64,000 bases of DNA from NCBI GenBank assembly GCA_007132975.1, contig SLNO01000023.1, forward strand, positions 1-64,000, given 5' to 3'. Positions within the stretch are counted from its first letter, which is position 1; every line of letters starts with the position of its first letter. Under the pieces are notes generated by a model, which was given only the letters and a program-made list of their open reading frames with translations, made no database searches and was not told where the DNA came from. Shown here one piece after another: positions 1 through 64,000 of the stretch. The stretch comes from Balneolales bacterium. GTDB lineage: Bacteria > Bacteroidota > Rhodothermia > Balneolales > Natronogracilivirgulaceae. The translations under genes were made by a program, and so were the position numbers.

Positions 1-2
1 AC

Positions 3-674
3 AACGATCAGGACCTTGTAATCCTTGTCAGTTCACGGCGTGGCGGTGTGGCCTGGCAGCCCAGTTTCGAGCGGTTGCCGGCATACGTGATCAACCAGGT
101 GAAACCGGAAAACTTCATCATTGTCTATCCCGCAGAAGTCGAAGAACACAGGAAACCCACGGCTGTTCTCCGTTTTGACGCCTCTCCATTGCTACCTGAC
201 ATCTCTGCAAATCACATCTACATAGCCGCTGATGGCGAGACCGATCATGGAGAGGCGATTGAAGAGCTTGTTTCAGCTCTTTTCCCGGACCGGGCCGATG
301 TTTCAGGGGAAGTTACGCAGCAGCTCAAGGTTTTGGAGCCTGAAAACCTTCCGAGTGACCTCCCAGGCGTAATGCTGACTCATTTGAGCACCCACTATGT
401 GAACAAACCTTCCCTCCTGCTGGCCATCAGTGAAAAAGGATACCAGGTTGCTTCCATTGAAGAGCCGGTGCAGGTCATTTTCATCCTGCTGAGTCCCACA
501 CATATGAGTTTTCAACGGAAATTGCTGATTCTGAACAAGCTTGGCAGGCTGATTGGCGGCAATATGACAAAGGATCAGCTGGCTTCCGCGAAAAACATTG
601 ATGATATCCGCAAAACGCTCTCGGCTAAACTCACGATACTTCCTGCTGCAGAGGGGCAGGAGGCCGACGACTGA
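3..674 (+). CDS. C-terminal part of a cation:proton antiporter with UspA-like and EIIA-like tail (5' truncated by the window)
   Basis: The reading frame is open from the first bases of the window, so this is the 3' end of a longer gene; the GTG at 48 is probably internal. The first ~45 residues (LVILVSSRRGG, WQPSFERLP, FIIVYP) resemble the UspA-like cytoplasmic region at the end of CPA2-type Na+/H+ or K+/H+ antiporters of this phylum. The remainder resembles a fructose/nitrogen-PTS EIIA fold, with a histidine in LTHLST roughly where the EIIA phospho-histidine would lie. The membrane part is not in the window, so the transported ion cannot be judged. A bona fide EIIA gene lies 0.9 kb downstream on the other strand. 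Family assignment is inference from the tail only. Confidence 0.6.
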   Translation, partial: NDQDLVILVSSRRGGVAWQPSFERLPAYVINQVKPENFIIVYPAEVEEHRKPTAVLRFDASPLLPDISANHIYIAADGETDHGEAIEELVSALFPDRADVSGEVTQQLKVLEPENLPSDLPGVMLTHLSTHYVNKPSLLLAISEKGYQVASIEEPVQVIFILLSPTHMSFQRKLLILNKLGRLIGGNMTKDQLASAKNIDDIRKTLSAKLTILPAAEGQEADD

Positions 675-688
675 CGCAAAAGTGTTTG

Positions 689-1582
689 TCAGTCTTCCGG
701 GTAGATTGATTTTTTTGCAGCCAGCAAGGTGTTTTTCATGAGCATGGCCACGGTCATTGGCCCCACTCCGCCGGGCACCGGGGTTATGAGGCTGGCTTTC
801 TCGGCCACGCTGTCGAAATCACAGTCACCGACAAGACGATACCCTTTTTCCGTGGTGGAGTCGGCCACGCGGTTGATGCCGACATCGATGACCACCACAC
901 CTTCTCGGACCATGGGGCCGGTTATGAGTCCGGGTGAGCCCACGGCGACGATCAGGATATCTGCCTGGATGGTATGGCGGGTCAGGTCGCGGGTGTATTT
1001 ATGGCAGAGGGTTGTTGTAGCCTTTCCAGAGTCGTTTTCCCGTGACAGCATGATGGCCAGAGGCGACCCTACAATATTGCTGGCACCCACCACGACGGCA
1101 TGGCGTCCTTTGGTCATCACACTGTAGTAGCGGAACAGTTCCACAATACCGGCCGGTGTGCAGGATCGGAATGTCGGCTGCCCGACGGCGAGCCGTCCAA
1201 CGTTCATTGGATGGAACCCATCCACATCTTTTCTGTGGTCAATTGTCTCGATGACCTGGCTGGGATGGAGGTGTCCCGGCAGCGGCAGCTGCAACAGGAT
1301 TCCGTCTATGCTCTCATCGTTATTGTAGGACTGGATGGCCTCTTTGAGCTCCCTGATTGAGATGGTGTCGGGAAAACTGACCGTTTCAGAAGCTATGCCC
1401 ACCTCCTCGCACGCTCTGGTTTTGGCACCCACGTAGGTTCGCGATGCCGGATCATTTCCGATCAATATAGCCTGAAGCATCGGCGGACGGTTTCCCCTGC
1501 TTGTCCATTCACGAACATCATCGCGGACCTGCTGCCGCAGTATTCCCGCTACCTTTTTACCGTCGATAATGTTTCTGGCCAT
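689..1582 (-). CDS. folD: Bifunctional methylenetetrahydrofolate dehydrogenase / cyclohydrolase FolD
   Basis: FolD interconverts 5,10-methylene-, 5,10-methenyl- and 10-formyl-tetrahydrofolate in the cytoplasm, supplying one-carbon units for purine and formyl-Met synthesis. At 297 residues it has the usual family length. Visible signatures are YVGAK with the catalytic lysine at ~54, QLPLP at ~98-102, DVDGFHP at ~119, the Rossmann stretch VVVGASNIVGSP and the C-terminal PGGVGPMTVAML. The start ATG at 1582 gives the standard N-terminus. It ends 15 bp from the convergent antiporter gene. The EIIA gene lies upstream on the same strand, 23 bp away, so the two may be co-transcribed. Confidence 0.97.
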   Translation of the reverse strand: MARNIIDGKKVAGILRQQVRDDVREWTSRGNRPPMLQAILIGNDPASRTYVGAKTRACEEVGIASETVSFPDTISIRELKEAIQSYNNDESIDGILLQLPLPGHLHPSQVIETIDHRKDVDGFHPMNVGRLAVGQPTFRSCTPAGIVELFRYYSVMTKGRHAVVVGASNIVGSPLAIMLSRENDSGKATTTLCHKYTRDLTRHTIQADILIVAVGSPGLITGPMVREGVVVIDVGINRVADSTTEKGYRLVGDCDFDSVAEKASLITPVPGGVGPMTVAMLMKNTLLAAKKSIYPED

Positions 1583-1605
1583 AGCGAAGTGTCACCTCGG
1601 TGGTA

Positions 1606-2076
1606 TCAAATGCGCACGAAATGCTCTTCTTCGGACTGGAAGAGCTCAATGATGGTGCGTGCATCATCACTCTCAAGCAATTTTTCACGGAATGATGAAC
1701 TGTTTAAAAGCCGTGATATGCGGCTGAGCATTTTGATGTGGACACTGTTCTGGGATTCGGGTCCAACCAGGAGGAAAAGTATTACCACCGGCTCTCCATC
1801 GATTGCATTGTATTCCACAGGACGCCTAAGCTTGCCAAATGCAGCAAAGGTCTCTGTCAGTTTCCGGCATTTACCATGCGGGATGGCAAGACCTTTCCCC
1901 ACGCCGGTTGACATGATACTCTCTCTTTCCATAACCGCTTTGCGAACGGCACTGATGGTTTCTTCATCCAGTCTGGAGGAGAGGGTGCTGACAAGGTTGT
2001 TTATGGCTTCATCCTTGTTCCCGGCATCCAGATCCGGAATGACGTTGGTGCTGTCCAGAAGATCACTGATTTTCAT
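1606..2076 (-). CDS. ptsN: PTS EIIA-like protein (nitrogen-PTS / fructose type)
   Basis: This 156-residue protein has the EIIA fold typical of PtsN. The phospho-acceptor histidine is at ~67 in GLAIPHGKC, followed by the VVILFLLVGPES strand and the helix IKMLSRISRLL. Such proteins accept phosphate from HPr or NPr and usually regulate potassium transport or nitrogen and carbon responses rather than carrying sugar, and no EIIB or EIIC gene is nearby. The reading frame extends to 2115, but the ATG at 2076 gives the canonical MKISDLL start and has an AAAGAG stretch just upstream. The gene is upstream of folD and close to an antiporter with an EIIA-like tail, a combination that suggests ion regulation (inference). 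Confidence 0.85.
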   Translation of the reverse strand: MKISDLLDSTNVIPDLDAGNKDEAINNLVSTLSSRLDEETISAVRKAVMERESIMSTGVGKGLAIPHGKCRKLTETFAAFGKLRRPVEYNAIDGEPVVILFLLVGPESQNSVHIKMLSRISRLLNSSSFREKLLESDDARTIIELFQSEEEHFVRI

Positions 2077-2311
2077 GAAAAACTCTTTATTATCGAACCC
2101 GAAAAAACATACCAAATATACAGATCATATGGCTTTTTTTCATAACATATTCTGTCCGCTTCCATAACGTATGATATCTGAGGTCATTGGCGTTGAATTA
2201 TTTCCTGCATTTGAGGGACCAAAGCGCAAGGCCGATTGTCCTGCATCAATTTTGCTGGCATTAAAACGGATACCGCCTTACTTTTCAGATAATCTGTTAC
2301 TCCAAAATTCC

Positions 2312-2980
2312 ATGCCATTTCAATCCCAGTCATTTGCTGTTTTTTTCAAGGATTTTCATCTTGAATGGCGATCCCGCTTTGGTGTCAGTACGGTGCTTGC
2401 CTTTATAATCTCCACCATGCTGATAGTTCTGTTCTCGTTGCGTGCCGACCTGCTGTCGGTTGCTGTTCAAAGTGGACTTGTTTGGATTATCATTCTCTTT
2501 GCCTCCTTGACTACGCTGTCAAGAGTATTTGTGAGTGAAAGCGAACGTGGCACCATGGATCTCCTTCGCCTCAATGCACCTGCCACAAGTGTGCTTGTTG
2601 GAAAACTGGTTTACAATTTTCTTTTTACTCTCTTAATTGCAAGTATTACGCTTTTCCTTTTTGTAATAATGGTCAATATGTCTGTTCAAAGACCGGCATT
2701 GCTGGCAGCGGTTGTGCTTTTGGGGTCCTCCGGCCTTGCCGGTGCCACTACCATGCTTGGGGCACTGGTTTCCCAGGCTGTACGAAAAGGTGCCGTTTTC
2801 CCGGTCCTTGCACTGCCCATGCTGATCCCGCTCATGCTTTTGCTGGTCAGGGTCACGCAGGCCGCTTTCACAGGCGGTGAGATTTCCCAGTATGCCAATG
2901 ACCTTGCTGCACTTGTCGGTTTCACGGGAGTTACCATCTCGGCCTCCATCCTTCTTTTTGACAACCTCTGGGAGGATTGA
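2312..2980 (+). CDS. ccmB: Heme exporter protein CcmB (cytochrome c maturation)
   Basis: CcmB is the membrane subunit of the CcmABCD complex of cytochrome c maturation system I in the inner membrane. The 222-residue protein matches the usual length. It shows the N-terminal amphipathic part FFKDFHLEWRSR, six hydrophobic segments, and the conserved SESERGTMDLLRLNAP region between the second and third. The open frame reaches back to 2171, but the ATG at 2312 gives a normal CcmB start; the upstream codons look non-coding. No ccmA, ccmC or ccmF lies in the window, so the remaining genes must be elsewhere. It is followed after 9 bp by the holB-like gene. Confidence 0.9.
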   Translation: MPFQSQSFAVFFKDFHLEWRSRFGVSTVLAFIISTMLIVLFSLRADLLSVAVQSGLVWIIILFASLTTLSRVFVSESERGTMDLLRLNAPATSVLVGKLVYNFLFTLLIASITLFLFVIMVNMSVQRPALLAAVVLLGSSGLAGATTMLGALVSQAVRKGAVFPVLALPMLIPLMLLLVRVTQAAFTGGEISQYANDLAALVGFTGVTISASILLFDNLWED

Positions 2981-2989
2981 CACCAACAT

Positions 2990-4237
2990 ATGTCTGAGCA
3001 AGGTAACCATATGAACGATAGCGCCGCCGCCAATACCCCTGATAGTGGCACCATTGGCGCACGACGACTGATAGGTCAGCAGCGGCTTCGCAAGCAAATG
3101 TGGCGCATTCTTGCCGAGGACCGGATCAGCCATGCCTATCTTATCAGCGGTCAGCCCGGTTCGGGCAAGAAAGCACTTGCACTGGCATTTGCCGAAGCCA
3201 TTAACGGTGTTTCCAATCTAGGAGATCCCGCACCCGGTGCTGTTTCGGACCGCAGGTCGTGGTACTATCATCCCGATATCCATGTTTTCCTACCCCTTCC
3301 ATCAACGGTCACCCGCGACGAACTGCGGGCCCGGGTCGAGCTGCTGGCCGAGGACCCCTACGAAATCGTAGACTTCGCCATGCGGCCCTCCCTTACCAGT
3401 CAGGACGATTCCCGCAACCGCAGGGCGTTCTATTCGGTTGAGTATTTCAATTCCGAGGTTCGGCGAGCGGCCTATCTCAGGCCAAACGAAGGCCGGCGCA
3501 ACATCGTCATCATCACCAATATCGAGACCATGCGCAAGGAGGTCGTCAACTCCTTCCTGAAATTGCTCGAGGAGCCGGGTGAACAGGTCATGTTCATCAT
3601 GACCACAGACAAGCTCAATGCGCTCCTTCCCACAGTCATATCACGGTGCCAGCTGTTGCCCTGCCAGCCCCTGCTGCCTGATGAGATACGCGACGGTCTT
3701 GTGACCTACGACAATGTGGCTGAAGAAGATGCCCGTTTTTTATCCCGCATTGCCGGGGGCAATTACAGCTATACACGGTTTTACGATCTTGAAACACTTC
3801 AGGAGAACCGGGAGGATATTATTCGCTTCCTTAGAATGTCTTACACTGTGGATGTCGAGGGTATCCTTGAAATAGGCCAAAAATGGCAGTCGGGCTACAG
3901 CAAGGAAGGGCAGCTGGCCATTGTGAACATGATCGAGATGTTTTTACGTGACATAGCCTTGTTCTCTGCCGGTGCCGACGAGTCTCTGATCACCAACAGT
4001 GACCGCATGGATGTCATCCGGAATTTCTGCAGCCGTCTGAAAGACGCCCGGATACAGGAGATGCTCGAAACGCTGGAAGAGGCTCGGGCCCTGCTTTCTC
4101 AGAATATCCAGCCGCGCCTGATTTTCACCGTGATGGCCAACCGGTTTGCAGCCTGGATGCGTGGTTCTGACTCGGCTGTCACATCCGGCGAGACGTGGAG
4201 GCACATGCCTGCCGTGACGGAAATAATGGACAGTTAA
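2990..4237 (+). CDS. holB: DNA polymerase III delta'-subunit-like AAA+ ATPase
   Basis: This is a clamp-loader type AAA+ protein. The region RRLIGQQRLRKQMWRIL leads into HAYLISGQPGSGKK, with Walker A at ~54-61. The stretch VVNSFLKLLEEPGEQVMFI is the classic delta'/gamma sensor motif, followed by VISRCQLL. Delta' opens the sliding clamp ring together with gamma/tau and delta at the replication fork. The four-cysteine zinc module of the E. coli protein is not visible, which is common in this phylum. At 415 residues it is somewhat longer than the E. coli protein. ATGs at 2990 and 3011 are both possible starts; an AAGGT motif precedes the second. Confidence 0.85.
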   Translation: MSEQGNHMNDSAAANTPDSGTIGARRLIGQQRLRKQMWRILAEDRISHAYLISGQPGSGKKALALAFAEAINGVSNLGDPAPGAVSDRRSWYYHPDIHVFLPLPSTVTRDELRARVELLAEDPYEIVDFAMRPSLTSQDDSRNRRAFYSVEYFNSEVRRAAYLRPNEGRRNIVIITNIETMRKEVVNSFLKLLEEPGEQVMFIMTTDKLNALLPTVISRCQLLPCQPLLPDEIRDGLVTYDNVAEEDARFLSRIAGGNYSYTRFYDLETLQENREDIIRFLRMSYTVDVEGILEIGQKWQSGYSKEGQLAIVNMIEMFLRDIALFSAGADESLITNSDRMDVIRNFCSRLKDARIQEMLETLEEARALLSQNIQPRLIFTVMANRFAAWMRGSDSAVTSGETWRHMPAVTEIMDS

Positions 4238-4282
4238 CAGAAACTTCTAATACGCAGCGCTGCACATGCAGCATAATATCCC

Positions 4283-5131
4283 ATGTCTGAACACATCGAA
4301 TTCGCAAAAATGCACGGGGCGGGCAATGATTTTATTGTCATGGATGCCCGCTCGCCTGAGTTCCCGATGAACCTTGTGCTTGACAGCACGCCTGCTCTGT
4401 GTCAACGCAGGACAGGCATTGGAGCGGACGGCATCCTTCTTCTGCTTCCCTCTGAAAACAGTGATTTCACCATGCATTACCTCAATGCGGATGGAAGCGA
4501 AGCAGGCATGTGTGGAAACGGTGCGCGCTGCCTGGCCAGGTTCGCCCATGATCTGGGCCTTCCGGAGAAGCTGACCTTCCATACTAATGGGCTTCTGTAC
4601 AGGGCCGAGGTTTATGAACAGTACGTATCTGTTCATTTTCCAGTGGAGCCACATCCATCCAAAATGATCATTGATGGTGAGACATGGTTTTTCCTGAATA
4701 CAGGTACGGAACATGTGGTTGCCATTGACCCCAAGTATTTGAAATCGCCAGATCGACATTTCCGGGAACTTGGAAGGCGGATCCGCAACAGGATCGATCT
4801 TTTTCCGACGGGCACCAACGTCAATTTCGCTTCCATTCTCGAACAGAACCGCCTTCGTCTGGTAACGTACGAACGCGGTGTTGAGGACCTCACGCTTGCA
4901 TGCGGCACGGGTGCTATTGCAACGGCCATTACCCGCTCCTTTTTAAATGACATGGAAAGCAAGTTGGAGTCATTTCCCCCCGAAAGGGAGCATCACGTGC
5001 AGGTCGATTGTCCAGGCGGACCCCTTGAGGTTTCCTTCAGTGTAACCCGTGACGGGGAGCTTTCCGTTTATCGGAATATCATCCTTCACGGACCGGCCGT
5101 GACTGTTTTCTCCGGACGCATGACCCTCTAG
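4283..5131 (+). CDS. dapF: Diaminopimelate epimerase
   Basis: DapF converts LL- to meso-diaminopimelate, the last shared step before lysine and the cross-linking residue of peptidoglycan. The 282-residue protein carries both catalytic cysteines in their family contexts: Cys ~77 in GSEAGMCGNGARC and Cys ~207 in LTLACGTGA. The N-terminal KMHGAGNDFIV motif is also intact. The start at 4283 directly gives the family N-terminus. It lies 45 bp downstream of holB and 4 bp upstream of the DUF5103 lipoprotein, suggesting one transcript with both. Confidence 0.97.
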   Translation: MSEHIEFAKMHGAGNDFIVMDARSPEFPMNLVLDSTPALCQRRTGIGADGILLLLPSENSDFTMHYLNADGSEAGMCGNGARCLARFAHDLGLPEKLTFHTNGLLYRAEVYEQYVSVHFPVEPHPSKMIIDGETWFFLNTGTEHVVAIDPKYLKSPDRHFRELGRRIRNRIDLFPTGTNVNFASILEQNRLRLVTYERGVEDLTLACGTGAIATAITRSFLNDMESKLESFPPEREHHVQVDCPGGPLEVSFSVTRDGELSVYRNIILHGPAVTVFSGRMTL

Positions 5132-5135
5132 ACTA

Positions 5136-6431
5136 ATGACAAGTTTTATCAATACTTTCATCATTTCAAGCATATTGTTGTTCCTGTTTACAACCTGCAG
5201 TGTAGAGCGTGTTACTATAAGTGATTTTGATGATGAGGTTTATATTCTCGAAAACAGTCCGGTAGTTGCCGGACAAGTACTTCCTCCGGACAATATCAAG
5301 AGCTTGCAGCTTTACCGTGGCGAGCTGAAAGAATCCCATCCATCCATAAGATTGGGAAGCAATGACGTCCTGACATTGCGTTTTGACGAACTTGGCGGGT
5401 CTTCACGATTGTTTCGAGTGCGTATCAGGCACCGCAATGCAGACTGGTCTGACAGCAGATTGCTGAGTGATTTTTATCTGCGGGGACACCGCGAGGACCT
5501 TATTGAGGGAGGACAGCCGAGCAGCGTCCAGAATCCTCACTATATGCACTATCGCTATCAGTTCCCCAACGAGAACATGCAGCTTGTGCTTAGTGGTAAT
5601 TATTTAATGGAGGTTCTTGAATACGAAACCTCACGCGTGCTGTTTTCTCTCCCATTCTTTGTTCATGAGAATGTGGGTCAGGTTCAGTTCGATCTGGAAG
5701 AGCTGTTTGGGCTGGATGCGCGATACAGGGTGCACCATCAACCGTTTGCCCGTTTCTCATACCCCTCGTTTGTTGTCTCACCGGTGACGGACCTGGATAT
5801 CCGTTTCGTGCAAAACCGGTTTTGGGGTCGGTCAAGACTGGCCGACGAATATGATGTGTCGGAATCAGGTGTCTACAGGGCTTATTTATCGCGGCCTGAA
5901 TCATTTGTCGGGGTTTATGAGTTTCGCCCGCTGGATATTGCGAGGTATGATGCTCCACAGCCTGATGTCGTGGAGGTGAGAAGCGGGACCATCCCCCCAC
6001 AGGTATGGCTTTTCCGGGACGTGGTAAACCTTGATGTCACACCCCGGCGCCGAATTTCGACTGTACATGGAATTCCCCGGGATGACCTTCGAGCCCGTTA
6101 TGTGGATGTGCGATTTGAATTGGAGCTGCCGGAAAGAGAAGCTACCGACCTCCCCATTTTTGTGTACGGTCCTTTCAACAACTGGACCATACACGATGCC
6201 AATCTGATGGAGTACCGGTCTTCCACAGACTCCTACGTAGGCAGGGCCATCATCAAGGAGGGCATATATGACTATAAATATGCCATTGTGGAAAGGGGAC
6301 GCATCGATGATCTGAGGCTGGATGCCAGTTTTGCTTCAACGGAGCTGGAATACACCACTCTGATTTATTTTCGAGACCCTGGCCTGCAGGCAGACCGCCT
6401 CCTTCTGATGGATTGGGAACGCACCCGATGA
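5136..6431 (+). CDS. DUF5103 / type IX secretion plug-like lipoprotein
   Basis: The 431-residue protein begins with a hydrophobic signal ending in LFTTC, so Cys ~21 is a probable lipidation site. The body has the pattern of DUF5103 proteins, now often named type IX secretion system plug domain proteins. These include an N-terminal beta domain (LQLYRGELKES, VLTLRFDELGG, RHRNADW), a middle HNPHYMHYRYQFPNEN-like stretch, and a C-terminal immunoglobulin-like domain (FVYGPFNNW, YDYKYAIVERG). In Flavobacterium a member seals the SprA translocon. No other secretion component is in the window, so the secretion role is inferred from the family alone. The gene follows dapF by 4 bp. Confidence 0.75.
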   Translation: MTSFINTFIISSILLFLFTTCSVERVTISDFDDEVYILENSPVVAGQVLPPDNIKSLQLYRGELKESHPSIRLGSNDVLTLRFDELGGSSRLFRVRIRHRNADWSDSRLLSDFYLRGHREDLIEGGQPSSVQNPHYMHYRYQFPNENMQLVLSGNYLMEVLEYETSRVLFSLPFFVHENVGQVQFDLEELFGLDARYRVHHQPFARFSYPSFVVSPVTDLDIRFVQNRFWGRSRLADEYDVSESGVYRAYLSRPESFVGVYEFRPLDIARYDAPQPDVVEVRSGTIPPQVWLFRDVVNLDVTPRRRISTVHGIPRDDLRARYVDVRFELELPEREATDLPIFVYGPFNNWTIHDANLMEYRSSTDSYVGRAIIKEGIYDYKYAIVERGRIDDLRLDASFASTELEYTTLIYFRDPGLQADRLLLMDWERTR

Positions 6432-6546
6432 TCAAGCTCCCGTAATGCAGCAGGACTTCCCGCCGAATTTCTTTGCCTTGAATGCTGCACCGGTGCTTTA
6501 TGCTATTTCATGATCATGCTATATCATGATTGTAATAGATGCCCTG

Positions 6547-9500
6547 TCAGAAATCAAGTCCAATACTGAAATAGTGAACCCTTCTTCCGAATCCGGTACC
6601 GTCTTCAAAGTCGTAAGGCCAGGCCAGATCGTATCGGAAAGGAAGACCGAGAAGAATGGTCCTCAAACCGAATCCTGTTCCGGCCAGGATGGCATCACGA
6701 TTTGCTCCATCCCAGGCTGCACCCACATCGAAGAAAGCCGTTCCCTGGATATTGTAAAGTGGAATGATGGGTATAGGCCCGGGTAGCATGGCGGCAATAA
6801 GCGGGAAGCGGAACTCGGCGTTGAAAAGCCCGAACCGGTTGCCAATGGCTGAGTTGAAGAAATGTCCACGCAGCGGCAGCGCCGGAATGGTGAAAAAGAT
6901 GTCCTCCAGCCGGTCTGTTTGGAGTGAGCCTTCAGCCCAGCGGAAATTGATCCAGTTCTGCATACCGCCCATAAAGAAATTCTGGGCATCGGGACCAAAG
7001 GAGGCCGCACCGGAACCGCGGAAAGCAAAGACGTATCCCATGCCAAGGTGGAAATACTGGCGAACATCACCGATGACCGAAGCAAATCCGATGATATCGG
7101 ATGACAGTGGCGGACTTCCTGTCAGGCTTATGGCATATCTCCTGCCGGACAGCGGAGAAAGGAATCCTGGCCGGGTGAGGTCACGCGTGTAGGTTACTTC
7201 AGGATAGAAGAAAAAGGCATTCTCAGAGTCGGACACATTTGCGTAAACCAGGCTGAAATCACGCGAAATGTTGATCAGGCTGATTCCATAATCAATCCGG
7301 CTGAATTTGTTGATGGGATACTGGAATTGCAGGCCGCCTCCGTAGAATCGGAACCGAACCTGTTCAAAATCTGAAAAATCACGACTCAGGACCAGGAAAT
7401 TCCGCGAGGTGTGAAAATAGCGGATGAGATAGTTGGTGCGGTTGGCAAAGTAGCCATAACTGATCTCATAATCACTGTTGCGAAGGTCGAATTGCAGGTT
7501 CGTGATGAGATTGATGCGATGGTTGCCCAGCAGGTCGGAGAAAGTGAACGCTGCCAAAGCGTAAGTACCGTAGAAGGTGGAAACACCGCCAGCAGCATAC
7601 GTGATGTCTGGTGAAAACTCAAGCCGATAGCGTCGCGGTATGAAGCGTCCGTCATCGGTTCGTGTGGCGCGTTCTTCCCTTGCCAAATCCACATGTGTTG
7701 TGGTTATGAGGTCTTCAAGACCATCCCCGAACACATAGTTGCGGAAATCGATCACATCGCTGCTCACATCGGCCGTATCGGGTTCATCTGCCAGCAATTC
7801 AGGATCGGCCGGGATTTCAGGTTCTTGTTCCCTGATGAGGTCCATGATAGCTGAAGTCTGGCGTACCAGTTCGGTGGCGCTCATACGCTGCAGGTCGTCC
7901 TCAAACATCTGGAATGCCAGCCCTTTTGCTGGGACACGCTGGCCGGCAGGTTCCCGCAGCCGGCGTTCAGCCCAATGGTTGCGCTGCAACGGCTCGGTTT
8001 TGCGACGGTCAAATACGTTGTCAATCGTGAAGATATGGACGAAACCGCGATTGAAAGAGTTGATGGCAAGCAGGTTTCCATCAGCGCTAATGGACATCTG
8101 CATGACACCTGAAATGAGGTCTGTGAGCGGGTAGCTTGTCCGGCTTTCCAGATCCATTTCGTAAACATTGTTGATACCGTTCTGGTCGGAGATATAGATC
8201 AGGCGGCCGTCCTGAGTCATGATAGGCCGTGTTTCGTTCCAGTTTGGGGTGCTTGTCAGCCTGGTGGCCCTGTTGGATCCCAGCCGCAGCATGTAGATGT
8301 CACTTTGTCCGAGATATGGATTGAGCAGCACATTGAAATCGCTCTGGAACGTGTTGACTTCCGTATGGGGACCTCGATCTGATGCGAACAGAAGGTATCT
8401 CGAATCGGCAGACCATGCCGGATCAAAATCGCTGAACACGTCGTTGGTGGCGCTGATGAAATCGCCGTTTTCAAGATTGTATACAAAGATATTTGTGTAA
8501 GGGCCGGCATTACCCTGAAAAGCGATCATTTTACCGTCGGGCGACCATGCAACTGACCCGATCGCATCGAGCTGCGGGAAGACGATTTTCTGTACCTCTT
8601 CGGTCTGGTAATCGACTATGGCAAGGTCCACCGATCCGCCTGAACGAGTTGAGAGCGCAAGTTGCCTGCCATCCGGCGACCATGTAAGATTCGGCCTTAG
8701 GATGTTCAGCTCTTCAAAATCCACATTGTCTTCTCCGCGGATCAGTGTCTTGATCCGGCTGCCGTCCGTGGCATTAAGCACTATCACGTCAAAAAAGCCA
8801 CGGGCGTTGGAGATCATGGCAACCCTGTCGCCCTGGGGAGAAACGGCTGGACTTGTATTGTACGCACGGCGGAAACGGTCGGTTGTGATCAAATTTCCGA
8901 TGTCGCGAAGATCTTCGCGTACGGCAATTTCGGGGAAATATATCTTCCGCAGGTAGTCCTGAAATCGTTCGTTCAGCTCTGTCATGCTCAGGCCCAGTGA
9001 CTGGCGCAGTCCAGCCTCAATGCTGCGCGTCTGCCGCACGCGCTGAAGTATTTCACCGATCTTTTCACGGCCGTATTCTTCAACGATGAAATTCCAGAAA
9101 GCCTGTCCGCCACGATAAGCCATGAATCCACCCATCTGCTGGATCGGCGGCATCATGTTGTTCATGACTGCTTCTCTTATGAACATGTCGGTGTCGGTAT
9201 CCCATCCGAGCGACACGTACTCGGCTAAACCCTCCTCAAACCAGAGCGGTATGACAAGTTGAATGTTGTTCTGGATAATGGACTGAATAGTCCCTCCGTA
9301 GAACTTGTCATTGAACATGGCGTGGACCAGCTCGTGATGCAAGACCTGACGGTAATCACCGTAGTTACCCATGAACGGGATGGTTATCCTGTTTTTGAAC
9401 TTGTCCGTTACCCCGCCTATCCCCTGTGCATCAACTGGAAGCGGCACTACATTCGTCTGGCTGAAGTCGGTGTGCGAATCATAGATTATCACGGCAATCC

Positions 9501-9783
9501 GGTCGTTGAGCTGATGCCGGAAATCTCGTTGCAGCTGAGCATAGGCCGCCTCGAGACTATTGGCCGTGAACTCTGCCAGGTAATAATTCTCGGAATCGTA
9601 GTAATAGACGTCAAAATGCTCTGACTGGATGAACCGCCAGTCAAACTGGGAGTACTGCACTCTGTTCTTGCCAAAACCGAAGAATTGTGCGTGTGATTCC
9701 GGCACCATTGCTGAGCTGCAGATCAGTAGTGCGCATGCCGCAATGAGGAGCCGGTTGAGGGGAAACGGACGGTTTTTGTTCAT
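6547..9783 (-). CDS. Outer-membrane fusion: HELVH metallopeptidase-like domain, TolB-like beta-propeller and BamA-like barrel
   Basis: This 1078-residue exported protein has a signal peptide ending near SHA at ~32. Residues ~50-270 resemble the peptidase MA-like gluzincin domain, with HELVH at ~150-154 and the downstream WFEEGLAEY that would supply the third zinc ligand. Residues ~300-600 contain repeated WSPDGR-type PD40/TolB propeller blades (LTWSPDGRQLA, VAWSPDGKMIA, PAWSADSRYLL). The last ~350 residues are aromatic-rich beta strands ending in a terminal phenylalanine (YFSIGLDF), typical of a BamA/Omp85-type barrel. The active-site residues look intact, so proteolysis is possible. It follows rnr after 74 bp on the same strand. 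The substrate is unknown. Confidence 0.8.
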   Translation of the reverse strand: MNKNRPFPLNRLLIAACALLICSSAMVPESHAQFFGFGKNRVQYSQFDWRFIQSEHFDVYYYDSENYYLAEFTANSLEAAYAQLQRDFRHQLNDRIAVIIYDSHTDFSQTNVVPLPVDAQGIGGVTDKFKNRITIPFMGNYGDYRQVLHHELVHAMFNDKFYGGTIQSIIQNNIQLVIPLWFEEGLAEYVSLGWDTDTDMFIREAVMNNMMPPIQQMGGFMAYRGGQAFWNFIVEEYGREKIGEILQRVRQTRSIEAGLRQSLGLSMTELNERFQDYLRKIYFPEIAVREDLRDIGNLITTDRFRRAYNTSPAVSPQGDRVAMISNARGFFDVIVLNATDGSRIKTLIRGEDNVDFEELNILRPNLTWSPDGRQLALSTRSGGSVDLAIVDYQTEEVQKIVFPQLDAIGSVAWSPDGKMIAFQGNAGPYTNIFVYNLENGDFISATNDVFSDFDPAWSADSRYLLFASDRGPHTEVNTFQSDFNVLLNPYLGQSDIYMLRLGSNRATRLTSTPNWNETRPIMTQDGRLIYISDQNGINNVYEMDLESRTSYPLTDLISGVMQMSISADGNLLAINSFNRGFVHIFTIDNVFDRRKTEPLQRNHWAERRLREPAGQRVPAKGLAFQMFEDDLQRMSATELVRQTSAIMDLIREQEPEIPADPELLADEPDTADVSSDVIDFRNYVFGDGLEDLITTTHVDLAREERATRTDDGRFIPRRYRLEFSPDITYAAGGVSTFYGTYALAAFTFSDLLGNHRINLITNLQFDLRNSDYEISYGYFANRTNYLIRYFHTSRNFLVLSRDFSDFEQVRFRFYGGGLQFQYPINKFSRIDYGISLINISRDFSLVYANVSDSENAFFFYPEVTYTRDLTRPGFLSPLSGRRYAISLTGSPPLSSDIIGFASVIGDVRQYFHLGMGYVFAFRGSGAASFGPDAQNFFMGGMQNWINFRWAEGSLQTDRLEDIFFTIPALPLRGHFFNSAIGNRFGLFNAEFRFPLIAAMLPGPIPIIPLYNIQGTAFFDVGAAWDGANRDAILAGTGFGLRTILLGLPFRYDLAWPYDFEDGTGFGRRVHYFSIGLDF

Positions 9784-9857
9784 TTGCCTTGGTCTGTATG
9801 GATTAAAAAAACTCTATCGCAAATCGCGGGCAAAAAGTTCCGGTATTTTGGCGGATT

Positions 9858-12044
9858 CTATTTCTTTCCGGTGTGTTCCGGAAGGAAATCGATCTGACGC
9901 TGGTCGACATCGGTTCGTGCCACTTTAACCTTGATATTGTCGCCCAGGCGGAAGACCCTGCCACGGCTGCGACCGCGCAGCTGGTGGCGTGCCTGCTCGT
10001 AGACGTAAAAATCATCGTCCAGATCCCGGATGGCAATCATGCCTTCGCAATAACTCTCATTCAACAGTACAAAGAGCCCTTTTTCAGTAACTCCACTGAT
10101 TACGCCGTCAAAAACATCGCCGATATGGGCAGACATGTATTCCACCTGCTTCAGTTTGATGGAATCACGCTCAGCTATTACCGCATCACGTTCTTTCTGG
10201 CTGCAGTGGTCACCAAGTGTTATCAACTCCTGGAAACTGTATCCCGGGAGTCCGCCGGCGTAGAGTTTCAGGAGACGATGCACTATGAGATCGGGATAAC
10301 GTCGGATCGGGCTGGTAAAGTGTGTGTATTCGCGGAAACCGAGTCCATAGTGACCGATATTCTTGGGACTGTAAACCGCTTTGGCCATGGAACGCAGAAC
10401 CAGCTCGTTGATTGCGTACTTGAGGGTCGTCTTGTTGGCCTGCCTGATGAGGCTGTTGATCTGCTCGGCGGACACCTTTCCGTCTTTCAGGTGGAATTCT
10501 ATGCCCAGCGGCCTGACATTCTCACCGATATTCTTCAGCTTTTCGGGATCCGGCCGGTCGTGGATCCGGTAGAGGAACGGATAACGTGTTTTCCCCTCCT
10601 TTCCATCACTTTTTCCGCGATTGTTTTCTCCAGGGACATTCTTGTGCTGTTCGCGCATCCGGGTGATATGTTCCGAGACGGTTTTGTTGGCCATCAGCAT
10701 GCACTCCTCCACCAGACGGTGCGCTGCCAGGCGCTCTTTGACGTACACGCCGAGCGGACGACCGTTTTCATCCAGCCGGAATCGTGGCTCCGGGGTGTCC
10801 AGGTCGATCGAGCCCTGCCGGAAACGCATATCGGTGAGCATGGCCGTCATTTTGGCCAGGGTGCGGACAGACTGCTGGTGCTTGTTCTCTTTTCCGTCAA
10901 TGATTTCCTGCACCTCTTCGTAGGTAAACCGCTTGGATGAGTTGATCACCGTTTCGTCAATACTGTAATTTACCAGTTTACCGTCAGGCGTAATTTCCAT
11001 GAAGCAGCTGTAGGAGAGCTTGTCTTCATTTGGACGCAGGCTGCACACCCCGTTGCTAAGGCACTCCGGAAGCATGGGAATGGTCCGGTCCACCAGATAG
11101 ACACTGGTCCCCCTGTCCACCGCCTCTTTGTCGAGTATCCGGTCCTGTTGCACATAATAACTGACATCAGCAATGTGCACACCCAGATAGTAATTTCCGT
11201 TGTCGAGCACACGTATGCTGAGGGCATCGTCAAAATCCTTGGCGTCATGCGGATCGATCGTAAAGATTTCCCAGTCGCGTATGTCTTTCCTCCGTTTGTA
11301 TTCCTTTTCCGGAATCTCCACGGCCACACTCTGGGCAAACTCCTCTACAGCCGGCGGAAATGCGGCTTGCATCTCATTTTCGGCCAGAATGGACAGTATG
11401 GAGGCATTATTGGTGCCCTTTTTGCCCAGGTTTTCGAGGACTTCCGCCTCAGGAAGAGATCGTGGATGCAGCCAGTCCACCAGCCGGAAGGTAACCTTGT
11501 CATTGTGCTGCGCACCTTTGGTATTGTCCGGGTGGACAAAGAACTCAACCTGAGCCGATTTTTCGTCCGGGATGATCAGAAACGTGCTTTTGCCTTCTTT
11601 ATGGAAGGTTCCTACGAAAAACTTCTTGCCGCGCGACAGCACATCCACAATTTTGCCCTCGGTCCGGTCGCTGCGTGATTTCGGGAGGATGGCAACCCGG
11701 ACCCTGTCCCTGTCCAGTGCTGTTCCAGTATGCTTGGCTGGAATGCGGATGTCCTGATCCCTTCCTTCGACCATGACGTAGCCGGTTCCCCTGCGAGTGC
11801 TCGAAAAAACACCCTCTACCGTGTTCCGGTCCTGCTTTGCGCCCGCAATGCGGTACTGCCCGTCTTTCTGGTCGACCTTGTCACGCTTCAGCAGTCGTTT
11901 GAGGGCCTTGTTGAACCGTTCGTCTCCTTTTTTGGGTGGAAGTTTGAAGGCTCTTCTGAGGGTATCCCGGTCCACCCAGCTGTCGGAATGGCGTTCAAGC
12001 AGTTCAATGATGAGATCTTCAAGGTGTATTTTCTTTTTTTTCAT
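9858..12044 (-). CDS. rnr: Ribonuclease R
   Basis: RNase R is a processive 3'-5' exoribonuclease that degrades structured RNA and takes part in rRNA and mRNA quality control. The 728-residue protein has an N-terminal helix-turn-helix, cold-shock domains (GTGYVMVEGRDQDIRI), the RNB catalytic domain with IDPHDAKDFDDALSI metal-binding aspartates, the YGLGFREYTHFTSPIRRYPDL motif and a C-terminal S1 domain (FDGVISGVTEKGLFV). Its ATG overlaps the stop of tamB (ATGA at 12041-12044), a strong sign of translational coupling. Family length is normal. Confidence 0.97.
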   Translation of the reverse strand: MKKKKIHLEDLIIELLERHSDSWVDRDTLRRAFKLPPKKGDERFNKALKRLLKRDKVDQKDGQYRIAGAKQDRNTVEGVFSSTRRGTGYVMVEGRDQDIRIPAKHTGTALDRDRVRVAILPKSRSDRTEGKIVDVLSRGKKFFVGTFHKEGKSTFLIIPDEKSAQVEFFVHPDNTKGAQHNDKVTFRLVDWLHPRSLPEAEVLENLGKKGTNNASILSILAENEMQAAFPPAVEEFAQSVAVEIPEKEYKRRKDIRDWEIFTIDPHDAKDFDDALSIRVLDNGNYYLGVHIADVSYYVQQDRILDKEAVDRGTSVYLVDRTIPMLPECLSNGVCSLRPNEDKLSYSCFMEITPDGKLVNYSIDETVINSSKRFTYEEVQEIIDGKENKHQQSVRTLAKMTAMLTDMRFRQGSIDLDTPEPRFRLDENGRPLGVYVKERLAAHRLVEECMLMANKTVSEHITRMREQHKNVPGENNRGKSDGKEGKTRYPFLYRIHDRPDPEKLKNIGENVRPLGIEFHLKDGKVSAEQINSLIRQANKTTLKYAINELVLRSMAKAVYSPKNIGHYGLGFREYTHFTSPIRRYPDLIVHRLLKLYAGGLPGYSFQELITLGDHCSQKERDAVIAERDSIKLKQVEYMSAHIGDVFDGVISGVTEKGLFVLLNESYCEGMIAIRDLDDDFYVYEQARHQLRGRSRGRVFRLGDNIKVKVARTDVDQRQIDFLPEHTGKK

Positions 12045-15000
12045 TCGCTGTCCTCTCGCAGCTCTTCAGCTTTTGTTATTTCATTCAGGATACCGAAAAC
12101 CGGATGCGAGAGATTCACCGTCTCGCGTTCATCATCATCAGTACCTTCGATGGGCTCCTCTCCGCCTGCCCGGGGTTCATCCCGACTTCCAACGAGCCCG
12201 AAAAGTGTTGTCACATTGCGCCATACACGGTTGCCGAACTCCCTCCAGGAATTGAAGCGGAATTGCGCCTCCAGGCCCACCCCGTTAACATTTTCGACAT
12301 CGGCTTGAGTTCCAAGAATGGACATGAGCATGGGGTCCTTGCGGTGGAATACTTCAACCGAAAGGTTCGGATTTATCCGGTATGTTGCACCTAGGTCACC
12401 GATATTGGTCTCCTCACCTCCCACTTCACCCTCTCGGCGCAATACAAGCCGGTCATCGAACAGCCGAAGCGCGATGGCCAGGTCGGCCTGGTCGAACCCG
12501 AGCAGGTTTAGGTCCACATCCACATTAAGAAGGTTGTCGCTGAGCAGGGTGTTGATCTGGGTGGACAGAAGCTGGCTGATGCCCACCTGTCCCGCCCTTG
12601 CCTGCAGCGTGGTGCCAAGTTCCTGGGTCTGTGTATCGCCGACCAGGGCACCGGATATGAAACCGCCGGTAAACAGCAGGCTTGTGGCCTGGATCAGTTT
12701 CTGCTCCTCGCTGTTCAGTATGTTCAGAACAGCTGCATTTTGTGATGCGTCTATGGCATTTGGGAACTCGAAATAGAAATCGTTTTCGATATTGTCAATG
12801 GGACCGGTGATACGCAGCAGCAGCTCCACGGGGATGCGGTTGGTCTGATCCAGCGATGCGCCCAGCAGCGGGGCTATATTGGGTCGAGCGCGATAGACGG
12901 CAGTGAGATCAAGCAGAGCATTGGTCGGATCACCCTCCAGGCGAATAGCGCCACCCTCACGCAAGGTAAACCTGCGCGTGAGGATGTCCCCGCCGATGAA
13001 AAGGTAGTCACCACTGGTGATATCAAAATTGCCGAAGATCTGCAGGTCCTCATCCTCCAGGATGACCCGGACGCGCCCGCTTCCCTGGGCATTGACAATT
13101 TCTCCGGTAACCGGGTCAAAAATCAACTGTACTATGGAGTTGGGTCCGGCAATAAACTGCAGGTCCATGCGAAAAACCTCCATGAATGTCCGGTCGATTT
13201 CCCTCAGGACGGCCGGGTCTCTGACGATCTGGCGCCGAATGTCCACTTCGTCAAAGTCGTTTACGAAACGGATGAAACGTCCCTGGGCTTCGTCAACGGA
13301 TTGGCCAACGAGCGGGATGGACAAACGCGACTGGCTGGATGTGGTCACCGGTTCGATGGTCCTGACGAAAGGTGATACGTTCGAACCGCTTATGTTGACG
13401 ACACCTGTGCCGGCGATGCGGCCAAACAGTGGCACGTCGGGTCCATCACTGTTATCCAGAAACCGGAGGTTCTGCATCTCCAGGGTGATATCCATGAATT
13501 TTTCAGGCTGGAAGTCATTGAAATCGAAATGACCGGTCACAACGCCCCTTCCCCGCGCATCATCCCTGACATTCAATCTTTCCAGGATAACACCGTCATG
13601 GCGATTGACGGAGACAAGTCCGTCAAGGCGGTAGTTCGGTTCAAGAAATGCGGGGACGACCTCTGACTCCAGGATTTCGAAGTCCCCATGAAAGTCAAAT
13701 TCACTGAGATTGCCTGTAAGATATCCCCTTCCTGTTGCCCGGCCTTCGATGGAATCGAATATGCTTTCCATCAAGTACCTGAGTACCCAGGCATCGAGCT
13801 CCACCACTTCTACGTCAAAATAATAGAGCGAATCGGATGGTTGGCCCATATCGGGAGCACGAAGCCAGCCCGTTGCGGTTACATGCTGCTTGCGCCCGTT
13901 GTTGCGTTCTATATAGTCTGCGTATTTCTCCTCGTCCGTAACAACCAGCAGTTTTGTATCGAAACGCTCCAGTTCGGGATTGTAAGTGCTGCTCAGCGTA
14001 ACATCGCCAATAATCCGGTCGTTGAATGCCAGGCGGTCCACATCCAGCCGACCATGGAAAACCGGGTTGACGGCCAGGTTCCTGGTGACCAGGTTGCCGT
14101 CGAGCAGACCCTGGAAACCGACCTTGCCATCAATCATCTGTGATATACGTTCGAGATCGACATTTACAAACCGATACTCCACGGAATCTGCCGGGTCATT
14201 GCTGAAGGTGCCGTTCACGAAGATGCGGTCATTGCCGCTGGACAGGCGGAGGTCCCGGACCATTAGCTTTCCATCATCGCCGAACCGGAAAACGGGGCGA
14301 TTTTCAGCGACCCATAAATAGCGCTGATTGCCCAAAAGAAGGTTTTCGAGGGTAAAAGCTATTTCCGCCTTGTCAAGCACTCCATCAATATCGGAAACAA
14401 ACCGTACTTCATTGCCGAAGTTATCGATGCGGGTTCGGCTTGTAATTGCCCCTTGCTCGGCGGAAAGACTCCAGGAAATACTGTCCAGTTGCTGTTCCAT
14501 GAAGGTGAGCTGACCTACCGTCAAATCAAGGTCCAGGGCAAGGGCTTCGCGCAGCGGTTGATCGAAGTGGACTTTAACATCCAGGGAAATATCGGACCGG
14601 CTGATGGCAAAGCCGTTCCACGAGGATGAATCATCCTGCCAAGTGGACACTATTTCCAGTTTTTCATGATCGGCGTGCAGTTCGGCATCAAGTTGCATTC
14701 TTGACGATATCTCTGGTAGCGCAGGCAGGTAGGCACGCAGGAGACCAAGGTTCTTCAGCTCAAAGAAAATGTCGGCACTCAGCAAATCCCCTTCCGATGC
14801 CCGATATGGTGCCGTCGGGTCTTCGGTCTGGAATAGAATATCTTCACGGATCTGCCGGGCGAAATATCCCTGCCACTGCCTGAGCAGCCCGGGCAGGGCG
14901 GTCAATGTGATGTCACCTTCCATGACCAGATCTGCCACCGAGCTTGTCAGTCTCAGAGAGCGGATATCGGAGGCGGGATGGTTCATGTCCAGGTACAATT

Positions 15001-16771
15001 GATGCGATGCCAGATCCGTCCCGTTGAGTTTTGAGGGAAAAACATCCACCACGATGCGGCCGTACCACTCGTCCGGGCTTGTTCCATGCCAGTTGATGTC
15101 GTAGTTCATGTTCCATTCCGACTCGGGAAGCGTGGTTTCGTCGGCAAGTGCGCTGAGATCGAAGCCGGAGGAGCTGCCCCTGACAAGGAAATGCGGCCAT
15201 TCATCCTGAAAATTCACGGAACCCCTACCACTCAAGTAGCTGTCCTGCTGATAGTAACCGAATTCATGCGTGAGGATGCGGTTGGAGTATGACAGGTCAA
15301 CATGCATATCCGGTATATTGTATCCCAAAAGCCTTGAGTCGAATACATCGAGATCAACTGTGATGCGGTAATTCGAATCCAGAATGTTTTCTGCCTTCAA
15401 AAACAGCTCCGTGTTGAGCAGCCCGGGCCATGACTCCAGTCCCTGCAATGTAGCTGGGTTCAGTTCGGTGCCATACAGGGACATTTCCAGGGAAAGAGGC
15501 TGTTTAAGATCGAGCGTGCCACCGGCCCTGAATGATCCTTCAGACAGCTTCATATCCAGGTCAACATGCATGGTATCTACTTGGCCACGGATGCTTCCGA
15601 GTACAGAGATCGCAGACCAGTCATGAAACGGGAGGTCGCTGACCCGAGGCACCAACATTGCGAGATCGGAATCGTGAAGTTGCACTTCCAGCACATCGGC
15701 GTTATAGGTGAACTTATCCGAATCCAATACATCGGCTAGCTCTGCCTGGAATCGGATACCGCTCTGCCCTGATTTGACTTCAGCGTTGCTGAGCATCAGA
15801 AGGTTGCCGGACCCGGCCGCATCAAAAACAGCGCTAAGTCCGGGGAAATTATCTGGCGTGGTTACGCCTGCCATGAACAGTTGCTCCTCATCCAGAAACA
15901 GATCCTTCACTTCCAGGGTCCAGGATGCCATGCCAAACTGATGGAAGAGATTCTCAGCAAACAGGTTTATACCATCAAACTCCAGGTTCCAGTCCAGGTG
16001 TGAACGGCCGAAACGCATGCGCATGACATTGAATTCCAGGAAACGGCGGTCATTGTATACCTGCCCTGAGAGCGTGAACTCCCGTCGATCCAGATTGTCC
16101 GGTATCAGGGTGAGGTACGATATGTCCAGATAACGCTGCCCCCTTGATATCTCAAGGAAAAACTCCGTATTGATACTGTCGATCCGAAAAGGTTCAGAGA
16201 AGCGCGCATCGGTTATGCCGGACGGTGGATCATCTACATGAAGGGTTCCGTTGTGAATATGGATGAAGGGTGCATATAGCTCAACCGTTCGGAAGGCGTG
16301 AGCCATTGGTGTTGGCTTATCCTCATCGGTATCAGCAATGGGGGTGTCATCCTGATCAATACGGTTGAACGCACGGGAAATAGTGTATGTATGCTGGTCG
16401 TCGGTCCGCAGATAGACAACGGGGTTTATAAGTGCGAGGTCGTTTACAGTAACACTGCTTCGCAGCAGGGCTATCAGGTCCGTGCGCAAGCGAAGGGTCT
16501 CGAGGCTGACAATGGTGCGGTCTTCGTGTTCCAGGAGCACATCATGCAGCTCCACCTGAACGGGCAGGAATCCCCTGACCTCACCTATGTGCAGAGTACC
16601 CTCAAAATTGGTGTTAAACCATTTCTCTGCCCGCTCAGTCAGATAGCCCCTGACAGGATCCGTCTGCAGCATAAGAATAATGGCACCGGCAAATAGTATA
16701 ACGGTAGCCGCCAGGACAAGCAGGCTGCTCCAAAAAATTCGCCAGGTTATATAAAGGAAACGGTAAAACAC
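12041..16771 (-). CDS. tamB: Translocation and assembly module protein TamB (DUF490)
   Basis: This 1576-residue protein starts with GTG and has one N-terminal membrane helix (FWSSLLVLAATVILFAG) followed by a very long series of beta strands, the arrangement of TamB/AsmA-type bridge proteins that span the periplasm. The C-terminal ~350 residues show DUF490 hallmarks: FGNFDITSGDYLFIGGD, FTLREGGAIRLEGDP, LLLRITGPIDN and LLSTQINTLL. TamB proteins work with an Omp85 partner in barrel insertion or carry phospholipid to the outer membrane. Here a BamA-like barrel lies two genes downstream. The stop overlaps the rnr start. Confidence 0.92.
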   Translation of the reverse strand: MFYRFLYITWRIFWSSLLVLAATVILFAGAIILMLQTDPVRGYLTERAEKWFNTNFEGTLHIGEVRGFLPVQVELHDVLLEHEDRTIVSLETLRLRTDLIALLRSSVTVNDLALINPVVYLRTDDQHTYTISRAFNRIDQDDTPIADTDEDKPTPMAHAFRTVELYAPFIHIHNGTLHVDDPPSGITDARFSEPFRIDSINTEFFLEISRGQRYLDISYLTLIPDNLDRREFTLSGQVYNDRRFLEFNVMRMRFGRSHLDWNLEFDGINLFAENLFHQFGMASWTLEVKDLFLDEEQLFMAGVTTPDNFPGLSAVFDAAGSGNLLMLSNAEVKSGQSGIRFQAELADVLDSDKFTYNADVLEVQLHDSDLAMLVPRVSDLPFHDWSAISVLGSIRGQVDTMHVDLDMKLSEGSFRAGGTLDLKQPLSLEMSLYGTELNPATLQGLESWPGLLNTELFLKAENILDSNYRITVDLDVFDSRLLGYNIPDMHVDLSYSNRILTHEFGYYQQDSYLSGRGSVNFQDEWPHFLVRGSSSGFDLSALADETTLPESEWNMNYDINWHGTSPDEWYGRIVVDVFPSKLNGTDLASHQLYLDMNHPASDIRSLRLTSSVADLVMEGDITLTALPGLLRQWQGYFARQIREDILFQTEDPTAPYRASEGDLLSADIFFELKNLGLLRAYLPALPEISSRMQLDAELHADHEKLEIVSTWQDDSSSWNGFAISRSDISLDVKVHFDQPLREALALDLDLTVGQLTFMEQQLDSISWSLSAEQGAITSRTRIDNFGNEVRFVSDIDGVLDKAEIAFTLENLLLGNQRYLWVAENRPVFRFGDDGKLMVRDLRLSSGNDRIFVNGTFSNDPADSVEYRFVNVDLERISQMIDGKVGFQGLLDGNLVTRNLAVNPVFHGRLDVDRLAFNDRIIGDVTLSSTYNPELERFDTKLLVVTDEEKYADYIERNNGRKQHVTATGWLRAPDMGQPSDSLYYFDVEVVELDAWVLRYLMESIFDSIEGRATGRGYLTGNLSEFDFHGDFEILESEVVPAFLEPNYRLDGLVSVNRHDGVILERLNVRDDARGRGVVTGHFDFNDFQPEKFMDITLEMQNLRFLDNSDGPDVPLFGRIAGTGVVNISGSNVSPFVRTIEPVTTSSQSRLSIPLVGQSVDEAQGRFIRFVNDFDEVDIRRQIVRDPAVLREIDRTFMEVFRMDLQFIAGPNSIVQLIFDPVTGEIVNAQGSGRVRVILEDEDLQIFGNFDITSGDYLFIGGDILTRRFTLREGGAIRLEGDPTNALLDLTAVYRARPNIAPLLGASLDQTNRIPVELLLRITGPIDNIENDFYFEFPNAIDASQNAAVLNILNSEEQKLIQATSLLFTGGFISGALVGDTQTQELGTTLQARAGQVGISQLLSTQINTLLSDNLLNVDVDLNLLGFDQADLAIALRLFDDRLVLRREGEVGGEETNIGDLGATYRINPNLSVEVFHRKDPMLMSILGTQADVENVNGVGLEAQFRFNSWREFGNRVWRNVTTLFGLVGSRDEPRAGGEEPIEGTDDDERETVNLSHPVFGILNEITKAEELREDSE

Positions 16772-16831
16772 CGGTTTTGCGGGTCAGATAGTTAGATTGT
16801 CAGTCAGAGTTTACAGATCAGGGAAGTAACT

Positions 16832-17911
16832 TCAAGAAAGCACGTCAAAGGCATAATTCCAGGCATCACGAAGCAAGGATTGATCGCCAACCGAAGCCAG
16901 CATCGGTTTCCCTTGTTTAGATACCAGTACAAGCCGTATGTCCTTATCCCTGTTTTTCTTGTCGTGCGTCATGAGGGTAACGAGTTCATCCACACTGCTG
17001 GTGTACGGAGATATATCAAGATTGTAATGTGTTTTAAGTTCCAGCAGGGGTTTGTCCGAAACATCGTGGCCCATGTGCCTGGATATAAACAGGGCGGCTA
17101 TCATACCTGCATATACGGCTTCGCCGTGGTTGATATTGCTGTAGTTGTCCAATGTTTCCAATGCATGGCCAAACGTATGTCCGAAGTTGAGCCACGCCCG
17201 GCGACCGGCCTCACGGGCATCGGCTGCAACGATTCCGGATTTGATACGCACCGAGCGCTCAATGACAGACCGCAGTCGGTCGGATGTCCTGCCTTTCGGT
17301 GAGGCGAGTGCAGCCCCTTCCACCAGAAGATCGGGTTCTGCGATATACCCGTACTTGAGTACCTCGCTCAAGCCGCAAAGCCATTCGCGATGAGGCAGGG
17401 TTGCCAGGAAATCCGTGTCAAAGAGTACCGCCCGGGGGTGATAGAAGGCACCAATGGTGTTCTTCCCGAAGGCGTGGTTGACGCCTGTTTTTCCTCCGAT
17501 GGCACTGTCGACCATTGCCAGCAGCGTTGTGGGCACATGGTAAAGCGGCAGTCCACGCATAAGCGACGCTGCGGCGAAACCGGCCAGGTCGCCTGTGACA
17601 CCCCCGCCGATGGCTATGAGCGGTGTATTGCGTTTCAGCGGGCTGGAAAAGGCAAAGTCGAGGATCCTGTTCCACATTGCGGTTGTTTTTGAGCCTTCCC
17701 CCGGTGGCAATTCAAAAAGATTCACTGAATCAGCTGGAAATGCCTTTCCGATACGTTCGCTATGCAGTGCAAGCACGTTTCCGTCCACAACCAGCACAGC
17801 TTTGCCACCGACTCTGGCATCCGCCTTTTCCCATAGCAGGTGCAGATCTTCGAACAACAGGAAATGGCATTGAAATGAGTCCGTTATATTAAGCGATGGT
17901 ATCTGGGGCAT
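16832..17911 (-). CDS. aroB: 3-dehydroquinate synthase
   Basis: AroB makes 3-dehydroquinate from DAHP, the second step of the shikimate pathway, using NAD+ and a divalent metal. The 359-residue protein contains GGGVTGDLAGFAAA (NAD binding), VPTTLLAMVDSAIGGKTGVN and NFGHTFGHALE with metal-binding histidines, all in the expected order. The start codon lies 23 bp inside the 3' end of aroK, so the two shikimate genes are translationally coupled. Length is normal. Confidence 0.97.
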   Translation of the reverse strand: MPQIPSLNITDSFQCHFLLFEDLHLLWEKADARVGGKAVLVVDGNVLALHSERIGKAFPADSVNLFELPPGEGSKTTAMWNRILDFAFSSPLKRNTPLIAIGGGVTGDLAGFAAASLMRGLPLYHVPTTLLAMVDSAIGGKTGVNHAFGKNTIGAFYHPRAVLFDTDFLATLPHREWLCGLSEVLKYGYIAEPDLLVEGAALASPKGRTSDRLRSVIERSVRIKSGIVAADAREAGRRAWLNFGHTFGHALETLDNYSNINHGEAVYAGMIAALFISRHMGHDVSDKPLLELKTHYNLDISPYTSSVDELVTLMTHDKKNRDKDIRLVLVSKQGKPMLASVGDQSLLRDAWNYAFDVLS

Positions 17912-18449
17912 ATGTTTTAAGTAAACAGATCAGTTCATGTGCAGTTTGATTCCGAGTCCATCCGGGCTGTATTCCCAGCACGATGTCGGCTTTCTGGTAG
18001 AGCGGCTCACGCCGTTCCAATATTTCAGCAATTCGCGACCGGAGCTGTTGGTCTTCGAGCAACTTTCCATCGGAGTTACGGAGTAACGGACGGTTTTTGT
18101 CTTTTTTCAACCTTTGCACCAATGTTTCCATTGGAACATTCAGGTAAACGGTAATGGCATGTCTTTCAAGCAGGTCGCGGATTTCAGCCTTCTGGATGGC
18201 GCCACCACCCAGGGCAATGACACCGCGTTTCTCGCCGATCAGGTCACGAAGATATTTGTATTCCAGCATTCGGAAGTGTGGTTCCCCCATGGCCTGAAAT
18301 ATCTCCGTTATTCTTTTTTTCTCCTCCCGTTCAATTATCTCATCCAAATCGTAAAAAGGAATTCCAATTCGCCCGGATATTTCACGGCCAATTCTGCTTT
18401 TGCCTGAGCCCATGAACCCGGTCAATGCGATCAATTTTTTGGCATCCAT
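17889..18449 (-). CDS. aroK: Shikimate kinase
   Basis: The 186-residue protein phosphorylates shikimate. It shows the Walker A loop GFMGSGKSRIG, the shikimate-binding DLDEIIE segment, the GGGAI glycine motif and the lid region LKKDKNRPLL. It overlaps aroB by 23 bp and follows rqcH by 29 bp on the same strand, so it belongs to the leftward cluster rqcH-aroK-aroB-tamB-rnr. Confidence 0.95.
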   Translation of the reverse strand: MDAKKLIALTGFMGSGKSRIGREISGRIGIPFYDLDEIIEREEKKRITEIFQAMGEPHFRMLEYKYLRDLIGEKRGVIALGGGAIQKAEIRDLLERHAITVYLNVPMETLVQRLKKDKNRPLLRNSDGKLLEDQQLRSRIAEILERREPLYQKADIVLGIQPGWTRNQTAHELICLLKTYAPDTIA

Positions 18450-18478
18450 AATCGCGGAATATACGGAAAATTCAGGGA

Positions 18479-20173
18479 TTATTCAGAGTCAGGTGCATCC
18501 GGTTTCTGTGGAACGGCCATTTCCACCCTTTCCCTGGTTACTGTGACTTCTCCTGGTGCCGCACCCTTGGGTTTTCGAACATGTTTTCGCTTCGCCACCA
18601 TCACCGGCACCAGGGATGAACCGGCCTGTTTTGAATAGGCTGCCGCCCAAGACGCCGCTTTGCGAACTAGTTGCGGGTCAGGCCAGCCGGTATCCCCGCC
18701 AGTACGTATAACCAGGTGTGAACCTGCCGAACCCCTGGCGTGCATCCAGATATCTTCCTTATGGGATAGCGCAAGTATTTTGTCATTGCTTTTTGCATTT
18801 TTCCCGATCCAAACATCATAATCCCCAAGCTGAAGCAGCCGGTAAGGCCTCGCCACCTGTCCGGCTTGAGTAGACGCCAGGCCAAGTTGCCGCAATTCCG
18901 GTTCCTGTTTCTTCAGCCATTTTTCAAGTGCGGCCGGATGTTCGATGCCGGACACATCCTCAAGAAGATTCTGAAGTTTTTGAAGCTGTGATGCTGCAAG
19001 TTCCCTTTTCTTCAGGGACATGGCGACATCCTTGCGGATCCGGGATGCTTTTGCATAGAGCTGCTGTGCCTGGTGGATCAGGCTTTCACCGGGAATGACC
19101 GGGATGATGCGTTCGCGTCCGCCAGCGGACCAGTCAGCAACGGAAATTTGGTCCGTTTCGACCTTGCGGGCCGGTGAGGGTTGGCTCATGAGCAAATGGC
19201 CTGTCTGCTCGTGTTGATCGGCCTTTGCAAGCCGGTCGCTATCCTTGTCGAGCTGCTCCAACTGCTTATGGAGCCCGGAAATACGTCTTTCAAGCCTTCT
19301 AAGGAGGTCTTTCTTCCCCGGCTGCAACCTTGTCTCACGTTGGACGGTGAAGAAAAGGGTACGTACAGCGTCATTGACCCTCTTGAAGGATTGGGCAGGC
19401 GGATGTGCAAGGTAGTCCTCCGGCAGCAGGCTCAGATTGCCTTCTGCAGTAATGAATGCTTGTTGCGGATCAAGCAGGAGTTGCCCGATTTCACGGATTT
19501 TCGTTGCAAGTTGAGTCCCATCGAGTTCCTCCAAACGGCATGTCACTGCCAGGTCGTCAATGAGTCCGCGCGGGAATCGTTTGTCAATGCTGATGATCCT
19601 CTTGCGCAGCGGCATTTCAGGGTCAGGATCCGAAGCAGCTGCGTCCTCTCTCTCAAGCTTGTGATCTGCCGTATGAGAAGAAGTTCCCTGGCCGATACCT
19701 AGCTGCGGCTTATTCCCGGCCAATGACTTGTCCTGAAAACCTGAAGCTTCAGGTGCCAGGGTCCCAGCAAGATCGTTGCTTTGCTTGAATGATGAGACGA
19801 TGCGATCTCCCCTTGTCATGAACAGATTGGGACGGCTCCCAAATGGCTTGAAAAGCAGTGTGAAGTCACTTTCCTTGAAGACAATTTGTATATATCGGTC
19901 TTCCGGGGAGGGCATCAGCACATCGGCGACAGTTAATCCATGGATTTCCGGAAAGAATGATGCCGCATTTTGTGAAGGAGGCGCCGCGCGTGCATCCAGA
20001 AAGAGTGCGGTTCTTGGGGAGGCGGCGGAAAAAGTGAGTTTCAATCCGGGACCGGTGCGGAAAAAGAGATCAATCTGCTCTTTTCGGCTTGACCATACTT
20101 CGATGATTTCCTTTCCGGAAATTTCGTATCTTACCTCGGAGACCAGCGAATGTAATGTGTAATAATTGTTCAT
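18479..20173 (-). CDS. rqcH: NFACT-family ribosome quality control protein RqcH
   Basis: The 564-residue protein has an NFACT-N domain, a central coiled-coil region (about residues 270-400, rich in L/E/K/Q) and the C-terminal NFACT-R domain with DIWMHARGSAGSHLVI. The Asp-Arg pair at ~92-93 (EDRYIQI) matches the DR motif needed for C-terminal tailing in RqcH/Rqc2. These proteins bind the stalled 50S subunit with its peptidyl-tRNA and recruit tRNA-Ala to add an alanine tail. The protein ends with a short acidic/proline tail. It is the first gene of the leftward cluster and is divergent from the orphan at 20224. Confidence 0.88.
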   Translation of the reverse strand: MNNYYTLHSLVSEVRYEISGKEIIEVWSSRKEQIDLFFRTGPGLKLTFSAASPRTALFLDARAAPPSQNAASFFPEIHGLTVADVLMPSPEDRYIQIVFKESDFTLLFKPFGSRPNLFMTRGDRIVSSFKQSNDLAGTLAPEASGFQDKSLAGNKPQLGIGQGTSSHTADHKLEREDAAASDPDPEMPLRKRIISIDKRFPRGLIDDLAVTCRLEELDGTQLATKIREIGQLLLDPQQAFITAEGNLSLLPEDYLAHPPAQSFKRVNDAVRTLFFTVQRETRLQPGKKDLLRRLERRISGLHKQLEQLDKDSDRLAKADQHEQTGHLLMSQPSPARKVETDQISVADWSAGGRERIIPVIPGESLIHQAQQLYAKASRIRKDVAMSLKKRELAASQLQKLQNLLEDVSGIEHPAALEKWLKKQEPELRQLGLASTQAGQVARPYRLLQLGDYDVWIGKNAKSNDKILALSHKEDIWMHARGSAGSHLVIRTGGDTGWPDPQLVRKAASWAAAYSKQAGSSLVPVMVAKRKHVRKPKGAAPGEVTVTRERVEMAVPQKPDAPDSE

Positions 20174-20223
20174 ACGTTACTTTTTCTGTTCTCGTAGCGC
20201 TTTTAAATTAAACATCAGATTGT

Positions 20224-20871
20224 ATGAACTACCCCATTTTCAGTGCCATCGTTAATCAGATGGAGACACGGCTGACCAGGAGAGCTATAAATATTGACCA
20301 GTTCCGGGTATGGAACGAGGATAAAATCAATGCCACTGGCCTTGAAATAGGTGTGAATCTTGCCAACAAGTCCAACCACGTGCGGCGTTTGGTAATCAAC
20401 CTGGACTGGGACAAATTCCGCGAGGCCAGTCTGGCCCGCCAGCTTCCAGGCATGGAAAAGCATCCTCTTTTGAAGGAAGAGGTTTTCAACAGGAAAGGCA
20501 TCCGTCCGTACATTGATGTTGAAACCATCTGGTATTTCGACGAACAGGTACTGTACAACAAGCTCAAGTCATTGGTTGGAAACACCCGGATGGAAGCGGC
20601 CAGCCACTGGATGGAGTTCATTAACGCCGAGTTAAAACGGGAATTTACCGAAGAAAACCTGATTACCCGGTGGCATATGGAGATTGAGGGGGATATCAAC
20701 GGAAGGTATGTCACGGACATGAGCCTGATCTCCTACATGCAGTATGAGCTTGACGCGTTCCACTCGCTCAATGACATTCACGCCCATCTTGAAAAGAACA
20801 TACAGTTCATTTTGCAACGAACTGATGTTATAATGAAGATCGCCTCCAAAACATTGGAGCAGGCAGCCTGA
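20224..20871 (+). CDS. Uncharacterised 215-aa cytoplasmic protein
   Basis: No family is recognised. The 215-residue protein has no signal peptide or membrane segment. It is rich in charged residues and amphipathic helices, with a C-terminal helix LEKNIQFILQRTDVIMKIASKTLEQAA. Tryptophans occur at regular intervals (FRVWNED, NLDWDKF, IWYFDEQ, HWMEF, RWHMEIE). Codon use and start context look like a real gene. It is transcribed divergently from rqcH with a 50-bp gap that must hold both promoters. Function is unknown. Confidence 0.75.
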   Translation: MNYPIFSAIVNQMETRLTRRAINIDQFRVWNEDKINATGLEIGVNLANKSNHVRRLVINLDWDKFREASLARQLPGMEKHPLLKEEVFNRKGIRPYIDVETIWYFDEQVLYNKLKSLVGNTRMEAASHWMEFINAELKREFTEENLITRWHMEIEGDINGRYVTDMSLISYMQYELDAFHSLNDIHAHLEKNIQFILQRTDVIMKIASKTLEQAA

Positions 20872-21041
20872 AGCTTGCCTTTGATACGGCAAGCATCCAC
20901 CGGGCTTTTCGGCCTGGTAATAAAATCTTGTGGATCGGCATCTGCCACGCGTACCCTGACGTAACACGGCAGCTGGAAGAGTTGCCCTCCTTGCCGCCGT
21001 GGTACGGCACGGATACCGATTAAAATGGCCGGGTGCCGGAA

Positions 21042-21131
21042 CTACTTCTTCTTATGCCTGTTCTTACGCAGTCTTTTCTTTCTTTTGTGCTTTGCGATTT
21101 TTGCACGCTTACGTTTTTTTCCGCTGGGCAT
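21042..21131 (-). CDS. AURKAIP1/COX24-type small basic protein (29 aa)
   Basis: This short gene translates to 29 residues starting MPSGKKRKRAKI and ending in a lysine tail, with about 60 per cent Lys/Arg. The pattern KRKRxKIxKHKRKKRLRKNRHKKK is that of the AURKAIP1/COX24 domain proteins annotated in Bacteroidota genomes, related to the C-terminal segment of mitochondrial ribosomal protein mS38. A ribosome-associated role is likely from the family. ATG is at 21131 and TAG ends at 21042. It follows the TPR gene by 24 bp on the same strand. Confidence 0.85.
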   Translation of the reverse strand: MPSGKKRKRAKIAKHKRKKRLRKNRHKKK

Positions 21132-21155
21132 ACGATCTGTTATTAATGGTTCTTG

Positions 21156-21902
21156 TTAATGAAAAAGCTCGTTGTGGTGTCTGTCGAGATAATCCTGAAC
21201 AACCACCTCCCAATCCGGATCATCCGTCAGTGCCAGAGAACGGTTAAAAAACGGGATGCTTTCACTGATACTGCCCATCTGATGCAGCAAGACGCCCATG
21301 TTGAAATTGGCGCGCAGGTGATCAGGATCGGTTCTTAATGCCTGTGCCAGCCTGGAATACGATTCTTCTGGCTGCAGCAGGCTCATATGCACCACGGCAA
21401 GATCCGTCAGCACATCCGGGTCGTCCGGTTTGAGCTCAAGGGCACTAATATACATCTCTTTTGCCTTTTTTGCCTCCTCTTTTATGAGGTAATCCTCATT
21501 TTTCTGCTGCATTGCAGCAAGATGGAGCTGCGCAGCGTGGAGCATGTCCTCGCGCTCCCCGGTTTGCCTTGCGCGAAGTCCTGCCCATTTGGCAGCAGCG
21601 TCATAGTTCCTGGCTCCTGAGTAAATGCGGATAATCTCTCCGTAGTATGGCAGTCGTGCCCTGGTGTTGGTCAATGTGTCGAGAACCGAAGCAGCGTACT
21701 CGATGCGTTCGACTTCATGATCAGGCACCGGAACCGGCTGAAGCAGGCTGTCAGTGTTGAGGGACCTGCCTGAGGTTGCAGTACGGGGTGCCGATAGATC
21801 CAGCTGTTCTGAGGCATTTTCCCTGCTGTCCAGGTATATCACCATGACCAGCGCTGAAATTGTCATCAGTATGACCACTGACAGAAACCATCTGTTGAAC
21901 AT
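21156..21902 (-). CDS. TPR-repeat membrane-anchored protein
   Basis: The 248-residue protein begins with a single membrane-anchor or signal segment (FLSVVILMTISALVMVIYL). From residue ~90 it carries tetratricopeptide-type helical repeats: YYGEIIRIYSGARNYDAAAKWAGL, an AKEMYISALELKPDDPDVLTDLAVVH repeat, and LAQALRTDPDHLRANFNMGVLLHQMG. Such proteins act as scaffolds in the periplasm or at the membrane. No partner is evident. It lies between HU and the 29-aa basic protein, all leftward, but the hairpin at 21932-21976 separates it from HU. Confidence 0.75.
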   Translation of the reverse strand: MFNRWFLSVVILMTISALVMVIYLDSRENASEQLDLSAPRTATSGRSLNTDSLLQPVPVPDHEVERIEYAASVLDTLTNTRARLPYYGEIIRIYSGARNYDAAAKWAGLRARQTGEREDMLHAAQLHLAAMQQKNEDYLIKEEAKKAKEMYISALELKPDDPDVLTDLAVVHMSLLQPEESYSRLAQALRTDPDHLRANFNMGVLLHQMGSISESIPFFNRSLALTDDPDWEVVVQDYLDRHHNELFH

Positions 21903-21931
21903 TCCGTATTTGCCTTATCCGATTCGAGGTA

Positions 21932-21976
21932 AAAAAAAAGATACCCAGAGCTCTATCAAGACCCGAGTATCTTTTA
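21932..21976 (-). terminator. Intrinsic terminator downstream of the HU gene
   Basis: On the minus strand the arms AAAAGATAC and GTATCTTTT can pair, and are followed by a run of T (the nine A residues at 21931-21939 on the plus strand). The hairpin sits 52 bp after the HU stop and just before the TPR start, so it should separate the two transcripts. Confidence 0.65.
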
Positions 21977-22027
21977 AAGATACAAAAAAGCGAAAGTAAA
22001 CCTCTTTGAGAACAGTAATACTGCCTA

Positions 22028-22315
22028 TCAGGAGTTCACTGAGCTGTTGACGGCCTGCTTGAAATCTTTTGAGACCTTCAATACTGGAACATATTGCTCC
22101 GGTACAGTTACTTCCTGGTTAGTCTTTGGATTGCGGGCAATACGACGGGCACGCTTGACAACCTTAAAACTGCCGAAACCACGCAGTTCGATATTTTCGC
22201 CCTTCTTCATTGATTCGATTACGGTTTGCAGAAATCCGTTAACTACGGCTTCCGTTTCGATCTTTGTTATCCCGGTATTCGCCGAGATTACTTCTACGAT
22301 ATCTGCCTTGGTCAT
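22028..22315 (-). CDS. HU/IHF-family DNA-binding protein
   Basis: The 95-residue protein has the full HU fold: helices MTKADIVEVISANTG and a middle helix, the ELRGFGSFKVVKRARR beta segment, the IARNPKTNQEV DNA-binding arm with the conserved RNP, and a C-terminal FKQAVNSS helix. It bends and compacts DNA. It is monocistronic, with a hairpin terminator downstream. The intergenic repeat cluster begins 142 bp upstream of its start codon. Confidence 0.95.
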   Translation of the reverse strand: MTKADIVEVISANTGITKIETEAVVNGFLQTVIESMKKGENIELRGFGSFKVVKRARRIARNPKTNQEVTVPEQYVPVLKVSKDFKQAVNSSVNS

Positions 22316-22456
22316 GGTATGTAGGTTTTGTGGAATGAATTAGAACTCATCTGGTTACTAAAACTGCGATCTTGATGTAACAAAACAAAAAATCAAGCCG
22401 AAGGTTCCCGCAGTCATAAAAAACTGAAAAAAAGTCACTGCGCCATCCCATTCTAT

Positions 22457-22556
22457 TTTCATCTGTTTAAATCAATTAAGATTCATAAGGACAGAATGAA
22501 CTCACATGGCAGGATTTGATCATCTCCCTGTGTGTCAACAAGAGGCTGCCATGTTC
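22457..22556 (+). repeat. Palindromic intergenic element, unit A1 (type I)
   Basis: The unit begins with TTTCATCTGTTTAAAT, continues GATTCATAAGGACAGAATGA, and carries an inverted pair ACATGGCAG (22504-22512) and CTGCCATGT (22546-22554), perfect over 9 bp, with CCTGTGTGT between the arms. It aligns along its length with unit B3 at 58647-58745, whose arms differ in sequence but are also complementary. Confidence 0.75.
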
Positions 22557-22577
22557 GTAGCGCTTCGCGACCTTCGG

Positions 22578-22680
22578 TTCATGTGTTTAAAATTTTTGAT
22601 TTACAATGTCACATAGAATATTCATGACGATTTTAATCATACTCCTGTGTGTCGGGGATATTACCCGGTCATGAATATTT
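22578..22680 (+). repeat. Palindromic intergenic element, unit A2 (type II)
   Basis: The unit starts TTCATGTGTTTAAAAT and contains CACATAG, then arm AATATTCATGAC (22617-22628), TTTTAATCATACT, CTGTGTG, a small hairpin CGGG/CCCG, and arm GTCATGAATATT (22668-22679), a perfect 12-bp complement of the first arm. It is about 70 per cent alike to A3 and to B1/B2 by eye; the arms are the most divergent part but remain paired. Confidence 0.78.
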
Positions 22681-22781
22681 CATCTGTTTAAAAATTTTGG
22701 ATTCATTTGGACACATAGAATGTCCAAGATGTTTTCAGTCATACTCCTGTGTGATCGGGATGATGTCCGGTTATGGGCATT
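22678..22781 (+). repeat. Palindromic intergenic element, unit A3 (type II)
   Basis: The unit starts TTTCATCTGTTTAAAAAT, with GGATTCATTTGGACACATAG, arm AATGTCCAAGA (from 22719) and arm TTATGGGCATT (22771-22781). They pair at 10 of 11 positions if two G-U wobbles are allowed. CTGTGTG and a short CGGG/TCCG hairpin lie between. It is contiguous with A2 and ends 130 bp before the AGCS symporter start. Confidence 0.75.
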
Positions 22782-22910
22782 TCATGTGTTGTAAAAAAAC
22801 ACTATCATTTTTCGTGATATCTGTCCGGCAGTCATTGCGTGTTGAGGGAGGAGCTCGCAACGGCCTTTCGAATTCCCACAATTATCCAAATTCCCATAAC
22901 CTACAGCATT

Positions 22911-24569
22911 ATGGAAATATTTGAAAAGATCATCTATACCCTGGAGGATCTGGTCTGGAACACCCCGGAAATCATGCCCATCATGGTCATCGCTCTGTTG
23001 AGTTTTGGGCTTTATATAACCCTCAGGCTTGGTTTCATTCAAATCCGGAAATTTAGCCACGGGTTGCGTGTCCTGTCCGGGCGTTATTCCGACAGCAACA
23101 TCCTTGGCGATGTCAGCCATTTCCAGGCACTCAGCACGGTGCTGTCGGCCACTGTGGGAATTGGCAACATTGCGGGTGTGGCACTCGCCATCCATTTCGG
23201 CGGTCCCGGTGCGCTCTTCTGGATGTGGGTGACAGCTGTTTTTGGAATGGCCGTCAAATATTCCGAATGCACCTTGAGTACCATCTATCGACGCACCAAC
23301 GAAGACGGTACCGTTTCCGGGGGACCCATGTACTACATTGAGCGCGGGTTGGGCAAGCGATGGAAGTGGCTGGCCGTTGCGTTTGCCACATTTGCAGTGA
23401 TTTGCTCGTTCCTTACCGGCAATGGCGTGCAGGCCAATACCGTAGCCGACACCATGCAGAGTGCATTCGGCATTCCCAAAGTTCTGACCGGCCTGTTCAC
23501 CGCGACAGCGGTTGGTCTGGTGATCATTGGGGGCATCAAGCGGATCGGACTGGTAGCCGCACGACTGGTACCTTTCATGGCCATCCTCTACGTAGCCGGT
23601 GCCATTGTCATCCTTCTGCTGCACCATACCGAGATCATCCCATCGCTGGCCCTCATATTCACATCCGCCTTCAACCCGCAGGCCGGCGCATTCGGTATAG
23701 GATCGGGAGCCTTCATGATGACCTTCGTCTGGGGAATCCGCCGAGGATTGTTTTCCAATGAAGCGGGCCAGGGTTCTGCTCCCATTGCCATGGCTGCCGC
23801 CAAAACAGATGAGCCGGTGCAGGTTGGCGTGGTTGCGCTGCTCGGGCCCTTTGTTGACACGATCGTCATCTGCACCATGACGGGCCTGGTCATCATCGCT
23901 ACCGGATCCTGGGAAGCACATCACCCAACCAACCTGGACCTTAACCATGCGGAAGTGAGCTACGTAATTGATGATCAGCCCTACTCCACAACCGCTGGTT
24001 TGCAGCAGGCTGCACCTGTAATCATCACGGTCAAAGACGGTCTGCCTGAGAACGGTTCTTTCCTGTACTACGGTTTTGCCGTGGACACCATCTTCACAGA
24101 TGCCTCTCGAAGCATGCTGTTCAATGGTACCATTTCAATTGTGGATGGAGTTGCCTCGGCAACGGATGAAAACGATATGGTATTTACGCATTTGCACACC
24201 GGTGTCATCCAAAACGGCGCTCCGCTTACCGCTGCCGCATTCGAACGGGGGCTTGCACCGCTTTTCCCGGGCGGTGGTTTATTGGTGACAATCAGCGTGC
24301 TGCTCTTTGCCGTCTCAACATCCATCAGCTGGAGCTATTACGGTGAACGGTCGATTCACTACCTTTTCGGCGACCGATCCATTTTCTACTACCGCCTCAT
24401 GTATGTAACCATGCATTTTATCGGCGCCGTACTTACGCTTGGTCTGGTGTGGACCTTTGGCGATATCATGCTTGGTCTGATGACATTTCCCAATTTGATC
24501 GCTCTTTTTGCACTTTCCGGCGTGGTATACAAGGCAACCAAAAAGTATTTTGATACCTACAAGGTCTAG
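22911..24569 (+). CDS. Sodium:alanine/glycine symporter (AGCS family) with an extracytoplasmic insert
   Basis: This is an inner-membrane Na+-driven amino-acid carrier. AGCS hallmarks are the N-terminal GLYITLRLGFIQIR, STVLSATVGIGNIAGVA, GGPGALFWMWV, GGPMYYIERGLG, FVWGIRRGLFSNEAGQGSAPIA and SISWSYYGERSIHYLFG. About eleven hydrophobic segments are visible. ATG 22911 (MEIFEKIIYTLEDLVW) is the family-like start; the frame is open to 22839. Residues ~335-435 form a hydrophilic stretch (SYVIDDQPYS, VKDGLPENGS, ATDENDMVFTH) between two membrane segments, which shorter AGCS proteins lack. The substrate cannot be told from sequence. Repeat cluster A lies immediately upstream. Confidence 0.92.
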   Translation: MEIFEKIIYTLEDLVWNTPEIMPIMVIALLSFGLYITLRLGFIQIRKFSHGLRVLSGRYSDSNILGDVSHFQALSTVLSATVGIGNIAGVALAIHFGGPGALFWMWVTAVFGMAVKYSECTLSTIYRRTNEDGTVSGGPMYYIERGLGKRWKWLAVAFATFAVICSFLTGNGVQANTVADTMQSAFGIPKVLTGLFTATAVGLVIIGGIKRIGLVAARLVPFMAILYVAGAIVILLLHHTEIIPSLALIFTSAFNPQAGAFGIGSGAFMMTFVWGIRRGLFSNEAGQGSAPIAMAAAKTDEPVQVGVVALLGPFVDTIVICTMTGLVIIATGSWEAHHPTNLDLNHAEVSYVIDDQPYSTTAGLQQAAPVIITVKDGLPENGSFLYYGFAVDTIFTDASRSMLFNGTISIVDGVASATDENDMVFTHLHTGVIQNGAPLTAAAFERGLAPLFPGGGLLVTISVLLFAVSTSISWSYYGERSIHYLFGDRSIFYYRLMYVTMHFIGAVLTLGLVWTFGDIMLGLMTFPNLIALFALSGVVYKATKKYFDTYKV

Positions 24570-24626
24570 ATGGCATTCTTGCATTTGATATCATTCTGAC
24601 CTCATAAAACCAAAGTTTATTGAGAC

Positions 24627-25265
24627 ATGACAACAGAGTTTGAAGATGTGACCCTGGTCGAGCATCCCGTTGTGGCCCGGGACCTGACCATTCTCCGCAA
24701 CAAGCAGACCCAGCCTCAGGTATTCCGGTCGGCACTTGGCCGCATCGCTATCATCCTGGCCTACCATTCCCTCAAGGGGCTGCCTCTGCGCAAGGTGACC
24801 GTGGAGACCCCCATCCAGGAAACCAACGGGTACGAGCTGGACACCGAGATCGCCGTGATCTCCATCCTTCGTGCGGGTCTGGGTCTGGTGGATGCGGTCA
24901 TGCAGTTCATACCAGAGGCCAAGGTCGGTCATCTGGGCATGTACCGTGACGAGCAGACCCACCGGCCCATCGATTACTACTCCAAGATCCCGCGCAACAT
25001 TGACCGGCATCATGTGCTTCTCGTAGATCCAATGCTCGCAACCGGTGGCAGCGCTGTAGATTCCATTACCTTCCTGAAAAGCAAGGGAGCCAAAAATATC
25101 CGTTTCATGTGCCTGATTTCGGCACCGGAGGGCATCCGCAAGTTAAGGGAAGCCCATGCCGATGTATCCATTATCACGGCCGCCATTGATGAGCGTCTTA
25201 ATGAAGATGCCTTCATCGTTCCAGGCCTGGGCGATGCTGGAGACCGTATCTTCGGTACTATTTAA
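24627..25265 (+). CDS. upp: Uracil phosphoribosyltransferase
   Basis: The enzyme salvages uracil with PRPP to give UMP. The 212-residue protein contains ISILRAGLGLVDAV, the PRPP-binding loop VDPMLATGGSA and the uracil-binding C-terminal stretch IVPGLGDAGDRIFGT. Length and start are normal. It follows the symporter by 57 bp and precedes lptC by 47 bp, all rightward. Confidence 0.97.
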   Translation: MTTEFEDVTLVEHPVVARDLTILRNKQTQPQVFRSALGRIAIILAYHSLKGLPLRKVTVETPIQETNGYELDTEIAVISILRAGLGLVDAVMQFIPEAKVGHLGMYRDEQTHRPIDYYSKIPRNIDRHHVLLVDPMLATGGSAVDSITFLKSKGAKNIRFMCLISAPEGIRKLREAHADVSIITAAIDERLNEDAFIVPGLGDAGDRIFGTI

Positions 25266-25312
25266 GACGCAGCTTACGTTCTCGGACAGAGTCAGGTACA
25301 TTCCATAACTTC

Positions 25313-25888
25313 ATGAACCCGAAATCAACCTTGATTTGGGCCGCAACGCTTGTATCGGCCTTCACTGTTTTCGCCGCCTGCACGGACTTGTCGGAGTACG
25401 ACCGCGACCGGGTCAGAGATGCCATGGCCGACTCCCTTCTTTCGGTGACCGAATCCCGCAACATTCGCATGGAGCTTATCGAAGACGGGCAACGTATCGT
25501 AGCCGTGCATGCACCTTTTGCCGCAACAAGTGACCGCGAAGGGCGCACTGAAACCGATCTGCGTGACTCCGTGTATGTGGCTGTGTTCGACTCCACGGGC
25601 GCAATCGAAACAGAGGTAACGAGCCGGGCAGCCCGCTATCTTGGACATCAGTCGGAGTTCCATTTCAGTGACGAGGTGATAGTGCAAACGCGTGACATGA
25701 GGCGCCTTTACACTGATTACCTGGAGTGGTCACAGAGCAACAGGACGATCCACACCCCCGACTTCGTGATCATTGTCACGGAAACCGACAGCATTACAGG
25801 ATACGGCCTGAATGGGACCGATGATCTGGTCTCCTACCGGCTTACGGAGGTTACGGGAGAGTTTGAACTGGAACAGAGTGAACGGTGA
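25313..25888 (+). CDS. lptC: LPS export periplasmic protein LptC
   Basis: The 191-residue protein has an N-terminal signal/anchor (LIWAATLVSAFTVFAAC) with a possible lipobox Cys at ~23. The body is a beta-jellyroll typical of LptC: VYVAVFDSTGAIETEVTSRAARYLGHQSEFHFSDEV-type strands, then VIVQTRDMRRLYTDYLEW and NRTIHTPDFV. LptC passes lipopolysaccharide from the LptB2FG transporter to LptA. The next gene is an OstA-like protein 24 bp downstream, which supports the call. Confidence 0.82.
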   Translation: MNPKSTLIWAATLVSAFTVFAACTDLSEYDRDRVRDAMADSLLSVTESRNIRMELIEDGQRIVAVHAPFAATSDREGRTETDLRDSVYVAVFDSTGAIETEVTSRAARYLGHQSEFHFSDEVIVQTRDMRRLYTDYLEWSQSNRTIHTPDFVIIVTETDSITGYGLNGTDDLVSYRLTEVTGEFELEQSER

Positions 25889-25912
25889 CATATTGGACCC
25901 CAACCTAGCAAA

Positions 25913-27457
25913 ATGATGTTGCCGATCCTGAAAAAATTCACTCGCAAAAACCGCCCAGAGCACAAGGATCAGGCGCTAACGTCATCCATGTCATCTGAAA
26001 CAGCAACAGCGTGCCAAAAAACCGCGGCATTGCTCATCGCAGTAGTCCTGAAAGCCGTCATCGTCAGTATCTGGCTCTCCATTCCTGCAGGTCCGGCTGA
26101 AGCCCAAAGCCGGGTGCGCATCCTGCAGTCTGATCAGTTGGAAGGCGCTGTATCACCCGAGGGCCGCATCCGCAAGCTTACCGGCAATGTAGCCCTGAGC
26201 ACCGAAGATTTCACCATTCTTTGCGACAGTGCCTGGCACTTCCTGGATCTTGAAGAGCTGCGTGCCTGGGGCAACATCCAGATCACCTCGGAGCGGGATC
26301 AGATCTGGTCCGACAAGGCCACCTATGATCTTGTATCGGAGGTGGCGCTGTTTGAAGGTCGCGTGATTATGCAATCAGAGAGGGCGCTTCTATTCAGTGA
26401 CGAGGTGTTTTACAGTTTTGCCACGGAGATTGCGCTTTTTCCGGAACGGCTGCGTCTTGAGGACGATCGCGGGGTGCTTGTGGCCGACTCCGGGTACTAC
26501 TACAATGTCCTGGACAGTGCCGTTTTCAGGGGAAACGTACAGGTGGCCGATACCCTGCAGTACATTGAAGCCGACAGCATGTTCACCCGGCGCGGCGACG
26601 AATATTATGAGCTTCACGGAAGGGTCTTCCTCGACGATGAGGAAAACCGAACGCGGCTGACCGGGGGCTTTGTGCTATCGGACTCCACCGGTTACCGGCG
26701 TGTGGAAGGCGGCAGTCGGATGCGCCGGATCAGCGAAGACCTGAGCGACACCACTTTTCTATGGGCGGACTGGCTGGAGGTCCACCAAAAAGACACCATC
26801 AACACCTTTTCGGCATACGATGCCGTGCATATATGGACGGAAAGCTACAGCAGCCTCTCCGACACCGCTCATTTCGATGACGCCGTAGAGCAGTTCATTC
26901 TTGAGGGCGATCCAAGGCTCTGGTATGAGGAGATGCAGCTAACCGGCCCGTATATTCTCATCCAGATGGAAGAGGACTCGGTGCGCTTCCTGGAATCGCA
27001 TCTCAACTCCTTTGCTGTCCAGCGTGACACCTCCATCGATCGCCTCAACCAGATCACCGGCGACACGTTGTACATCCAGTTTGAAGACGGCACCGTCTCC
27101 TACATGCAGGTCTACCCCAGGGGCAACGTGCTGTATTTTGTGAAAGACTCGGACGGACAGGCTGATGGCGCCATTGAGATGACGGCCAATTTCATCAAAC
27201 TCATTTTTGAGGATGGGGAACTGGAGGATGTTATCGCCCGCAGAAATGTGGACGGCACCTTTATCCAGGAGAAACCCGGTATCTCTGAGCGCCGACTGAG
27301 CGGGTTTGTATGGGAGCCGGAAAAAAGACCACAGCGGCCGGAAGAACCATTTGAACCGCGTCTGCCACCGGTGCCTGAAGAGCGGCCATTCGAACTTCCG
27401 CGCCGGTTCGTTTCAGAAGGTGGACTGGCAAATCAGGGTCCGGCGCGCACCCCTTGA
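25913..27457 (+). CDS. Large OstA/LptA-like LPS transport protein
   Basis: The 514-residue protein has a late signal segment (~residues 37-62, ALLIAVVLKAVIVSIWL, ending APAEA-like) and then OstA repeats: LQSDQLEGAVSPEGRIRKLTGNVALS, LCDSAWHFLDLEELRAWGNIQI, WSDKATYDLVSEVALFEGRV, and LVADSGYYYNVLDSAVFRGNVQV. These read as several LptA-like jellyroll units forming a long periplasmic bridge. Its position directly after lptC supports lipopolysaccharide transport. The C-terminal ~60 residues are proline/glutamate rich. The N-terminus ahead of the signal is long, so the true start may be a later methionine (MSSETATA). Confidence 0.85.
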   Translation: MMLPILKKFTRKNRPEHKDQALTSSMSSETATACQKTAALLIAVVLKAVIVSIWLSIPAGPAEAQSRVRILQSDQLEGAVSPEGRIRKLTGNVALSTEDFTILCDSAWHFLDLEELRAWGNIQITSERDQIWSDKATYDLVSEVALFEGRVIMQSERALLFSDEVFYSFATEIALFPERLRLEDDRGVLVADSGYYYNVLDSAVFRGNVQVADTLQYIEADSMFTRRGDEYYELHGRVFLDDEENRTRLTGGFVLSDSTGYRRVEGGSRMRRISEDLSDTTFLWADWLEVHQKDTINTFSAYDAVHIWTESYSSLSDTAHFDDAVEQFILEGDPRLWYEEMQLTGPYILIQMEEDSVRFLESHLNSFAVQRDTSIDRLNQITGDTLYIQFEDGTVSYMQVYPRGNVLYFVKDSDGQADGAIEMTANFIKLIFEDGELEDVIARRNVDGTFIQEKPGISERRLSGFVWEPEKRPQRPEEPFEPRLPPVPEERPFELPRRFVSEGGLANQGPARTP

Positions 27458-27616
27458 TTGGGATTCAGACACCCCTGTATCTGGCAAGTGGGCCAGTGGC
27501 AGCGGATGCTGCCGTACCCCGAAGTACCGTGTTGACCACGCTCTCGGGATTCCGGCAGATCCTTTATCCAAATGCAATTTCCGGTGCCACCGCCGCAACA
27601 GGAGCGGCCTGTCCTG

Positions 27617-29746
27617 TCAGGAGGCCTCTTCCCTTTCTGCCGTTTCCTTCATGATACGATCCTGGATCTCATGCGGTACAGGACCGTAACCGTGGAACTT
27701 ACGGGTATGGGTGGCCCTGCCCTGAGTCATGGAGCGCAAATGAGTGGCATAGCGGTATAGCTCGGCCAGCGGGACAACGGCTTTGACTTTCTGGAAGGTG
27801 CCTTCAGAGTCCATTCCCTGAACCTGCCCGCGCCGTGGTGCCAGATCGCTCATTACATCCCCCATGTACTCGGCCGGGACGGTCACTTCCACTTCATAGA
27901 TTGGCTCGAGGAGCTGCGGCTTGGCTTCGAGGAACCCTTTCTTGAAAGCCATAAGCGCGGCGGTCTTGAAAGCCGCCTCGTTGGAATCCACGGAGTGCAT
28001 CGATCCGTCATATACGGAGACGCGGATGTCACGGGCCCGGCAACCGGAGAGCGGCCCGTTTTCCATTTTCTCCATGACCCCCTTGAGGATGGCAGGCATG
28101 AACCGCGCATCGATCACACCGCCTACAATGCAGTTCTGATAGATTAGCTTTCCACCCCATTCAAGATCGATTTCCTGGGTATCACGGACGGTAACTTCCG
28201 GTGTGGGCGGCATCCCCTCTTCCCAAGGCTCCAGATAGAGATAGACCTCGCCGTATTGGCCGGCTCCACCGGACTGTTTCTTGTGACGGTACTGTGATTT
28301 CACGCCTTTGGTGATGGTTTCACGGTACGGCACAGCAGGTTCGTAGAACTCCGGACTCAGTTTAAATCGGTGTTCAAGCATGTAACGTACAACGTTCAGG
28401 TGCTCCTCACCCTGCCCGCTCAGGATTATCTGCCGCAGTTCCTTGCTGTTCTCGACCTGAAGCGAGGGATCCTCCTTCTGAAGCTGGTTGAGGGCAGAGC
28501 CGATTTTCTCCTCTTCACCCTTCACGGTAGACCGGACAGCCATCCGCTCTGTGGGCTCAGGATATTTGACGCGTGAAATACCGATATCGATACTTTTGTC
28601 GCGCAGCGTGTCACCTACGGCGCCGTCCTTAAGCTTCACTACGGCACCTATGTCGCCGGCATGTATTTCGGAAATATCGACCCGTTTGCCTCCCTGGGTC
28701 AGGAACAGGTTGCCCAGGCGGTTGGTCGATCCCTTGGCATGGTTGATCATGTCCGCACCTGTGCGCAAGGTTCCGCCGTACACCTTGAGGAACGTCAGGT
28801 CGCCAACATGTTCCTCTGAGATTGTCTTGAAAAGGAAAGCCAGCGGTTTCTGGTCTAAATCCACTGCCAGTTCATTGCCCTCTATGTCCTTGTCGGGATT
28901 GGCTTCCAGCGGATTGGGCAGCACATTGTCGATGAAACCCATCACCCTCCCGGAACCCATGTTCCTTTCCGCCGAAAGGCAGAACATCGGGAATATCTGC
29001 CGCTGAAGCAGGGCTTTTTTTAGTCCTTCCACCATTTCATCTTCATCGAGGCGGCCTTTTTCGAAGTACAGGTCCATCAGCGTCTCATCGTTCTCGGCAA
29101 TGGCTTCAATGAGTTCATTGTGCTGGAGTTCGGCCTGAGATTTCTGCGAGTCGGCAATCGGAAGTTTGTCGGGCTTGCCACCTTCCTCGGAGAACTCGTA
29201 CATCTGCATTTTGAGCACATCGACAATAGTGGAAAAGTCCTCGCCCTCCTCGTAAGGGTACTGCACGGGGACCACTTCCCTGCCGAAACGCTCTTTGCAA
29301 AGATCCACGACCATCTGGTAATTGGAGTTTGCATGATCGACTTTGTTGACGATCAGGAAGGCTGGCTTGTTCATTTCAGCGACGATGTTCCAGAGAACCT
29401 CGGTGCCTACCTCCACGCCATGCTCGGCGTCGAGCACGAAAATGGCGGCATCGGCAACCTTGAGGGCATTTACAACTTCCCCTATGTAATCTGCGGTGCC
29501 CGGGGTGTCAATGACATTGATCTTGGTACCGCGCCAGTCAAGGTGCGTGAACGAGCTGAAAACGGACTTCTGCTTCTCTTTTTCAATGGGGTGATAATCA
29601 GAGACGGTGTTGGACTCCTCGACAGAACCGCGCCTTTTCATGGTTCCGGATTCGAACAGCATGGTTTCTGTGAGGGTGGTCTTGCCCGAGCCGGAATGGC
29701 CCAGGAGTGCGATGTTTCTGATCTTTTGAGGTTGATACACATTCAT
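27617..29746 (-). CDS. Elongation factor G paralogue (EF-G2 / FusA2-like)
   Basis: The 709-residue GTPase has G1 GHSGSGKTT, G3 DTPGTADY and G4 NKVDH, followed by EF-G domains II-V (GCRARDIRVSVYDGSMHSVDSNEAAFKTA, LEPIYEVEVTVPAEYMGDVMSDL, RGQVQGMD). The P-loop GHSGSGKT instead of the canonical AHIDAGKT, and the compact switch I (VEESNTVSDYHPIEKEKQ), mark the second EF-G group rather than housekeeping EF-G. Some members act in recycling or have weak translocase activity; the role here is unknown. It is convergent with the OstA-like gene and divergent from asparaginase. Confidence 0.88.
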   Translation of the reverse strand: MNVYQPQKIRNIALLGHSGSGKTTLTETMLFESGTMKRRGSVEESNTVSDYHPIEKEKQKSVFSSFTHLDWRGTKINVIDTPGTADYIGEVVNALKVADAAIFVLDAEHGVEVGTEVLWNIVAEMNKPAFLIVNKVDHANSNYQMVVDLCKERFGREVVPVQYPYEEGEDFSTIVDVLKMQMYEFSEEGGKPDKLPIADSQKSQAELQHNELIEAIAENDETLMDLYFEKGRLDEDEMVEGLKKALLQRQIFPMFCLSAERNMGSGRVMGFIDNVLPNPLEANPDKDIEGNELAVDLDQKPLAFLFKTISEEHVGDLTFLKVYGGTLRTGADMINHAKGSTNRLGNLFLTQGGKRVDISEIHAGDIGAVVKLKDGAVGDTLRDKSIDIGISRVKYPEPTERMAVRSTVKGEEEKIGSALNQLQKEDPSLQVENSKELRQIILSGQGEEHLNVVRYMLEHRFKLSPEFYEPAVPYRETITKGVKSQYRHKKQSGGAGQYGEVYLYLEPWEEGMPPTPEVTVRDTQEIDLEWGGKLIYQNCIVGGVIDARFMPAILKGVMEKMENGPLSGCRARDIRVSVYDGSMHSVDSNEAAFKTAALMAFKKGFLEAKPQLLEPIYEVEVTVPAEYMGDVMSDLAPRRGQVQGMDSEGTFQKVKAVVPLAELYRYATHLRSMTQGRATHTRKFHGYGPVPHEIQDRIMKETAEREEAS

Positions 29747-29918
29747 GAGCTGTACTCCATTATCGTTAAAGGCTGGAATTCAACCTTTTTCGGAATTAGA
29801 AATTATTTCGTAGTAATTTGGTCAAAAGCGATTTGAAATATTGAAGACGCTTTGAAGTAATGTAGGGCAAAGTAAGTTTTTGGAAACCTTTTGGCAATAA
29901 CATGCGTCCGCATTTGTA

Positions 29919-30923
29919 ATGAAACGTATCCTCATCCTGCACACCGGTGGCACTATAACCATGCAAATGCATGTCAATCAAAGGGATAGCTCAAAAAAGC
30001 CAAGCGTGTTCAATCTGGACTTTTTTGATGAACAGATGCCCGGGCTCAGGGAGATTGCCGAACTGGAATCAAATACCTTGTTTCTGGAGGACAGTTCCAA
30101 CATGGTTCCGGATCACTGGGTGCAGCTGGCAAACGCTATTGAGGGTCAGTACGGGACTTTCGACGGTTTTGTCGTCTTGCATGGAACCGATACCATGGCT
30201 TACACGGCATCAGCGCTTTCGTTAGCCTTTGAAAATCTCTCCAAGCCGGTGGTGTTCACTGGCAGCCAGGTGCCGCTGAGCAACCGCCGCACCGATGCCC
30301 GCCGCAACCTGATCAATTCCGTGGAACTGGCCACACTTGCACTGCCGGAAGTGTGCATTTGTTTCAACGACAGGGTCTATCGCGGCAATCGCGCCACAAA
30401 GATCAGTATCGGTGATTTTGACGCATTTGCTTCACCCAACCATCCTGTTCTGGCTGAATTCGGACTTAACCTGGATATCCGCTCGCAATACAAGCCGGCT
30501 CCCGGCGCCTTCCGGAACAACGCTCGCTACGATTCGCGTGTCCAGCTGGTAAAGCTCTTCCCTGGCATGGACTGCAGCCGTGCGATACCCCATGATACCG
30601 CCGAGGTGCGGGCACTGGTGATCGAGGCGTACGGCAGCGGCAATCTTCCTGTCGGAGACACCCACCGCCTCCTTCCCTCCCTAAAAAACTACGTCGACAA
30701 TGGCGGCATCGTGATCATAACATCCCAGGCGGTGTACGATGAGGTGGACCTTGACAAATACGAGGGGGGGCGACAGGCTAAAAAGCTTGGCGCCATTTCT
30801 GCCGGTGACATGACCACCGAAGCATGCATAACAAAAATCATGTATCTTTTGGCTCACCATGATGATGCCGTTACCATTCGAGACCTTTTTCGTGAAAACC
30901 TGGCCGGGGAGCGGACCCGGTGA
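29919..30923 (+). CDS. ansA: Type I L-asparaginase
   Basis: The 334-residue enzyme hydrolyses asparagine to aspartate and ammonia. Catalytic threonine motifs are present: HTGGTITM near the N-terminus (Thr ~12) and VVLHGTDTMAYTASAL. Other family stretches are VVFTGSQVPL, DARRNLINSVELA and IVITSQAVYDEVD. There is no signal peptide, so it is the cytoplasmic type I. The ATG at 29919 gives a tight N-terminus before the first motif. The next gene follows after 51 bp. Confidence 0.93.
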   Translation: MKRILILHTGGTITMQMHVNQRDSSKKPSVFNLDFFDEQMPGLREIAELESNTLFLEDSSNMVPDHWVQLANAIEGQYGTFDGFVVLHGTDTMAYTASALSLAFENLSKPVVFTGSQVPLSNRRTDARRNLINSVELATLALPEVCICFNDRVYRGNRATKISIGDFDAFASPNHPVLAEFGLNLDIRSQYKPAPGAFRNNARYDSRVQLVKLFPGMDCSRAIPHDTAEVRALVIEAYGSGNLPVGDTHRLLPSLKNYVDNGGIVIITSQAVYDEVDLDKYEGGRQAKKLGAISAGDMTTEACITKIMYLLAHHDDAVTIRDLFRENLAGERTR

Positions 30924-30974
30924 CATCCTTGCCGGAACCCGCAAATCGTTTTCCGGTCCCAACTGACGAACCAT

Positions 30975-31691
30975 ATGTTTTTCGTATTTGATATTGAGTC
31001 CATACCTGACATTCCATTCCTTCGCGAGCTGATGGAAATGCCACCTGAAGACGACCATGAGCTGCTTGAGCGAGCAGCGGAGGAGTTTGGAAGGGGCAAA
31101 TCGGGATTTCTTCCCCCCATGTACCACCAGATGGTGTCATGGGTCGGTCTTTGGATCACCCTTTCGGGTGAACCTCGCCAGAAGGTTTCGTGGAGTGGAA
31201 CCAATGAGCGAGAGGGCCTGGTCGCGCTTATTGACGCACTGAGGACTTACAAGGACTTCGGGGTTATCCACCACAATGGAAAGGGTTTCGATCTGCCACT
31301 GATCACTTATCGGGCTATGAAGCATGGATTGCAACTGCCACCCAGGCTCAATGCGCATGATATCCGATACCGCTTCAGCAAGCACAATCTTGATCTGATG
31401 GATGAATTCAGCAATTTCGGGGCCAGCAGCTTCCCGAAACTCAAGCACATCGGCACTCTGATCGGCATACCCGTAAAAGTCACTGGGGAAGGTAATGAAG
31501 TACTTGAAATGTTCCGTAAAGGAGATCTTGACCGCATTGAAAATTACTGTTATGAAGATGTGATGGCCACCTATCTGATTTGGCTGCATCTGCAGTTCAC
31601 CAATGCAGAGCTTGCAGAACCCCGCTTCCAGGACTTGCGCAAACGAGCGCTTTCCAAACTGGTGGAAATTCAGCAACAGACCACCGGCTGA
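30975..31691 (+). CDS. Predicted 3'-5' exonuclease, PolB-like (DEDD superfamily)
   Basis: The 238-residue protein is a stand-alone exonuclease-fold domain. Exo I is FVFDIESIPD, exo II is VIHHNGKGFDLPLI, and exo III is NYCYEDVMATYLIWL, so all four acidic metal ligands can be placed. It corresponds to the predicted PolB-like 3'-5' exonuclease family (PF10108). Its physiological role, DNA repair or RNA processing, is not known. Confidence 0.87.
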   Translation: MFFVFDIESIPDIPFLRELMEMPPEDDHELLERAAEEFGRGKSGFLPPMYHQMVSWVGLWITLSGEPRQKVSWSGTNEREGLVALIDALRTYKDFGVIHHNGKGFDLPLITYRAMKHGLQLPPRLNAHDIRYRFSKHNLDLMDEFSNFGASSFPKLKHIGTLIGIPVKVTGEGNEVLEMFRKGDLDRIENYCYEDVMATYLIWLHLQFTNAELAEPRFQDLRKRALSKLVEIQQQTTG

Positions 31692-31751
31692 TTCAGGAAC
31701 AAGGTATCACAATGCTGTTATAATACTTATCATCACAATACATTCATCAAT

Positions 31752-34376
31752 ATGATTTACAAACACTTATATTCTATCAGCACATTTTTGTTCCTGTCCG
31801 CGATGATTCTGTTCAATCAGGCGCAAGCCAGCGAACAGGACTCCGTTTTGATTCCCGGGCACTGGCTCCTTGCGGGTCCGGTGGCCACGCATAGCCCTGT
31901 ATATCATGATGTCCCGGGCATCAGCGGGAGTACCTGGACGGTGGAAAGGATCCTGAAAGCCGACCTGGCGCGCTACGGCACATGGGAGCCGGCGGAGGGC
32001 GAAACTGTTTCCTGGTCGAGGGACAAGGATCTCCGGTGGTCGCGTGTCCCTGCTGACAGTGCCGGCTCGGTGACCCTCCCAAACGGATCTGAATCAACGC
32101 ATGATGTCCTCTGGCTTTCCGGCTATGTTGAGACCGACCGTTTCGTGACCGGAACGCTCACATTGAAAAGCCGGGGAATGATGCGGGTATTCTTGAACGG
32201 TGAAGAAGCGGCCATCAAGGCGACCACCCAGCCTGGAGATGATGAAGAGGCCGGGAGCACAAGCCACAGTTTTGAACTCAGGCGCGGCAAACATCAGGTA
32301 ATCGTAAAGCTGGTCCACCCTGCCGGCTCCGGCATCGGCAGCTGGTCCCTTGATGCGAGCCTGGAGGCCGGAGACCACACCGGTTCACTTTCCTGGAGCC
32401 TGGATCCGGCGCGCACCGTTCTGCAGCGCGATATATCCAATGCCCCCCGTCCGGCAGGTGTTTCCATCAGTCCGGATGGTGAGCTGGCGGCTGTCCACGT
32501 GAGTCAAAACCATCCGCCTGACGGATCCCTGGAAACCCGAATTGACATAATCAGGACATCAGACGGCTCACTTTACCGCAGTTATGCCGGCGGAATGGCA
32601 ATTACGGGCATGCGGTGGGTGCCGGACGGGCGTCGTTTCAGTTACACCACATCAGGTAACAGCGGCACGGACTTGTGGGTCGTTGACCTTGAGACTGGAA
32701 GAAAGGATCGCATCCTCAAGAATATGAAGGATTTTGCGGGATACAGCTGGTCGCCTGATGCCTCGTTCGTGGTATACAGTCTGCGCGAGGAGCACAGGCC
32801 CGGAACGCATGGCGTGATGCGCTATCACGGACTTCAGGACCGTCGCCCCGGGTTTCATACCCGCACCTTTCTGTACCAGCTTAACGTACCCGAAGGAACC
32901 ACAAGACGCCTGACGGCCGGCCTTGTAACGACAATGCTCGGCAGTATTCACCCCGATGGAAAAGAGATCCTCTACCTTCGGTCGCATGAGAGTTATAAGG
33001 CTCCGCCTTACGGAAAGATGGAGTATGTGATCCTGGACCTGGAAACAATGGAGATTGATTCACTTTTCACACTCTCTTTTGGCAGCATGGCCCGTTTTTC
33101 ACCGGACGGAGATCGTATCCTTGTCATGGGCGGGCCCAATGATTTTGGTGGTTTGGGTGTGAATGTGCCTGATACGGTACTTGCCAACGATTATGACACC
33201 CAGGCCTACATTTACCATCGCGCAACGGGTGAAACCGAGGCCATAACCCGTGAGTTTGCCCCTTCGGTATCGGATGCGCGCTGGGATGAAACCGGCCGAT
33301 ACATCTACATTGTGGCTACGGACGCCGCCTATGAAAGAATCTATCGGTACGACACGCGGGATCGCTCCTTCCGGAAGTATGAGGGAGGTCCGGATGTGGT
33401 ACATTCCCTTGATCTGGCGCGCAACAGGTCCGTTGCCATTATGAACGGGTCGGGAGCCTCCGATACGCCCAAGGCTTGGGTTATCGACTTCACCCGGCGT
33501 AGTCCCGAGGCGCGCGTACTTCATGACCCAAGCGCGGAAGCGTATGGGAACATCCGGTTCGGAGAAGTGAGAAAATGGACTTTTACCAACGATCGGAATG
33601 AGCAAATTGATGGGCATGTTTACTATCCGCCCGATTTCGACTCTCAACGTACCTGGCCCGTGATCGTGTACTACTACGGCGGCACCACTCCGGTGTCACG
33701 TGCCTTTGCCGGCCGCTATCCCAAAGAGCTTTATGCATCCAAGGGGTATCTCGTGTACGTTGTGCAACCAAGCGGGGCCATTGGATATGGACAGGAACTC
33801 TCCGCCAGGCATGTCAACGACTGGGGCAAGATTGCCGGGGATGAGATCATTCAGGGCACCCGGGCGTTTCTGGAGGCTCATTCCTACGCTGATCCGGAGC
33901 GTGTGGGGGCCATAGGCGCATCTTATGGCGGCTTCATGACCATGTACCTGCTCACGCAGACCGATCTGTTTGCCGCCGCGGTATCTCATGCAGGCATCAG
34001 CAACCTGGCCAGTTATTGGGGGGAAGGTTTTTGGGGTTACCAGTACAGTGGTGTAGCAACGGCCGGAAGCTATCCCTGGAACCGGCAAGATATCTATGTA
34101 GGACGAAGTCCGGTGTTTCATGCCGACCGCATCCACACCCCTCTTCTTCTTGTCACCGGCATGTCTGACACCAATGTGCCCCCTGGTGAAAGCCTTCAGA
34201 TGTTCACTGCGCTGAAGCTGCTGGGAAGGGATGTGGCCTTTGTGGCGGTTGAGGATCAGGATCACCATATTTTAGACTACAACAAGTTTATTCAATGGAA
34301 AGATGCTATATTGTCGTGGTTTGACAAGTGGCTCAAGGATGAGCCGCACTGGTGGGAAACACGGTTTGGCGGGTAA
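31752..34376 (+). CDS. Secreted S9-family prolyl oligopeptidase-type peptidase
   Basis: The 874-residue protein has a signal peptide (STFLFLSAMILFNQAQAS). It has an N-terminal beta-sandwich region (LTLKSRGMMRVFLNGEE), a PD40/TolB-like propeller (ISPDGELAAVHVS, YSWSPDASFVVYS, IHPDGKEILYL, RFSPDGDRILVM) and a C-terminal alpha/beta-hydrolase domain. The triad can be placed as Ser in GASYGGFM, Asp in GMSDTNVPP and His in DQDHHI. It probably degrades oligopeptides in the periplasm or outside the cell. The extra N-terminal ~200-residue domain before the propeller is unusual for simple S9 enzymes. Confidence 0.9.
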   Translation: MIYKHLYSISTFLFLSAMILFNQAQASEQDSVLIPGHWLLAGPVATHSPVYHDVPGISGSTWTVERILKADLARYGTWEPAEGETVSWSRDKDLRWSRVPADSAGSVTLPNGSESTHDVLWLSGYVETDRFVTGTLTLKSRGMMRVFLNGEEAAIKATTQPGDDEEAGSTSHSFELRRGKHQVIVKLVHPAGSGIGSWSLDASLEAGDHTGSLSWSLDPARTVLQRDISNAPRPAGVSISPDGELAAVHVSQNHPPDGSLETRIDIIRTSDGSLYRSYAGGMAITGMRWVPDGRRFSYTTSGNSGTDLWVVDLETGRKDRILKNMKDFAGYSWSPDASFVVYSLREEHRPGTHGVMRYHGLQDRRPGFHTRTFLYQLNVPEGTTRRLTAGLVTTMLGSIHPDGKEILYLRSHESYKAPPYGKMEYVILDLETMEIDSLFTLSFGSMARFSPDGDRILVMGGPNDFGGLGVNVPDTVLANDYDTQAYIYHRATGETEAITREFAPSVSDARWDETGRYIYIVATDAAYERIYRYDTRDRSFRKYEGGPDVVHSLDLARNRSVAIMNGSGASDTPKAWVIDFTRRSPEARVLHDPSAEAYGNIRFGEVRKWTFTNDRNEQIDGHVYYPPDFDSQRTWPVIVYYYGGTTPVSRAFAGRYPKELYASKGYLVYVVQPSGAIGYGQELSARHVNDWGKIAGDEIIQGTRAFLEAHSYADPERVGAIGASYGGFMTMYLLTQTDLFAAAVSHAGISNLASYWGEGFWGYQYSGVATAGSYPWNRQDIYVGRSPVFHADRIHTPLLLVTGMSDTNVPPGESLQMFTALKLLGRDVAFVAVEDQDHHILDYNKFIQWKDAILSWFDKWLKDEPHWWETRFGG

Positions 34377-34501
34377 ATAATTGGTGAAATCGGATGTTTT
34401 TCGCCGAGTGTGTCCTTTTTTTTAATAATTCGTGTCCTGATATCTGAGCTATTCCAGCTTCTCCAGGGCGTGTCGCAACCTAACACAAAACCTTGTTCGT
34501 T

Positions 34502-35740
34502 ATGAAAAAGACACTCTTGACAGCTGCAGCATTGTTGTTTCTGTTCATTCCAGAGGTCCGTGCAGTCGATTATCCATCCAATTGGAGTCTGGATCTCAAG
34601 GGAGGGATCACTTCAGGTTTCTTCACATTTGACTCAAAAACCACACCTCAGGCGGGTTTCCAGGTCCGTTATTCCATGAATCCGGTAGTCTCCTTTTATG
34701 GAGACATGGCATTCGGACAGTTCCGGTCCGAAGCATCCATGCAAGATGCCAACGGCTTTTCGAGCGATTATTTTGCCATCGGGCTTGGCACCCGTATGAA
34801 CATACTTCGAATGCTCACCGGGCTGAATTCTGTGACGGAAAATTTCGGACTCTATGCTTCGACCGGCATCGGTCTCATGCGCGGTGATTTGAGTGTCAGC
34901 AATGTAGAACTGCCCGGGTACGTAGGCAGGGATGCGCCAGTCAACGCTGTGATATACCGGATCACAACAGGGGCGACATACCGCATAAGCCGCCGTTTGG
35001 ACATATTCGCCCAGGCCGAGTTCAACCACTCTGGCAGTGACCTGCTGGATGGATACGAGCGGCGTGGCGGCGGGAGTACTGGACGCTTCAGCGGTGGCGA
35101 TTCCTTTTTGAATGCCAGTGCCGGCTTCAGCATAAAATTCGGAAGGTCGCGGGTACGTCACTCGGACTGGCAGCAATGGGATCACCGCACCGATCCGCTG
35201 GCGCTTTCCCTGCAGCGCGATGTGCTGCGGCTTGAGGCGAAACTTCAAGAAACCGAAAACACACAAGCACAGCTGACGCAGCGCATTCAGTCGCTCAATC
35301 AGACCATAAACGAATTCAGCCACCTCATCAACACAGCCCACAAGGATGAATTCAAGCGTTTGGAGCGTAAGATTGAGAGCCTGGAGGAACGATTGGAGCC
35401 GATTCAGCCTGAAGCTGTCGAAGTAGAGCCCGTAGTACCAGCTGAGCCTGTGGCACCTGAGGAACCCGCGCGTGTTGAGCCGGTAGAGCCAACGCGAGTG
35501 GACCCGTCAGAACACGGTTTCTTCGTGGTCGCTGCCGTTTTCCGGACCATGGCAAATGCCGAACGCGGGCTTGGTATTATTCGCAACGAGGGTTTTGAAG
35601 GAGCCTCCATTCAGCATGATCAGCGCAGGAACAACTACCTTGTAGTTTACAGTGGACATCCGACAAGGGAAGCTGCGCTGGATGAAATGCGTCGGATCCG
35701 GGCAGAAGTGAATCCTGATTCGTGGGTCTTTGTAAAATAA
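34502..35740 (+). CDS. Outer-membrane beta-barrel protein with coiled coil and SPOR domain (copy 1)
   Basis: After a signal peptide (LTAAALLFLFIPEVRA) come ~200 residues of an eight-strand-like barrel (NWSLDLKGGITSGFFTF, GFQVRYSMNPVVSFYGDMAFG). Then a heptad coiled coil (~residues 245-300), a Pro/Glu/Val-rich linker and a C-terminal SPOR domain (HGFFVVAAVFRTMANAERGL, EVNPDSWVFVK). SPOR binds denuded glycan strands at division sites, so the protein may tie the outer membrane to septal peptidoglycan. The frame is open to 34493; ATG 34502 (MKKTLL) is the better signal start. It is a tandem paralogue of the next gene. Confidence 0.82.
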   Translation: MKKTLLTAAALLFLFIPEVRAVDYPSNWSLDLKGGITSGFFTFDSKTTPQAGFQVRYSMNPVVSFYGDMAFGQFRSEASMQDANGFSSDYFAIGLGTRMNILRMLTGLNSVTENFGLYASTGIGLMRGDLSVSNVELPGYVGRDAPVNAVIYRITTGATYRISRRLDIFAQAEFNHSGSDLLDGYERRGGGSTGRFSGGDSFLNASAGFSIKFGRSRVRHSDWQQWDHRTDPLALSLQRDVLRLEAKLQETENTQAQLTQRIQSLNQTINEFSHLINTAHKDEFKRLERKIESLEERLEPIQPEAVEVEPVVPAEPVAPEEPARVEPVEPTRVDPSEHGFFVVAAVFRTMANAERGLGIIRNEGFEGASIQHDQRRNNYLVVYSGHPTREAALDEMRRIRAEVNPDSWVFVK

Positions 35741-35758
35741 CGGTGTAGAGACCACAAC

Positions 35759-37030
35759 ATGTGCATCCCCCCCTACTCGAGTCTCAGGGCAACACTCGCC
35801 GCCTTGGCCATGTTTCTACTGGCCTTCGGTCTTGCTGCACGTCCCGCTTCAGCCGGTGACACCCCGGGCAACTGGAGTCTTGATTTCAATGGCGGTGCAA
35901 CTTTCGGTCAGTTCACATTCGACTCGAAGGTAACCGGCCACGGAGGGTTCCAGATCCGCTACTCCATGAGCCCGATCGTCTCTGTTTATGGGTCTTTCGG
36001 GGTGGGAGTGTTTCGGGCGGATGAATCCATGATGCACATCACCGGTTTTTCAAATGACTACTTTTCCGGTGGCCTTGGTGCGCGCTTGAATGTACTTCGC
36101 ATGCTGGCCGGACAGGCTCCGGTATCTGACCGGCTGGCTATCTATACTACTACGGGCCTGCACATGATGCGGGTGGATGTCAGGGTTCGAAACCGGGAGC
36201 TTCAGGGATACATTGGAAACAACTTTTCCGGTAATGCCATGGTGCTGAGTCTGGGGGCAGGAGCATCCTTAAGGGTAAACAGGCGCATAGACCTGTTTCT
36301 GCAAGGCGAGTTGAACCACTCTGACAGTGATCTGCTGGATGGATTTGAACGGCTTCCCGGAGCCGAGCGTACCGGTTTCATCAGCGGCGGAGATTCGTTC
36401 ATCAAAACAAGTGCCGGCATCACCATTAAACTTGGCAGCTCGGAAACCAGGCACACTGATTGGCAGCGCCGAGGATGGGAGCCACAGGCACCCTCATCGG
36501 ATACTTCTGTTGAAGATGATCTGGCCCGTCTGCGTGCCGAGCTTGCGCGCAGCGACAGGATGAATCAGGAGCTCGCTCGCCGGCTGCAATCGCTGTCTGC
36601 AAATCTGACCGAGTTCAGTGAACTCATCAATACGAACCAGCAACAGCAGCTGGACGCACAAGACCTTAAACTGGAGCAACTGGAACGGCAAATGGGCCAA
36701 ATACAGGTGCAACTGGAAGATATGGCTGGGCTCCCGGACCCGGGTGTAACCGAACGTGTGCCCATGGGTCCTCCCGCGCCTGAGGAAGCTGCTCCTGATC
36801 AGACCCGCTATTATCTTGTTGCCGGCGCTTTCCGCAATCAAGACAATGCCGATCGCATGCTTGCTGAAATCACTGAAGAGGGATTTGAGCAGTCCGCCAT
36901 AATCACAGATCCAGGTCGCGGCCTGTTCATTGTAAGCTATGCCTCATTTTCAACAAGGGCACGTGCTGAACAGGAACTGGTCAGGATCCGATCCGGAGTC
37001 AACCCGGAAGCATGGATCTTCTCGCAGTAG
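35759..37030 (+). CDS. Outer-membrane beta-barrel protein with coiled coil and SPOR domain (copy 2)
   Basis: The 423-residue protein has the same order as its neighbour: signal peptide (LAALAMFLLAFGLAARPASA), barrel (NWSLDFNGGATFGQFTF, GGFQIRYSMSPIVSVYG), a coiled coil of ~60 residues (LARLRAELARSDRMNQELA, QQQLDAQDLKLEQLERQ), a short proline-rich linker and a SPOR domain (RYYLVAGAFRNQDNADRML, VNPEAWIF). It starts 18 bp after copy 1 stops, so the two are co-transcribed. It is clearly homologous but diverged, so the duplication is old. Confidence 0.82.
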   Translation: MCIPPYSSLRATLAALAMFLLAFGLAARPASAGDTPGNWSLDFNGGATFGQFTFDSKVTGHGGFQIRYSMSPIVSVYGSFGVGVFRADESMMHITGFSNDYFSGGLGARLNVLRMLAGQAPVSDRLAIYTTTGLHMMRVDVRVRNRELQGYIGNNFSGNAMVLSLGAGASLRVNRRIDLFLQGELNHSDSDLLDGFERLPGAERTGFISGGDSFIKTSAGITIKLGSSETRHTDWQRRGWEPQAPSSDTSVEDDLARLRAELARSDRMNQELARRLQSLSANLTEFSELINTNQQQQLDAQDLKLEQLERQMGQIQVQLEDMAGLPDPGVTERVPMGPPAPEEAAPDQTRYYLVAGAFRNQDNADRMLAEITEEGFEQSAIITDPGRGLFIVSYASFSTRARAEQELVRIRSGVNPEAWIFSQ

Positions 37031-37032
37031 TG

Positions 37033-38055
37033 TTATTCGTGATCCTCGCCATAAACCAGCTCGGCAAGGGAAGCGGCACTTAACGGGAATTTGTCTTCCC
37101 CTTCCCCTTCTGTCTGCTTCCAGAATCGCAACAGTCCGGCTTGCACGCTTTCGCGATCATACCTTGTTCCTTCCAGCGCCCTGCTGACCCTGGCAAACCC
37201 GGAAAAGCCCTCAGAGGAAACAGTTATCTGTTCGATGTGTCCCTTGCTGACATGCAGGTCGAGCGAGACGGTCATTCCGTTGATGACGCGGGTACGCTCC
37301 ACCCGGAATTTTGGCGACCTGCCGATGTTCCACTCCCAACTGATATACCGGGATTGACGGATTTCACTGACTCGTTTGCGGTCCGTTTCCGTGAGCCGGT
37401 AACGCTGGAGAACAACACCATTACTTGTAAGACCATCCAACAGATAACGCCTGAATTCCCCTATTTCCATAGGATGCTCAAGGAATTCAGAAATGTTCGC
37501 CACTTTGCTCCTAACCGATTTATGGCTTTTCGACCGAATGTGTTTCATACGGACAGAAAGCGCCTCTTCAAGGTCTTCGAGCTTTGAATTGAACAGCAGG
37601 GTTCCATGGCTGAACATCCGGCCCCGTGAAGAAAACTGGGCGCTGCCCGATATCTTTTTTCCACCGGCCAGAATATCGTTACGATCGTTCATTTCTGCGG
37701 GTACACCCAAAGATTGCAAAACCCGCACCACAGGCTCATTGAAATAGCGGAAATTGTGGAGACGGGATGATTCGTAACGCGTGATGAAACTGAAGTTGAG
37801 GTTCTGCGGGTCGTGATAGACGGTGCCGCCACCCGATAGCCGGCGAAGCACCGGAATCCCACGTTGACTTACAAAAGAGTCGTTGACCTCTTCCAGCACA
37901 TTCTGATTCCGACCTACAATGATGGAAGGCTCATTTCTGTAGAGCAAAAGATAGTCGCAGGTCGGGTCCATATGCCGCAGGACATACTCCTCCAGAGCAA
38001 GGTTCTCTGCCGGGTCGGTGCTATCCTCGTTGTCAACAAATACCAGTGATTTCAT
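37033..38055 (-). CDS. lplA: Lipoate-protein ligase A family
   Basis: The enzyme attaches lipoate or octanoate to lipoyl domains of 2-oxoacid dehydrogenases. Visible signatures are NLALEEYVL, PSIIVGRNQN, PVLRRLSGGGTVYHDPQNLNFSFI, the catalytic lysine stretch DILAGGKKISGSAQF and MFSHGTLLFNSKL. The frame is open to 38127, but ATG 38055 (MKSLVFVDNEDSTDP) gives the normal start, 340 residues. The last ~100 residues are the accessory domain. It is convergent with the SPOR gene (2 bp gap). Confidence 0.92.
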   Translation of the reverse strand: MKSLVFVDNEDSTDPAENLALEEYVLRHMDPTCDYLLLYRNEPSIIVGRNQNVLEEVNDSFVSQRGIPVLRRLSGGGTVYHDPQNLNFSFITRYESSRLHNFRYFNEPVVRVLQSLGVPAEMNDRNDILAGGKKISGSAQFSSRGRMFSHGTLLFNSKLEDLEEALSVRMKHIRSKSHKSVRSKVANISEFLEHPMEIGEFRRYLLDGLTSNGVVLQRYRLTETDRKRVSEIRQSRYISWEWNIGRSPKFRVERTRVINGMTVSLDLHVSKGHIEQITVSSEGFSGFARVSRALEGTRYDRESVQAGLLRFWKQTEGEGEDKFPLSAASLAELVYGEDHE

Positions 38056-38187
38056 TGTCCAAAGATAACGATTCTGCCTGTAAACCGTCGATCGTGAAGT
38101 CATTGGGAGATCCAAACATGCAACCATTTGATAATACGCGGATCACACTATGGTAACACTAAAGTCCTTTCTTACAGAGAAAAACGA

Positions 38188-39237
38188 ATGGAGAAAAGGA
38201 AACCGGACATAGTGGTCATTTCTGATGTGCATCTCGGCTCATACGGGTGCCATGCCCAGGAACTGAACGCCTACCTGAAAAGCATCCAACCCAGCATTCT
38301 CATTCTCAATGGTGATCTTGTGGATATCTGGCAGTTCCGCAAATCCTACTGGCCAGATTGGCACATGCGGGTCCTTAAAACCCTGATGGGAATGCTGACA
38401 AGAGGAACCACCATTTATTATCTGACTGGAAATCATGATGAGATGCTTCGGAAGTACTCCCCGTTCCATCTTGGCAACTTCCATCTTGTTGACAAGCTTG
38501 TGCTTGAAATCGACGGCAAAAAGGCATGGTTCTTTCATGGTGATGTGTTTGATGTCACAATGAAATACTCAAAGTGGGTGGCCCGTCTGGGCGGAAAGGG
38601 ATACAATCTGCTGATCCGACTAAACAAGGTCATCAATTTCGTTTCTATTCGAGCCGGAAGAGGGCGAATGTCCTTTTCGAGGCGTATTAAGGACAGTGTC
38701 AAATCGGCAGTCAAGTTCATCAGCAATTTTGAACGCACGGCAACGGACTTGGCTATAGAAAACGGATACGATTATGTGGTTTGCGGACATATCCACAGGC
38801 CAAATATTGAGCAGTATCGCAATGGCCACGGCAAGGTGACCTATCTGAATTCCGGTGACTGGGTTGAAAACCTGACGGCTCTGGAGTACTTTGATCGGCA
38901 ATGGACCCTTCACCGGTACTCTTTCATTGACCCGGCCGGCTCAACCGAATGCACCGATATCGAAAACGCATTTCAAATCGGGTACAATAGTGATGATGTA
39001 ACTGCTCCCAATGGGGTTAATGGGTCGCACAACGGGGCATATTCTTCGCTGAACGGAGATCATCTACCCGCCAGCGAACCAAAAGCTCATACTGCCGAAA
39101 ATGGAGGTTCGCGAAACAGGATCAAAAAAACATCCAAGAATCAGGGCAGACATGCCAACAGTACTGATGACCTGAAAGAGATTTTGAGCAGAACGGGGAT
39201 CATCCAGGAGATTTTTGAAAACGGTGAGCATGATTAG
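38188..39237 (+). CDS. UDP-2,3-diacylglucosamine hydrolase-like metallophosphoesterase with C-terminal extension
   Basis: The 349-residue protein contains the calcineurin-like metal motifs SDVHLGSYG, NGDLVDIWQFR, TGNHDEM, FHGDVFD and CGHIHRP, in the arrangement of the LpxH/LpxG-type branch. It may act on lipid A precursors or a related nucleotide-sugar lipid (inference). The start at 38188 (MEKRKPDIVVISD) has AGAGAAAAACG ahead of it. After the catalytic domain (~residue 255) there are ~95 low-complexity polar residues (repeated NG and SN pairs) and a short C-terminal helix. The glycosyltransferase gene follows after 13 bp. Confidence 0.82.
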   Translation: MEKRKPDIVVISDVHLGSYGCHAQELNAYLKSIQPSILILNGDLVDIWQFRKSYWPDWHMRVLKTLMGMLTRGTTIYYLTGNHDEMLRKYSPFHLGNFHLVDKLVLEIDGKKAWFFHGDVFDVTMKYSKWVARLGGKGYNLLIRLNKVINFVSIRAGRGRMSFSRRIKDSVKSAVKFISNFERTATDLAIENGYDYVVCGHIHRPNIEQYRNGHGKVTYLNSGDWVENLTALEYFDRQWTLHRYSFIDPAGSTECTDIENAFQIGYNSDDVTAPNGVNGSHNGAYSSLNGDHLPASEPKAHTAENGGSRNRIKKTSKNQGRHANSTDDLKEILSRTGIIQEIFENGEHD

Positions 39238-39250
39238 CCGATAGCAAACT

Positions 39251-40276
39251 ATGAGGATACTTTACGGGATTCAGGGCACCGGAAACGGCCATATCAGCCG
39301 TGCGCGAACGTTTCTTCCATTGCTTGAAAAAGTAGCAGAGGTTGATGTTCTGGTAAGCGGCACCTCTTCGGAAGTAAAATTGGGCAGACAGGTGAACTAC
39401 CAGGTCCACGGACTGGGATACACTTTTGGGAAAAACGGAGGGATAGACTATATCGATAGTTTGCGGAAGTTCAAACCATTGCGTCTGTTGCGCGACATCC
39501 GCACACTTCCAGTACACTCCTATGACCTGATCATAAGTGATTTTGAACCGATTACGTCCCGCGCCGCCATGAGGACCGGAAGAATGTGCATATCCCTGAG
39601 CCATCAGGCGGCGTTTCTTTCCCCAAAAAGTCCCAGACCAAAACCTAGGAACATTCTTGGTGAATACATATTTCACAGATATGCCCCTGGATCCAACTAC
39701 ATTGGTTTTCATTACCAGCGTTATGACGACACCATTTTCAACCCCGTCATAAGCAAACAAATCAGGGATATGATCCACAAGAATCACCCTCAGGGTGGTC
39801 ATGTCACCGTTTACCTTCCCTCCTATGACGACCGAATGCTTACAGACCTTTTCATGCAGATTCCCCGTGTTGAATGGCAGGTCTTTTCCAAAAACGCGCA
39901 GCGGCCCTATCAAACGGGAAACGTAAAAGTGCGGCCAGTTGATCACGATGCTTATGTCAGCAGTCTGGCTGGCTGCCAGTGGCTTGTCTGCGGTGCGGGT
40001 TTTGAGGCGCCATCTGAAGGGCTTTTTCTTGGAAAAGCAATGCTGGCCATACCAATGGTGGGTCAGTATGAACAGCAGTGCAACGGCGAGGCCCTGCGAC
40101 AGCTTGGTGTGTCTGTAAGGCGAAGACTGGACAAGGGATCGGTTGGATATCTTGAGGATTGGCTGGACAAGGCGGTGCCGGTTCACATACCCTACGAAGA
40201 TCAGTCTGATTCGGTTGTTGCACGCATCCTGAACCTGTACGAAATGGGTATTTCAGGTACCAGATTTGCCATGTGA
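39251..40276 (+). CDS. Glycosyltransferase-like protein (GT-B fold, MJ1255/VC2487 type)
   Basis: The 341-residue protein begins MRILYGIQGTGNGHISRARTF, the GNGHxxRA motif of the MJ1255-like and UDP-GlcNAc-transferase-like family. A C-terminal nucleotide-sugar region follows (GCQWLVCGAGFEAPSEGLFLGKAMLAIPMVGQYEQ). There is no membrane segment. Its placement 13 bp after the LpxH-like phosphatase suggests a joint role in an envelope glycolipid. Donor and acceptor are unknown. Confidence 0.82.
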   Translation: MRILYGIQGTGNGHISRARTFLPLLEKVAEVDVLVSGTSSEVKLGRQVNYQVHGLGYTFGKNGGIDYIDSLRKFKPLRLLRDIRTLPVHSYDLIISDFEPITSRAAMRTGRMCISLSHQAAFLSPKSPRPKPRNILGEYIFHRYAPGSNYIGFHYQRYDDTIFNPVISKQIRDMIHKNHPQGGHVTVYLPSYDDRMLTDLFMQIPRVEWQVFSKNAQRPYQTGNVKVRPVDHDAYVSSLAGCQWLVCGAGFEAPSEGLFLGKAMLAIPMVGQYEQQCNGEALRQLGVSVRRRLDKGSVGYLEDWLDKAVPVHIPYEDQSDSVVARILNLYEMGISGTRFAM

Positions 40277-40291
40277 TGCGTACCTTGCCGT

Positions 40292-40468
40292 ATGTTCGGA
40301 GCAAAAGAAACCACCCGCGAATGCCCTGCCTGCGCCCTGGAGTCCTCAACAGATGAAGAGGTCTGCCCCTATTGCGGCTATGAGTTCCCTCCGGAGCAAA
40401 AAGGGCGCATGATGATGGCATGGATCTTTGTGATCCTGATCATTCTGTGGCTGGTGATCCGCTGGTAG
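40292..40468 (+). CDS. Small zinc-ribbon membrane protein (58 aa)
   Basis: The 58-residue protein has two CxxC pairs (CPAC at ~11-14 and CPYCGY at ~25-30) forming a likely zinc ribbon. A basic PEQKGR turn follows, then one strong membrane helix (MMMAWIFVILIILWLVIRW) that ends the protein. The gene starts 15 bp after the glycosyltransferase stop, and its last 29 bp overlap the convergent M20 peptidase end. The reading frame is intact and the architecture is clear, but the function is unknown. Confidence 0.75.
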   Translation: MFGAKETTRECPACALESSTDEEVCPYCGYEFPPEQKGRMMMAWIFVILIILWLVIRW

Positions 40469-41936
40469 CATTTTTGATGAACCGTATGTAGAAAGCGATC
40501 ATCTCACCGTAATTATCCACGGAAATCCGCTCATCGGTGCCGTGAATCCTTCCTCTATCGTCAGGCCGGGCACGTATGGGACGAAAGCGCAGTAAATAGT
40601 CGGTGACCTCGGTGAAATGGCGTGAATCCGTTGCTGCCAGGAACATGGCCGGTGCAACGGGAATGCCGGGGAAAGTTTCATGGATTGTGTGTTTCATGAG
40701 CTTGTAAGCTTCAGAAGCGGTGGAGGTTACCGGCGAGGGCTCCCTGGCCCCGTCCAGCACTCGCACATCGATCAAGTCATTGTCAATAGTGCTTTGAACA
40801 TAGTATAGCACTTCCCGGATATTGTCATTGGGATGGATCCGGAAATTGATAATTGCATTTGCCGTTTGGGGAAGCACGTTTTCCTTGATTCCGGCATGGA
40901 ACATGGTGGGAGCGATGGTGGTCCTCAATGCAGCATTGGTGTGGGGTATGTAGCCCAGGCGTTCCTCAATCACCCCGCCGAACAGCCAGAGGTTGGAGAG
41001 TCCAATGCGGTAAACAAAGGGCAGGTCGGGCAAAAGCGGATCAAATGTTTCCCTTAGCAGACCGGGGATTCGGCCCTGCATGGGCTGTTTCTTCAGGTTG
41101 GTTATAGCCTCGCTCAGGGCGCCTATGGTGGTTTCCCGCGGCGGCATGGATGAGTGGCCTCCCTCCATATTGACTTCCAACTCTATGCTGAGATATCCTT
41201 TTTCCGCCACACCAATCATAGCGATCGGGTGTTCCAGTCCCTCCATTATTTTCTCTACAACGGGCATTCCCTCATCCACCAGGAATTTGATAGGGATATC
41301 ATTTTCCAGCAGGTAATCCGCGACCTTGCGCGCCCCCTGGCGGCCGCCGACTTCTTCGTCATGGTTCAAAGCCACATAAAGTGTGCGTTCGGGTTCATAA
41401 CCCCGTTCGAGCAGATAGGTAATTGACTCCAGGTACGAAAAAATTCCGCTTTTATCGTCAATGGCACCGCGTCCCCAGACAAATCCATCGGAGACCACTC
41501 CCTCAAATGGCGGATGTGTCCAGTTATCATAGGTACCTGGCTCTACCGGTACCACATCATAATGGCCCTGCATCATGGCGGCGGGCATGTCTGGCCTGCT
41601 TCCCTCCCATTTGTACAGAAGCGTGTACCCATTGATGACTTTCAGATCCAGATGCTCATGGATCAGTGGAAATGCTTCGCGGACAAAATCGATGAAAGCG
41701 TCGAATTGGTCCCTGTAGGGGCTTGGTTGACTCTGGGTGGATATGGTCTGATGCCTTATGGCCGCGGACAGGTGCTTAACGGCGTCATCCAGAGGGATGT
41801 CCTCATAATGAACCGCTTCGACATCAGGTATTTCGTAAGCAACATTTACTGTCCGGTAGAGGACGATTGCCACTACCCCGGCAACCATCAGTATCGCTAC
41901 AAACAAAATATATGCTGCTTTCCTGAGAATCATCAT
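40440..41936 (-). CDS. M20-family metallopeptidase (membrane-anchored, PM20D1/carboxypeptidase S type)
   Basis: The 498-residue protein has an N-terminal membrane segment (AAYILFVAILMVAGVVAIVLY) and an M20 catalytic domain. Metal ligands lie in MMQGHYDVVPV (His ~125), GRGAIDDKSGI, NHDEEVGGRQGA and, near the C-terminus, ATDSRHFTE. The inserted dimerisation domain (GGHSSMPP) is present. The family hydrolyses or forms N-acyl amino acids or dipeptides. It lies downstream of ftsH on the same strand, 60 bp away. Confidence 0.92.
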   Translation of the reverse strand: MMILRKAAYILFVAILMVAGVVAIVLYRTVNVAYEIPDVEAVHYEDIPLDDAVKHLSAAIRHQTISTQSQPSPYRDQFDAFIDFVREAFPLIHEHLDLKVINGYTLLYKWEGSRPDMPAAMMQGHYDVVPVEPGTYDNWTHPPFEGVVSDGFVWGRGAIDDKSGIFSYLESITYLLERGYEPERTLYVALNHDEEVGGRQGARKVADYLLENDIPIKFLVDEGMPVVEKIMEGLEHPIAMIGVAEKGYLSIELEVNMEGGHSSMPPRETTIGALSEAITNLKKQPMQGRIPGLLRETFDPLLPDLPFVYRIGLSNLWLFGGVIEERLGYIPHTNAALRTTIAPTMFHAGIKENVLPQTANAIINFRIHPNDNIREVLYYVQSTIDNDLIDVRVLDGAREPSPVTSTASEAYKLMKHTIHETFPGIPVAPAMFLAATDSRHFTEVTDYLLRFRPIRARPDDRGRIHGTDERISVDNYGEMIAFYIRFIKNATSGSPATE

Positions 41937-41996
41937 GATCTCTCTGAAAGGTTATGTTACGGGACTGCAAGAATCCCGGCAAGGAAGCCCCGAGGT

Positions 41997-44084
41997 TCAA
42001 TCGTTCTGATTTTTCTCTATTGGTTCGCCGGTTTCCTTTGACTCGGGCTTTTCCTTGTTGTCATCTGAGGCTTTGCTGTCACTGGTGGATGCAACGCCAT
42101 CAGTTGGAGTGTCTTCCTTTGATTTACGGGACCCGTTTTGTCTGCTGATGCTACCGGCCTCTGTCATTTTTTCCGTTCGGCGCGGTTTTTTACCTACAAG
42201 CTCCAGAATTTCATCGCCCATGACCTCTTCTTTCTCAAGCAGCAGCTCTGCCAGCCGGTCAAAAGCCTTTCGGTGTTTCCTGAGGACCTGCTCGGCCCTG
42301 CTGTAGGCTTCTTCGAGTATCCCGTTGACGGCGCGGTCGGCTTCGCGTGCGGTCTCATCACTGTATTCACGCTGGTTGGCAATCTGCTCGCCGAGGAACA
42401 CCTCCTCGCGCTGTCCGCCAAGAGCGGTGTAGCGGAAAGTTTCGCTCATTCCCCAATCCAGTACCATTTTGCGTGCCAGTTTTGTGACCTGTTTCAGGTC
42501 GTTTTCGGCGCCGCTTGTAGCTGTGTTGAAAATCATGCGTTCTGCCGCCCTGCCACCCATGATTACGGCCAGGCGGTCCAGCAGGTGTTCCTTGCGGTAC
42601 AGGTACTGGTCGCGTTCGGGGAGCTGCTGGGTGACTCCCATGGCCTGTCCGCGTGGGATGATGGTTACTTTGTGAACCGGATCGGTGTTGTCGAGAGCGG
42701 CGGCTACAATGGCGTGACCAGCTTCGTGGTAGGCCAGCAGGCGGCGCTCTTCTTCGTTCAGGACTACACCCCGGCGCTCCAGACCCATGATGATCTTGTC
42801 CCTTGCAATGTCGATGTCACGCTGGGTGATCTTGTCGCGGTCTTCGCGGGCTGTCATCATTGCCGCCTCGTTGAGCAGGTTTTCGAGATCAGCGCCGCTG
42901 AACCCGGGAGTACCCCGGGATACGCTTTCGAAATTGACATCATCGGCCAGTGGTTTGTTGCGTGCATGGATCTGCAGGATCTTTATCCGGTCCTCCTGGG
43001 ATGGCAATCCCACCTCCACCTTGCGGTTGAAGCGTCCGGGGCGCAGCAGGGCTTTATCCAGGATATCGGGACGGTTGGTGGCTGCCATGACAATGACGCT
43101 GTCGTTGGTCTCGAAACCGTCCATCTCGGAAAGCAGCTGGTTGAGCGTCTGTTCGCGTTCGTCATGCCCGCCTCCAAGACCGGCACCTCGACGTCGGCCT
43201 ATAGAATCCAGCTCATCGATGAAGATGATGGCCGGTGCGGCTTCCTTGGCGTTCTTGAACATTTCACGAACGCGTTTTGCGCCCACGCCGACCAACATTT
43301 CCATGAAGTCGGAGCCGGTTATGCTGTAGAACGGCACGCCGGCATCACCTGCCACAGCACGAGCCATGAGGGTTTTGCCGGTGCCTGGTGCGCCATACAG
43401 AAGAATGCCCTTCGGAACTCTGACGCCGAGTTTTTCAAATTTGGATGGATCCTTCAGATAAGAGACAATCTCCTGAAGTTCGCGTTTGGCCTCGTCTGCC
43501 CCGGCCACATCATCAAAGGTGGTGCGTCTGCCTTCTCCTGGCCGGTGCAGCTTGGCCTGACTTTTTCCGATAGAAAACATTCCCTGACCTTGCGTATTCA
43601 TCCGGCGGTACCATGCGATCGCGATTATCAGTATGAGCAGGAATGGCAGGGTCATGAACAGGAAATAGATCCAGCTGCTGTCGCGTTCCGGTATGGTAGT
43701 CACATCCACACCGCTCGCCTCTAGCAACCTCATCAGCTCGTCGTCACCAAAGGAAGGAAGATAGGTCACAAATTCAGAGAAAGAGATGGTGTCGCCATCA
43801 GCACCGCGACGCCTGGAGGTTTCATTCAGCTTTCCCTCTATGCGATCGCCCTGGACAACTACTTCACGCACGTTGTCGTTTTTGAGCTCAGTCCGGAATG
43901 TGCTATACTGTATCTGGTCGGGCGAGAGTTGCCCACCGTAGTAGGAGTACAGAATCCAGACGCCCAAAATTGCGGCAATCATGAAATAGAAAACCATTAT
44001 TCGAGAGGGTCCCGGCGCCTGCTGCGGCGGATAGGACCCCGGGGTGTTTCGATTCTCTTCTTTTTTTTGATTTTTGTCTGACAC
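41997..44084 (-). CDS. ftsH: ATP-dependent zinc metalloprotease FtsH
   Basis: FtsH degrades misfolded and regulatory membrane proteins. The 695-residue protein has two membrane helices ([20 protein letters not shown] and [18 protein letters not shown]) flanking a periplasmic domain. Its AAA+ module has Walker A GAPGTGKT at ~231-238 and Walker B IIFIDELD, and the M41 protease domain has HEAGH at ~463-467. The C-terminus is a long charged tail ([11 protein letters not shown], then Ser/Lys/Glu-rich), typical of this phylum. Confidence 0.97.
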
Positions 44085-44260
44085 TTATCGCTGATTAATA
44101 TGGTGGAAATGTTCGAACGGGTAAGATAACCACAATCAGGTTAATTTGTACGTGATGACATGAACAGCCGTATTTATCATTGTTACCGCCTTCGTTTCAC
44201 TAACACCCATTGTCAACGATAGGTTTCACCAGATTATTGAAATGAACAGGAAATTGGGTT

Positions 44261-44291
44261 TTTCATTTAGGCGGGGGAATTTGTAATTTTG
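44261..44291 (+). promoter_or_regulatory. Bacteroidota-type promoter of tRNA-Leu
   Basis: TAATTTTG at 44284-44291 matches the -7 consensus TAnnTTTG and ends 7 bp before the tRNA. A TTTC stretch at 44261-44264 lies about 19 bp upstream, near the -33 position. It fits the promoter type of Bacteroides and relatives. Confidence 0.5.
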
Positions 44292-44298
44292 GATTTAA

Positions 44299-44383
44299 GC
44301 CAGAGTGGCGGAACTGGTAGACGCGCACGACTCAAACTCGTGTGGCTTCGGCCGTGTGGGTTCGAGTCCCACCTCTGGTACCA
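44299..44383 (+). tRNA. tRNA-Leu (anticodon CAA)
   Basis: The sequence folds as a class II tRNA. The acceptor stem GCCAGAG pairs with CTCTGGT (one G-U), the D arm is GCGGAACTGGTAGACGC, and the anticodon stem CACGA/TCGTG has the loop CTCAAAC, giving anticodon CAA. A long variable arm (TGGCTTCGGCC) follows, then the T arm GTGGGTTCGAGTCCCAC and an encoded CCA (44381-44383). A long variable arm with A73 fits leucine. Confidence 0.95.
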
Positions 44384-44419
44384 AAAACCTTGCAGACCAA
44401 TGGTATGCGAGGTTTTTTT
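44384..44419 (+). terminator. Intrinsic terminator after tRNA-Leu
   Basis: The arms AAAACCTTGCA and TGCGAGGTTTT pair with one G-U, and the second arm runs into seven T residues. It begins directly at the tRNA 3' end, so this is a single-tRNA transcript. Confidence 0.8.
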
Positions 44420-44465
44420 GGGACAGCGGCAGGTTTATTATGATGGTTTAACCGCGGCAATGCGG

Positions 44466-44798
44466 TTATCTGCCTTCGTGAAATGTACCGGAACAGGTTT
44501 TGCACGTCATCCAATCGTTGAAGCTTGTTGTGAGAACGCGCATGCTGATGACTTCGTCCTTTCTTCGCACATACAGCTTCATACCAGGTTGAAGCTTGAG
44601 TTCGTCCATCATTGTATCGGGAATTACAACCCGAAGTCCGGTTTCAGCATTGCTGACAGGTCCCAGATCATATGTTTGTCCGGACAGTTCAAGAAAAACC
44701 CTTTCCCCCAGTGTGATTTTCACTTCATCCGCACTTTTTGATGGGAAAACTACTCCGCTTCTTTCCGATTTTTCTGAGATTCTCGCTATGAAAGACAT
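44466..44798 (-). CDS. Small AbrB-like protein with C-terminal CxxC
   Basis: The 110-residue protein has no clear family. Residues ~45-90 (LGPVSNAETGLRVVIPDTMMDELKLQPGMKLYVRRKDEVISMRVL) have the swapped-hairpin look of AbrB/MazE domains, with VVIPxxxxDELxLxxGxxLYV. The C-terminus has MTCKTCSGTFHEGR, with one CxxC and a nearby His. The frame continues to 44861, but ATG 44798 (MSFIARISEKSER) is favoured because the extra N-terminus is unlike a start. It could be a DNA-binding regulator; no toxin gene is adjacent. Confidence 0.55.
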   Translation of the reverse strand: MSFIARISEKSERSGVVFPSKSADEVKITLGERVFLELSGQTYDLGPVSNAETGLRVVIPDTMMDELKLQPGMKLYVRRKDEVISMRVLTTSFNDWMTCKTCSGTFHEGR

Positions 44799-45063
44799 GA
44801 GTGATTCGATTTCTTTTTTATAACACCTGCAGATATCGTGGCAATCCCTGACATTAACCAAAATGACAGACTAAGGAAACAATTGTTTGGATTGTTGCAA
44901 TTATTTGTGTCGTCTGGTCATTTATGATCCAGGGGCCGTTCAAAAACGATGAGTGCGTGTAAGAAGGCCGCGTGGGCCATTTTCGCACGGATCCTCAGCA
45001 TTATTACGGCCATCGTATGTAATTCAGTGCTGAAATAGCAGGAACAGTGGATGCGTTCGGCGG

Positions 45064-46722
45064 TTATGCGGTTTCGATACCTGCGTCCTCGTGCAGATTG
45101 TATTCCTCAATGCCCTGCTCGCGGAGTTTGTACTTCTGGATCTTGCCACTGGCCGTGGTCGGATACGATGAAACAAACCGCACGTATTTGGGCACTTTGT
45201 GACGTGCCATGTTGGCCTTGACGAATTCCTGGATCTCCTCTTCCGTCAATTTCTTTCCTTCCTTCAGGATAATGAAGGCGGCAATCTCCTCCCCGTATTC
45301 CTTGCTTGGAAGTCCGACCACCTGCACATCCAGGATGTCGGGGTGGGTGTAAAGGAATTCCTCGATCTCCTTGGGATAGATATTCTCACCGCCCCGTATG
45401 ATCATGTCCTTGATACGACCGACGATTTTATAGTAACCGTCCATATCTACTGTAGCAAGGTCACCTGTGTGCAGCCAGCCCTCGTCATCTATGGCTTCCT
45501 CAGTAGCCTCGGGCATATTGTAGTATCCTTTCATGATGTTGTAACCCCGTGCGCAGAATTCGCCGGGCTGGCCGGCCCCGAGTTCCTTGCCGGTGGATGG
45601 ATCCACGATTTTGGCTTCGATACCCGGCAGAACCCGTCCGACAGTCTCCACCCGGTGCCGGATGCTGTCATCCACCCGGGTCTGCGTACACACGGGTGAG
45701 GCTTCCGTTTGACCGTACGCTATGGTGATCTCACTTGCCCCCATATCGTTGACCACTTTTTTCATCACGGCGATCGGACATGGTGCGCCTGCCATGATGC
45801 CGGTGCGAAGGTTGAAGGAGTAGTTCTTGAATTCGGGATGCTCGAGTACGGCAATGAACATGGTCGGCACGCCGTGCAATGCTGTGCATTTTTCGTTTTG
45901 GCACGCATCAAGCACATCCTGCGGCCTGAAATAGGGCAATACTACCATAGTGGTGGCGTGTGTCAGGCAGGCCATCACACCCAGCACGAGCCCGAAGCAG
46001 TGGAAGAGCGGCACGGCCAGGCAGAGTTTGTCCTCATGCGTGAGCTTCATGCACTCCCCGACCCCCTTTCCGTTGTTGAGGATGTTGAAATGGGTGAGCA
46101 TGACACCTTTCGGGAAGCCCGTGGTGCCCGAGGTATATTGCATGTTGATGATCTCGTGACAGTCCAGGCCATCCTGAACCTTCATGTATTCCTCATCGCT
46201 GACAGTGTTGCCAAGCTCCTCGATCCGTGCGAAGTTGAGCATGCCTTGCGGGGTATTGTCGCCGGCGTAAATGATATGTTCAAGCTCGGGAAATCTATTT
46301 GACGCGACCTTGCCATCCACGGATTCTTCCAGCTCCGGGCACAGCCGGGCAATGATATCAGTGTAGCTGCTGTCCTTGAAACCGTCGATCAGCACCAGCG
46401 CTTTGGCGTCGGATTGTCTCAACAGGTACTCTATTTCGAATATTTTGTAATTGGTATTTACAGTTACCAGGACTACACCAATCTTTGCCGTTGCAAAAAG
46501 CGTCTGTAGCCACTCCGGCACATTAGTGGCCCAGATGGCCAGATGATCCCCTTTTTCAAGTCCAAGAGCCATCAAGCCCTTTGCAACCCTGTCGGTTTCA
46601 GCATCGAACTCTGCCCAGGTTCGTTTGTAGGGCAGCTTGGTGTATGTGATGGCTGTGTGATCCGGGTGGATGCGGGCCATATCCTTCAGGACGGTTCCCA
46701 CAGTTTTATTGATTTCTTGCAT
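45064..46722 (-). CDS. Acyl-CoA synthetase (AMP-binding, FadD-like)
   Basis: The 552-residue enzyme activates fatty acids via an acyl-adenylate. Motifs in order: MQYTSGTTGFPKGVMLTH (P-loop), YGQTEASPV, GWLHTGDLATVDMDGYY, RIKDMIIRGGENIYPKEIEEFL and PTTASGKIQKYKLRE with the catalytic lysine. The compact length and motifs favour medium- to long-chain fatty acid or similar acid substrates. It is monocistronic and leftward. Confidence 0.9.
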   Translation of the reverse strand: MQEINKTVGTVLKDMARIHPDHTAITYTKLPYKRTWAEFDAETDRVAKGLMALGLEKGDHLAIWATNVPEWLQTLFATAKIGVVLVTVNTNYKIFEIEYLLRQSDAKALVLIDGFKDSSYTDIIARLCPELEESVDGKVASNRFPELEHIIYAGDNTPQGMLNFARIEELGNTVSDEEYMKVQDGLDCHEIINMQYTSGTTGFPKGVMLTHFNILNNGKGVGECMKLTHEDKLCLAVPLFHCFGLVLGVMACLTHATTMVVLPYFRPQDVLDACQNEKCTALHGVPTMFIAVLEHPEFKNYSFNLRTGIMAGAPCPIAVMKKVVNDMGASEITIAYGQTEASPVCTQTRVDDSIRHRVETVGRVLPGIEAKIVDPSTGKELGAGQPGEFCARGYNIMKGYYNMPEATEEAIDDEGWLHTGDLATVDMDGYYKIVGRIKDMIIRGGENIYPKEIEEFLYTHPDILDVQVVGLPSKEYGEEIAAFIILKEGKKLTEEEIQEFVKANMARHKVPKYVRFVSSYPTTASGKIQKYKLREQGIEEYNLHEDAGIETA

Positions 46723-46804
46723 CGGACTCTCTCCTTTTAATGGTAATGTGTCATTGTTTCAGGATACCAAATTCCCCGGATATTTTCTTAGAAAATCATG
46801 TTAT

Positions 46805-46816
46805 AAAAGCGCTTTT
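46805..46816. promoter_or_regulatory. Perfect 12-bp palindrome AAAAGCGCTTTT upstream of the acyl-CoA synthetase gene
   Basis: The perfect palindrome lies 82 bp upstream of the synthetase start codon. Its AAGCGCTT core resembles LacI-family or catabolite operators, but on the plus strand it also runs into a T stretch and could be a weak terminator. Confidence 0.3.
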
Positions 46817-46948
46817 TTCGCTTATTGAAAACGGAATGCCGGAATTGCCTGTTGCCTCAATAAATTTGCATGCAGCCGGGAATCTGATAAAAACGAAGTT
46901 GAGTCATGTAAGAGACACGCAATTCCATCAAAAAAGCCGGGTAACGGT

Positions 46949-47254
46949 ATGCGGAATCTATCGCTTGCACTGCTCGCATTGCTTCTATTTACACTGAGTG
47001 CTTGTGACATAGCTGATAATACGTGCGGCGACGCAGAGCTTTCGACATTGGCTGGTTCAGAAGTTGCCATTAACATTTCGACGGTAGCAGTTAATCCATC
47101 TTCGAGGTTACTGAGGATAATAAAGACTTTTCAACGCTTCCGGCAGCAGTACGATTTGCCTGCCTACCGGTCAAAAACTCAGGATAAGCGCTCCAAAGGT
47201 GGTTTTGGCATAGGGGTTGGCAATAAGCTCCACGGTCAGGGGAAGCTGGAATGA
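46949..47254 (+). CDS. Possible small lipoprotein, perhaps a decayed fragment
   Basis: The frame begins with a convincing lipoprotein signal: positive N-terminus, LALLALLLFTLSAC and Cys ~19. It then continues into 80 residues of no recognised family, and its last 84 bp run antisense to the end of the outer-membrane protein gene at 47171. The composition after residue ~60 looks non-coding. It may be a truncated lipoprotein gene that has lost its natural stop, or a chance frame. Confidence 0.35.
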   Translation: MRNLSLALLALLLFTLSACDIADNTCGDAELSTLAGSEVAINISTVAVNPSSRLLRIIKTFQRFRQQYDLPAYRSKTQDKRSKGGFGIGVGNKLHGQGKLE

Positions 47255-47908
47255 TTCGGTAATCGGCAGGATACGCGCCGCCTGAATGCCAATTTGTGTT
47301 ACGGCGGCCTTGTCCGTGCCGTTGAAGCCGGCTTTGGCCGGGGTCCCCGAGATGAATGTGCGGATACGATTCTGCCCTGATGCCAGTGTGTACCCGGCTT
47401 CTACATAGAGGGAGTTGTCATCATCGCCATGGAAAACCCATCCGCCCATTACATCAAATGGCAGGTCCTCACTGCCAGCCAGCCCCAGTTGGAATTGCAG
47501 GGCATGGGAGCCGTCGGATGAGAAATCGGTCAGATCATTGACGGGGTTGTAGTGGTTTTGCAGGTACGGAGTGAGGGAGAAACTCTCAAACGTAAATGTG
47601 TACTGCATCCAGAGGTTGGTTTCACGGTAAACCGAGCCGGGATCTCCGCTGTCGGTGGCAAGGGAGAGGCTGTGCGAGGCCCAGAGGCCAGCCTGAAATC
47701 CACCGTTGCGAATGAATACGGACGGCTGGATCTGCGGGGAGTTGCCAAGTTCCATGCCCCTGTAAATCCAGCGTGTTCGCAGATCGGCACCGGCAGTGAT
47801 TCCCCACCCGTCAGCAGCCAGGGCAGGCTTGGGAGCTACCGGTAACATCATCATAAGGAGCAGCGAACCGAGAACGGCGAATTGTGGCATGTGGTGATTC
47901 ATGATCAT
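47171..47908 (-). CDS. Outer-membrane protein, TorF/Gcw_chp-type barrel
   Basis: The 245-residue protein has a signal peptide (FAVLGSLLLMMMLPVAPKPALA) and then an amphipathic beta-strand series with RTRWIYRGMELGNSPQIQPS near the N-terminus, the motif seen in Gcw_chp/TIGR02001 proteins. It ends LILSF, with a terminal phenylalanine as in barrels. Its cargo is unknown. It lies between the acyl-CoA synthetase and the glycerol cluster, so it might serve lipid or glycerol uptake, but nothing in the sequence proves that. Confidence 0.7.
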   Translation of the reverse strand: MIMNHHMPQFAVLGSLLLMMMLPVAPKPALAADGWGITAGADLRTRWIYRGMELGNSPQIQPSVFIRNGGFQAGLWASHSLSLATDSGDPGSVYRETNLWMQYTFTFESFSLTPYLQNHYNPVNDLTDFSSDGSHALQFQLGLAGSEDLPFDVMGGWVFHGDDDNSLYVEAGYTLASGQNRIRTFISGTPAKAGFNGTDKAAVTQIGIQAARILPITESFQLPLTVELIANPYAKTTFGALILSF

Positions 47909-48164
47909 ATCCGGTTTTGACAGTGAATGTGTGCTATTGCGGGCGCAAGAGTGCCATGCCTCCTTTCGAGAGGCGAAATCGATTTTGTCATTCTTTGCCC
48001 GATCTCAGTCATCGACCGCTTCCGAACATGCCGGCAGCCAGCCCCTGCTCGATAGCACGGTGCGGAGACCGAAGGCCGGCCGCATCCACCCGGATAAAGG
48101 ACAGATGGATTGATGCGTGGATCGATCGATGAAAGGGAGTATGGTTTTCTGTCAGCATTTCAGG

Positions 48165-48932
48165 TCAGCTGAGCAGTAAGAAGAGAGCAGCTGCCAGGGC
48201 TGCTCCCGTTACGGGCGCGGCTACGGGGATCCAGGAGTAGGCCCAGTCGCTTCTCCCCTTCGTGGGGATGGGCAGGATGGCGTGCATGATGCGGGGTCCC
48301 AGGTCCCGGGCCGGGTTGATGGCGTATCCGGTGGGGCCGCCGAGGGACAGGCCGAGTCCGAGTACAAGTAGGGCCACGGGCAGGGCTGCCAGGGCGCCGA
48401 GGCCGAACCCGACTTCCTGTCCGTCAATGACGATGGCCTTGAGGAATTCGCCGTCGGTTGTGATGAACCCGGGCGAGGCGATGTACAGGACCCCGAACAC
48501 CAGAATGAAGGTGCCGATGACCTCCGTGAGGAAGTTGGAGGTGTAGTTCCTGATGTTGGGAGCGGTGCTGTGGCATGCCAGGACCAGGTCCTTGTCCCCG
48601 GTTGCGGCGAAATGGTCCTTGTAGGCAACCCATACCAGGAACGAGCCGATAGCAGCGCCGATGATCTGGGCCACAATATAGGGGGCGACCAGTGCCCAGT
48701 CGAACAGGCCGGCGGTGGCCAGGCCAACGGTTACGGCGGGGTTGATGTGCGCCCCGCTGAACTGGGCCACGGTGAACACACCGGCGAATACGCCGATAGC
48801 CCATCCCCAGGTGATCACGATCCACCCGCTTTGATGCCCCTTGGTTTTGTTCAGGACGACATTGGCGACAACGCCGTTGCCCAGCAGGATCAGGATCCCG
48901 GTACCGATGATTTCCGCTATGAATGGTGACAT
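48165..48932 (-). CDS. glpF: Glycerol facilitator (aquaglyceroporin)
   Basis: The 255-residue MIP-family channel passes glycerol through the inner membrane. Both pore motifs are present: FSGAHINPAVTVGLA and TGYAINPARDLGPR, with the aspartate after the second NPAR that favours glycerol over water. Six membrane spans are evident. It follows glpD by 47 bp on the same strand, so it is the last gene of the glycerol cluster. Confidence 0.95.
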   Translation of the reverse strand: MSPFIAEIIGTGILILLGNGVVANVVLNKTKGHQSGWIVITWGWAIGVFAGVFTVAQFSGAHINPAVTVGLATAGLFDWALVAPYIVAQIIGAAIGSFLVWVAYKDHFAATGDKDLVLACHSTAPNIRNYTSNFLTEVIGTFILVFGVLYIASPGFITTDGEFLKAIVIDGQEVGFGLGALAALPVALLVLGLGLSLGGPTGYAINPARDLGPRIMHAILPIPTKGRSDWAYSWIPVAAPVTGAALAAALFLLLS

Positions 48933-48979
48933 GTTGCACTCCTGTGGTTAATGTTAATGTAGAGAACCGACTGTGTGAC

Positions 48980-50539
48980 CTATGCAAGCAGGTACCTTTT
49001 TGCCACTTCCGTGTACTCTTCAACTTGCCGTTTCTGCCAGGCTTCGTCGTAGCCGGCCTCATCTGCCATGAGCCGGGCCACTTCGGGTGCCATGTCAATG
49101 CTGGCCTGCGCGTCGAGTAGCAAGGCCCGCGTGCGGCGTGAAAGCACATCCTCCACGGTCATGGCCATCTCATTGCGGGTTGCCCAGACAACTTCTGCCT
49201 TTATGTAGGAGAGGCGTTCGTGGAGCTTCTCCCCCAGTTCGGGGTTGTCCCTGACGATTTTTTTGATGGATACAAGATCGGAGCCGTAGTAGTACTGGGG
49301 GTGGCTCTTGTCTAGGTTCTTCAGCCAGCCGTGGATGCTCAGGTTTTCGGTCACGCAGGTGCCGGGGTTCAGGCCTGCGATGATGGATGCCTGGTCCACC
49401 ACATCCTGAGCCATTTTCCGGTAGGTAGTCCACTTGCCGCCGGTGATGGTCACAAGTCCGGATGGATTTACGATGAGCGTATGGTCGCGGGAGAGCGAGG
49501 CGGTGTGCTTGGAATCGCCCATTTTTACGAGCGGACGAAGGCCTGCGAAGACGCTGCGCACATCCTTGCGTGTGGGATTGCCGTCGAGGTACTTGGCGGC
49601 GTGCTTGATGACGAACTCGATCTCCTCTTCCAGTGCCATCGGTTCCAGGGAGGGATTGTCGACAGGGGTGTCGGTGGTCCCGAGAACGACTTTGCCATGC
49701 CAGGGTACGGCAAAGAGTACGCGACCGTCGTCGGTTTGTGGTACCATGATGGCCGTATCCCCCGGAAGGAATTTCTTGTCGATGATCAGGTGGATCCCCT
49801 GGCTGATGGCGACGATCGGCTTGGCTTCGGTGTCGTCTTTCTTCAGCAGGTCGTCCGTGAACACGCCGGTTGCGTTGATCACCACCCGGCCGTTGATCTC
49901 GTACTGGTCGCCGGTGAGCATGTCGGTGGCCTTAACGCCCTGCACGAATCCGCCCGACTTGACAAGATCGTTGACCTTCATGTAGTTCAGCAGCACGCCC
50001 TTGTTTTCGGCGGCTGTCTCGGCCAGGTTGATGGCCAGTCGGGAATCGTCAAACTGTCCGTCGTAGTAGATGACACCGCCTTTGAGGCCCTGGGTGCGGA
50101 TGGTGGGGAGGCGTTCGCGGGTTTTCGCCAGCGAAAGGTTTTTCGAGGGCCCGAGTCCGAGTTTTCCGGCCAGCATGTCGTAGACCTTGAGGCCGACGCC
50201 ATAGAAGGGTCCCTCCCACCAGTCGTAGTTCGGGACGATAAACGACTGGTTGTGGACAAGGTGCGGGGCGTTCTGGATCATCAGTCCGCGTTCGCGCAAC
50301 GCTTCGAGTACAAGGGAGACGTTGCCCTGCTGCAGGTAGCGGATTCCTCCGTGCACCAGTTTTGTGGATCGGCTGGATGTGCCCTTTGAGAAGTCGTGCA
50401 TCTCAAGAAGCAGCGTTTTGAACCCGCGCGTTGCGGCGTCAACGGCGACCCCGAGTCCGGTGGCACCGCCACCGACTATGATGAAGTCCCAGTATCCGGT
50501 TTCCTTCTTTACGGCATCGAGCATTATGGATCGTTTCAT
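48980..50539 (-). CDS. glpD: Aerobic glycerol-3-phosphate dehydrogenase
   Basis: The FAD enzyme oxidises glycerol-3-phosphate to dihydroxyacetone phosphate at the membrane, feeding electrons to quinone. FAD motifs DFIIVGGGATGLGVAVDAATRGF and HGGIRYLQQGN, and FAVPWHGKVVLGTTDTP, are intact. The open frame runs to 50893, but the part beyond 50539 overlaps glpK and reads as non-coding. ATG 50539 (MKRSIMLDAVKKETG) gives 519 residues, the usual length; 50524 is an alternative. It follows glpK by 64 bp. Confidence 0.95.
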   Translation of the reverse strand: MKRSIMLDAVKKETGYWDFIIVGGGATGLGVAVDAATRGFKTLLLEMHDFSKGTSSRSTKLVHGGIRYLQQGNVSLVLEALRERGLMIQNAPHLVHNQSFIVPNYDWWEGPFYGVGLKVYDMLAGKLGLGPSKNLSLAKTRERLPTIRTQGLKGGVIYYDGQFDDSRLAINLAETAAENKGVLLNYMKVNDLVKSGGFVQGVKATDMLTGDQYEINGRVVINATGVFTDDLLKKDDTEAKPIVAISQGIHLIIDKKFLPGDTAIMVPQTDDGRVLFAVPWHGKVVLGTTDTPVDNPSLEPMALEEEIEFVIKHAAKYLDGNPTRKDVRSVFAGLRPLVKMGDSKHTASLSRDHTLIVNPSGLVTITGGKWTTYRKMAQDVVDQASIIAGLNPGTCVTENLSIHGWLKNLDKSHPQYYYGSDLVSIKKIVRDNPELGEKLHERLSYIKAEVVWATRNEMAMTVEDVLSRRTRALLLDAQASIDMAPEVARLMADEAGYDEAWQKRQVEEYTEVAKRYLLA

Positions 50540-50603
50540 AATTTTAAAAATTTTTGAATTTGAAGTAACAATCTGGTAGGATTTGCAGGGGTCGGGTCCG
50601 GTT

Positions 50604-52103
50604 TCAGGCTTCGGACCAGGCCACGGTGGCTTTGAGCGCGCGGTCCCATCCCTTAATGAGCTCTTCGGCTCCGGCACGGGACATTTCGGGCTCGAATTTT
50701 TTGTCAAGCTGCCACTGGTTGTCGATTTCAGAGTGGTCCTTCCAGTATCCCACGGCAAGACCGGCCAGATAGGCGGCTCCCAGGGCGGTGGTTTCAAGGG
50801 TTTTCGGGCGGACGACCGGCGCCTGCAGCACATCGCTCTGGAACTGCATGAGCAGGTTGTTGGCGGATGCACCGCCATCCACACGGAGCTCACGGATATC
50901 GATTCCGGAATCAGCTTCCATGGCTTTCAGCACGTCGATGGTCTGGTAGGCGATGCCTTCCAGGGCGGCCCTGGCGATATGTCCGGCACTGGCGCCGCGG
51001 GTGAGCCCGACGATGCTGCCCCGGGCGTGCTGGTTCCAGTGGGGAGCTCCCAGTCCGGCGAAAGCGGGTACCAGGTAGACGCCGTTGTTGTCGGGAACGG
51101 AAGCCGCCAGTGCTTCCACATCGGGTGAGCGGCGGATCAAGCCCAGTTCGTCACGCAGCCACTGCACAATGGCTCCGGCAATGAAGATGCTTCCTTCCAG
51201 GGCGTATTCCACTTTTCCGTCCACATCCCACGCGATGGTGGTCAACAGGTTGTTTTGTGAGGTGATGGGCTTGGTGCCGGTGTTCATGACCATGAAGCAG
51301 CCGGTCCCATAGGTGTTTTTTACCATTCCGGAGCTGATGCAGCGCTGTCCGAAAAGGGCGGCCTGCTGATCGCCGGCAATTCCGGCAATCGGTACCCTGC
51401 TGGCAAAGATGGTGGTTTTTGATTCGGCGTAGACCTCGCTGGAGGATCGGACCTCGGGAAGCAGACTTTCGGGGATGTCCAGGATATCCATGATCTCTTT
51501 GTCCCACTCGCCCTTGTGGATGTTGTAGAGCATAGTGCGTGATGCGTTGGTGGCATCGGTAACATGTGTATCGCCACGTGTGAAATTCCATATCAGCCAG
51601 GTATCCATGGTACCGAAGGCCAGCCGGCCCTGTTTGGCTTTTTCCCGGACACCATCGACATTGTCCAGGATCCACTTGATCTTTGTAGCAGAGAAGTAGG
51701 CGTCGATGATCAGGCCGGTTTTGTTGCGGATCTTATCGATCATTCCCTTCTGCTTTTTTAGCTGATCACAGAAATCCGATGTGCGCCGGTCCTGCCATAC
51801 TATGGCATTGTAGACCGGTTTGCCGGTTTCCCGGTCCCAGATAAGCGTTGTTTCACGCTGGTTCGTAATGCCTATGGCGGCTATGTTGGTGCCGTTAAAA
51901 CCTTTTTTTGTGATGGCTTCAGCGGCAACCCCTGCCTGGGAAGACCAGATTTCGTTTCCATCGTGCTCTACCCATCCCGCTTTGGGATAGATTTGCTGAA
52001 ACTCCTTTTGTGCCGTGGAGACAATGGCCCCTTTTTTGTCAAATACGATGGCGCGGGAGCTGGTGGTGCCCTGATCGAGTGCGAGAATATATTGGTCAGC
52101 CAT
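50604..52103 (-). CDS. glpK: Glycerol kinase
   Basis: The 499-residue FGGY kinase phosphorylates glycerol. Visible motifs are [43 protein letters not shown], the FGGY signature region [22 protein letters not shown] and [18 protein letters not shown]. The frame opens at 52181, but ATG 52103 (MADQYILAL) is the family start. It is the first enzyme gene after the GntR regulator, with its own palindromic operator 29 bp upstream. Confidence 0.97.
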
Positions 52104-52131
52104 GATTATCCAATGTTGTATTAATGTTCGG

Positions 52132-52143
52132 TTGTCTATACAA
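52132..52143. promoter_or_regulatory. Palindromic GntR-type operator upstream of glpK
   Basis: TTGTCTATACAA, a near-perfect dyad containing the HutC-type GntR core GTnTAnAC. It differs by one base from the site at 53061-53072 upstream of the GntR gene. Confidence 0.65.
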
Positions 52144-52158
52144 GTAGTATATAAGATC

Positions 52159-52190
52159 AAAAAGCGCTTCCAAATTGTCAAGCACTTTTT
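52159..52190 (-). terminator. Hairpin after the GntR gene, with T-rich end
   Basis: AAAAAGCGCTT and AAGCACTTTTT pair over 11 bp with one mismatch (a wobble on one strand). On the minus strand it ends in CTTTTT. It lies 39 bp past the GntR stop and just upstream of the glpK operator, so it may uncouple the regulator from the enzymes. It could instead be a second operator. Confidence 0.5.
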
Positions 52191-52228
52191 GAAATAAATT
52201 TCAACTACATGTTATTTATTTACTTCCA

Positions 52229-53005
52229 CTACCCGGCAGACAAGTCGAGAGGCAGTCCCTGGAAGTCGTGTGTCTTGCCGTATGGGATAGTCCGGGTGGT
52301 AAAGCTTATGCGGTCACTGCGGTATACATCTTCGGAATATTGGAAATATTCACCTGATGACACTTTGATCAAACGCTTCATCAGCAGAAGAGGTGTTCCA
52401 AGCGGAACTCTGAGCAGTTCATGCTCGGATTTCCCGGCGCTTACAGCCTCTATGCGCTGAAATGCATCGCCAAGTTCGGTGTATGTGTGCCTATAGAGCA
52501 ATTCATATATGGAATTGTTTTCCAGATCTTTATCCAGCAACGGCTCAAAATATGTAAAGTTGAAGAAAGATCTTTCAATTATGAGTGGTTGCTCATCACC
52601 CAATCTCAACCTGACGATGCGCACAACTTTGTCGCTGGGTTTCAATTTCATGATATTGGTGAGCCATTCACCCGGAGTTGTGATTTTTTTCTCGATAATG
52701 CGGGCAGATGGATGGATGTTATTGCGCCTCATTAGCTCCGAGAAGCCGATAAGATGATCGGGATCCTGCTGAATTTTGCGGTATGTGACAAATGTCCCCT
52801 TTCCCTGCGCTCTTATCAAATATCCACGCTGAAAGAGCATTTTGAGTGCCTCGCGGATGGTGCCCCGACTAACTCCATAGCGTTCTACCAGCTCTGTATC
52901 GCTTGGAAACCTGTCCCCCTCGGAATATATTCCCGAGCGGATTTCATCGACCAGGGCTTCGTATATCTGAAAGTATTTTGGAATTGGCTTGCTCTCGAAC
53001 TCCAT
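52229..53005 (-). CDS. GntR-family transcriptional regulator (HutC/UTRA type), probable glycerol regulator
   Basis: The 258-residue protein has an N-terminal winged helix (QIYEALVDEIRSGIYSEGDRFPS, VERYGVSRGTIREALKMLFQRGYL) and a C-terminal UTRA ligand domain (EKKITTPGEWLTNIMKLKPSDKVVRIVRLRLGDE, PLLLMKRLIKVSSGEYFQYSEDVYRSDRISF). UTRA members bind small effectors, often sugar phosphates. Its place upstream of glpK-glpD-glpF, and the matching operators before itself and glpK, suggest it governs glycerol use and its own expression. Glycerol-3-phosphate is the obvious candidate effector (inference). Most bacteria use a DeoR-type GlpR instead. Confidence 0.88.
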   Translation of the reverse strand: MEFESKPIPKYFQIYEALVDEIRSGIYSEGDRFPSDTELVERYGVSRGTIREALKMLFQRGYLIRAQGKGTFVTYRKIQQDPDHLIGFSELMRRNNIHPSARIIEKKITTPGEWLTNIMKLKPSDKVVRIVRLRLGDEQPLIIERSFFNFTYFEPLLDKDLENNSIYELLYRHTYTELGDAFQRIEAVSAGKSEHELLRVPLGTPLLLMKRLIKVSSGEYFQYSEDVYRSDRISFTTRTIPYGKTHDFQGLPLDLSAG

Positions 53006-53060
53006 ATTCTATCTGCCTCGGCTGTCTGTTTGTACGGTTCGGTGAAGGAAAAAAATCGCC

Positions 53061-53072
53061 TTGTATATACAA
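53061..53072. promoter_or_regulatory. Palindromic GntR-type operator upstream of the GntR gene
   Basis: TTGTATATACAA is a perfect 12-bp palindrome with the GTnTAnAC core, 55 bp upstream of the regulator start codon. It pairs with the glpK site and suggests autoregulation. Confidence 0.68.
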
Positions 53073-53184
53073 CCAAACTACTGATCTTTCGAATTACTGA
53101 CAACAGGTAATAACCTTAGACAGATAGAAGAATCGAACTTGCAATGCCAATTGAGGTAAGTAGTCGATGACAGCGCATGCCGGG

Positions 53185-53280
53185 TCAGACTGACATGCTG
53201 AAGATCCAGCTGATAGCTATAATTCCTATGAAGATGGCCCAACCAATAGTAAGGATGATGGCGCTTCCTAATTTTTTCAT
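53185..53280 (-). CDS. Small single-pass membrane peptide (31 aa)
   Basis: A 31-residue frame starts MKKLGSAIILTIGWAIFI and ends in SMSV, a lysine-led hydrophobic helix long enough to cross the membrane once. It is the only coding-like stretch in the ~550 bp between the GntR gene and the cupin gene. Small transporter subunits and stress peptides look like this, but no family is recognised. The start has no clear ribosome site, which is normal in this phylum. Confidence 0.45.
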   Translation of the reverse strand: MKKLGSAIILTIGWAIFIGIIAISWIFSMSV

Positions 53281-53559
53281 TGGTAATACGATATTAAATG
53301 AGTGCTTGTAGAAAATGAGTACCGGCTGGCTGACTTGTTACACGATGCCGTTGAGCCGCAGGTAAAAATGAAGTATCCATGATATCTGATCCTTTAACGG
53401 ACGCAAATAACAATCAGTTTCATTCGATGGTTCCCTGTTTTGGTGACATGGAGTACCGTTCGGAATGATTTGGGAAACTATACGACAGGACAGTGAAATA
53501 GTTTCATCCTGACTCAGAAATGAAAGTCTGCTTGACCGGGATCAGACGGCCACGGAATT

Positions 53560-54078
53560 TTACCGGCCATAATCGTCCTGCAGGCGGACGATATCCTCTT
53601 CGTCGGATGGGTTATCCGGATCGGTATGTTGCCAAATCTCTGCAATGACGCCCCACTGATCCATACCGATCAGACGGTGGCGCTCACCTTTTTCCAGTGT
53701 GATGATACTACCTGCTTTGTGCCGGCGGTATTCGGTTTCCTCATCATTATCACTGACGGCAACGGCGGCATTGCCACCAATAACCTTCCATATCTCGGAG
53801 CGACGGTGGTGGTACTGCCATGAAAGCCTTTTCCCAGGAGCAACAATCAGAATCTTCGGGCTAAGCCTGGAGAAACTGCTGAACTCATCGAGGGCCAGGT
53901 GCGGAAAAAACTCCCGTAAGAAATCGGGGGCTTGCCGTTCGTCGATCACGAAAAAGCCGCCCCAGGGACGTTCTTGATCAAAGTCAGCAATCCTGAACCC
54001 TTTATCGGTCAAAAATGTACACACCTGCTCAAACACCTCTTCCCTTGTGTGTTCCTCCATGAATTGCAAATTGTCCAT
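53560..54078 (-). CDS. Cupin protein, mannose-6-phosphate isomerase-like
   Basis: The 172-residue protein is a single cupin. The pattern PWGGFFVI, RLSWQYHHRRSEIWKVIGGNAAV, EKGERHRLIG and AEIWQHTD matches type II phosphomannose isomerase and related cupins, with His ligands in QYHHRR and GERHRL. It could interconvert mannose- and fructose-6-phosphate. The phosphohexomutase follows upstream on the same strand, 89 bp away, consistent with a mannose pathway. Activity is inferred, not certain. Confidence 0.7.
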   Translation of the reverse strand: MDNLQFMEEHTREEVFEQVCTFLTDKGFRIADFDQERPWGGFFVIDERQAPDFLREFFPHLALDEFSSFSRLSPKILIVAPGKRLSWQYHHRRSEIWKVIGGNAAVAVSDNDEETEYRRHKAGSIITLEKGERHRLIGMDQWGVIAEIWQHTDPDNPSDEEDIVRLQDDYGR

Positions 54079-54167
54079 AATACAGTCTGTATAAATTATA
54101 AAGTTGACCTGGATGCGGAAAGCCGGTGTGCCATGAAGACAAGGTGGGATCCCAGATAGATAAAATA

Positions 54168-55550
54168 TTATGTGAATTTGGAAATCAAAGCAACAATTTC
54201 ATCCCTTTTATTCTGGAGCAGCCCCGCATCATTCCGGGCTTCTACATTCAGTCGGAGCAGCGGTTCGGTATTAGAGGCCCGCAGATTGAATCGCCAGTCA
54301 TCAAAACTGATGGAAAGTCCGTCCCGGTGCGTGACAGTACCTTTTCCTTCATATTGACTTTCCACGGCCCGCAGCACTTGGGCCGGAGGGGCGGTAATGG
54401 TGAAATTTTGTTCGCCAGTGACCGGAAATCGGCGGATAGCCTCATCCACAAGTTCCGACAGCTTCCGGCCGCTGCTGCTCAAAAGCTCCAGGATCAGAAG
54501 GAAGGGCAAGATGCCCGTATCACAATACCAGAAGCTACGGAAATAGTGATGTGCAGACATTTCGCCGCCGTATTCGGCTTTTTCCAAGCGCATTAACTCC
54601 TTTATAAACACGTGGCCGGTTTTGGACTCCACCGGGACGCCTCCCATATCCCTGATGGTTTCAATGGTGTTCCAGGTAAGGCGCGGATCGTGAATGATCT
54701 TGGCGCCGGGATGTTTTTTCAGGATCTGCCGTGCCAGCAGGCCCACGATATAATATCCTTCGATAAACCGTCCCTTCTCATCGAAAAAGAAGCACCGGTC
54801 GAAATCCCCATCGAATGCCACCCCCAGATCGGCGCTGTTCTTGAGCACGGCTCGGGTCGTATCCTCCCTGCATTCTGGGAGCAGGGGGTTGGGTACGCCA
54901 TTCGGAAAATTTCCATCGGGGTTTTCATAAAGGAGGTCACAGCGGCATGGCAGCATGCCGGCAAGGGCTTGAAGTGTGGGTCCTGCGGCTCCATTCCCTG
55001 CATTCAAGACAATTCTGAGCTCTTTGTCGATGGAGGTGCGGAGTTGTCCGGTCATCCAGTCCAGAAACTCCTTTGTGACATCAAGCCGGGTGTAGTTGCC
55101 GCGCTGGTCGGGGTTGCCGCTACATGAGTGTTGGAACGGACCGTTTTCGGCGACCATTTTCTTTATATCCAGCAGGCCGTTTGCGGACCCGACGGGCACC
55201 ACATCGCGGGCCACAATTTTACATCCATTGTACTCTTTCGGGTTGTGACTTGCAGTAATCATGACCCCGCCGTCAGTCTTGTAAGTCCCGGTGGCGAAAT
55301 AGACCATTTCGGTGCCACATAGTCCAAGGTCAAGCACATCTACCCCGGAGTCACGAAACCCCTCTGTCAGGGCTGCGGCCAGTGTTTCACTGGACATACG
55401 AGCATCATATCCTATAACAATACTTTTTGGTCGAAACTTTGTAGTGAACGCACGGGCGAGGGCGTCCATGAACGATGCATTGACCTGTTCCGGAAAAATC
55501 CCCCTGATGTCGTAGGCCTTGAAAGCGGAGACGTCGCGGTGTGTGCTCAT
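54168..55550 (-). CDS. Phosphomannomutase / phosphoglucomutase
   Basis: The 460-residue alpha-D-phosphohexomutase moves phosphate between C6 and C1 of mannose or glucose. Signatures: AYDIRGIFPE, the catalytic serine loop ITASHNPKEYNG, the metal loop DGDFDRC, the sugar-binding EMSAHHYFR (GEMSAHH) and the C-terminal phosphate loop RASNTEP. GEMSAHHYF is the PMM/PGM type. Together with the cupin it would supply mannose-1-phosphate for GDP-mannose. Confidence 0.93.
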   Translation of the reverse strand: MSTHRDVSAFKAYDIRGIFPEQVNASFMDALARAFTTKFRPKSIVIGYDARMSSETLAAALTEGFRDSGVDVLDLGLCGTEMVYFATGTYKTDGGVMITASHNPKEYNGCKIVARDVVPVGSANGLLDIKKMVAENGPFQHSCSGNPDQRGNYTRLDVTKEFLDWMTGQLRTSIDKELRIVLNAGNGAAGPTLQALAGMLPCRCDLLYENPDGNFPNGVPNPLLPECREDTTRAVLKNSADLGVAFDGDFDRCFFFDEKGRFIEGYYIVGLLARQILKKHPGAKIIHDPRLTWNTIETIRDMGGVPVESKTGHVFIKELMRLEKAEYGGEMSAHHYFRSFWYCDTGILPFLLILELLSSSGRKLSELVDEAIRRFPVTGEQNFTITAPPAQVLRAVESQYEGKGTVTHRDGLSISFDDWRFNLRASNTEPLLRLNVEARNDAGLLQNKRDEIVALISKFT

Positions 55551-55583
55551 GTTATGAAAACGTGCGTTGAGGGATATCTTTAT

Positions 55584-56822
55584 TCAGGGGTTAGGTCCGA
55601 AATGGTCGGCATGTCGCAAGTCCTGTTTCATAAGCAGTTCCGGGACCGGGGCCAATATCGTGTATAGCGGCAAAGTTGCGACGCCGAGAGCGGCGGCATC
55701 TATACCGGACGATGCAATCTCCAGTTCAGGCCGGCTCGATTTGCGCGGAATTCGATGAGGCGGGAGTGCGTCAAGGATACGCTGGCGCATCCAACAGAGG
55801 ATGATTTCCGGAAGTCGTCCACCCAGGAATATAGTCTGAGGATCTATCAGATACTCCAACGCGGCGATGAGCGGTACGAGCTGGTCCGTGCCGGTTTCAA
55901 GCCATTTCATCAGTATGGGATTGCCCTCTTCGAATCGGGTTCCCAAATCAGCCTGGGAGGATGCAGGGTAGCCGGCATCGGTCATCTTCTTCTTGAGCAG
56001 CGACATATTGAAATAGCCGCCGAGGTGGTCATGTTCAAACAATCGGTCGCCGTTTCCCGAACGCAAGGATGACGGGAAATAGCCAAGTTCACCGGCATTG
56101 CCGGTATGGCCGGAGTAGAGCTGGCCCCGGATTACCAGTCCACCACCCAGACCGGCACCAAAATAGAGGAAGAAGAAAGAGTCGATGTGCTTGGCCTTGC
56201 CGTACCAGTGCTCACCAATGGCAGCAGCCGATGCATTGTTTTCAATTATAATGGGCAGGTTGAGCCGGGCCCGGAGTTGCTTCAGGACAGGAGTATGGTC
56301 CCATCCAGGCAGGGCATCCGGGTTGATCATGTCGTCGCTTTCCTTTTTGTCCTTGGTCGGATCCATGGGACCAGGCAGACCGACACCCACACCCCAGAGT
56401 TTTTTCTTGCTTATTTTTTTTCTTTGAATAATGCCGGTGACGGTTCCGCTCATGAGTTCCACGGCCTCCTCTGGTGACGGGAAATCGAGATCCAGCGACA
56501 TTTCGTAGCAGATCCTGCCATTGAGATTGAGCATCACAGCTGTCAGGTGATCCTTGTCGAAGTCAATGCCTATGGAGTAGGCGGCATCTTCGTTGATCTT
56601 GAGCTGCACGGCAGGAGCACCCCTTCCGGAAATCTGGCGTGAGTGTTCAACAATCAGACCACTTTTTTCCAGTTTTTTAGTGATATTGGTGACCGTCTGA
56701 ACTGTAAGATGGGTCTGGCGGGAAATATCCATCCGGGATACGGGTCCATGCAGGCGGATAATCTCCAGGACAATTCGGTTGTTGTAGGAGTTTGCGTATT
56801 GCAGGTTTGTTCCGAATAACAT
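55584..56822 (-). CDS. ROK-family transcriptional regulator lacking the zinc motif
   Basis: The 412-residue protein has an N-terminal winged helix (about residues 20-60, GPVSRMDISRQTHLTVQTVTNITKKLEKSGLI) and a ROK sugar-binding/kinase-like domain (AYSIGIDFDKDHLTAVMLNL, GVGVGLPGPMDP, IIENNASAAAIGEHWYG, FFFLYFGAGLGGGLVI). Instead of the CxCGxxGCxE zinc motif after the GHTGNAGELGYF histidine, it has SGNGDRLFEH without cysteines. It is 33 bp upstream of the phosphohexomutase on the same strand, so it probably regulates the mannose genes. The sugar ligand is unknown. Confidence 0.88.
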   Translation of the reverse strand: MLFGTNLQYANSYNNRIVLEIIRLHGPVSRMDISRQTHLTVQTVTNITKKLEKSGLIVEHSRQISGRGAPAVQLKINEDAAYSIGIDFDKDHLTAVMLNLNGRICYEMSLDLDFPSPEEAVELMSGTVTGIIQRKKISKKKLWGVGVGLPGPMDPTKDKKESDDMINPDALPGWDHTPVLKQLRARLNLPIIIENNASAAAIGEHWYGKAKHIDSFFFLYFGAGLGGGLVIRGQLYSGHTGNAGELGYFPSSLRSGNGDRLFEHDHLGGYFNMSLLKKKMTDAGYPASSQADLGTRFEEGNPILMKWLETGTDQLVPLIAALEYLIDPQTIFLGGRLPEIILCWMRQRILDALPPHRIPRKSSRPELEIASSGIDAAALGVATLPLYTILAPVPELLMKQDLRHADHFGPNP

Positions 56823-56991
56823 AGGTGCGGGGCTCAGATCCGGTTGCGGCAGGCTGGCTGCTTTTAATGGTTAATCGTGCGGATTGATTCGGCAAACGGA
56901 GTTTAAGGAGTGCCGTTATCATGATGAATATAATAAATTATTGGGGCATTCTTTCAAATTGAATGCGTTGGTTTGCATATGTTTGACATGC

Positions 56992-57027
56992 AAAAAAAAA
57001 CGCGAGACGGCTATCAACCGACTCGCG
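56992..57027 (-). terminator. Strong intrinsic terminator, minus strand
   Basis: CGCGAGTCGG and CCGTCTCGCG pair over 10 bp with one mismatch around a 7-nt loop, followed on the minus strand by nine T residues. The nearest upstream minus-strand gene ends 660 bp away, so an unannotated transcript may end here. Confidence 0.8.
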
Positions 57028-57147
57028 TACATTACAGGGACATGTAATTGTTATGTTCTATGTAGTCAAAGAGTTACCTTCAAAAATCACAGAGTGTGCC
57101 TGATGTTTAAATCAAGCTCATGCAAAGGTAGAGATGATGCGATAGAA

Positions 57148-57177
57148 ATTCAAATTATTTTTTAAAAATATTTGAAT
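57148..57177. promoter_or_regulatory. AT-rich 30-bp near-palindrome
   Basis: ATTCAAAT and ATTTGAAT enclose a TATTTTTTAAAAAT core. It lies 326 bp upstream of the ROK regulator start. ROK repressors often bind AT-rich dyads, so it may be an operator; a promoter role is also possible. Confidence 0.35.
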
Positions 57178-57651
57178 TAATTGATATTTTTTTCTTGCTT
57201 GCCTGATATATTATCTTGCATGTCTTGTATTATCAACAGAATACAACAAGCACTGATTGATGATTATAACTGACCATTATAGAAAAAAAGTTCAACTGAC
57301 TACACAATAGTGTGTCAGGCAACCATTTGGTGGGTGCGTGAAATTGCAGCCAGAAATGAGCAACTGTTTTTAAGGATGACAGCCCTTTCACAAGCTGCCA
57401 CACGAGAGTTCATCAAGAAACATGCGTATCCCTTATGACATGTTGTACATAAGAGCGCGATATTGGACTATCCTTACAGATGTTCAGGGAAATGTCACAA
57501 AATGGCACTTAAATATCGCTTCAGTTGAGTGACGCAAGAAGGCTGATGGTGCCAGAATTTCTGTCCACGAGCGATTTACATGGAGTTGCTCAATGCAATA
57601 ATATGGGTAACTACGGCTGTGATTCAAGGGAATGACAACATCCGGCCACCT

Positions 57652-57676
57652 GAGTTCATTCTGAGCGAATGAACTC
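57652..57676 (-). terminator. Hairpin downstream of the ParB-like gene
   Basis: GAGTTCATTC and GAATGAACTC are perfect 10-bp complements around TGAGC, 11 bp beyond the stop codon at 57687. There is no long T-run, so it may be an RNA 3'-end stabiliser rather than an efficient terminator. Confidence 0.5.
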
Positions 57677-57686
57677 TGTTTAGGAA

Positions 57687-58292
57687 TTATTTATGCGGCT
57701 TTAGCGAGCGGTATGCAACCAGATGCGAGATACCATCAGGGTGTACGAACCCGATTCTGGCGGGAATGGTTGGCAGGTTCAGGTTTTTCGCGATAGCAAT
57801 TCTGTGGGCTCCTTGCCCGACATGAATCAGTTCCCCATTTCTGCCAATGCAAAGCGTGATCAAATGCTTATCCTTTGATGAAAAAGCCCCGTCCTTTTTT
57901 ATTTGTTCATAAATAGCATCCAACTTCATGTACCGCTTTTTCAATTCATTGTGCATTTCAACAGAGTCATCGCCAAAGATTTTCATTTTGTATTCAAACA
58001 TACCGATTTCTTCCCATGACATACCTTTGTTATATCGCGTATCGATGGCATCATCCTTGAATTCATTTGAGCCATTATCAGCGTGTTGGTCCCAATCTCC
58101 CTGCACGACGCATCCGCTTAGCCTTCGCAGCTTCGTAATTCTCTTTTTCGCCACATCGTGCTTAAGCTTGAATTTGATATCATTGGGATTGACGTTGATT
58201 TTTTCCTGATATGCAGGCACTTTGGAGCCGAATTTCATCAGGTATCTGAAATTCAACAGATATACAAATGCTTTTTTTACTGTTTTCATCAT
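57687..58292 (-). CDS. ParB/sulfiredoxin-fold-like protein
   Basis: The 201-residue protein ends in a ParB-like core: HLITLCIGRNGELIHVGQGAHRIAIAKNL with the G-x-HR-x-A-x-A motif at ~161-168. This resembles proteins found near polysaccharide genes in diverse bacteria and archaea. The N-terminal half (KVPAYQEKINVNPNDIKFKL, SGCVVQGDWDQHA, YNKGMSWEEIGMFEYKM) matches the same uncharacterised group. It is lysine-rich with AT-leaning codons unlike its neighbours, suggesting acquisition. It sits alone between repeat cluster B and the sparse region. Function is unknown. Confidence 0.65.
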   Translation of the reverse strand: MMKTVKKAFVYLLNFRYLMKFGSKVPAYQEKINVNPNDIKFKLKHDVAKKRITKLRRLSGCVVQGDWDQHADNGSNEFKDDAIDTRYNKGMSWEEIGMFEYKMKIFGDDSVEMHNELKKRYMKLDAIYEQIKKDGAFSSKDKHLITLCIGRNGELIHVGQGAHRIAIAKNLNLPTIPARIGFVHPDGISHLVAYRSLKPHK

Positions 58293-58428
58293 CTTGCGTT
58301 TATTTTTATTTGGCTTGCTCTTTCAGAATCAATTTTGATCTTCCCCCTGCCTGATACCAGCATACGAATGCATGGTCTCCGATTGCCTGAAGGCATTGCC
58401 GGGCACCATCAGGTGAACCAAATGAACC

Positions 58429-58537
58429 AAGGGCCACGACATGTCCGCATGCCATCCTGGTCACACAGGAACATGATTAAAAGTGTCATGGTCATTCTAT
58501 GTGTCCTTATGAATCATAACATATTAAACAGATGAAA
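58429..58537 (-). repeat. Palindromic intergenic element, unit B1 (type II, degenerate)
   Basis: Read on the minus strand it begins TTTCATCTGTTTAATA, contains GATTCATAAGGACACATAG (shared with A1 and A3), arm AATGACCATGACAC, CTGTGTG and a partner arm that pairs at 11 of 14 positions. It is the most decayed unit of the family. Confidence 0.65.
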
Positions 58538-58635
58538 TGACCATAACCGTAGCCCGGTCACACAATAGCATGATTAAAAGTGTCATGGTCATTCTATGTG
58601 ACGAAATGAATCCAAAATTTTAAACACATGAAATA
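58529..58635 (-). repeat. Palindromic intergenic element, unit B2 (type II)
   Basis: On the minus strand: TTTCATGTGTTTAAAATTTTGG, CACATAG, arm AATGACCAT (plus-strand 58585-58593 complement), TTGTGTG, hairpin ACCG/CGGT, then arm ATGGTCATT (58536-58544). The arms are perfectly complementary over 9 bp yet differ from those of A2. Confidence 0.75.
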
Positions 58636-58646
58636 ATTAATGAAAT

Positions 58647-58745
58647 TTTCATCTGCTTACATCAACTTAGACTCATAAGACCGGAATGAAAGCACATGAC
58701 ATAAAGCATCGTGCCCCCTTGTGACAGCGGGTGGCTGTCATGTTC
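58647..58745 (+). repeat. Palindromic intergenic element, unit B3 (type I)
   Basis: It starts TTTCATCTGCTTACATCA and aligns with A1 (GACTCATAAGACCGGAATGA). Arms ACATGACA (58694-58701) and TGTCATGT (58736-58743) are perfect 8-bp complements and differ from the A1 arms in a compensatory way. It points away from B2 and ends 136 bp before the acyl-CoA synthetase. Confidence 0.75.
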
Positions 58746-58880
58746 TTTTCCTTGATACCATTATAATCTATAGATATGTGATCAAACTATGCAATAAAAA
58801 AGCGTTCTATTAATAAAGTCTAATGCATTTCAAACCATTGAACTACGAGACCCTGCCACCTCAAGAAAATTTGCAAGATC

Positions 58881-60896
58881 ATGCAAACACTAGTCCAGTT
58901 CACCGAACATTATTGCAAGAAATATGCCGACAATCCTTATATGTGGGAAAAACCGCGAAGACTTACCAAGGGTCAGTCCACAGGCAGAAGCAAAACAAAC
59001 CCTGCCGAAATGGGCAAGTCAGCGGGGAGCGGCCCGGAGCCCTATCAGCCGACGACTTACCGGCAGACACTCGACCAGATCCATGAGTTCGGTGCCGGAC
59101 TCATGGCACTGGGCGTGGAGCCGGGCGAACGGGTGGCGCTTCTGTCGGAAGGACGCAACGACTGGGTTGTCAGCGAACTGGCCATCCTGTTCAACGGAGC
59201 TGTAAATGTGCCGCTCTCTGTAAAGCTATCGCCAGTGGAACTGCAGTTCCGGCTGTTCCATTCCGATGCCTCGGTGCTGATCATCTCGGAGGGACAGCTC
59301 CACAAAATCGCCGATATCCGTGCCAATCTGCCCGACCTGAAACAGATCATCCTGCTGGATCCGCGGGAACACTACGCAGAGGATGAAATCAGCAAGAACA
59401 AGGTGATCAGGATGGGGCACCAGCTGCTTGAGAAACGCCGCGACGATTTTGAGCGCAGGAAGGATGCTGTCGGTCCGAACGACCCGGCCAACATTTCCTA
59501 TACCTCCGGTACTACCGCCGATCCCAAGGGAATCATCCTCACCCACCGCAATTACACGGCCAACGTGGAGCAGGCACTAACGCTGATGGACATCCCTCCA
59601 TCCTACCGTACGCTGCTTATCCTGCCTCTGGACCATTCCTTCGCCCATACGGCGGGCATCTATTCATTTATGGCCAAGGGGGCAAGCATTGGCATGGTGG
59701 AAGCTGGACGCACGCCAATGGAGACTTTGCGCAACATCCCCGAAAATATTAAGGAACTCAAGCCCAATCTTCTCCTGAGCGTGCCGGCCCTTGCGAAAAA
59801 CTTCCGGAAGAACATCGAGGCGGCGATCCGCGCCAAAGGGCCATTCGTCCAGCGGCTGTTTGAAGACGCCCTTAAAACCGCCTACAAGTACAACCGCGAG
59901 GGCTACAACAAGAACACGTGGGACCTGGTCAGCCGCAGCAAGCTTTTCCTGTACGACAGGATCCTGTTCCGCAAGGTACGCGAGAATTTTGGAGGCGAAC
60001 TCAAGTTCTTCATCGGCGGCGGTGCACTGCTCGACATTGAGCTTCAGCGCTTTTTCTATGCGCTGGGCATGCCGATGATGCAGGGATACGGATTGTCAGA
60101 AGCCACACCGATCATCTCCTCCAATTCTCTGGACAAGCACAAACTGGGGTCGTCTGGGCATCTGGTCACCCCGCTGGAACTGAAGATTGTCGATGCGGAG
60201 GGACGTGAACTTCCGGTCGGACAAAAGGGTGAGATCATCATCAAAGGTGAGAACGTGATGAAGGGGTACTGGAAAAACCCTGATGCAACGAGGGAGACAA
60301 TCCGTGACGGCTGGCTCTATACAGGCGATATGGGTTACCTTGATGAGGATGGCTTTTTGTACGTCCTGGGCCGGTTCAAGAGCCTGCTGATCGGACATGA
60401 CGGGGAGAAATACAGTCCGGAGGCCATAGAGGAGACGATATCGGAGAAATCGCGGATTGTTGAGCAGGTTATGCTTCACAACAATCAGGACCCCTATACA
60501 GTGGCGCTTCTTTTCCCCAACAAGGAGGCTCTGAAGCGAAAATTGGCGGAGCAGTCGGGTGGAAAAGGGGCATCATTCGGTCAGGGTGACGATAGCGATG
60601 AAACGACCGGACAACTGGTTGACCAGGCGCTGGAAATCATCAAGGCTGAGATCGATCAGTACCGGGATGGGGGACCGTTGGGCAATCATTTCCCGGACCG
60701 TTGGCTTCCCAGTGCTGTCGGCATCCTGCCGGAAGGTTTCACAGAGGAGAACAAGATGATGAACAGCACCATGAAAATCGTGCGAGGCCGCATCACGGAT
60801 ACGTATGAAGAGCTGCTGGAGTATCTGTACCTGCCCGAAGGGCGTGATATAAAGAATCGGCGCAACCGCCAAGTGATGGAAAAAATGCTGACTTAG
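58881..60896 (+). CDS. Long-chain fatty-acid CoA ligase (AMP-binding)
   Basis: The 671-residue adenylate-forming enzyme shows SYTSGTTADPKGIILTH, the YGLSEATPI motif, GWLYTGDMGYLDEDGFL and RFKSLLIGHDGEKYSPEAIEE. It is longer than the other synthetase in the window, with extra C-terminal segments (~residues 575-671, rich in charged residues), the layout of FACL/FadD15-type long-chain enzymes. It lies downstream of repeat cluster B. The ATG at 58881 is chosen because MQTLVQFTEHYCKKYAD fits the usual N-terminus. Confidence 0.9.
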   Translation: MQTLVQFTEHYCKKYADNPYMWEKPRRLTKGQSTGRSKTNPAEMGKSAGSGPEPYQPTTYRQTLDQIHEFGAGLMALGVEPGERVALLSEGRNDWVVSELAILFNGAVNVPLSVKLSPVELQFRLFHSDASVLIISEGQLHKIADIRANLPDLKQIILLDPREHYAEDEISKNKVIRMGHQLLEKRRDDFERRKDAVGPNDPANISYTSGTTADPKGIILTHRNYTANVEQALTLMDIPPSYRTLLILPLDHSFAHTAGIYSFMAKGASIGMVEAGRTPMETLRNIPENIKELKPNLLLSVPALAKNFRKNIEAAIRAKGPFVQRLFEDALKTAYKYNREGYNKNTWDLVSRSKLFLYDRILFRKVRENFGGELKFFIGGGALLDIELQRFFYALGMPMMQGYGLSEATPIISSNSLDKHKLGSSGHLVTPLELKIVDAEGRELPVGQKGEIIIKGENVMKGYWKNPDATRETIRDGWLYTGDMGYLDEDGFLYVLGRFKSLLIGHDGEKYSPEAIEETISEKSRIVEQVMLHNNQDPYTVALLFPNKEALKRKLAEQSGGKGASFGQGDDSDETTGQLVDQALEIIKAEIDQYRDGGPLGNHFPDRWLPSAVGILPEGFTEENKMMNSTMKIVRGRITDTYEELLEYLYLPEGRDIKNRRNRQVMEKMLT

Positions 60897-60968
60897 CACC
60901 CTCTCTAATTGAAATCAAGATTTAGCCCGATGGATTAAGGGTCGGCGGCAAGCCGGTCCGGAGCTGGC

Positions 60969-62279
60969 TTATTCCGTCACCGTGACACGGGGTCCCGCCA
61001 CTGTGACCCGGTCGATATGGCGACCGTCCTCATCATACATTTCCAGCCGGATATAATCCCCATCGATTTCACCCATGATGAAATGGCGCAGCGAATCGGC
61101 TTCGGCTATATACCAGGGCAGCCGGCCATGGTCATCCCTGCGGGGTTCGCGCGTACGCACGCCCCACGCGCCATCCCCGATGTAGTGAATACCACTTGGG
61201 TCCACCTGCCCGTTGCGGATCGGATGGGTGCGCTTGTAGGCGTGGTCATGGTTCTCAAACGCCAGCCGCACTTCATGTTCCTCGAAGATAGGCACCCAGT
61301 ATTCGCGCACCTGGGAGACCAGGGAGTTGTTGAAATCGCGTACCGATGGCCATGCCGGGACATGGTAAACCGGAATGATATGCCGCATATGCCCACGCTG
61401 GTGCAGCTCACGGCGCAGCCAGTCGGTCTGCACTCCGCCAATGAATGAAGCGTGGCCCGTATCCAGAAGAAACAGGCTCAGATAATCCCCGAAATCGAGC
61501 ACTCCGTAGGCATCCGGACCCGGGAAAGCGATGAATGTACTGAAATAGGGGGCATGGCGCCGCACAAAATCGGGATCGTTGTACTCAGCGGGAGAGTAAT
61601 TGTGGATGTACCCCTTGAACAGCTCATGGTTTCCGATGGCGGCGACATGCGGGATGACGCGGTTGTCGGATGTTATCATTTCTTCGGTCCACACCTTGAA
61701 ATAATCATACCAGCGGCCGACTTTTCGAGCTTCACCGTCGGCATAGGCCAAATCTCCGCCAATGACAGCAAAATCGAGCTCATCTGCCCCGTCGGTTCTC
61801 ATGACACTGGCGGCGGTGTTGCGCATCCAATCGGCACGGTGGAGCATGTCCCCGCCGGCCACAAACCGGACGGGTCGCGTGAGCAGGGAGGGCATGGTAC
61901 GGAACTGGTAAACCGGTGGTTCGGAGTTGAAACGGAACTCATAACGCTGATCCGGTTGCAATTCGGTCAACTCGGCGCGCCGGAAGCTGCGGTTGGTGCC
62001 GGGGACACTTATCCTGTCGCCCTCGGCCAGCATCCACCCTTCTTCCCCAAGCTTCCTGTACTCCAGCCAGGACTGCGTGCCTGGTGACGGATGCCAGTCA
62101 AGCGTCATAGTTGTGGCTGGGTCGCGTTGCCATGACAACAGAAAGGAGTCAGGGGGCTCTACCTTCTGTGGTGCTACTTCCAAATCGCTCTCCAGAATAC
62201 AACCGGCCGGCACAGCTGCCACCAGCAACAAAAGCACAGCGCTTCGCTGTATCCATCTGAAATTGCAAGCAAGGTTCAT
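60969..62279 (-). CDS. Purple acid phosphatase-like lipoprotein
   Basis: The 436-residue protein has a lipoprotein signal ending VPAGC (Cys ~27) and an N-terminal fibronectin-type domain (TMTLDWHPSPGTQSWLEYRK, ELQPDQRYEFRF). A metallophosphoesterase domain follows: RFVAGGDM, VIGGDLAYADG, AAIGNHELF, IIPVYHVPAW and FENHDHAYKRTHP. The arrangement is that of purple acid phosphatases; the last motif has Asn in place of the usual Gly in GHxH. It probably hydrolyses phosphate esters outside the inner membrane. The substrate is not evident. Confidence 0.87.
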   Translation of the reverse strand: MNLACNFRWIQRSAVLLLLVAAVPAGCILESDLEVAPQKVEPPDSFLLSWQRDPATTMTLDWHPSPGTQSWLEYRKLGEEGWMLAEGDRISVPGTNRSFRRAELTELQPDQRYEFRFNSEPPVYQFRTMPSLLTRPVRFVAGGDMLHRADWMRNTAASVMRTDGADELDFAVIGGDLAYADGEARKVGRWYDYFKVWTEEMITSDNRVIPHVAAIGNHELFKGYIHNYSPAEYNDPDFVRRHAPYFSTFIAFPGPDAYGVLDFGDYLSLFLLDTGHASFIGGVQTDWLRRELHQRGHMRHIIPVYHVPAWPSVRDFNNSLVSQVREYWVPIFEEHEVRLAFENHDHAYKRTHPIRNGQVDPSGIHYIGDGAWGVRTREPRRDDHGRLPWYIAEADSLRHFIMGEIDGDYIRLEMYDEDGRHIDRVTVAGPRVTVTE

Positions 62280-62400
62280 GTTATTCTGCGCTTGATAATG
62301 GATGTTTCCAGAGAACCATTTCTTGGAATTTAGGAAAAAAAGGTTTTATTATGCTGATTATACAGGTTGTGGTGGTCGATTTTTGCTTTTCTGATCATTA

Positions 62401-62661
62401 GTGACAGCACAAGCCGTCAGGGCTGGTTCACAGAAAATTGCCGCACATATGACCATGTTCACCTTCCAACGAACTTGCCGCCTTTGTGGTTCACCAATGG
62501 ACCGCATCAAGAGGAAAAAGTGGCATCGAATCTTGAGCAGGATCATCCCAGTAATTCACGTTTCATGCTGCAACCGTCACTACCTGCTCTTCCATCCGGG
62601 TGCCAACAGCAAACTTTCGTCACGGAAGGGCTTGAGCGGAGCCAGCCCGCCGGATCCATAG
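62401..62661 (+). CDS. Possible small zinc-ribbon protein
   Basis: The frame encodes up to 86 residues; ATG 62455 gives MFTFQRTCRLCGSPMDRIKR. After CRLC comes a basic stretch RIKRKKWHRIL, a short hydrophobic turn, and CCNRHYLLF, the general plan of small proteins with a CxxC, an Arg/Lys helix and a second cysteine pair. It overlaps the wecB 3' end antisense by 82 bp. No hit can be named. It could be a chance frame. Confidence 0.4.
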   Translation: MTAQAVRAGSQKIAAHMTMFTFQRTCRLCGSPMDRIKRKKWHRILSRIIPVIHVSCCNRHYLLFHPGANSKLSSRKGLSGASPPDP

Positions 62662-63746
62662 AGCTTCAGTAATATTGAAACGATTCGGGTGGATGTTTTC
62701 CCGTCCCATTTCTCCGGCACGTCCCCTTTTTTCCAATTGCCTCCCAGAAGCCGTTCAAGTGCAGGCCCAATAGCATTCGGATCAGTGCCAACCAGTTCAT
62801 TGGTACCCATCGTAACCGTTTCGGGCCGCTCTGTGTTGTCTCTCAAAGTGAGGCAAGGCACTCCCATAACGGTTGTTTCTTCGGTAATGCCCCCCGAGTC
62901 GGTGATGACAGCCCGCGCATGACGCACCATCCAGATGAATTCGAGGTATCCCAGCGGTTCGGTGGTATGCAGGCCGGGATGTTCAATTCCGAGCCGGTCC
63001 AGGATGGCACGTGTGCGCGGATGGGCGGGAAATAGCACATGCTCGCCGCCGGTGTTGGCCATGATGTTCTCTATCAGCGTCTTGAGCGTCTTCTCCTGGT
63101 CCACGTTGGCCGGGCGGTGCAGTGTCATCACAAAATAGCCGCCCTTTTGCAGGCCCAGCTCCTTGAACAGGCCCGGCTCTTTCAGATGGGGAAGCTGGGC
63201 GTGCAGCGTGTCGATCATCGTATTGCCCACAAAGAAAATGCGTTCGGGTCCGACCCCCTCCGCCTCCAGGTTCCTGTTGGCAGCCTCGGAGGTGGTGAAA
63301 AAGTAGTCGGTGATGCTGTCGGTGACCACCCGGTTGATCTCCTCGGGCATGGTCCAGTCGCGTGAGCGGATCCCCCCTTCCACATGCGCCACCCGGATCC
63401 CCATTTTCCGTGCGGTGATGGAGCAGGCCATGGTGGATGTGACATCACCCACAACGATGCAGATGTCGGGACGCGGCCCATCCATGAGCAGTTTCTCGTA
63501 ACCGGTCATGATGGCAGCGGTCTGTTCGGCCTGCGTGCCTCCACCCGCTCCCAGGTTGTGATCCGGTTCGGGGATGCCGAGCTGGTCAAAAAAACTGCCG
63601 CTCATGTTTCGGTCGTAATGCTGACCGGTATGGATGATGCGGAACCGGATGTCGGCCCCCTGCAGCTGCGCCTGCCGGATGGCATGCGTGATAGGGGCTA
63701 TTTTCATGAAATTGGGTCGCGCTCCAGCGATGAGATCTGCAAGCAT
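62580..63746 (-). CDS. wecB: UDP-N-acetylglucosamine 2-epimerase (non-hydrolysing)
   Basis: The 388-residue enzyme interconverts UDP-GlcNAc and UDP-ManNAc, a precursor of surface polysaccharides. Family motifs: GARPNFMKIAPITHAI, HTGQHYDRNMSG, VVGDVTSTMA, HVEGGIRSRDWTMPEEINR, HRPANVD, ITDSGGITEETTVMGVPCLTLRDNTERPET and GTNELVG. All substrate and catalytic residues appear. It probably starts a surface-polysaccharide region extending beyond the window. Confidence 0.95.
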   Translation of the reverse strand: MLADLIAGARPNFMKIAPITHAIRQAQLQGADIRFRIIHTGQHYDRNMSGSFFDQLGIPEPDHNLGAGGGTQAEQTAAIMTGYEKLLMDGPRPDICIVVGDVTSTMACSITARKMGIRVAHVEGGIRSRDWTMPEEINRVVTDSITDYFFTTSEAANRNLEAEGVGPERIFFVGNTMIDTLHAQLPHLKEPGLFKELGLQKGGYFVMTLHRPANVDQEKTLKTLIENIMANTGGEHVLFPAHPRTRAILDRLGIEHPGLHTTEPLGYLEFIWMVRHARAVITDSGGITEETTVMGVPCLTLRDNTERPETVTMGTNELVGTDPNAIGPALERLLGGNWKKGDVPEKWDGKTSTRIVSILLKLYGSGGLAPLKPFRDESLLLAPGWKSR

Positions 63747-63868
63747 GGGTTACTGATACGGTTAAAGCTTTGAATAAAAAAGCAGTGCGGAATGGTTTGA
63801 CCTGAATGTATCACATTTAGCGAAAAGATATGGCCAAAACCGTGAAGGTTTCAAAGAAAACACGTAAG

Positions 63869-64000
63869 TTAAAGGATTAAGATGGCATTTGCCCTGATAG
63901 TGATGTCAACCATATTACGCCGGATCGTCTGGCGGCCTATTTCATCCCAGCGCTTCATGACCCCCTCCTCGTTGCGGTCACGCACATATCCGCCCCTTAC
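63869..64000 (-). CDS. C-terminal end of an unidentified protein (cut by the window)
   Basis: The minus-strand frame is open from the right edge to TAA at 63869-63871, 43 residues containing YVRDRNEEGVMKRWDEIGRQ. It is basic and helical with no recognised motif. It is upstream of wecB in the same direction (122 bp), so both may belong to one transcript. Confidence 0.5.
   Translation of the reverse strand, partial: VRGGYVRDRNEEGVMKRWDEIGRQTIRRNMVDITIRANAILIL

Follow-up and report, generated by a model that had tools for sequence, protein, structure and literature searches.

Two clusters of one repeat family

The window analyzed here, a 64,000-nucleotide stretch of contig SLNO01000023.1 from a Balneolales bacterium, contains two clusters of the same repeat family, denoted A (22457–22785) and B (58446–58752). 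Cluster B comprises three units: a tandem type II pair on the minus strand and, on the plus strand, a decayed type I unit. The pair and the single unit meet head to head at a junction located at about 58634–58646. The relevant features are:

22457–22563, plus strand: unit A1, type I, cluster A (covariance model, 48 bits)
22577–22683, plus strand: unit A2, type II, cluster A, located 3' of a longer linker, AGCGCTTCGCGACCTTCGG (covariance model, 118.9 bits)
22678–22785, plus strand: unit A3, type II, cluster A (nhmmer, 69 bits; included in the family alignment)
57687–58292, minus strand: ORF flanking cluster B, 201 aa, no Pfam family matched
58446–58537, minus strand: unit B1, type II, distal (nhmmer, 69 bits); the far end is decayed, with ATGTCGT for ATTTCAT
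58532–58537, minus strand: boundary hexamer TTTCAT (ATGAAA on the plus strand) common to B1 and B2, from reading of the sequence
58532–58633, minus strand: unit B2, type II, proximal, with both boundary hexamers present (covariance model, 118.5 bits, E = 2.5e-24; included in the family alignment)
58628–58633, minus strand: outer boundary hexamer of the minus-strand array (ATGAAA on the plus strand), with no long ORF starting there
58647–58752, plus strand: unit B3, type I, decayed (covariance model, 47.5 bits, E = 3e-8), beginning with TTTCAT at 58647–58652 and carrying TTTTCC at the far end
58881–60896, plus strand: gene flanking cluster B, AMP-binding, long-chain acyl-CoA ligase-like (Pfam PF00501, E = 6e-77)

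The original prediction described cluster B as one type I and two type II units, two on the minus strand and one on the plus strand, arranged head to head between divergent genes, with a second cluster of like composition elsewhere in the window. This description holds: the direct repeats (two copies of 60 nt, 87% identical, with a spacing of 97, at 58456–58612), the covariance model, which was built from members of the repeat family, and nhmmer agree on the units, the flanking genes are divergent, the gaps are close to the predicted values, and cluster A has the expected composition. Cluster B is unusual in its inverted pair; other arrays of the family are head to tail. The head-to-head order is explained by ATGAAA at 58628–58633 and TTTCAT at 58647–58652, which put a target on each strand of one 25-base stretch.

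The repeat unit is about 96 nt long and comprises two covarying hairpins bounded by the hexamer TTTCAT (reverse complement ATGAAA). On one strand, the layout is [TTTCAT]STGTTTAAAA-N-GGATTYATAAGGTCASATAGAAT-hairpin 2-[TTTCAT], and the consensus can be written as [TTTCAT]STGTTTAAAA...GGTCASAT(A/G)GAAT[hairpin 2]TTTCAT, where S is C or G. In hairpin 1, ATSTG pairs with CASAT, with S opposite S; hairpin 2 runs straight into the next TTTCAT, and in tandem arrays the right hexamer of one copy is the left hexamer of the next. Across 60 units, 97% of the pair cells are standard and 37 double changes were counted, compared to 10.5 in shuffles. Among 57 more distant matches, double changes occur in all 11 pairs of hairpin 2 and the S-S pair of hairpin 1 is CG in 25 and GC in 25, although the alignment of these matches was fitted to the covariance model, so that its pair counts lean towards structure. 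Folded as single-stranded DNA, a consensus-like unit has a z-score of -3.7. Terminal inverted repeats are absent: STGTTTAAAA and TGTCCATGAC, the reverse complement of the other end, are not inverted copies. The internal sequence CASAT(N)GAA can pair with TTTCATSTG, leaving one base bulged, in nearly all of the home units that were aligned; the same bases make hairpin 1, so that guide and stem are indistinguishable. Comparison of the unit with the Rfam 15 covariance models produced no meaningful match. We also considered a leader peptide encoded within the unit (most units contain an ATGATT frame, which in 30 of 50 terminates 4 nt short of the main ATG), which was rejected as unsupported: indels shift the frame in the remaining units, the AGGAG lies only 1 nt from the putative ATG, and Shine-Dalgarno sequences are not used in this phylum.

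Distribution of the repeat family

The home genome yields at least 50 significant matches to the repeat, far beyond the chance expectation, and nhmmer on 38 sampled regions of this genome identified 82 or more units, grouped into about 45 clusters; these and all other unit copy numbers are lower bounds, and the genomes are mostly incomplete MAGs. The arrays contain 1 to 5 units, head to tail, some with the longer linker found in cluster A. Of the 60 genomes searched, 20 carry the repeat; among them are the nine remaining genomes of the genus and members of many genera within the family. It is scarcely present in other families of the order. Among named genomes, the exact unit pattern was found only in Balneolales/Balneolaceae MAGs, mostly from sets (CSSed) that we take, from the isolate names, to come from soda lakes. 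A phylum-wide covariance model search matched 13 of 297 genomes, and the matches include four or more families that do not belong to the order.

Beyond cellular genomes, a search of viral contigs with four repeat patterns gave no match, and the only viral match is a short form of about 46 nt in the phage contig IMGVR_UViG_3300010430_006947 (L310, 2970–3021). It lies at the start of a tail gene, between the baseplate-hub and endolysin genes, and parts two genes that would otherwise nearly overlap. No copies were found in the plasmids searched. Truncated forms occur in cellular genomes as well: in a different genus (G013, L206, 5085–5135), units of about 45 nt that correspond to the left part only are located at array ends; they may be deletion products, or the left part may be capable of moving by itself. 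Upstream of atpC in G012 (L176), the sequence between the end of atpD and the start of atpC retains only some 30 nt similar to a unit's proximal end, an apparent deletion remnant.

Array ends at start codons, and empty sites

Examination of the array boundaries reveals a stringent positional preference. Of the 61 array ends examined, 49 have as their outermost ATGAAA the start of an unrelated gene; at most arrays, the outer hexamer provides the start and second codons of a gene that points outward. Simple ORF calls gave 46 of 61; these calls are heuristic, and the greedy choice of ORFs had missed the start codons at L009, L021, and L023, which were scored as intragenic and corrected by eye. 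The background is 44 starts among 125 other non-intragenic ATGAAA hexamers (odds ratio 7.5, P = 9e-9). About 20% of the array ends lack a recognizable start codon. The start-codon targets include topA, metK, lysC, a glucose-1-phosphate thymidylyltransferase-like (rmlA-like) gene, pstA-like and FKBP-like genes, and many more; in the relatives, purQ, ispF, and atpC (these gene names were taken from recognizable N-termini, not from family searches); and, across the phylum, rpmH, queA, proC, pssA, an aldolase, a DAHP-synthase-like gene, and an ABC transporter. Outside the family, 54 units were read by eye, of which 47 are proximal and 37 of these 47 are at real starts; this is a hand count, and the corresponding Fisher test used the background of the home family. 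With regard to the polarity of array growth, proximal units score 75 bits against 63 for distal units (P = 0.003); the full-length type II units by themselves show no such difference (P = 0.83).

These observations bear on the original proposal that a regulatory module had been placed between divergent genes, some 130–140 bp from each. The similar distances of clusters A and B to both flanking genes are what such a module would produce, but the pattern fails at the other loci, where flanking genes in all orientations (++, --, -+, +-) are found and the majority of arrays run directly into a start codon, without any intervening bases. This refutes the explanation as a general rule, and we consider it very improbable. 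A and B are themselves atypical, belonging to the roughly 20% of arrays without a recognizable start codon at the end, and the similarity of their distances is a coincidence of two atypical copies. Variation of unit number and spacing elsewhere, the outcome that the original proposal had named as its refutation, is what the other loci show, while orientation and spacing obey a different and stricter rule.

Another line of evidence comes from the orthologs of six genes in 15 genomes, retrieved with one concatenated query, for which the upstream regions were compared. At each of these genes, an array abuts the ATG in some species, and unrelated sequence occupies that place in others; in nearly all cases the empty alleles begin with ATGAAA or a near variant (ATGAAC, ATGAAT, or ATGACC). 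In atpC, both flanks align between the filled and empty alleles in two close genome pairs (G003 vs G005 and G007 vs G002); the empty allele holds one ATGAAA and the filled allele holds one on each side of the insertion. These insertions fall inside the operon, in the short stretch that separates the atpD stop codon from the start codon of atpC, and atpC is therefore presumably translated from the end of the element. Because empty orthologous sites hold a single ATGAAA and filled ones hold one on each side, the repeat is most likely a small mobile element, non-autonomous and with one fixed hexamer as its target. The mobile character that was originally suggested is thus upheld by presence and absence at orthologous sites with clean empty alleles, whereas the accompanying idea of placement between divergent genes is not.

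The same comparison argues against an inherited cis-regulatory RNA leader, akin to a riboswitch or thermosensor, that would define a regulon, with the tandem copies acting as multi-domain sensors. Such a leader would fit the 5' leader position, the covarying structure, the possible pairing with the start codon, and the presence of units at the same gene in several species (lysC in G000 and G006; purQ in six genomes). However, presence at the same gene is polymorphic among close relatives, with exact empty sites, the target genes share no common pathway, some copies lie away from genes, and there is no matching Rfam family, all of which makes this explanation improbable. Mobility would nevertheless be compatible with a secondary regulatory role of the element.

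A closer competitor is a MITE-like repeat that targets TTTCAT anywhere, with insertions at starts surviving selection, inasmuch as they do little harm before an ATG, and intragenic insertions being lost. The target hexamer, the short non-autonomous form, the frequent use of ATGAAA as a gene start, and the roughly 20% of arrays at non-start hexamers all accord with this possibility, and retention by selection of copies that supply a working leader could yield enrichment at starts without targeting. Nevertheless, outside genes, starts are enriched 7.5-fold over their availability, and the unit has no terminal inverted repeats; overall, we deem this scenario a genuine possibility, if not the favored one.

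Bacteroidetes initiate translation without Shine-Dalgarno sequences, and in Flavobacterium johnsoniae adenines at positions -3, -6, -12, and -13 raise initiation (PMC6847099). In the units, A is found at -6 in 44 of 57, at -11 in 48, at -12 in 52, and at -13 in 35, with an A-rich stretch from -11 to -15, matching most of the positive positions of F. johnsoniae (PMC6847099); position -3, where A is favored in that bacterium, is C in 57 of 57 units. The unit plausibly carries a working initiation region, and this would be why insertion before essential genes is tolerated. In the mRNA, hairpin 1 would pair with the start codon weakly (computed mean of about -4 kcal/mol); such pairing could hinder initiation, and masking of the AUG that is this weak would leave room for regulation.

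Relationships with known mobile elements and a possible mechanism

The repeat resembles the IS200/IS605 elements in several respects. IS608 inserts 3' of a retained tetranucleotide, TTAC, and its internal guides pair with the cleavage sites; the right guide, GAAT, is located 5' of the right hairpin (PMC5934647). Similarly, the repeat inserts directly 3' of a retained left TTTCAT in nearly all arrays, with exact empty sites, lacks inverted repeats, has a hairpin adjoining each boundary hexamer and an orientation fixed by the asymmetric hexamer, and grows in tandem; its internal sequence nearly complementary to the target may be the counterpart of a guide, although the same bases form hairpin 1. 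Unlike these elements, it is only about 96 nt long, has the same hexamer at both ends, sits at start codons, and is found mostly in genomes without a Y1 transposase. Searches for a Y1 transposase detected none in the home genome, in most of the genus, or in G218, a carrier of nine or more units, and because of this absence we treat the resemblance as an analogy and do not file the repeat as a member of IS200/IS605.

The likeness to other small repeats is partial. REPs are palindromes of 20–40 nt (PMC3733652), and the repeat shares with the REP/BIME elements moved by TnpA_REP (RAYT) the many short, folded, extragenic copies that are often clustered; it differs in consisting of two-hairpin units of about 96 nt at ATGAAA, whereas REPs are tied to a Y1 gene. 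No RAYT gene flanked by repeats was found: among the Y1 loci scanned for nearby units, a clear unit is present only at L255 and a weak match at L250. As with classical MITEs, the units are short, non-autonomous, and dispersed, and may influence neighboring genes, but have no terminal inverted repeats and use a fixed hexamer rather than a variable target duplication. The Rickettsia palindromic elements are mobile palindromic repeats that reside in frame inside ORFs and add a peptide (PMC10969869); the present repeat is likewise mobile, palindromic, and tolerated in contact with coding sequence, but its end coincides with the start codon, and what it contributes is a leader. The pneumococcal BOX and RUP elements are small interspersed repeats near genes (PMC3049150). 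The repeat shares these three properties with BOX and RUP, and its sequence is unrelated to theirs. We know of no homing to start codons by BOX or RUP, and start-codon homing by such a leader appears to be undescribed in Rfam and in the open-licence papers searched.

In the mechanism that we propose, the element would land directly upstream of an ATGAAA hexamer, by preference one that starts a gene, leaving ATGAAA on both sides, and a further copy could land at either hexamer, giving rise to head-to-tail arrays. The coding sequence would be unchanged, with the element becoming the last 96 nt or so of the gene's 5' leader and bringing an A-rich stretch in front of the AUG, as used by initiation without Shine-Dalgarno sequences in this phylum; we infer that the resulting leader is efficiently translated or regulates its gene. 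By analogy to IS200/IS605, the form that moves may be a folded single strand whose internal CASAT(N)GAA base-pairs with the target, a route that we put forward tentatively. Extending this to a phylum-wide class of start-codon-homing elements, in which folded strands would find AUGAAA by pairing, be moved by an unrecognized enzyme, and supplant the translation initiation regions of genes with portable start-masking leaders that place housekeeping and phage genes under common control, is speculative, and we regard it as doubtful.

Such docking at the starts of essential genes without breakage would illustrate how a transposable element can occupy the part of a bacterial genome with the least room to spare, and may suit a phylum in which initiation dispenses with Shine-Dalgarno sequences. 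The 5' leaders of metK, topA, atpC, rpmH, and other genes are rewired, which can affect start-site annotation and studies of regulation in this phylum. Should the target be chosen by base pairing, the repeat would represent a small, sequence-programmable insertion system.

The searches for an enzyme that could move the repeat covered several classes. No reverse transcriptase (RVT_1) was found in five genomes of the genus, the home genome included, and the search for Y2 transposases gave no match, with the control genomes equally silent. Nor was a longer, autonomous copy found: in two complete genomes, the left-end pattern occurs at six places, five of which are known units. Only two tyrosine recombinases are present in the home genome, which bears on the possibility that an XerCD- or integron-like enzyme recombines a small circle with TTTCAT as a 6-bp crossover. 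The shared 6-bp core, the fixed orientation, the tandem arrays, and the presence of two such enzymes fit this scheme, but the empty targets have only the hexamer in common, with no flanking arms for binding, and two is the number expected for the housekeeping XerC and XerD, the putative identity of these proteins; this makes it slightly less probable even than the inherited regulatory leader. An IS200 common to G001 and G013 was also considered as the mover and rejected, its ends being unrelated to the repeat. This IS200-type Y1 insertion sequence is 98% identical over 559 bp between G013 (L180, 1405–1963) and G001 (L181, 1401–1959), and its occurrence in these two genera of the family appears to be a sign of recent transfer.
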